This document shows, one piece after another, positions 1 through 33,915 of a stretch of DNA of 33,915 bases (positions are counted from its first letter, which is position 1; the number at the start of each line of letters is the position of its first letter). The DNA comes from Chloroflexota bacterium (GTDB lineage: Bacteria; Chloroflexota; Dormibacteria; Dormibacterales; Dormibacteraceae). The stretch lies in contig VBHA01000166.1 in the NCBI GenBank assembly GCA_005889495.1, positions 1 through 33,915 on the forward strand, read 5' to 3'. The translations under genes and the position numbers were made by a program. The notes below the pieces were generated by a model, which had not been told where the DNA came from, did no database searches, and worked only from the letters and a program-made list of their open reading frames with translations.

Positions 1-388
1 AGATGTTGATCTCGAATCCCGCGACGCCGGGCACCCCGTCGAGCATGGCCGCCAGCTCGCCGTACTCCGCGGCGGACTCGCCGTTGATGTTCACCAGCAC
101 CGGGAAGTCCCACTCGGCCCACCTGGGCGCGTAGTCGCGGATGAGCACCTCCGAGCCCGGGCCCTGGAGGCCGATGGCGTTGAGCATGCCGCTGGGCGTC
201 TCGGCAATCCGCGGTGGCGGGGTGCCTTCGCGAGCCCGGAGGAAGATGCCCTTCGACACCATCGCGCCGAGCGCGCGGCGCTCGAGCAGCGGCACCTCCG
301 TGCCGTACCCGAACGTCCCCGACGCAGCCAGCACGGGGCCACGCAGCTCGAGCCCGCCGATGTCGACCGACATGTTCGGCGCGGTCAA
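1..388 (-). CDS. pyrD: Dihydroorotate dehydrogenase, class 1B catalytic subunit (partial, runs off window start)
   Basis: Reverse-strand translation reads MSVDIGGLELRGPVLAASGTFGYGTEVPLLERR...AEWDFPVLVNINGESAAEYGELAAMLDGVPGVAGFEINI, typical of PyrD. Candidate TTG start at 388 overlaps the pyrK stop (TTGA); alternative ATG at 373. Confidence 0.88.
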   Translation of the reverse strand, partial: MTAPNMSVDIGGLELRGPVLAASGTFGYGTEVPLLERRALGAMVSKGIFLRAREGTPPPRIAETPSGMLNAIGLQGPGSEVLIRDYAPRWAEWDFPVLVNINGESAAEYGELAAMLDGVPGVAGFEINI

Positions 389-1123
389 GCGCCCACCCCA
401 TAAGGGAGATGCGCGGGGAGGACGGTCCAGTCGATGTCCGCCGCGCGGTAGACAGGGCCTTCCTTGCACGCACGGTCGTAGCCGCCTGCGCGCAGCGGAA
501 CCGCGCAGCCCAGGCAGACGCCCGTGCCGCAGCCCATGTAAGTCTCGACCGCGACCTGCGCGTCCGGCCAGCGCTCCGCCGCGGCCGCGAGCATCCGGTT
601 GGGCCCGCACACAACGATGGCGCCCGATGTGGGCGCGGCCGCGACAGCGGTGCCGTGGAAACCCCGGGAGCCATCGTCGGTCGCCCAGACGACGACTTCG
701 CCCTCGGCCTCTGTGCACAGCTCGGCGGCGGTCCTCGCGCCGTGGACCCACGTCACCTTCATGCCGGCGGCATGGGCGTCGCGGGCGGCGAGCGGCATGG
801 GAGCCACGCCCAGGCCCCCGCTCACGAGGATTGCATGAGGGCCGCTCAAATCGAAACCATGCCCCAGCGGGCCGAGGCAGCTCACGCGATCGCCCGGCCG
901 GAGCCCGAGCAGCTGCGCGGTCCCGACCCCGACCGCTTTCAAGACGACTTCGATCGTCTCGCCTTCAGCGCGGTAGACCGAGAAGGGACGGCGCAGCAGC
1001 GGACCTCTGGGCCAGGCCAGGTTGACGAACTGGCCGGCGCGAACGATTGCGGCGATCTCGGGCGCATGCATGCCGACGATGAACATGCCCCGCGCGACCT
1101 CGCGCCGGCCCGTGACCGGCGCG

Positions 1124-1137
<14 letters not shown>
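385..1137 (-). CDS. pyrK: Dihydroorotate dehydrogenase electron-transfer subunit
   Basis: 250 aa ORF; FAD-binding [15 protein letters not shown], and C-terminal Cys cluster CGTGVCLGC...C typical of the PyrK [2Fe-2S] site; adjacent to pyrD. Confidence 0.92.
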
Positions 1138-5438
<4,301 letters not shown>

Positions 5439-5449
<11 letters not shown>

Positions 5450-5975
5450 CGATCACCGCCTGGTCGATTCCGTCCTCTTCGGCCACCAGCACCTCGATGC
5501 GCTCGCCCTCGGCGGTGGGCACGTTCTTGCCCACGTAGTCCGGCCGGATGGGGAGCTCGCGGTGGCCGCGGTCGACCAGGACCGCGAGCTGGATGGCCCT
5601 CGGGCGGCCGAAGTCCATCAGGGCATCCATGGCCGCGCGGGCGGTGCGGCCGTGGTGGATCACGTCGTCGACGAGCACCACCACCTTGCCGCGAATCTCG
5701 GGCATGTCGCTCGTGGGACGGCGCGAGGCCGGCCGCGAGTCGAGGTCGTCTCGATGCATGGTCACGTCGAGCCGGCCGAAAGGCACGGGTGCGTGCTCGA
5801 GCTGCGTGAGCGTCGTAGCCAGCCTCTGCGCCAGCACGTCGCCTTTGCTGACGATGCCCACGAGCACGACGTCGCCGACACCCCGGTTGCGCTCGACGAT
5901 CTCATGCGCGATCCGGGACAGCGACCGGCGCATCTGGTCCGCATCCATGACGGTCGCCTTGAGGACTGTGCTCAT
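5439..5975 (-). CDS. pyrR: Bifunctional pyr operon RNA-binding regulator / uracil phosphoribosyltransferase
   Basis: 178 aa; PRPP motif [56 protein letters not shown] overlaps the pyrB stop (ATGA). Confidence 0.93.
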
Positions 5976-6898
5976 GTCAGCAACCGATCCAGGAGGGCCA
6001 TGCGGATGTGCAGTCCGTTGCGTGCCTGGCGGAAGTAGGCCGCGCGCGGGTCCGCGTCGACCTCGGGGGCGATCTCGTCCACACGCGGCAGCGGGTGCAT
6101 CAGAATCGCGTACTTGCGCATTCGGGCGAGAGCGGCGCCGTCGATTCGGTACACACCCTTCAGTGCGTTGTAGACCTCGGGGTCCGCGAAGCGCTCCTTC
6201 TGGATGCGGGTCATGTAGACGACGTCGACGTCGGGCAGCACCGAATCCAGGTCCGCGGTCTCGACCCATGGAACATGGTGCTCGTCCAGGTGCGCCTTCA
6301 GGTCGTCGCGCATGGCGACCTGAGGCGGGGCGACAAACCAGACTTTGACGTCCTTGAACTTGCTGAGCAGGTAGGTGAGGGAGCGGACCGTGCGCCCGTT
6401 GGCGAGGTCGCCGACCAGCGCGACGCGGACGCCGTCGATCCGGCCGAGCTCGTCGCGAATCGTGTACAGGTCGAGCAGCGCCTGCGTCGGATGCTGGCCG
6501 GGCCCGTCCCCGGCGTTGATCACGGGGACGCCGCTGACCGCGGCCGCGCGCCTGGCCGCGCCCTCTTCGCTGTGGCGGAGCACGATCACGTCCGCGTATC
6601 CGCTGACGATCCGGATCGTGTCCTCGAGCGTCTCGCCCTTGGCGGCCGACGAGAACTCGCGCGCGTTGTCGGTCCCCATGGTCTGGCCGCCCAGCCGAAG
6701 CATCGCCGCCTCGAAGGACAGGCGGGTTCGCGTCGAGGGTTCGTAGAAGAGGGCCGCCATCACCTGGCCGGCCATGCGGCCGATGAAGCGCTGGGGCTCG
6801 CGCTTGATCTCGTCAGCGCGCGCGATCAGGTCTTCGAGCAGGGCGCGCGAGAACTGTTGACTCTCGATCACGTGGTGCAGCCGCGACGTGACGGCCAT
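5972..6898 (-). CDS. pyrB: Aspartate carbamoyltransferase catalytic subunit
   Basis: 308 aa; FYEPSTRTRLSFEAAM, GDGPGQHPTQALLDLYTI, MHPLPRVDEI. SD AAGGAG 8 nt before ATG. Confidence 0.96.
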   Translation of the reverse strand: MAVTSRLHHVIESQQFSRALLEDLIARADEIKREPQRFIGRMAGQVMAALFYEPSTRTRLSFEAAMLRLGGQTMGTDNAREFSSAAKGETLEDTIRIVSGYADVIVLRHSEEGAARRAAAVSGVPVINAGDGPGQHPTQALLDLYTIRDELGRIDGVRVALVGDLANGRTVRSLTYLLSKFKDVKVWFVAPPQVAMRDDLKAHLDEHHVPWVETADLDSVLPDVDVVYMTRIQKERFADPEVYNALKGVYRIDGAALARMRKYAILMHPLPRVDEIAPEVDADPRAAYFRQARNGLHIRMALLDRLLT

Positions 6899-6906
6899 GA
6901 AAAAAT

Positions 6907-6931
6907 CTCCTTCCCTGGCTCTCTGGCCAGG
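6907..6931 (-). promoter_or_regulatory. Candidate PyrR-binding RNA hairpin abutting the pyrB Shine-Dalgarno
   Basis: Minus-strand RNA 5'-CCUGGC-CAGAGA-GCCAGG-GAAGGAG: 6-bp stem (6914-6919/6926-6931), hexaloop CAGAGA fitting the CNGNGA PyrR-loop pattern, core CCAGAGAG identical to the Bacillus-type binding loop core; SD begins 1 nt after the stem. Confidence 0.65.
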
Positions 6932-6974
6932 ACTTAAAGGCGAGCTCCGCGGAGTTTACCGTAACTTAGGCCGG

Positions 6975-7340
6975 ATGAACAGGCGACCGGGACACGTCAA
7001 CGTCACGACCGAGGTCGGCTTCTGCAACTTCTGCAGCCGCACCCGCAACCTTCGCAGCGAGGAGCACCAGCTGGGCCAGCTCGTGCGCACGATCGTGACC
7101 TGCGAAACCTGCCACCGCACCCTGTCGAGCACGATCGGGGTGGCCGCGACTCCTGAACCGGTCGAAGAGGAGGCACCGGCCGCAAAGCCTTCGCTGGAGG
7201 CTGAGCCGGAGGCCGCTCCCAAGCCAAAGCGTGCCCCGGCCAAGAAACAGACGAAGGCCGCCGCGGCCGCAAAGCCCAAACCCAGGACGCCGGCGAAGCC
7301 AAGGTCGACGGCCACGAGGCACACGACCCGGAAAAAGTGA
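6975..7340 (+). CDS. Small Zn-ribbon-like protein with Ala/Lys/Pro-rich basic tail
   Basis: MNRRPGHVNVTTEVGFCNFCSRTRNLRSEEHQLGQLVRTIVTCETCHRTL (two CxxC) followed by PKPKRAPAKKQTKAAAAAKPKPRTPAKPRS...TTRKK. Start is my choice; the ORF is open from 6888. Confidence 0.65.
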   Translation: MNRRPGHVNVTTEVGFCNFCSRTRNLRSEEHQLGQLVRTIVTCETCHRTLSSTIGVAATPEPVEEEAPAAKPSLEAEPEAAPKPKRAPAKKQTKAAAAAKPKPRTPAKPRSTATRHTTRKK

Positions 7341-7373
7341 CCGGGTATCCCCACTAAGTCAGAGGCTGGCGCC

Positions 7374-8120
7374 GTGACTTCGCGGGGACCCCTCATGGAG
7401 GCGGCGGTCAGGGTCGATCGCCTCGAAAAGACGCTCGGCCCGAACAAGGTCCTGCGCGGCATCTCCCTGGAAGCCCGGTCGGGCGAGATCTTCGGCCTGC
7501 TCGGCCCGAACGGCGCGGGCAAGACCACCACGCTGCGCGTCATCTGCACCCTGCTCGGCCCCGACGCCGGGTCGGTCGATGTCCTTGGCTTCGACACCCG
7601 CACCCAGCCTGAAGAGGTGAGGCGCCGCGTCGGGGTGGTCACCGCCGAGATCGGTGTCTATCCGCGCCTCTCGGCCCGCGAGAACATCGCCTACTTCGCC
7701 GAGCTGAGCGGCATCCTCGACGGAGAGGTCTCGCGCAGGGTCGACACCGTGATCGAGCGCCTGGACATGGGGTCGTTTGCGAAGCAGCGGGCGGAGAGCC
7801 TCTCCTCGGGCCAGAAGCAAAAGGTCGCGATCGCGCGAGCCATCGTCCACGACCCTCCGGTCCTGATGTTCGACGAGCCGACCTCCAACCTCGACGTCCT
7901 CGCGTCGCGCGAGATCCGCGACTTCATGGTCGAGTCGAAAGGGCGCGGCAAGTGCGTCATCTTCTCCACCCACGTCCTGCACGACGCCGAGCGGCTCTGC
8001 GACAGGGTCACGATCATCCACGAGGGACGGGTCGTGGCCGGAGGACCCACCGCCGAGGTCCGCGGCCGGTACCAGGACCTCGAGGATGCCTTTCTCTCCC
8101 TCGTCGAGGCCGCGCGGTGA
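7374..8120 (+). CDS. ABC transporter ATP-binding protein (NatA/CcmA-type exporter)
   Basis: Walker A GPNGAGKTTT, signature LSSGQKQKVAIARAI, Walker B VLMFDEPTSNLD. GTG start at 7374 or ATG at 7395. Confidence 0.93.
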   Translation: MTSRGPLMEAAVRVDRLEKTLGPNKVLRGISLEARSGEIFGLLGPNGAGKTTTLRVICTLLGPDAGSVDVLGFDTRTQPEEVRRRVGVVTAEIGVYPRLSARENIAYFAELSGILDGEVSRRVDTVIERLDMGSFAKQRAESLSSGQKQKVAIARAIVHDPPVLMFDEPTSNLDVLASREIRDFMVESKGRGKCVIFSTHVLHDAERLCDRVTIIHEGRVVAGGPTAEVRGRYQDLEDAFLSLVEAAR

Positions 8121-9253
8121 AGGCCGGCGCGATCGTCTTTCGCAAGGAGATGCGCGAGATCCTTCGCGACCGGCGAACGCTGATCGCGATCGGACTCGCG
8201 GCCCTGGCGACGCCACTCGTGCTGTTCGTCATCTCGCAGGTCTCGACCCGAACGGTCGCCCAGGCCTACACCGTCGGCTACACCGGCACGATGCCCGCCG
8301 GCCTGGATGTGCTCTTCAATGCCACCGGGTTGAACCTGAAGCTGGTGGACGATCCCGCCGAGGCCGCCAAGCAGCAAGTCGACATCGGGATCGTCTTCTC
8401 CGACAAGGGACTCGACGAGTACTACGACCCGACGCGCCAGAGTGCGCAGATCGCCGACATCCGGCTCCAGGCGATCCTGAGCAAGTACGACGCGGCGAAG
8501 GTCGCCGCTTCGCTGCAGGCGAAAGGCGTCGACCCGTCGGTGCTCAACCCGCTCCCTGTCTCCGTGCACCCCTTGAGCTCACCGGCTCAGGCGGCGGGCA
8601 ACTCCTTCCTGAGCTTCTTCCTCCCCTACATCCTGATCACGATGAGCCTGACCGGCGGGCTCTCGGCCGCCCTGGACACCTCGGCGGGCGAGCGGGAGCG
8701 CAAGACGCTGGAGAGCCTGCTGCTGACGCCCGCACCACGCGGCAACATCCTGATCGGCAAGATCCTGGCCGTCAGCGTGATCAGCCTCGTCGCGGCCATC
8801 GCCGCCATCACCTCGATGCTGATCGCCTTGAGCCAGATCAGCTTCGGCGTGAGCCAGGGCGAACCGGCGCACATCGGCCTCAGCCCGCTGGCGGCCGGGG
8901 TGATGATCTGGCTGGCGGTCCTGCTGGCCGCGTCTTTCGCCTCGCTGACGATCGCGCTGGGCACCCTGGCTCGCAACTTCCGCCAGGGACAGGCTTATGC
9001 GACGCCCCTCTACTTCATCACGATCTTTCCGGCCTCGATCGTGCTGTTCATCCCCGACTTCAACCCGAGCCTCGCCTATTACCTGATCCCCATCCTCAAC
9101 GCCGTGCTGGTGCTTCGAGACGTGATCGTGCACGGCACAGTCGCCTGGACCGCGCTGGCGGTGACCACGCTCAGCCTGGTCGTCACGGGTGCGGTGTGCT
9201 TCTACGCCGCGCTCCGGCTGTTCACGCGGGAGGCGCTCCTGGTCCGCTCCTGA
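8117..9253 (+). CDS. ABC transporter permease (ABC-2 / NatB-like)
   Basis: VKAGAIVFRKEMREILRDRRTLIAIG...; multiple hydrophobic segments; LDTSAGERERKTLESLLLTPAPRGNILIGKILA is typical of NatB-type permeases. GTG overlaps the upstream TGA. Confidence 0.9.
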   Translation: MKAGAIVFRKEMREILRDRRTLIAIGLAALATPLVLFVISQVSTRTVAQAYTVGYTGTMPAGLDVLFNATGLNLKLVDDPAEAAKQQVDIGIVFSDKGLDEYYDPTRQSAQIADIRLQAILSKYDAAKVAASLQAKGVDPSVLNPLPVSVHPLSSPAQAAGNSFLSFFLPYILITMSLTGGLSAALDTSAGERERKTLESLLLTPAPRGNILIGKILAVSVISLVAAIAAITSMLIALSQISFGVSQGEPAHIGLSPLAAGVMIWLAVLLAASFASLTIALGTLARNFRQGQAYATPLYFITIFPASIVLFIPDFNPSLAYYLIPILNAVLVLRDVIVHGTVAWTALAVTTLSLVVTGAVCFYAALRLFTREALLVRS

Positions 9254-9338
9254 ATACGCGCGAGTGGCAAACTGTTCTTGCAAGCAGATGGGCCGGCGAC
9301 TGGAGCTACGGGATCTTCGCAGCCTCGAGCGGAGGAGC

Positions 9339-9587
9339 ATGTACTCGATCTTCCACCCGCTCGACGTGAACGAGCGGCTGCCGCGTGAGCTCCTGCTCGA
9401 GGGCCGGCGCAATCGCTGGCTCGACATGAGGCATCTTCAGGTCATCGGCTTCCTCTACCTGCCGGCCCTGATCCTGGTCGTGGTCGTGCTGGGGTCCGCG
9501 AATCTCAGCCTGCTTCTCGCGTTCGCCGTCGCCGGGGTCGCGCTGCTGGCCGTGTACCTCTACGTCCTCGCCGCCCGAGAGCCTTAG
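9339..9587 (+). CDS. Small two-TM membrane protein, unknown function
   Basis: MYSIFHPLDVNERLPRELLLEGRRNRWLDMRHLQVIGFLYLPALILVVVVLGSANLSLLLAFAVAGVALLAVYLYVLAAREP; GGAGGAG just upstream of ATG. Confidence 0.55.
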   Translation: MYSIFHPLDVNERLPRELLLEGRRNRWLDMRHLQVIGFLYLPALILVVVVLGSANLSLLLAFAVAGVALLAVYLYVLAAREP

Positions 9588-9604
9588 GGGCGTATAACCG
9601 TCGC

Positions 9605-10768
9605 ATGACGGAAGCTGTGATCGTCGCGTACGGCCGCTCGCCCATCGGCCGGGCGCGCAAGGGCTCGCTGGTCGACGTCCGGCCGGACGACCTGGCGGCG
9701 CACGTCGTGAGCAGGGTGCTGGACAAGGTCCCGGAGCTCGACCCGGCGCAGATCGAAGACCTGATCTGCGGTTGCGGCCTTCCCGGCGGTGAGCAGGGCC
9801 ACAACATCGGTCGGGTGGTGTCGATCCTGGCCCGGCTTGACGTGCCAGGCGTCACCGTCAACCGGTACTGCTCGTCATCGCTCATGACCACGCGCATGGC
9901 CGCGCACGCCATCGAGGCCGGCGAAGGCGATGTCTTTCTTTCGGTCGGCGTGGAGTGCGTCTCGCGCTATGGCAGCGGCTACCCGGACGCGCCCGACACA
10001 TACAACCCCAGGCTCGTCCCAGGCAACAGCGACGAGTACCCGGACATCTACATCACGATGGGTCAGACCGCGGAAAACGTCGCCGAGCGGGAGAAGATCA
10101 CCCGCGAGGAGCAGGACCGGTACGCGGTCAAGAGCCAGGCCGCGGCGGTCAAGGCTCGCGACAACGGTTTCTTCGACCGGGAGATCATCCCGGTGCCGCT
10201 GCCCAACGGGCAGACATTCACAAAGGACGACGGGCCGCGTCCAGGAACGACCCTGGAGGTCCTGGCCGCGCTGCAGCCGGTCTTCCGCGAGAACGGCACT
10301 GTCACCGCCGGCAACGCCTGCCCGCTCAACGACGGCGCGGCGGCCGTGGTCGTGATGTCTGACCGGCGGGCCAAGGAGCTAGGCATCAAGCCCATCGCCC
10401 GTGTCGTCTCCACGGGCCTGTCAGCCCTCGAGCCGGAGTTCATGGGCCTGGGCCCGATCGACGCCTCCAGGCAGGCGCTCAAGCGTGCCGGGATGAGCAT
10501 CGACGACATCGACATCGTCGAGATCAACGAGGCTTTCGCCGCCCAGGTGATCCCCGCGGCGCGGGGCATCGGGGTCGACCCGTTCAGCGACAAGCTCAAC
10601 CCGCATGGCGGGGCGATCGCGCTCGGCCATCCCTTCGGCATGACCGGAGCCCGGATCCTGTGCACCCTGCTCAACGGCCTGCGCGAGAAGGACAAGACCG
10701 TCGGCCTGGAGACGATGTGCGTCGGCGGCGGCCAGGGCATGGCCATGGTCCTCGAGCGCCTGAACTAG
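9605..10768 (+). CDS. Acetyl-CoA C-acyltransferase (thiolase family)
   Basis: 387 aa; active-site NRYCSSSL, EINEAFAAQ, NPHGGAIALGHPFGMTGARI, CVGGGQGMAM. Confidence 0.95.
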   Translation: MTEAVIVAYGRSPIGRARKGSLVDVRPDDLAAHVVSRVLDKVPELDPAQIEDLICGCGLPGGEQGHNIGRVVSILARLDVPGVTVNRYCSSSLMTTRMAAHAIEAGEGDVFLSVGVECVSRYGSGYPDAPDTYNPRLVPGNSDEYPDIYITMGQTAENVAEREKITREEQDRYAVKSQAAAVKARDNGFFDREIIPVPLPNGQTFTKDDGPRPGTTLEVLAALQPVFRENGTVTAGNACPLNDGAAAVVVMSDRRAKELGIKPIARVVSTGLSALEPEFMGLGPIDASRQALKRAGMSIDDIDIVEINEAFAAQVIPAARGIGVDPFSDKLNPHGGAIALGHPFGMTGARILCTLLNGLREKDKTVGLETMCVGGGQGMAMVLERLN

Positions 10769-10773
10769 CGGCC

Positions 10774-11361
10774 TTGCGCGACGACAACCGCCGCCTGTGG
10801 GCGGAGTGGGTTGCGGCCAACGTCGGCGGCGACCCGGCGCGCCAGCGCGTGGCCCTCGATGCCGCCCTCCAGTCACTGGCGGCAGGGCAGACGTCCGGCG
10901 AGGCCGCGGGAGCCGCCCGGCGAGCGGCGGGAGGCAGCATGCAGCCGCCGCCTTACGGTCAGACCGGAGCCATGCGATGCCGCTTCTGCGGTTCGGTTCC
11001 CGCGGTGCCGATGACGATCTACGAGCACAACGGTTACCTCGTCCTCATGCAGTTCAAGAACCTCAAGGGCCCTTACTGCCGCCTTTGCGGGCTCCACGTC
11101 TGGCGCCGCATGACCGACGCGACCCTCCTCCGCGGCTGGCTGGGATTCCTGTCCTTCTTCATCGCGCCCATCACGGCGCTCATCAACCTGGTCAACCTTC
11201 GGAAGCTCTCCTCGCTGGCGGCACCAGAGCCCGGCTCGAGCGTCAGGACTCCGGCCGACCCGGGTCCGGGGATGTTCCAGCGCCCGGGCGTCTACGTGTA
11301 TGCGGGCGTGGTCGCGGTCGCCCTGCTGATCGTGATCCTGCCGGCTCTCGCCGGCCGCTAG
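10774..11361 (+). CDS. Zinc-ribbon membrane protein, unknown function
   Basis: TTG start LRDDNRRLWAEWVAAN...; CRFCGSVPAVPMTIYEHNGYLVLMQFKNLKGPYCRLCGLHVWRRMTDATLLRGWLGFLSFFIAPITALINLVNLRKL plus C-terminal TM. Confidence 0.7.
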   Translation: MRDDNRRLWAEWVAANVGGDPARQRVALDAALQSLAAGQTSGEAAGAARRAAGGSMQPPPYGQTGAMRCRFCGSVPAVPMTIYEHNGYLVLMQFKNLKGPYCRLCGLHVWRRMTDATLLRGWLGFLSFFIAPITALINLVNLRKLSSLAAPEPGSSVRTPADPGPGMFQRPGVYVYAGVVAVALLIVILPALAGR

Positions 11362-11365
11362 CGCC

Positions 11366-11833
11366 TCAGGCCCGGATGTCGGCCGGCTGGACCATTGCGT
11401 CCAGCACCCTCTGGACGAGCTTGAGGAGGGTCTTGCGCTCCTCGGCCGAGAGGGCCGCGAGCAGGTCGTCCTCGAGGTTCTCCCGGGCCGAGTCTGCCCG
11501 GTCCAGCGCCCGGCGCCCGGCCGGCGTCAGCTCGACGATGTGCCGGCGGCGGTCCTGAGGGTCGCGCCGCCGCACCGAGAACTGGGCCGCCTCGAGCTCG
11601 TTCAGGATGAGGACGACGGTGTTCGCGTCCATCCAGAGCCCGTTTTCGAGCTCCTGCTGGGTGGTGCCGGGATGATCGCGGATGTACCCCAGGGCCATGT
11701 AAGCCTTGAGCCGCATGCCTAGGAGCTCTTCCGTCGACCGGCGGTGGAGAAGCTTGGAGAGCTGGGTCACGAGCGAGACGAACCCTCCGTCCGAGCGCTT
11801 CACGCTGTCGTTCACGTCCATCGATTCTATCAC
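11366..11833 (-). CDS. MarR-family transcriptional regulator
   Basis: wHTH region RLKAYMALGYIRDHPGTTQQELENGLWMDANTVVLILNELEAAQFSVRRRDPQDRRRHIVELTPAGRRAL; divergent from an MFS efflux gene. Alternative ATG at 11821. Confidence 0.9.
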   Translation of the reverse strand: MIESMDVNDSVKRSDGGFVSLVTQLSKLLHRRSTEELLGMRLKAYMALGYIRDHPGTTQQELENGLWMDANTVVLILNELEAAQFSVRRRDPQDRRRHIVELTPAGRRALDRADSARENLEDDLLAALSAEERKTLLKLVQRVLDAMVQPADIRA

Positions 11834-11883
11834 CGAGTATTAATATTCCCGCCCTCCAGATAATCCATGCAATAAAGACCATA

Positions 11884-11905
11884 ATGATCCTGTTATAGTG
11901 ATCAT
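11884..11905. promoter_or_regulatory. Inverted repeat overlapping a -10-like element in the marR/MFS intergenic region (candidate operator)
   Basis: ATGATC-N10-GATCAT (11884-11889 / 11900-11905); the spacer contains TATAGT (11894-11899), a -10-like hexamer oriented to the MFS gene. Confidence 0.45.
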
Positions 11906-11937
11906 CCTTGCATCGGTTCGGTTCTTTGGAGGCGATT

Positions 11938-13344
11938 ATGAATTCGAATTTGCGACGGTGGGCGGCCCTGGTCGTCGTCTGCCTTGGACAGCTGATGATC
12001 ATGGTCGACTCGACCATCGTCAACGTGGCGCTGCCCTACATGCAGCGGGACCTAGGCTTCACCCCGTCCAGCCTGACCTGGGTCGTCAACGCCTACCTGA
12101 TCGCCTACGGGAGCTTCCTCCTGGTGGCGGGAAGGCTGGGTGACCTGATCGGGCGCCGCAAGGTCTTCCTGGCCGGGGTCTTCCTCTTCACCGTCGCGTC
12201 GGTCGGGACCGGGTTCGCCCAGGGCGCGGACCACCTGATCGTCGGCCGCTTTCTGCAAGGCCTCGGTGGCTCGCTGTCCGCCGGCGTGATCATCGCCATC
12301 ATCGTCACGGAGTTTCAAAAGCCGGCGGAGCGCGCGCAGGCGATGAGCGTCTTCACGCTGGTCATCGCGGGCGGCGGCTCGCTGGGTTTGCTCGCCGGCG
12401 GGTTCCTGACCGAGTGGGTCAACTGGCACTGGATCTTCTTCATCAACGTGCCGATCGGCATCGCCACGATGGTCCTCGGCTCCTGGCTGATCGAAGAGAA
12501 CGAGGGACTGGGTTTGAGCCACGGCGTGGACATCGCGGGCGCTGTTCTGATCACCTCCGCGTTGATGCTCGGCGTCTATGACATCGTCACGGCGGCGGAC
12601 TACGGCTGGACCTCGGCGCACACGGTCGGGCTCGGCGGCGCCGCAATCGCGCTCCTGGCGGCCTTCATCGCGCTCGAGTCGCGCCTCAGGAACCCGCTCG
12701 TCCCGCTGCGCGTTTTCGCGATTCGCTCGCTGACCGGCGCGACGGCCGCTCGCGCCCTCCTGTTCAGCGGCCTGTTCACGAACTTCTTCGTCGGCGCGCT
12801 GTATCTCCAGCACGTCCACGGTTACTCCGCGTTCGAGACCGGCCTCGCCTTTCTGCCCACGACGTTGATGATCGGCGTGATGTCGGCTGGCCTCGCGGCG
12901 AGGTTGATGACCCGAGTCGGACCGCGGAACCTGCTCGTCTTGGGCCTGACGGTCATCATCGCCGCGCTCGTCATCCTGTCAGGCGTCGGCGCGCAGACCG
13001 GCTATGCTCCCTCGCTCCTCGTGGCATACATGCTGCTTGGCGCGGGCGGAGGGATGTCGTTCCTGCCTCTGCTCACGATCTCGATGTCCGAGGTTCCCAT
13101 CGCCGACGCCGGCCTGGGCTCTGGGTTCAGCAACGTCGTGATGCAGGTCGGCGGGGCGCTGGGCCTGGCCTCGATCACTTCGATCTCGACTTCGAATGCT
13201 CAGGGAAACGGCGCGTTTCAACTCGCCTACATCCTGGCGGCGATCTGCGTCAGCGCCTCCCTGATGGTCGTGCTGGCAGTGCTCCGCGCACCCGCCGCAC
13301 GGGTCGTGCGCCGCGAGCAGGTGCAGGTGGAGGAAGCGGCCTAG
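11938..13344 (+). CDS. DHA2-family (EmrB/QacA-like) MFS drug efflux transporter
   Basis: MNSNLRRWAALVVVCLGQLMIMVDSTIVNVALPYMQRDLGFTPSSLTWVVNAYLIAYGSFLLVAGRLGDLIGRRKVF; GGAGG upstream of ATG. Confidence 0.94.
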   Translation: MNSNLRRWAALVVVCLGQLMIMVDSTIVNVALPYMQRDLGFTPSSLTWVVNAYLIAYGSFLLVAGRLGDLIGRRKVFLAGVFLFTVASVGTGFAQGADHLIVGRFLQGLGGSLSAGVIIAIIVTEFQKPAERAQAMSVFTLVIAGGGSLGLLAGGFLTEWVNWHWIFFINVPIGIATMVLGSWLIEENEGLGLSHGVDIAGAVLITSALMLGVYDIVTAADYGWTSAHTVGLGGAAIALLAAFIALESRLRNPLVPLRVFAIRSLTGATAARALLFSGLFTNFFVGALYLQHVHGYSAFETGLAFLPTTLMIGVMSAGLAARLMTRVGPRNLLVLGLTVIIAALVILSGVGAQTGYAPSLLVAYMLLGAGGGMSFLPLLTISMSEVPIADAGLGSGFSNVVMQVGGALGLASITSISTSNAQGNGAFQLAYILAAICVSASLMVVLAVLRAPAARVVRREQVQVEEAA

Positions 13345-13357
13345 GATCTGGATACCG

Positions 13358-14539
13358 ATGAGCAAGGGCGGCTTTTCCGACCGGCGGCTGCGTCGCATGC
13401 ACGACGTGCTCGCGGCGTATGTCGAACGCGGAGAGCTGCCCGGGCTCATCACGCTGGTGAGCCGGCGCGGCGACGTCCACGTCGATTGCGTCGGTTACGA
13501 GCGCGACACGATCTTTCGCATCTCATCGATGTCCAAGCCGGTGACCGCCGTCGCCGCGATGATCCTGATCGAGGAGGGGGTCATTCGGCTCGACGACCCG
13601 GTGGATGGTTTTCTGCCGGAGCTCGCGAACATCAAGGTCCTTCGGCGGGTCGACTCGCCGCTCGATGACGTCGTCCCGGTCAACCGGGCGATCATGGTGC
13701 GCGACCTGCTCACGTTCACGCTCGGCACCGGGCTGATCTTCGCCTTGCCGGGCACCTATCCGATCCAGGAGGCGATCGACCAGGCGGGTCTCGGTCCGGG
13801 CGCTCCAGATCCATCGCGACAGCCGGCGCCAGACGAGTGGATCCGGCGGCTGGCGTCGCTGCCGCTCCTCTACCAGCCTGGCGACCGCTGGATGTACAAC
13901 ATCGGTTCGGAGGTCCTGAGCGTCCTGATCTCGCGCGCGTCAGGCCGGCGGCTGGACGACTTCATGCGCGAGCGCATCTTCGACCCCCTCGGAATGCGCG
14001 ACACGGGCTTCTGGGTCTCCGAAGACGCGATCGATCGCCTGGTCACGAGCCACGCGCTCGACACGACGGGCAAGCTCGTGCTCAACGACGCCGCCCGTGG
14101 CGGCAGTTGGAGCCGGCCGCCGGCCTTTCCGTCCGGAGCGGGGGGACTGGTTTCGACTGCCGATGACTTCGCGAGATTCGGCGAGATGATGCTCAACCAC
14201 GGTTCGCTGGACGGAACCCGCATCCTCAGCCGGCCGACCGTCGAGACGATGACCTCCGATCAGCTGACCTCAGACCAGAAGGCTCGCACGCCGTGGCTGC
14301 CGGGATATTTCGAAACTCACGGCTGGGGCTTCGGCATGTCGGTCGTGACTCGAAGGGACGAGATCGCCTCGAGCATCGGCAAGTACGGCTGGGACGGCGG
14401 CATGGGCACGTCCTGGTACTCCGACCCTGCCGAGGAGATGGTGACGATCCTGATGACCCAGGTGAGCTGGAGCTCGCCCAACCCCCCGAACGTGTTTCGT
14501 GACTTCTGGACCCTGTCCTATTCCGCGATCGACGACTGA
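13358..14539 (+). CDS. Serine hydrolase, class C beta-lactamase family
   Basis: SxxK motif ISSMSKPVTA, YNIGSEVL (YxN), HGWGFGMSV, WDGGMGTSWYSDP. Confidence 0.92.
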   Translation: MSKGGFSDRRLRRMHDVLAAYVERGELPGLITLVSRRGDVHVDCVGYERDTIFRISSMSKPVTAVAAMILIEEGVIRLDDPVDGFLPELANIKVLRRVDSPLDDVVPVNRAIMVRDLLTFTLGTGLIFALPGTYPIQEAIDQAGLGPGAPDPSRQPAPDEWIRRLASLPLLYQPGDRWMYNIGSEVLSVLISRASGRRLDDFMRERIFDPLGMRDTGFWVSEDAIDRLVTSHALDTTGKLVLNDAARGGSWSRPPAFPSGAGGLVSTADDFARFGEMMLNHGSLDGTRILSRPTVETMTSDQLTSDQKARTPWLPGYFETHGWGFGMSVVTRRDEIASSIGKYGWDGGMGTSWYSDPAEEMVTILMTQVSWSSPNPPNVFRDFWTLSYSAIDD

Positions 14540-14543
14540 GCCC

Positions 14544-15608
14544 TCAGGACCGCGCCTGGTTCTGGAGGAAGGCGACAAGGCGCTCCACGTCGCCCTCGTC
14601 GTTCCACCACCCGACTGACGCCCGCAGCCAGCCGTCCGGGAGGTTGCGGATGACGACCTCCGTCGCCTCCGCATCCTTCACGAGCTGGGCGGGGTCGCCC
14701 GGGACGCGAAACGAGATCAGCGTCCCCTGGCCGGCCTCGGTGCGCACCTCGACGCCGGCCGCCAGCAACGACTCTCGACAGTGAGTGACCAGGCGTGCTG
14801 CGCGCTCGAACCCCCACTCCGGAATCTCGGCCAGCGCGGCCAGCAGCCCCGCCACCATCGCCGGCGCAAGGTGCACCAGCCCCACCCGGCGTGCGTCGGT
14901 GTAGGCATGGGCGGCGAAGCTCTGGACCTGGGGGCGAAGCCGCTCGTGGTCGGCGACGTACAGCGCGCCGGTCGTCTCCGGACCGCAGAGCCACTTCTGG
15001 CCGGACACGGTGTACCAGTCCGCGACCGATGCGTCGACCGGGATCGCTCCCGCCGATTGCGCGCCGTCCACGAGCAGCGGCACGCCGGTGGCCCGCTTGA
15101 TCTCGGCGAGCGGAAGCACGTGCCCGTTGAGCCAGAGCACGTGCGAAAGCGCGATCAGGCTGGTACGCGGCGTGACCTCGTCGAGGATCGCCCGCAGCGA
15201 CTCCGCGGCCGGCCTTTCCATCAACCTGGCCTGCTTGATCCGCGCCCCCGAGGCGAGCAGAGGCATGGAGAGACCCGGGTGCTCGGCGTCGGTGGTGACG
15301 ACCTCGTCCTCCGGGCCGAGGCGCAGGCCGCTGATGACGATGTTGCAGCCTTCGGTGGTCGAGGCGGTGAGCAGCATGTTGTCGGCCGGCACCCCGATCA
15401 GCGACCCGATCCGCGCTCGCAGCTCTGTCTCCGCCGGCGCGCCAGACTCCCACGTGCTGACTGCGCCGCGCCCGCGCTCCAGCGCCACCGCCTGCGCGGC
15501 CTGCATCGCCTCCACCGTCCGGCGCGAGAGCGGTCCGACCGAGCCGGCGTTCAGGTAGGCACGGCGCTCGAGGACAGGAAAGAGGGCCCGGGCTTCGGCG
15601 GGCGTCAT
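14544..15608 (-). CDS. Aminotransferase class V-fold PLP enzyme
   Basis: MTPAEARALFPVLERRAYLNAGSVGPLSRRTVEAMQ; LTASTTEGCNIVISGL; PLAEIKRATGVPLLVDGAQSAGAIPVD; SGQKWLCGPETTGALYV (PLP Lys). Confidence 0.9.
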   Translation of the reverse strand: MTPAEARALFPVLERRAYLNAGSVGPLSRRTVEAMQAAQAVALERGRGAVSTWESGAPAETELRARIGSLIGVPADNMLLTASTTEGCNIVISGLRLGPEDEVVTTDAEHPGLSMPLLASGARIKQARLMERPAAESLRAILDEVTPRTSLIALSHVLWLNGHVLPLAEIKRATGVPLLVDGAQSAGAIPVDASVADWYTVSGQKWLCGPETTGALYVADHERLRPQVQSFAAHAYTDARRVGLVHLAPAMVAGLLAALAEIPEWGFERAARLVTHCRESLLAAGVEVRTEAGQGTLISFRVPGDPAQLVKDAEATEVVIRNLPDGWLRASVGWWNDEGDVERLVAFLQNQARS

Positions 15609-15745
15609 TTGACGGGCGAGTAGAAGCGGCAGGGCGGCGATTCGGCCGTGGTGTGGAAGTTCCAGTGCCGGCACCAGGCTGTGCCGTCGAACTTCCGGCA
15701 CGAACCGCAGGTGACCCGTGGGCTCTCCACGCGCGTCTTCTTCAT
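15605..15745 (-). CDS. Cys-rich microprotein (46 aa), putative metal binding
   Basis: MKKTRVESPRVTCGSCRKFDGTAWCRHWNFHTTAESPPCRFYSPVK; CxxC-x8-C-x13-C pattern; stop overlaps the aminotransferase ATG (ATGA). Confidence 0.6.
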   Translation of the reverse strand: MKKTRVESPRVTCGSCRKFDGTAWCRHWNFHTTAESPPCRFYSPVK

Positions 15746-15780
15746 GTGGTGCTGCGGTTTCTCGCCCGGGAATGATTCCT

Positions 15781-16433
15781 TCAGAGCTGCGAGCGGACCT
15801 CCCATAGCTCGGGATAGAAACGTTTGCCGAGGGTGCTGCGCAGGTACTGCGCGCCAGTGCTGCCGCCCGTGCCGGTCTTGCTGCCGATCTGCCTTTCGAC
15901 CATCAGCACGTGTCTCGACCGCCAGTGGGCAAACGCCTCATCGTGGTCGAGCAGCGCCTCGCAAAGGTCGAACAGGTCGCCATGTCCCTCGCGATCGCGG
16001 AAGATCTCGAGCAGGGAAGGCGACCCGCGCCGTTCCACCAAGGCGTGAAAGGCGTCGTCCACCGTCGGCTCCTCGAGCCGCTTGCGCAAGCGCGCCATCT
16101 CCTCGGGGCTCGCCTCCAGCCGGGCGCGAGGAAGTCCTGGGGCGACATCGTCTCCAGGACCTCGATCTGCTCGATCAGCAGCCTCTCGATCACGTAGACG
16201 CGATGCAGGTGATGCCGGGCGAAGAAGACATGGTCCGCCGCGATCTCGTCGCGGGCTGCCTCGAGCTCGAACAGGATCACCTTGAACCAGAGCTCGTAGG
16301 CCTGGTGGGCGACGATGAAAAGAAGCTCGTCATGCTCCTTGCTGAGGCCCTGCTGCAGCGACAGCAGCTGCGGGACCTTGAGATACGTGCCGTAGGAAAG
16401 CTCTCGGCCCTCCTCGCCGAACCGCCGCGACAC
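15781..16433 (-). pseudogene. kynA: Tryptophan 2,3-dioxygenase, frameshifted with internal deletion
   Basis: N-part LSYGTYLKVPQLLSLQQGLSKEHDELLFIVAHQAYELWFKVILFELEAARDEI...LETMSPQDFL in one frame; C-part ARLRKRLEEPTVDDAFHALVERRG...RHVLMVERQIGSKTGTGGSTGAQYLRSTLGKRFYPELWEVRSQL in another. The TDO core FRxxLxPASGFQSxQFRxxE is absent at the junction (~16115-16132). GTG start 1 nt after the purH stop. Confidence 0.8.
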
Positions 16434-16434
16434 G

Positions 16435-17961
16435 CTAGTGCCTGAAGTGACGGCGGCCCGTCGCGACCATCGCAATGCCGGCCGCGTCCGCGGCTGCGAC
16501 GACATCCGCGTCCTTCATCGAACCGCCTGGCTGAATCACAGCCGTCACACCCGCGCGCACGCCAAGCTCGAGCCCGTCCGGAAACGGAAAGAAGGCATCC
16601 GATGCCATGACCGCTCCGGCCGACCGTTCACCGGCCCGGTTCACGGCCAGCTGCACGGCTTCGACGCGCGACATCTGCCCCGCCCCGACGCCGACCGCCG
16701 CGCCGTCTTTGAACAGGACGATGGCGTTCGACTTCACGTGCTTCACGGCGGTCCACGCGAGCCCGAGCTGAGTCCATTCGTCCTCGGTCGGAGCGCGACG
16801 CGTCACCGTCTGGCACGAAGCGCGGTCGAAGCGCGCGCGGTCCCACTCCTGGACGAGGAAACCGCCCTCGACCGAGCGCACGTCGAAGTCGAACAGGTCA
16901 CCACGCGGCGGTGCGGCGGCCAGCACGATCATGTTCTTGCGCCGCGCCAGCACGTCTTTGGCCTCGGCCATGACCTCCGGGGCGATCACCACGTGGGTCA
17001 CGATCTGCACGATCTGCTCAGCGGTCGCGCGGTCGAGCGGCCGGTTGACAGCAACGATGCCGCCGAAAGCCGAGACCCGGTCGCATTCGTACGCCTTCAG
17101 GTACGCGGTGACGAGGTCCGCCGCCACGGCGAGCCCGCACGGGTTCATGTGCTTGACGATCGCGGCCGCCGGGTCCTCGTAGTCCATCACCAGCTTGATC
17201 GCCGCCGAGGCGTCCTGGATATTGTTGAAGCCGGGCGCCGCGCCCTGCACCTGCTCGGCGCCGCCGAGGCCGCCCGGGTCGGGCCCGAGCCGGTAGAACG
17301 CAGCCTTCTGATGCTCGTTCTCCCCGTACTTCAGCGGCTGCGCCAGCAGGCCGGCGATCGAGATCTCTGGCGGGAAGCCGTTGCCGCCCTCGCGCCTGAG
17401 ATAGGCGGCGATCCAGGCGTCGTACGCCGACGTGTGCGCATAAGCCTCGGCCGCCAGCCTCTTGCGCCCGGCCTCGTCCAGCGTGCCTTCGTTCAAGGCA
17501 CCGAGGACGTCCGAGTATCGGTTCGGGCGGACGACGACCACCACCGACACGTGGTTCTTGGCCGCCGCGCGGATCATCGCGGGCCCGCCGATGTCGATCT
17601 GCTCCACCGCCTGCTCGAAGGTGACGCCGTCGCGCAGGACCGTCTCGACAAACGGATAGAGGTTGCAGCAGACCAGGTCGATCTGGCGCAGGCCGTGCTC
17701 CGCGAGGGCGGAAATGTGCTCTGGCCTGTCACGCCGCGCCAGGATGCCGGCGTGGACGCCTGGGTGAAGCGTCTTGACCCGGCCGTCCATCATCTCGGGA
17801 AAGCCTGTGAGGTCGCTGACAGGCTGGACATCGAGCCCGGCGTCCTGCAGCACCTGCATCGTGGTCCCCGTGGCAAACAGCTCGTAGCCCAGGCGCTGGA
17901 GCCCGCGCGCAAAGCCGGCCACGCCCGTCTTGTCGCTAACGGAGAGAAGAGCTGCCGGCAA
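16435..17961 (-). CDS. purH: Bifunctional AICAR formyltransferase / IMP cyclohydrolase
   Basis: 508 aa; LLSVSDKTG, GGRVKTLHP-like DGRVKTLHPGVHAGIL, PLKYGENEHQ, KHMNPCGLA, ASDAFFPFPDG. Confidence 0.96.
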   Translation of the reverse strand: MPAALLSVSDKTGVAGFARGLQRLGYELFATGTTMQVLQDAGLDVQPVSDLTGFPEMMDGRVKTLHPGVHAGILARRDRPEHISALAEHGLRQIDLVCCNLYPFVETVLRDGVTFEQAVEQIDIGGPAMIRAAAKNHVSVVVVVRPNRYSDVLGALNEGTLDEAGRKRLAAEAYAHTSAYDAWIAAYLRREGGNGFPPEISIAGLLAQPLKYGENEHQKAAFYRLGPDPGGLGGAEQVQGAAPGFNNIQDASAAIKLVMDYEDPAAAIVKHMNPCGLAVAADLVTAYLKAYECDRVSAFGGIVAVNRPLDRATAEQIVQIVTHVVIAPEVMAEAKDVLARRKNMIVLAAAPPRGDLFDFDVRSVEGGFLVQEWDRARFDRASCQTVTRRAPTEDEWTQLGLAWTAVKHVKSNAIVLFKDGAAVGVGAGQMSRVEAVQLAVNRAGERSAGAVMASDAFFPFPDGLELGVRAGVTAVIQPGGSMKDADVVAAADAAGIAMVATGRRHFRH

Positions 17962-18508
17962 GCCGCGCCTCCATCATGCGTACTCCCTGGGGCAGGATCC
18001 GGTGCTCCGCCTCCTGGACGCGCCGGCGTAGAGCATCGACGGTGTCACCTTCCAGGATGGGCACCGCCTCCTGGAGCAGGATCGGGCCCGCGTCGAGCTC
18101 GGCGGTGACGACGTGGACCGTCGCGCCGGTCCGCGTGGCGCCGGCGGCGAGCGCCTGCTCGATGGCGTCCATGCCGCCGCCGAACTCCGGCAGGAGAGAA
18201 GGATGGACGTTGACGATCCTGCCCTCGAACGCGTCGAGAAACGGTGCCGTGTGGATGCGGTCGTATCCGGCGTCGACGACGAGCTCCACGCGGCGCTCGA
18301 GAAAGAAGTCTCGCATCGCGGCATCCCGCTGCTCGGCGGAGGCGAAGGACTTCTGCGAAAGCTCCGCGACCGGGATCCCGGTCTGCCTCGCGTATTCCAA
18401 AGCCGGGCATGAAGGGCGGTTGGTCGCGACTCCGACGACATCGAATCCGCGCTCGACGAGGTTGCGCAGGTTGGTTCCCTGGCCGGAGACGCAGACCCCG
18501 AGCCTCAG
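17936..18508 (-). CDS. purN: Phosphoribosylglycinamide formyltransferase
   Basis: LRLGVCVSGQGTNLRNLVERGFDVVGVATNRPS...GRIVNVHPSLLPEFGG...TGATVHVVTAELDAGPILLQEAVPI. No ATG/GTG/TTG near the domain start; a CTG at 18508 overlaps the purM stop (CTGA). Confidence 0.85.
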   Translation of the reverse strand: MRLGVCVSGQGTNLRNLVERGFDVVGVATNRPSCPALEYARQTGIPVAELSQKSFASAEQRDAAMRDFFLERRVELVVDAGYDRIHTAPFLDAFEGRIVNVHPSLLPEFGGGMDAIEQALAAGATRTGATVHVVTAELDAGPILLQEAVPILEGDTVDALRRRVQEAEHRILPQGVRMMEARLAGSSSLR

Positions 18509-19320
18509 CTGACCTTCACCCGGTCCGGGCCTGACTGCTTCACGACCTCGCCCACGACCGTGACCTCGGCCGGAACGTCTGTCGGATCCACGACGAGGAT
18601 CATCCCGAGTCCCATGTTGAACGTTCCCCACATCTCATCGTCGGAGACGCGGCCCCGCTTGCGAATCTCCTCGAAGATCGGAGGCGCTTCCCAGGCGCCT
18701 TTGCGCACGGACGCGGCCAGGCCGCCGGGCAGGCAGCGAGGCAGGTTGCCGGTGATGCCTCCGCCCGTGATGTGCGCCGCGCCCTTCCAACGGATCTTCC
18801 GGAGGTCATCGAGGTAGGAGAGATGCGGCGCCATCAGCCTTTCGGCCAGGCGGCCGGCCAGCGGCACGCCTTCGAACACCTTGCGCGCCAGCGAGTACCC
18901 ATTCGTGTGGAGCCCGCTCGAGGGCAGCCCGACCAAGACGTCGCCTGCGTGCACCGAATCGCGACGATGGTCCGCTTCGACCAGGCCGACGATGAACCCC
19001 GCCAGGTCGTAGTCGCCGAGCGCATACATCCCAGGCATCTCCGCCGTCTCGCCTCCGAGCAGGGCGCATCCCGCCGCGCGGCAGGCCTCGGTCATCCCCT
19101 CCACCAGGGAAGTGAACACAAGGGGGTCGAGCTTGCCGGTCGCGAAGTAATCGAGGAAGAACAGCGGCCGCGCGCCGGCCGTCGCGATGTCGTTGACGCA
19201 GTGGTTGACGATGTCCAGGCCGATGACGGCCGCGATCAGCGGCTTGATACGCTCGAGCGCCCGCTCGTAGGCCTCGATGTCGACGCCCGCCGCGGCGTAC
19301 GAAAGTCCCTCGGAGGTCAC
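18505..19320 (-). CDS. purM: Phosphoribosylformylglycinamidine cyclo-ligase, internally shortened (probably non-functional or artefact)
   Basis: MTSEGLSYAAAGVDIEAYERALERIKPLIAA|VIGLDIVNHCVNDIATAGARPLFFLDYFATGKLD...GGETAEMPGMY. The ~49-aa stretch that normally lies between RIKPL and the IGIDLVxxCVND motif (including the GTDGVGTKL loop) is missing in frame. Confidence 0.9.
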   Translation of the reverse strand: MTSEGLSYAAAGVDIEAYERALERIKPLIAAVIGLDIVNHCVNDIATAGARPLFFLDYFATGKLDPLVFTSLVEGMTEACRAAGCALLGGETAEMPGMYALGDYDLAGFIVGLVEADHRRDSVHAGDVLVGLPSSGLHTNGYSLARKVFEGVPLAGRLAERLMAPHLSYLDDLRKIRWKGAAHITGGGITGNLPRCLPGGLAASVRKGAWEAPPIFEEIRKRGRVSDDEMWGTFNMGLGMILVVDPTDVPAEVTVVGEVVKQSGPDRVKVS

Positions 19321-19342
19321 ACTTTCGCGAGCTGGGGCGTCG

Positions 19343-19443
19343 CGGGCTCGAATTGCATCTGTCCCCCCACGCTTCGCGTGGGGACCCCGGCAGGTAAAGA
19401 CATCAGGTTCTCACCGCACTTAGTACGGGCTCGAATTGCATCT
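19343..19443. repeat. 18-bp direct repeat bracketing an inserted segment with a strong hairpin, purF/purM junction
   Basis: CGGGCTCGAATTGCATCT at 19343-19360 and exactly at 19426-19443; hairpin CCCCACGC-TTC-GCGTGGGG lies in the spacer. Confidence 0.85.
19361..19385. other. GC-rich stem-loop between purF and purM
   Basis: gtCCCCccacgcttcgcgtggGGac; 8-bp perfect stem CCCCACGC/GCGTGGGG with loop TTC; no T-tract visible next to it. Confidence 0.7.
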
Positions 19444-20830
19444 TGTCCATTTCTAACTGTTGCGGCACGGGCACCGGGTAGGACCCGTCGAAGCACGCCC
19501 GGCAGAACTCCCCCGCGGCGCCTCGCCCAATGGCGCGGATGAGGCCGGGGATGGAGAGGTAGTGCAGCGAGTCGGCGCCGATCTGCTTGCGCACCTCGTC
19601 GACCGAGCGCCCGGCGGCGATCAGCTCCTTGGTCGAGCCGATGTCCACCCCCATGAAGCAAGGGAAGCGCATGGGCGGACTCGAGATCCGCATGTGGATC
19701 TCGCTGGCGCCGGCGGCGCGAAGGCGTTCGATGATGCGGCTCGACGTCGTCCCGCGCACGATCGAGTCGTCGACCGCGATCACGCGCTTGCCCTTGATCG
19801 ACCGCGGCAGAGGGTTGAGCTTCAGCATGACCCCGGCCTCGCGCAGCGACTGGTCCGGCTGGATGAAGGTGCGGTTGATGTAGCGGCTCTTCATCAACGC
19901 TTCGCGAAACGGAATCCCAGAGGCTTCCGCGTAGCCGATCGCCGCGGGCGTGCCCGAGTCGGGGAAGGGGACCACCATGTCCGCCTCGACCGGGGCTTCC
20001 TGCGCGAGCTCGTGGCCCATGCGGATGCGCGCGTCCTCCAGCTCGCAGTTCTTGAGGATCGAGTCGGGGCGGGCGAAGTAGATGAACTCGAAGACGCACA
20101 TCGCGTGCTTGTTCGACGTCTGGAAGGTGAGGCTGTGCACGCCGTGCTCGTCCATCACGACCATCTCCCCGGGCTGGACCTCGCGGACGAAGGTCGCGCG
20201 CACGGTGTCCAGCGCGCACGTCTCCGACGCGACCACGTGCGCCGGCTGGCCGGGCAGTGGGATGTAGCCGATGCACAGCGGCCGGAACCCAAACGGGTCG
20301 CGCAGCGCGATCAGCTGGTTGGGCGTGATGATGCCGCACGAGTAGGCGCCGACGATGCGCGCGAACGTGCGCCGGATCACATCTTCCCAGGACTTGCCGT
20401 GCGTGCTCTCGATCAGTCTCGCCATGACCTCGGTGTCGAGCGCCGTCTCGAAACCGACTCCCTGGTCTATGAGCTGCGCCCGCAGAGAGTCCGCGTTGAG
20501 CAGGTTGCCGTTGTGAGCGATCGCGCCGGGGCCGAGGGTCGGATGGTGGAAGGGGAGCGGATGCGCGTTCTCCGCCCGGCTCGATCCGGTGGTCGAGTAG
20601 CGCGTGTGGCCGAGGGCGATCATCGATCCTTCGCCCAGCTCCTTGATCGTGGCCGGCGAGAAGACCTGGGCGACGAGTCCCATGTCGCGCTGCACGCGCA
20701 CGGATGAGCCGTCCGAGACGGCGATCCCGGCCGACTCCTGGCCGCGGTGCTGGAGGGCGAACAGCCCGAAGTAGGTGAGGTTGGCGACGTCGATGCCCTG
20801 CTTGGCGCAGATCCCGAAGACGCCGCACAT
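19403..20830 (-). CDS. purF: Amidophosphoribosyltransferase
   Basis: MCGVFGICAKQG (N-terminal catalytic Cys), LQHRGQESAGIAV, HTRYSTTGSS, VIAVDDSIVRGTTSSRII. ATG at 20830. Confidence 0.96.
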   Translation of the reverse strand: MCGVFGICAKQGIDVANLTYFGLFALQHRGQESAGIAVSDGSSVRVQRDMGLVAQVFSPATIKELGEGSMIALGHTRYSTTGSSRAENAHPLPFHHPTLGPGAIAHNGNLLNADSLRAQLIDQGVGFETALDTEVMARLIESTHGKSWEDVIRRTFARIVGAYSCGIITPNQLIALRDPFGFRPLCIGYIPLPGQPAHVVASETCALDTVRATFVREVQPGEMVVMDEHGVHSLTFQTSNKHAMCVFEFIYFARPDSILKNCELEDARIRMGHELAQEAPVEADMVVPFPDSGTPAAIGYAEASGIPFREALMKSRYINRTFIQPDQSLREAGVMLKLNPLPRSIKGKRVIAVDDSIVRGTTSSRIIERLRAAGASEIHMRISSPPMRFPCFMGVDIGSTKELIAAGRSVDEVRKQIGADSLHYLSIPGLIRAIGRGAAGEFCRACFDGSYPVPVPQQLEMDKMQFEPVLSAVRT

Positions 20831-20832
20831 GA

Positions 20833-23025
20833 CTAGCTGATCACCATCGAGTCCCAGGCCATGCGCAGCTCGGCGAGGGACAGCTTCAGCTGGCCTTCGA
20901 ACTCGATGACTTCGCCGCCGGCCAGGCCGAGCAGCGAGAGCTCGACGTTGTGCCGTCTGGCGAGCGACTGCATCTCGGGCATGGCGCGCGAGGGAACGCT
21001 GACGATGAATCGGCTCGGCGACTCGCCGAAGAAGGCGGCGTCCAGGCGGAGCGGCGGCTCGGGCCGGATCGCGGGACACCGCACGCCGATGCCACCGAGG
21101 AGGCACGCCTCGGCGAGCGCGACCAGCATCCCGCCTTCCGCGCAGTCATGCGCAGAATGCAGGTAACCGCTCTGGGCGGCGCTGAGGATCAGCCGGAGCA
21201 CGGCCTTTTCCCGAGTGAGGTCCAGCGCTGGGGGGCGGCCGGCGACGTGACCGTGCTCGACCTTGAGGTACTCGCTGCCGCCGAGGTCGTTGTGGCTCGA
21301 GCCGATCAGGAGGACGAAGTCGCCTTCCGCGCTCAGGCCGGCCCCGAGACGCTTGCCGTAATCGTCGATGACGCCGACCATCCCGATGACCGGCGTCGGA
21401 TAGATGGCCGAGGTGCCATTGCTGTCGTTGTAGAGACTCACATTGCCGCTCACGACCGGCAGGTCGAGGGCCCGGCACGCATACGCGAGGCCCGCAACCA
21501 CCTCCTCGAGCTCCCAGTAGACCTCCGGCCGGTCTGGGTTGGCGAAGTTCAGGCAGTCGGTCACCGCGAGCGGGCGGGCGCCTGTGGCGACGATGTTGCG
21601 CGCCGCCTCCGCGACCGCGAGCTGAGCGCCGAGGTGCGGGTCGAGATGGCAGTAGCGGGCGTTGCAGTCGGTCGTGACCGCGATCCCGAGTCGCGTGCCC
21701 TTGATGCGGAGCATCGCCGCGTCACCGCCGGGCGCCACGACGGTCGAGTCGCCGACCATGTGGTCGTAGCGGCGGAAGATGCCTCGACGGCTGCTGAGGT
21801 TGGGGCTCGCGAGCATCCGAAGCAGACTCGCGCCGGGATCGGCCAGCGGCGGCAGCGCGTCGACCTCGAGCCCGTACGGGGGCTCGGGCGGCAGCCCGAT
21901 CAGGCGCCGCATGGGCACGCCGTCGGTCAGCAGGCGGACCGGCACGCGCGCCACCTGGTCCTCGCCGTCCAACACCGTCAGCTGTCCGTCGCCGGTCACC
22001 TCGCCGATCACCGCCGAGGTCAGGTCCCACGCCTGGAAGATCGTCTCGACCTCGCGCTCCCGACCGCGGCGGACGACCACGAGCATCCGCTCCTGCGACT
22101 CCGAGAGCATCACGTCGTAGGGGGTCATGCCACGTTCGCGGCGAGGGACTCGGCCGACGTCGATCCTGGCGCCCGCGCCCTCGACCCGGCCGGCGCACTC
22201 GGCGACGGCCGAGGTCAGGCCCGCCGCGCCGAGGTCCTGGATCGCGACCACGGCATCGGTGTGCGCAAGGTCCATGCAGGCCTCGAGCAGGCATTTCTCC
22301 AGGAAGGGATTGCCGACCTGCACCGCGGGCCGGCGCTGGGCGCTCTGCTCGTCCAGCTCGAGCGACGCGAATGAGGCGCCGTGGATGCCGTCGCGGCCCG
22401 TGTCGGCGCCCACCAGCATGAGGCTGTTGCCGGCGCCTTCGGCCCGCGCCCGCATGAGCTGGTCGGTGCGCACGAGGCCGACGCACATCGCGTTGACCAG
22501 AGGGTTGCTGGCGTAGCAGTCCTCGAAGTAAACCTCGCCGCCGACGGTGGGGATGCCGATGCAGTTGCCGTAGCCGCCTATGCCGGCGACCACGCCCTCG
22601 ACATGACGCGCCGACGCAGGCAGCGGCCCAAACCGAAGCGAGTCGAGGAGCGCGATCGGCCTCGCACCCATGGCGATGACGTCGCGGATGATGCCGCCGA
22701 CGCCCGTGGCCGCGCCCTGGTACGGCTCGATCGCCGAGGGATGGTTGTGCGATTCGATCTTGAAGACCACCGACCATCCTTCGCCAATCTCGACGGCGCC
22801 GGCGTTCTCTCCCGGGCCCTGGACGACGCCTTGGCCTGTCGAGGGCAGGCGGCGGAGCAGCGCCCTGGACGACTTGTAGGAGCAGTGCTCGGACCAGAGC
22901 ACGCCGAGCATTCCCAGCTCGACCTCGTTGGGGGCTCGCTTGAGCTGCTCGACGATGGCCCGGTACTCATCTGGGGTGAGGGCGACCTCGCGTAATCGCC
23001 TCTCGTCCACAGATTTGATGCTCAA
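20833..23025 (-). CDS. purL: Phosphoribosylformylglycinamidine synthase subunit PurL
   Basis: [55 protein letters not shown] start at 23025 overlaps the purQ stop (TTGA). Confidence 0.95.
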
Positions 23026-23726
23026 GACACGAGCACCTTGAAAGCGTTCTCCGCCACCGAACGAAACAGTTTGAGGCCGTCGGTGCCGCCGAGCTCGGCC
23101 TCGGCGCACCGCTCCGGGTGCGGCATCATGCCCAGCACGTTGCCGCGGGAGTTGACGATCCCGGCGATGTTGTGCAGCGAGCCGTTCGGATTCGCGCCAG
23201 GAACGACGCGGCCTCCGGCGTCGCAGTAGCGGAAGACGACCTGCCCGCGCTGCTCCATGCCCGAGAGCGTGGCCGGGTCCGCGAAGTAGCTGCCCTCGCC
23301 GTGCGCGATCGGCACGCGGAGGACATCGCGTTCGGTGCACTGGCCCGTGAAAGCAAGGTCGGTGCGCTCGACGAGCAGGTGGGTCCACTCGCAGCGGAAC
23401 TCGAGCGAAGCGTTCCGGATCAGCGCGCCAGGCAGAAGCCCCGCCTCACAGAGGACCTGGAAACCGTTGCAGATCCCCCAGACCAGACCGCCGCGGTCGG
23501 CGAACTCACCGACCTTCTCCATGATCGGCGCGAAGCGCGCGATCGCGCCCGTCCGCAAGTAGTCGCCGTAGGCGAACCCGCCTGGCAGGATCACGCAGTC
23601 GCAGCCCTTGAGGTCCGAGTCCTTGTGCCAGAGATAGACGAGCTCCTGGCCCAGCACCTGGTCGATGACCCAGCCACAGTCGCGGTCCGACCACGTGCCG
23701 GGAAATACGACCACACCAAATTTCAA
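23022..23726 (-). CDS. purQ: Phosphoribosylformylglycinamidine synthase subunit PurQ
   Basis: [21 protein letters not shown]...[20 protein letters not shown]...[19 protein letters not shown]...MMPHPER; TTG start overlaps the purS stop. Confidence 0.95.
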
Positions 23727-23980
23727 CGGCGCTTGCGCTCCGGCTCGATGTCGAACTGGAAGTCCTCGATCACGTGGTTGGCGAGCAGCTGCCGGCACAT
23801 CTCCTCGACCCGCCGGCGGGCCTCGTGCTCGCTCGAACCCTCGAGGTTGACCTCGATGTACTTGCCGACGCGAACGTCCGTGACCTCGCGGAAGCCCAGC
23901 GAGGCCAGCCCCTGCTTGACGGTCAGGCCCTGCGGATCGTTGACGACCGGTTTGGGCGTGACGATGACTCGAGCAATCAC
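23723..23980 (-). CDS. purS: Phosphoribosylformylglycinamidine synthase subunit PurS
   Basis: 85 aa: [46 protein letters not shown] overlaps the purC stop. Confidence 0.94.
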
Positions 23981-24897
23981 GGTTCGTTCCTCGGCTTGGG
24001 AGGGAACAGCTGCTTGCCGACAAGCCTCTGATAGGCGGTCAGGTAGCGCAGGCGCGTCTGCGTCACCACGTCAGCTGGCAGCTTGGGCGGCTCCGACTGC
24101 TTGTCCCAGCCCGAGTGCGTCAGCCAGTCGCGCACGAACTGCTTGTCGTACGACTCGGGCGACGTGCCGGCCACGTATGTCGCCGCGTCCCAGTACCGCG
24201 AGCTGTCGGGCGTCAACACCTCGTCGATCAGGATGAGGTCTTCGCCGATCTGGCCGAACTCGAACTTCGTGTCGGCGAGGATCAGCCCACGACGTGCCGC
24301 GAACTCGGAGCCGTACTTGTACAGCTCGAGGCTCGCGTCTCGGAGCCTGGTCGCAAGACCGTCGCCGAGCTCTTTTTTCATCTGGTCGAAGGTGATGTTC
24401 TCGTCGTGGCCCGTCTCCGCCTTGGTCGCCGGCGAGAAGATCGGGTAGGCCAGCTTTTCACTCTGGCGGAGACCCGGCGGCATCTTCTCCCCAGCCAGGC
24501 TCTGCGATTCCTCGTATTCCTTCCAGGCGCTGCCGGCCAAGTAGCCCCGGACGACGCACTCGAAGTCGATGCGCTTGGCCTTGCGCACGATCATGAAGCG
24601 GCCGGCGAGCTCGTCCCGGAAGTTCTTCAGCACCGCGGGCAGGTCCGGCACCATGCCCGAGACCAGGTGGTTGGGCTGGAAGGTGTCGGTCTGGGAGAAC
24701 CAGAAGATCGAAAGCTGGGTGAGGACCTTGCCGCGGTCGGGGATGCCGTTGGGAAGCACATGGTCGAACGCGGAGATACGGTCGGTGGCCACCATCAGGA
24801 GGTGTTCGTCGTTCAGCTCGTAGGTGTCGCGCACCTTGCCCCGGGCGAAGAGCTTGAGAGGCAGCTCGGTGTCTGTCAGCGGAGGCCCGGCGATCAA
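23977..24897 (-). CDS. purC: Phosphoribosylaminoimidazole-succinocarboxamide synthase
   Basis: [80 protein letters not shown] start overlaps the purB stop. Confidence 0.95.
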
Positions 24898-26204
24898 GTC
24901 GTCGTCCTCACTCCGAGACCGAGACGCTCGTAGGCCAGGTCGGTGTGCTCCAGGCCCCTCCACGGGTCGAAGAGATGGTCCATCTTCGGGCCGATGCGCC
25001 CCGAGACCTCGTCGTTCCTTTCGAGCAGCGCGCGAAAACCCGCGCCTGGATCATCCATCGCCTGCATCGCAGCCTTTTGAACTATGAGGTATGCGTCCTC
25101 GCGCGACATTCCGCTCTCGACCAGGGCGAGAAGGACGCGCTGCGAGAAGACGACGCCACCAGCAAACTGCAGGTTGGCGAGCATCCTCTCCGGCCGGACC
25201 TCCAGGCCCCGCAGCACCTTGTGCATCTGGATCGCCATGTAGTCGAGGGCGGCGCAAGCGTCGGGGAATATGACGCGCTCGGCGGAGGAATGGCTGATAT
25301 CGCGCTCGTGCCACAGCGCGGTGTTCTCGAGCGCCGTGACCAGGTGTCCGCGCAGGACGCGCGCGAGCCCGCACACGCGCTCGGTGAGGACGGGATTGCG
25401 TTTGTGCGGCATCGCCGAGCTTCCCTTCTGCTCCTTGCCAAAGGGTTCGAAGGCCTCGCTGATCTCGCTGCGCTGGAGATGTCGGATCTCGGTCGCGATC
25501 CGCTCCAGCGTGCCGGCCGCGATGGCGAGGGCGGCCATGAACTCGGAGTGCCGGTCGCGGGCGACCACCTGGGTCGAGACGACGTCCACCTTGAGCCCCA
25601 GCTCACGGCAGACGTGCTCCTCGACCCGAGGGTCGATGGTGCCGTGCGTGCCCACCGCGCCGCTGACCCGGCCGACGCCGGCGTCCTCGGCCGCCTGCTC
25701 CAGGCGGGCGATCGACCGGTCCAGCTCCGCCACCCAGCCTGCAACCTTGAACCCGAACGTGATCGGTTCGGCGACGATGCCGTGAGTCCGGCCCGCCATC
25801 AACGTCTTCCGATGCTTGATCGCCAGCTCGGCAGCGGCCTCGCGGACGGTGGCCAGGTCGTGGCCGATGATGCGCGCCGACTCCACCATCTGCACCGCCA
25901 TCGCCGTGTCGTTGAGGTCCTGGCTGGTCATGCCCAGGTGGACGTAGCGAGCCTCAGGTTGGCCGATCGATTCGTTCAAGACCGTCAGGAAGGCGATCAC
26001 GTCGTGCCCGACGCGTGCCTCAACCTCCGCGATCTTCGTTACGTCGAACGTGCCCCCGCGGATCTTCGGCAGCGCTGAGGGCGGGATCCGGCCAAGCGAT
26101 GCCCAGGCTTCGCAGGCCAGGATCTCGATCCGCAGCCACAGCTCGAACCTGTGCTGGTCGGACCAGACCGCCCGCATCGCGGGCGGCGAGTATCGCTCGA
26201 TCAA
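24894..26204 (-). CDS. purB: Adenylosuccinate lyase
   Basis: MIERYSPPAMRAVWSDQHRFELWL, HLGMTSQDLNDTA, AGRTHGIVAEPITFG, signature GSSAMPHKRNP. Confidence 0.97.
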   Translation of the reverse strand: MIERYSPPAMRAVWSDQHRFELWLRIEILACEAWASLGRIPPSALPKIRGGTFDVTKIAEVEARVGHDVIAFLTVLNESIGQPEARYVHLGMTSQDLNDTAMAVQMVESARIIGHDLATVREAAAELAIKHRKTLMAGRTHGIVAEPITFGFKVAGWVAELDRSIARLEQAAEDAGVGRVSGAVGTHGTIDPRVEEHVCRELGLKVDVVSTQVVARDRHSEFMAALAIAAGTLERIATEIRHLQRSEISEAFEPFGKEQKGSSAMPHKRNPVLTERVCGLARVLRGHLVTALENTALWHERDISHSSAERVIFPDACAALDYMAIQMHKVLRGLEVRPERMLANLQFAGGVVFSQRVLLALVESGMSREDAYLIVQKAAMQAMDDPGAGFRALLERNDEVSGRIGPKMDHLFDPWRGLEHTDLAYERLGLGVRTTT

Positions 26205-26238
26205 GCAGGGCTCCCAATCAGCACGGGCGACCGCTGGA

Positions 26239-26270
26239 ATTATATCGGCGACCGGCTGATCAAGATCTTG
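26239..26270 (-). promoter_or_regulatory. Candidate purB-operon promoter with palindromic operator-like site
   Basis: Minus-strand TATAAT (26244-26239) ~28 nt before the probable leader end at purB; perfect palindrome CAAGATCTTG (26261-26270) at the -35 position. Confidence 0.4.
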
Positions 26271-26425
26271 TTATCGCCATTGCGCCAGGCCCAAGATGTC
26301 GTGGCCATAGCCCCTCGAGAGCCGTCTCCGAGCACCTGGCTCGATAATCGAGGACTCACTCATGCCGCCAACTCGTAACCAGCTTCGGAAACCCCTCGTT
26401 TGAGTCGGCACAGGCTGAACGGCCG

Positions 26426-26983
26426 GTGAGCGACCCGTCTCGCGACGATGAGCGAGAGCTCGTCGAACACGCCAAGCGGGATCCCCGTCAATTCGGGACG
26501 CTCTACGACCGGCACTTTCAGCAGATCTACAGGTTCGTGTATTCAAGAGTGAGGGAGCAAACCGCGGCAGAGGACGTCACTTCGGAAGTCTTCATGAAGG
26601 CTCTGAAGGCCATGCCCCGTTACCAGGACACGGGGCGGCCCTTTGCTGCCTGGCTTTACCAGATCGCGGTCAACGCCATCGCCGACCGCTACCGCTCGCT
26701 GCGCACGGCCCAGCCTCTGGACGACTTCCACGACCTCTCGGTCGCAGGCCCTGCCCTCGAGGACCTGGCGGCGCATCGCGACGAGGTGCGGCGGGTATGG
26801 GCTCTGGTCGAGGCGCTGCCGCACCAGCAGCGCACGGCCCTGGTCCTCAAATTCCAGGAAGACATGAAGATCGAGGACATCGCCGTCGCCATGGCGAAGT
26901 CTCCCGGGGCGGTCAAGCTGCTCATCCATCGCGGAGTCACGAAGCTCCGCGAAGCCGCGGACACCCTGAGGCCCGTGGAATGA
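26426..26983 (+). CDS. ECF (sigma-70 family) RNA polymerase sigma factor
   Basis: FGTLYDRHFQQIYRFVYSRVREQTAAEDVTSEVFMKALKAMPRY (region 2), ALVEALPHQQRTALVLKFQEDMKIEDIAVAMAKSPGAVKLLIHRGVTKLRE (region 4). Confidence 0.93.
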   Translation: MSDPSRDDERELVEHAKRDPRQFGTLYDRHFQQIYRFVYSRVREQTAAEDVTSEVFMKALKAMPRYQDTGRPFAAWLYQIAVNAIADRYRSLRTAQPLDDFHDLSVAGPALEDLAAHRDEVRRVWALVEALPHQQRTALVLKFQEDMKIEDIAVAMAKSPGAVKLLIHRGVTKLREAADTLRPVE

Positions 26984-29154
26984 ACTCGTACCACGACCCC
27001 GAGCTGGATGACGTCCTCCAGGACGAAGAAGTCAGGCGCATCGCCTCGGTGCTGAGCAGCGTCCGCATGCCGGAGCCTCCGCTCGACGAGGCCTTTCGCA
27101 CCGGCCTGCGCCGGCAGCTGATGAACGAGGCCTGGGCGATGACGGAGGGCCGGACATCGTGGTGGCGGCGGGCGTTCGCACCGCCGGGGCTGGCGTGGGC
27201 CGGCGCCGCGGCCGGCCTGCTGCTGATCACGTCCGTGGTGGTCTTCTATGCGCTCCAGCGCCCGGGCGGCTTCTCGACCACGATCGTCGCGACGAGCCCG
27301 CTCGACGGCAACCGGAGCGTGGCCCTCGAGCAGCCGATCCTGGTCGCGTTCAACCAGCCGATGGACCATCCGTCCACCGAGCATGCGGTCCAGATCACGC
27401 CGGCCACCAATGTCACCTTCGGGTGGCGGGCAAACACGCTCTCGGTGCAGCCGACCGGCGGCACGCTGGCGCCGAACACGCAGTACCAGGTGACCATCGG
27501 CCCGGGGGCGAAGACGGCTTCAGGCAAACCGCTCTCGACCCCGCAGACGATCACCTTCGTGACGAAGACCCCGACGACGCCTACGGCGACGCCCACGCCT
27601 CGGCCCACGCCCGCGAGCGCCCTGGGCGAGAAGCAGGTGGCCGGCCTCGGCGGCGCGACCAGACTGTCCGCGCAATGGTCGTCGGACTCCTCGTCGGTCT
27701 ACTACATCGACGGTCACGGGGCGCTGAACGTCGTTCCCGCCAGGGGCGGCGCGGTCACCACCATCGCCCCCGACGGAGCGTCCTCGCCCGCGCTCTCGCC
27801 AACCGGCGACCGCCTGGCGTACATCCGCGCGGGCAAGGTCGAGGTGCTGACCTTCGCGTCGGGCAAGACCGAGGAGCTTTCGCTCAGGCCGGCGCCGACG
27901 CTGGTTGGATGGGCCCAGGACAGGATCATCTGGGCAGCCGTCGACGGGTTCTATACGCAGGCGGACGACGGGTCCGGCCACCAGGTCGCTGCACTGCCGG
28001 CGACGGGATCCATCACCGTCCTGTCGATCGCACCTGACGGCGGTCATGCGATCTACCGGCAGGGCCAGAACCTTTTCATCCTGGACTTTGCCAGCGGCAA
28101 GAGCGCCCAGCTCGGCCCCCCAGGCGCCGCGTTCGAGACCTGGTCGCCAGGCGGATCGCAGCTGATCTACTCGACCGTCGACAAGGTCGTGGTCTCCGAC
28201 ACCCAGGGCGTCACGCAATCGACGCTGCCCGCCGGCGATGCGGCCTGGTCGAGCCAGGACGCGATCCTGATCGGGGGAGACACCGACATCTTCCAGACCA
28301 GGCCCGACGGCACGAACCTTGGCCGGATCGCCAGCGGCACCTTCCACTCCCCGCTCTGGGCGCCCAACGGCTCGGCCTTCGCGTTCGTGCGGGGTGGAGC
28401 GCTGTGGACCGCCACCGCTCCGGCGCTGCCTCCGGAGCCGACTTCGCTGGACGAGGCCTCTGCGGTCATAGACAACTTCATGAAAGCCCGCCTGGCCGGG
28501 CAATCGGACCAGGCCGGGGCGTACCTCGACGCCAACGGCAAGGCTGCCTATGCGAGCGGCGGCCCGAGGCTGGTGATCACCGGTGACCCGAGCTTCACCC
28601 GCTACTACGTGCTGACCGCGGAGATCACCGGTTCGCAGCCCGACACCGCGAGGTTCGTCGTCCGGCTGGTGCTATCGCACGGAAAGCTCGACGTGAGCGA
28701 CCAGGAGGAGATCCTCACCCTGGTCCGAGATGTGACCAGCAAGCAGTTCATGATCGACCAGGCGGCGGCCGGCGCGCATCGCGACCTCGGCAAGGGCGCG
28801 GAGGTGGTGAGCATCGACGTGCAGGCCGACACGGTCAGGGTGACGTTCGACAGCGACCTCAACCCCGCGACTGTCACCGACGGCGTGACGGTCCTCGACG
28901 CCAAGGGCAAGAGGCTCGAGGCCACAGCGTCTTACGCCAACCGCGTCGTGACCGTGAGCGGCCTCAACCTCAAGCAGGGCGACTCGTACAGGCTGGCGGT
29001 GCTGACCTCGCTGCTCGACGTATCGGGTCAGAACGTGGCCGCCGAGTACGACCTCGACTTTGTGGGTCCCACGATCAAGAAGCACCCCAACCACAAAGAA
29101 GACGTGACCGCGTCGCCTTCGCCGTCTCCCTCTCCCAGTCCGACTCCCGCCTAG
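26980..29154 (+). CDS. Single-pass membrane protein: putative anti-sigma/sensor with Ig-like (Big_5-type) domains flanking a TolB-like beta-propeller
   Basis: ATG overlaps the sigma stop (ATGA). ~70 aa N-terminus, TM GLAWAGAAAGLLLITSVVVFYAL, Ig-like TSPLDGNRSVALEQPILVAFNQPMD...TLAPNTQYQVTIGPGAKTASGKPL, propeller-type repeats (SPTGDRLAYIRAGKVEVL, SPGGSQLIYSTVDKVVV, APNGSAFAFVRGGALW), second Ig-like near the C-terminus, SPSPSPSP tail. Confidence 0.75.
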   Translation: MNSYHDPELDDVLQDEEVRRIASVLSSVRMPEPPLDEAFRTGLRRQLMNEAWAMTEGRTSWWRRAFAPPGLAWAGAAAGLLLITSVVVFYALQRPGGFSTTIVATSPLDGNRSVALEQPILVAFNQPMDHPSTEHAVQITPATNVTFGWRANTLSVQPTGGTLAPNTQYQVTIGPGAKTASGKPLSTPQTITFVTKTPTTPTATPTPRPTPASALGEKQVAGLGGATRLSAQWSSDSSSVYYIDGHGALNVVPARGGAVTTIAPDGASSPALSPTGDRLAYIRAGKVEVLTFASGKTEELSLRPAPTLVGWAQDRIIWAAVDGFYTQADDGSGHQVAALPATGSITVLSIAPDGGHAIYRQGQNLFILDFASGKSAQLGPPGAAFETWSPGGSQLIYSTVDKVVVSDTQGVTQSTLPAGDAAWSSQDAILIGGDTDIFQTRPDGTNLGRIASGTFHSPLWAPNGSAFAFVRGGALWTATAPALPPEPTSLDEASAVIDNFMKARLAGQSDQAGAYLDANGKAAYASGGPRLVITGDPSFTRYYVLTAEITGSQPDTARFVVRLVLSHGKLDVSDQEEILTLVRDVTSKQFMIDQAAAGAHRDLGKGAEVVSIDVQADTVRVTFDSDLNPATVTDGVTVLDAKGKRLEATASYANRVVTVSGLNLKQGDSYRLAVLTSLLDVSGQNVAAEYDLDFVGPTIKKHPNHKEDVTASPSPSPSPSPTPA

Positions 29155-29618
29155 ACGAGCTTGAGCGCGCGGGCGGCTCGGCAAAGCGCCGTGACCGAAC
29201 CCGAGTGGACGATCTGACCCTCGAGGGCGGCGTTGAGCGCCTCCGTGAACGGGAGTCGCAGCACCTCCATGTCCTGCTCGTAGGTCTCCGGCGCCCGCGC
29301 CGACTCGGTGAGCTGCTCGGCCAGGAACAGGTGCGCGAGCCCGGTGAGGATCGCGGCGCCGTGGACCACCCCCAGCGATGTGTAGCGGGCGGCGACCAGG
29401 CCGGTTTCCTCGGCGAGCTCGCGCCGAGCGCACTCGAGCGGGTCCTCGCCGTGGTCGGAGGTCCCGGCGGGCACCTCCCACGAAGAGACCTTCCACGCGT
29501 GACGCCACTGCCGCACCAGCATCGTGTCGCCGTCGTCGAAGTACGGCACGACAAACGCCGAGTCGGGATTGGTGATCACCGTGTACAGCGCCTCTGATCC
29601 GTCCGGAAAGCGGATCAC
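29151..29618 (-). CDS. NUDIX hydrolase (ADP-ribose pyrophosphatase-like)
   Basis: Nudix box region GTSDHGEDPLECARRELAEETGL; start uncertain because family-like sequence extends upstream (FEVTGTTKRGRSGLFELRDD). Confidence 0.85.
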   Translation of the reverse strand: MIRFPDGSEALYTVITNPDSAFVVPYFDDGDTMLVRQWRHAWKVSSWEVPAGTSDHGEDPLECARRELAEETGLVAARYTSLGVVHGAAILTGLAHLFLAEQLTESARAPETYEQDMEVLRLPFTEALNAALEGQIVHSGSVTALCRAARALKLV

Positions 29619-29710
29619 GTCGTCCCGCAGCTCGAACAGGCCAGACCTGCCGCGCTTCGTCGTCCCCGTGACCTCGAACGGAGCGCCGCCTTCGGGATGC
29701 CGAAGCGGGG

Positions 29711-31066
29711 CTATCGGCGCACCATCGAGGCCACCGCGGCCGCCGCCGCGGCCACGTGGCGGGGGTCGGGGCCGTAGTCGAACGGAGACTGGTCCTCGGC
29801 CAGCTTCTTCGCCTGCTCGATCAGCTGCGGGTGGTCCTCGATGAAGCGTGTGCTGAGGCTTCCCGAGCGGAAGTCGGAGTTCTCGAGGATGGCGCGGTGG
29901 TAGGGGATGGTGGTCGCGGGCCCCGCGACGACGAATTCACGAAGGGCGCGGCTCGCGCGAGCGATGGCGTCGGCGCGGTCGCTGCCATGGACGATGAGCT
30001 TGGCCACGAGCGAGTCATAGTTCGGCGGCACGTCGGAGCCCGGCCCGAAGCCAGAGTCCACTCGCACGCCGGGCCCGGCGGGAGCCACCCAGCGCGAGAT
30101 GCGCCTGGGATTGGGGATGAAGTTGCGCAGCGGGTCCTCGGCGTTGATGCGCATCTCGATCGCGTGCCCCCTCCACTGCAGCTCTTCCTGGGTGAAGCTC
30201 AGCTCGAGACCGGCGGCCACCCGAATCTGTTCCTTCACCAGGTCGATCCCGGTCACGGCCTCTGTGATCGGATGCTCGACCTGGAGGCGGGCGTTCACCT
30301 CGAGGAAGTAGAACTCGCCTTCGCTGTAGATGAACTCGACCGTGCCTGCGTTCACGTAGCCGGCCGCCCGCGCGGCCCGGATCGCGGCCGCGCCCATCGC
30401 CGCCCGGACGTCGGGCGTCAGGGCGGGCGACGGAGTCTCCTCCATGATCTTCTGGTGGCGGCGCTGGATCGAGCATTCGCGCTCGCCGAGGTGGACGGCA
30501 TGGCCGTGGCTGTCGCAGATGACCTGGATCTCGATGTGCCGCGGCTTGCGCACGTAGCGCTCCAGGTACACGGTCGGATCCCCGAATGCCGACCGTGCCG
30601 CCTGCGCTGTGCTCTCGATCGCCTCGAGCGCGGTCGCGGGCTCGACGGCGCCGCTACCAGGCGTCACGGGCACGCCATGCTGCGCGGCCAGCTGGCGCGC
30701 GGCGAGCTTCGAGCTCAGCGCACGCATCGCCGAGGCGGGAGGGCCGATGAAGGTGACGCCCGCCTCTCCGCACGCCTCGGGAAACCGAGGCTTCTCGGCG
30801 AGAAACCCGTAGCCGGGGTGGATCGCGTCCGCGCCGCAGTCGTGCGCGACCTTGACGATGCGGTCGAGCTGCAGGTACGACTCCGCCGGTGGCGCTGCGC
30901 CGATGTGATGCGCCTCGTCCGCGTAGCGGACGTGGATGGCGGAGCGGTCGGCGTCCGAATACACCGCGACGGTGGCGATGCCGAGCTCGCGGCACGCGCG
31001 CATGACCCGGATCGCGATCTCGCCGCGGTTGGCGACCAGGACCTTGTTGAAGAGCTTCTTCTTCAC
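29711..31066 (-). CDS. accC: Biotin carboxylase (AccC/PycA-type), internally shortened
   Basis: FNKVLVANRGEIAIRVMRACRELGI, HPGYGFLAEKPRF, LGERECSIQRRHQKIMEE, EVNARLQVEHPITEAVTGIDLVKEQI. The ATP-grasp glycine-rich loop (KxxxGGGGRGM) is missing between TALEA and IESTAQAARSAFGD. Confidence 0.9.
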   Translation of the reverse strand: MKKKLFNKVLVANRGEIAIRVMRACRELGIATVAVYSDADRSAIHVRYADEAHHIGAAPPAESYLQLDRIVKVAHDCGADAIHPGYGFLAEKPRFPEACGEAGVTFIGPPASAMRALSSKLAARQLAAQHGVPVTPGSGAVEPATALEAIESTAQAARSAFGDPTVYLERYVRKPRHIEIQVICDSHGHAVHLGERECSIQRRHQKIMEETPSPALTPDVRAAMGAAAIRAARAAGYVNAGTVEFIYSEGEFYFLEVNARLQVEHPITEAVTGIDLVKEQIRVAAGLELSFTQEELQWRGHAIEMRINAEDPLRNFIPNPRRISRWVAPAGPGVRVDSGFGPGSDVPPNYDSLVAKLIVHGSDRADAIARASRALREFVVAGPATTIPYHRAILENSDFRSGSLSTRFIEDHPQLIEQAKKLAEDQSPFDYGPDPRHVAAAAAAVASMVRR

Positions 31067-32859
31067 CCGATGTTGAGGAGGGGTTGGTTCGGCGTGACCA
31101 CCTCGCCTTCCTTGACGTAGACCGCGGAGACCTTGCCGGCGACCGTGGTGACGATGTCGTTCTGCATCTTCATCGCCTCGAGCACCGCCACCACGTCGCC
31201 GAGCTTGACGTCATCGCCCGGCTTGACGGGTACCTTGACGATGAGCCCTTGCATGGGGGCGAGCACGGTGCCCTCCGTGACCTTCGGTACGGCGGGGGTG
31301 GAGTTCGCTGACGCGGCCGGGACCGCGCCGCCACCGATGACCGACAGTCCGCCGCCGCTCACACGCACCTTGAAGACCTCGCCCTCGACCTCGACGTCGA
31401 ACTCCGCGGCCTGACCGGCGGTCGCGACCGCGACGGGCTCGGGTTCCGGCGGAGGAGGAGGCGGAGCAGTCTCGACCTGCACGGCGGCGGGCCTATGCCC
31501 ATCCGCCTTCTCGGGCTGCGGGCCCCGTGCGTAGTCCGGCGCGAGGTTCGGAAACATCAGGTGAATCAGGACCATGTCATCGGTCGGTTCGAAGCCGAGC
31601 TTGCGCACCTGCTGGCGGGCGAGCTCGACCTGCGGTTCGAGCAGGTCGGCGGGCCGGATCGTGATCGGCTCCTCGCGGCCCAGGACCAGCCGTCGCAGCT
31701 CGTGGTCGGCGGGCACGGGAGGCCGCCCGTACAGCCCCTGCAGGTAGTCCTTCAGCTCCTGGGTCACGGTCGCGTAGCGCTCCCCGCCGAGCACGTTGTG
31801 GACGGCCTGGGTCGCGATCATCTGCCGGATCGGCGCGACCAGGGGCGGGTAACCCAGGTCCTTGCGCACGCGATTGGCCTCGTCGAGCGCCTCCCCGCGC
31901 CGGGCGCTCGCCTTGCGCACGTCGAGCTCGTGAAAGATGTCTTCGAGCATGAAGCCCGGCATGTGGTAGCGGAGGATGCTGGCGTCGATCCGGTCCGCGA
32001 CGGGGCTTAAGTGCTCGATGTGGCGCAGCTTCAGCTGCTCGACCTCGTGCTGGACGTCCCACATCCGATTCAGATCAAGGCCGGTGTCGTACTCCCCACC
32101 CTCGAGCGCCGCGACCACGCTCTCCGCCGCCGGTTGGGAGGCGCCCCATGCGAACGGCGAGATGGCGACGTCGAGCACCTCGGCGCCGGCCTCGACCGCG
32201 GCCATGTACGCCATCGGCGCCATCCCGCTCGAGCAGTGGGAGTGGACGTCGATTGGGACTTTGACCATGTGCTTGAGCGCAGAGACCAGCTCCCATGTCG
32301 CCTGCGGGCTCAGAAGCCCCGAGGTGTCCTTGATCACGATCTCGTGACAGCCCATGTTGACCAGGCCCTTCGCGAGCGAGCCCCACAGCTCGAGGTTGTG
32401 GGCGGGTGAGATCGCGTAGCTGAGCGCGCCCTGCACTCGCTTTTTGGCCTTGAGCGCCGCCGCGATCGACGCCTCCATGTTGCGAAGGTCGTTGAGAGGA
32501 TCGAAAACCCGGAAGACGTCGACGCCGGACCTGGCGGCGTGCTTGATGAACAGCTCGACGACGTCGTCGGCGAAGTTGCGCTTCGAGACGAGGTTCTGGC
32601 CGCGGATCAGGGCCTGGATCGGAGTGTTGGGCGTCGCTTTGTTGAGCTTGCGAAGGTACTCCCAGGGGTCCTGGTGGATCCGCAGCTGCGTCTCGAACGT
32701 GGCGCCGCCGAACGCCTCCATGGCCGCGAACCCGATCGAGTCCATCTGGGCGGCGATGGGCACGATCTCTTCGGTGCGAAGGTAGCCACCGAGCAGCGAC
32801 TGCTGCGCGTCGCGGAAGGTGGTGTCGACGAGGCGGACCCGCGCCTTCTTCTTCGCCAA
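31063..32859 (-). CDS. Pyruvate carboxylase subunit B / oxaloacetate decarboxylase alpha-like carboxyltransferase with biotinyl domain
   Basis: VRLVDTTFRDAQQSLLGGYLRTEEI...; C-terminal biotinyl motif VLEAMKMQNDI preceded by a PPPPPPEPEP linker; TTG start. Confidence 0.92.
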   Translation of the reverse strand: MAKKKARVRLVDTTFRDAQQSLLGGYLRTEEIVPIAAQMDSIGFAAMEAFGGATFETQLRIHQDPWEYLRKLNKATPNTPIQALIRGQNLVSKRNFADDVVELFIKHAARSGVDVFRVFDPLNDLRNMEASIAAALKAKKRVQGALSYAISPAHNLELWGSLAKGLVNMGCHEIVIKDTSGLLSPQATWELVSALKHMVKVPIDVHSHCSSGMAPMAYMAAVEAGAEVLDVAISPFAWGASQPAAESVVAALEGGEYDTGLDLNRMWDVQHEVEQLKLRHIEHLSPVADRIDASILRYHMPGFMLEDIFHELDVRKASARRGEALDEANRVRKDLGYPPLVAPIRQMIATQAVHNVLGGERYATVTQELKDYLQGLYGRPPVPADHELRRLVLGREEPITIRPADLLEPQVELARQQVRKLGFEPTDDMVLIHLMFPNLAPDYARGPQPEKADGHRPAAVQVETAPPPPPPEPEPVAVATAGQAAEFDVEVEGEVFKVRVSGGGLSVIGGGAVPAASANSTPAVPKVTEGTVLAPMQGLIVKVPVKPGDDVKLGDVVAVLEAMKMQNDIVTTVAGKVSAVYVKEGEVVTPNQPLLNIG

Positions 32860-32860
32860 G

Positions 32861-33197
32861 CTACGCGAGGGCCAGGGCGGCGCGCTTGTCGCCGTGGCGC
32901 CGCTCCACGTCCACGTCGCTCAAACCGAGGATCCGCGCCGCGAGCCAGGCGGCGTTCTTCGCCCCGGCCTCGCCGATGGACACCGTGGCGACGGGCACCG
33001 CCCGCCGCCGCGATGACCACCTTCAATCCACGTGACCGCGCGCTGGTCGCCCACTCCATCACCCCACGCGGATTTCGGTGGGCGGAGCACACCTTCAGCT
33101 CGTGCGTCAATCCCAGGTCCTCGAGGACTTTGACGCAGGACTCCATCAACGGCAGGTCCGACTTCGAGCCGAGGATGACGCCGACAACTGGCTGCAA
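32861..33197 (-). pseudogene. purE: N5-carboxyaminoimidazole ribonucleotide mutase (PurE), frameshifted with internal deletion
   Basis: MQPVVGVILGSKSDLPLMESCVKVLEDLGLTHELKVCSAHRNPRGVMEWATSARSRGLKVVIAAAGGA in one frame, then VPVATVSIGEAGAKNAAWLAARILGLSDVDVERRHGDKRAALALA* in another; the intervening ~40 aa (AHLPG...LSIVQMPGG) is missing. Confidence 0.82.
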
Positions 33198-33915
33198 CTA
33201 CTCGGCCTCCTGAGCTATGTCGTGGCGATAGAAAGCTCCTTCGAATCGTACCTGCCGGGCCCCGGCCAGCGCGGTCTGCCGGGCCTGCGCCACGGTGTCG
33301 CCCAACGCGACGGAGGTTACGACCCGACCGCCGTCGGTGACGAGACCGGTGCCCGGCACAAACTTCGTCGCCGCGTGAAAGATCAGCACGCCCGGCGGCA
33401 TCTCGGCCAGCCCCCGGATTCGGTGGCCCACCGTCATGGCCACGTCGTCGGGATACTTCCCCGACGCCACCACGACCCCTACACACGATTGCTCGCTCCA
33501 GCTCAGGTCCGGATGGGCCGCGAGGCCGCCGCGTGCGGCCGCCAGGGCCAGGGTGACGAAATCGCTCTTCAGCCGAGGCAGCACGACCTGGGCCTCGGGG
33601 TCGCCAAACCGGGCGTTGAACTCGAGCGTGCGGAGGCCGTCCTTGGTGAGCATCAGACCCGCGTACAGCACGCCCCGAAACTCGTTTCCAGACGCGGAAA
33701 GCTCGGCGACCGCGGGCCGCATGACGCAATCGACGACCTCTTTGAGGAGTGCGTCATCGACTCCCTTCGGCGGCGAGTAGGCGCCCATCCCGCCTGTGTT
33801 CGGGCCGGTGTCGGCCTCATTCGCGCGCTTGTAGTCGCGGGCCGGCGCGAGCGCGACCACATCGGTCCCGTCGGTCACCCCGAGGACCGAGAGCTCTGGT
33901 CCCTCGAGCCTCTCT
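33198..33915 (-). CDS. purD: Phosphoribosylamine-glycine ligase (partial, runs off window end)
   Basis: ERLEGPELSVLGVTDGTDVVALAPARDYKRANEADTGPNTGGMGAYSPPKG...LEFNARFGDPEAQVVLPRLKSDF...TDGGRVVTSVALGDT. Confidence 0.95.
   Translation of the reverse strand, partial: ERLEGPELSVLGVTDGTDVVALAPARDYKRANEADTGPNTGGMGAYSPPKGVDDALLKEVVDCVMRPAVAELSASGNEFRGVLYAGLMLTKDGLRTLEFNARFGDPEAQVVLPRLKSDFVTLALAAARGGLAAHPDLSWSEQSCVGVVVASGKYPDDVAMTVGHRIRGLAEMPPGVLIFHAATKFVPGTGLVTDGGRVVTSVALGDTVAQARQTALAGARQVRFEGAFYRHDIAQEAE

Follow-up and report, generated by a model that had tools for sequence, protein, structure and literature searches.

A predicted PyrR binding loop over the pyrB ribosome-binding site of an uncultured Dormibacterota bacterium points to translational control of the pyr operon

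Two modes of PyrR-dependent control are the closest described precedents for the locus treated here. In classical attenuation of the Bacillus type the PyrR binding loop serves as an anti-antiterminator and is accompanied by a separate antiterminator and a terminator. The pyr operon of Mycobacterium smegmatis, in turn, is reportedly controlled by PyrR-dependent translational repression. We analyzed 33,915 nt from the genome of an uncultured soil bacterium of the Dormibacteraceae (assembly GCA_005889495.1, contig VBHA01000166.1, positions 1 to 33,915), a stretch that is called the window throughout. Its minus strand carries a pyrB-pyrR-carAB-pyrK operon whose leader would consist of a bare PyrR binding loop with the Shine-Dalgarno (SD) sequence inside the lower stem. 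PyrR-dependent translational repression of pyrB via this SD-masking loop is, as judged from sequence and in our view with high probability, the best explanation of the arrangement.

Between the pyrB start at 6898 and the divergent gene from 6975 the minus-strand gap measures 76 nt, and it reads CCUUUAAGU-CCUGGC-CAGAGA-GCCAGG-GAAGGAG-AUUUUUUC-AUG (Table 1). A first-pass annotation of this DNA had described the hairpin CCTGGC (6931-6926), CAGAGA (6925-6920) and GCCAGG (6919-6914), the SD and its spacing to the ATG, exactly as they stand on the minus strand. Following GAAGGAG (6913-6907) the spacer is ATTTTTTC, then comes the ATG at 6898-6896; the GGAG core of the SD ends 8 nt from this ATG, and 10 nt separate the loop from the AUG. 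The annotation had also placed the hairpin so as to mask the ribosome-binding site, which is borne out and was even understated, as the lower stem had been missed: CCUU (6940-6937) pairs with AAGG (6912-6909), and the true 5' limit of the element lies at about 6940-6944. Since the lower stem takes its 3' arm from the SD itself (CCUU:AAGG), the ribosome-binding site of pyrB would be masked directly, and occlusion of the first ribosome-binding site of a pyr operon is a feature that marks the Mycobacterium type. Both stems are present in the predicted fold of 6906-6944 (-15.4 kcal/mol). Three traits of a PyrR loop are found, namely a CNGNGA hexaloop closed by a stem (here CAGAGA on 6 bp, with an invariant core), two stems split by a 5' internal-loop strand (Rfam alignment, fold and upper-stem covariation at 6/6 pairs) and a PyrR encoded in the genome, in this case by the second gene of the operon.

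Table 1. Coordinates of the operon and of the predicted elements in front of pyrB
Feature	Position	Strand	Evidence
pyrB, aspartate carbamoyltransferase, 308 aa	5972..6898	-	Pfam; NCBIfam TIGR00670 above cut-off
pyrR, 178 aa, ATGA overlap with pyrB stop	5439..5975	-	NCBIfam NF003549; solved structures
carAB, carbamoyl-phosphate synthase small plus large subunit, one 1441-aa ORF, overlaps pyrR end	1124..5449	-	TIGR01368 and TIGR01369 in one ORF
pyrK-like electron transfer subunit, overlaps carAB end	385..1137	-	Pfam PF10418; NCBIfam matches below cut-off
Whole predicted PyrR binding loop over pyrB ribosome-binding site	6907..6944	-	Rfam RF00515, covariation
Lower stem 5' arm CCUU	6937..6940	-	CCUU invariant in 24/24 f1 leaders
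5' internal-loop strand UAAGU (5' strand of the element, UUUAAGU)	6936-6932	-	UAA invariant, 24/24 f1 leaders
Upper stem 5' arm CCUGGC	6926..6931	-	Compensatory changes, 6/6 pairs, 24 leaders
Terminal hexaloop CAGAGA (consensus CNGNGA)	6920..6925	-	C, G, G, A invariant, 24 aligned leaders
Upper stem 3' arm GCCAGG	6914..6919	-	Covariation
Shine-Dalgarno GAAGGAG	6907..6913	-	Sequence; AAGGAG invariant in f1; fold
Lower stem 3' arm, AAGG of the SD	6912-6909	-	Sequence, fold
T6 run in the SD-ATG spacer, possible terminator U-tract	6900..6905	-	Rarity of SD-T6-RTG
-10-like hexamer TAAACT	6953..6958	-	Similar hexamers in f1/f3 leaders; inference

The hairpin had been taken for a PyrR-type loop on account of its letters, and this assignment is now backed by a family model, by covariation and by recurrence in other phyla. 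At the gathering threshold an Rfam search gave no match anywhere in the window. The covariance-model check that the first-pass annotation had proposed finds 6900-6944 as a match to RF00515 (PyrR) that scores 30.4 bits where the gathering threshold demands 54 (E 0.017 when 321 nt were compared with 4227 families). This low score goes with the length of the model, which continues beyond the loop as far as a U-rich tail: 71 of its 115 positions, situated between the loop and the closing U-run, are skipped in the short leader. Throughout the 2.73-Mb genome it is the sole RF00515 match at E<=10 (E 0.035), a test that is independent of the relatives' sequences. In the window's own genome a separate family model gave two more weak matches, one to an apparent citramalate synthase attenuator with 18.9 bits and another with E 9. 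Folding energy is uninformative (z -0.18 for an 86-nt stretch, z -1.58 for the 39-nt hairpin by itself), and because it is unremarkable the case rests on motif and covariation. The bare loop motif CCNGNGAGG was discarded as evidence, since hundreds of matches in this GC-rich genome make it useless alone. The hairpin at the pyrB start almost certainly holds the predicted PyrR binding site.

Within the class, we searched 100 relatives for PyrB and examined the leaders of 84 loci; four families (f1 to f4) are distinguished, f1 being that of the window. The gene pyrR directly follows pyrB at every one of the 84 loci. In f1 and f3 the loop lies on the SD and ends 7-10 nt ahead of the start codon. 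A loop that was not conserved in related leaders would have spoken against the first-pass annotation, but alignment of the relatives' pyrB leaders finds it conserved. All six pairs of the upper stem show both-sided changes among 24 distinct f1 leaders, and on five measures this covariation beats 500 of 500 shuffles (0/500 reach it); the values are tip counts on related sequences, and in a slid control, which preserves the relatedness, shifting the partner by 1-3 columns lowers the paired cells from 96% to 41-65%. The loop core does not vary across the same 24 leaders, nor do AAGGAG and the UUUAA strand, and since the lower stem is invariant too, its pairing draws solely on conservation and the fold. 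At L027-L033 and L035, loci of some f1 genera, a 7-nt terminal loop C(A/C)NGAGA replaces CNGNGA, and the PyrR of these loci is ~77% identical to that of the window. Of 54 f1/f3 leaders, 38 have a -10-like hexamer of the TANACT type 10-19 nt 5' of the loop, and 50 have one no more than 41 nt away; a consensus promoter scan called no complete sigma-70 site at the pyrB leader. Transcription probably begins near the loop.

The regulator belongs to the same operon, as had been claimed, and is a PyrR equivalog by NCBIfam (NF003549, 218.8 bits against a cut-off of 138) which aligns over its full length to solved PyrR structures (down to 1e-56). It keeps Arg19, His22, Arg27, RGHRELPIR and the GKN region, which we take to be the RNA-binding residues of the Bacillus subtilis protein, and Ser takes the place of the B. 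subtilis Thr18 in the alignment, a conservative change. The CarA-CarB fusion also occurs in relatives of all four families, and in some f2 genomes the two parts are matched apart. The divergent ORF (6975-7340, plus strand, 121 aa) has a low-complexity tail and CxxC pairs that by eye resemble a zinc ribbon, and it has no NCBIfam match.

A different geometry is found in f2 and f4, whose leaders rely on another SD and have the loop 55-90 nt 5' of the AUG. In g21, a genus of f4, GGCAAGG of the 3' arm is able to base-pair with CCUUGCC further downstream; outside this pairing CCUUGCC would act together with CCUCCUC against the SD GAGGAGG. We folded f2 and f4 leaders with the loop forced or blocked and with the spacer shuffled (60 shuffles). 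In six of the seven g21 leaders (L069, L072, L073, L075, L231 and L232, with the loop ~56 nt upstream of the AUG) the predicted SD opening was 0.00-0.04 when the loop was forced and rose to 0.39-0.80 when it was blocked, a change that 0-1 of the 60 spacer shuffles reached, and the seventh, L078, showed no switch behavior in this test. For g21 a three-part translational switch composed of PyrR loop, anti-sequestrator and SD sequestrator is therefore predicted from the folds. Some support for a switch was also obtained at L055, L058, L061 and L074. Its extension to all long f2 and f4 leaders was rejected, as the switch is clear only in g21 and most of the others, including most of f2, give no sign of it.

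We propose that at high UMP or UTP levels PyrR would bind the window leader and lock the loop, by which the AAGG of the SD would be held in the lower stem and the 30S subunit could not initiate at pyrB. Each downstream gene begins within the end of the one before it (ATGA and similar), and for this reason the block probably reaches the whole operon by coupling. PyrR itself would then be repressed as well, and an autoregulatory feedback loop would result. If pyrimidines are low, PyrR would leave, the weak lower stem would open and translation would begin, which makes translation the presumed regulated step. Constrained folding of 50 leaders gave a mean predicted SD opening of 0.17 with the loop forced vs 0.48 with its 5' half blocked, where the upper-stem constraint was mis-set in many leaders and that on the lower stem applied to every one. 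In the same test the window SD is predicted to be mostly hidden without PyrR (open fraction 0.22), and the added effect of PyrR is not obvious from the energies, since the isolated hairpin is already stable at -15.4 kcal/mol.

Translational repression had been preferred over classical attenuation from the outset, and the comparison favors the same choice. An attenuator of the Bacillus type would share the binding loop and the regulator with the window, but it is extremely improbable here given the 10 nt from loop to start codon, the -10-like hexamer 12 nt upstream and the lack of a competing sequence or of a separate terminator in 6800-7100. No antiterminator that could compete with the loop was found in the pyrB leader, and there is little room for one, because the hexamer lies so close and the divergent gene begins at 6975. 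That the hairpin hides the SD independently of PyrR, or resembles a PyrR loop by chance, would agree with the moderate Rfam score and the unremarkable folding z-score; we consider it very unlikely, however, as the loop letters and the unpaired UAA are invariant while the paired bases covary, and as in many genomes the motif is found ahead of pyr genes that are accompanied by pyrR.

The statement of the first-pass annotation that no terminator/antiterminator pair is present holds for the competing antiterminator, but not entirely for the terminator: since U6 directly follows, the pyrB hairpin could itself terminate transcription in f1. The PyrR-stabilized hairpin, closing at A6906 before U6, might also or even mainly act as an intrinsic terminator, and PyrR would then both end transcription and hide the SD, a possibility that we rate as unlikely, if of some weight. 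It gains from the predicted fold of 6906-6944, which ends at the U6 run, from the nearly pure T spacer of f1 (a run of >=5 in 34/40 leaders) and from the rarity of SD-T6-RTG, which occurs only twice in the genome, at the pyrB and citramalate synthase leaders, and ~0-3 times in each relative, the reversed pattern being nearly absent. On the other hand, the U-run is absent from two f1 genera (L034, L036, L037), from all f3 leaders and from Actinomycetota with the same loop, the lower stem beside it is short, bulged and has a 4-nt internal loop, and the consensus scan calls no terminator. Termination at U6 could occur, yet for the window leader it remains the minority reading. Distinctly unlikely is the joint proposal that the PyrR-bound loop hides the SD and forms with U6 a PyrR-dependent intrinsic terminator, with sister lineages rewired to the distant three-part translational switch. 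In f3 and in Actinomycetota the loop likewise sits on the SD, but the U-run is lacking. This suggests that translation is the shared mechanism, and PyrR-dependent translational repression stays our preferred explanation for the window.

The second SD-T6-RTG site belongs to the leader of a citramalate synthase gene (TIGR00977; G000:C126, locus L244, 1420-1537). This leader encodes a conserved Ile-containing leader peptide (MRYDRAIGIEITRGGPPT), and it can fold into a possible antiterminator (-36.2 kcal/mol) or, across the SD, into a strong terminator (-23.7 kcal/mol, z -6), which has the SD as its 3' arm and runs into U7 and then AUG. The leader has no Rfam match. By its anatomy it is an apparent isoleucine attenuator of the textbook kind, and it occurs in many relatives. 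On this analogy the pyrB hairpin with its U6 might likewise end transcription.

Beyond the class, 85k genomes were scanned with the pattern CTTTAAGNC-N5-CNGNGA-N5-G-N-AAGGAG, which fixes one of the six upper pairs. At least 80 loci match in loop, flank and SD; those among the matches listed are mostly from Actinomycetota, plus Dormibacterota, with a few from Nitrospirota, Synergistales, Ktedonobacterales and Peptococcaceae. Among the matches listed, 5-6 of the 6 upper pairs are complementary in 80/80 and PyrR lies downstream in 72/80; of the remaining 8, several are truncated because the sequence breaks off, and L090, L100, L109 and L142 have downstream sequence with no PyrR match. A phylum-wide raw tally under strict filters amounts to 94 of 400 genomes, a number on which we place no weight. 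The RF00515 cut-off detects 0 of 18 loci with an SD-masking loop, mostly of Actinomycetota, and because it misses this type, pyr regulation is under-annotated in Dormibacterota and Actinomycetota. A search of the open-licence literature found no paper on PyrR together with Dormibacter. PyrR-dependent translational control is hereby predicted to extend to uncultured Dormibacterota. The class holds two arrangements of one site, which sits directly on the SD in the first and, in the second, well upstream in combination with a predicted switch; it thereby offers a natural series for how an RNA site moves between control modes.

With the B. subtilis attenuator (RF00515) the window leader shares two stems, a 5' strand of the UUUAA type and the CNGNGA hexaloop. 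It differs in that the loop is placed at the SD, that it scores below the Rfam gathering threshold and that the competing antiterminator and separate downstream terminator of the Bacillus type are both missing. The likeness to M. smegmatis is closer, comprising a PyrR loop in a short leader without antiterminator at the first ribosome-binding site of a PyrR-encoding operon. A leader of the Mycobacterium type has no terminator, and in the window no separate one is seen, but U6 adjoins the hairpin. In contrast to M. smegmatis, the window operon begins with pyrB instead of pyrR, its SD is followed by a U6 run ahead of the AUG, and its control is a prediction from sequence. Loops of Actinomycetota (Cellulomonas, Streptomyces, Actinomadura and others) have in common with it the pattern CCTTTAAG-N-C...CNGNGA...G-N-AAGGAG, a complementary upper stem over the SD and a PyrR downstream, whereas theirs precede pyrR and have a spacer without U-run. 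The predicted SD-masking loop of PyrR type proves to be old and widespread, recurring across much of Actinomycetota.
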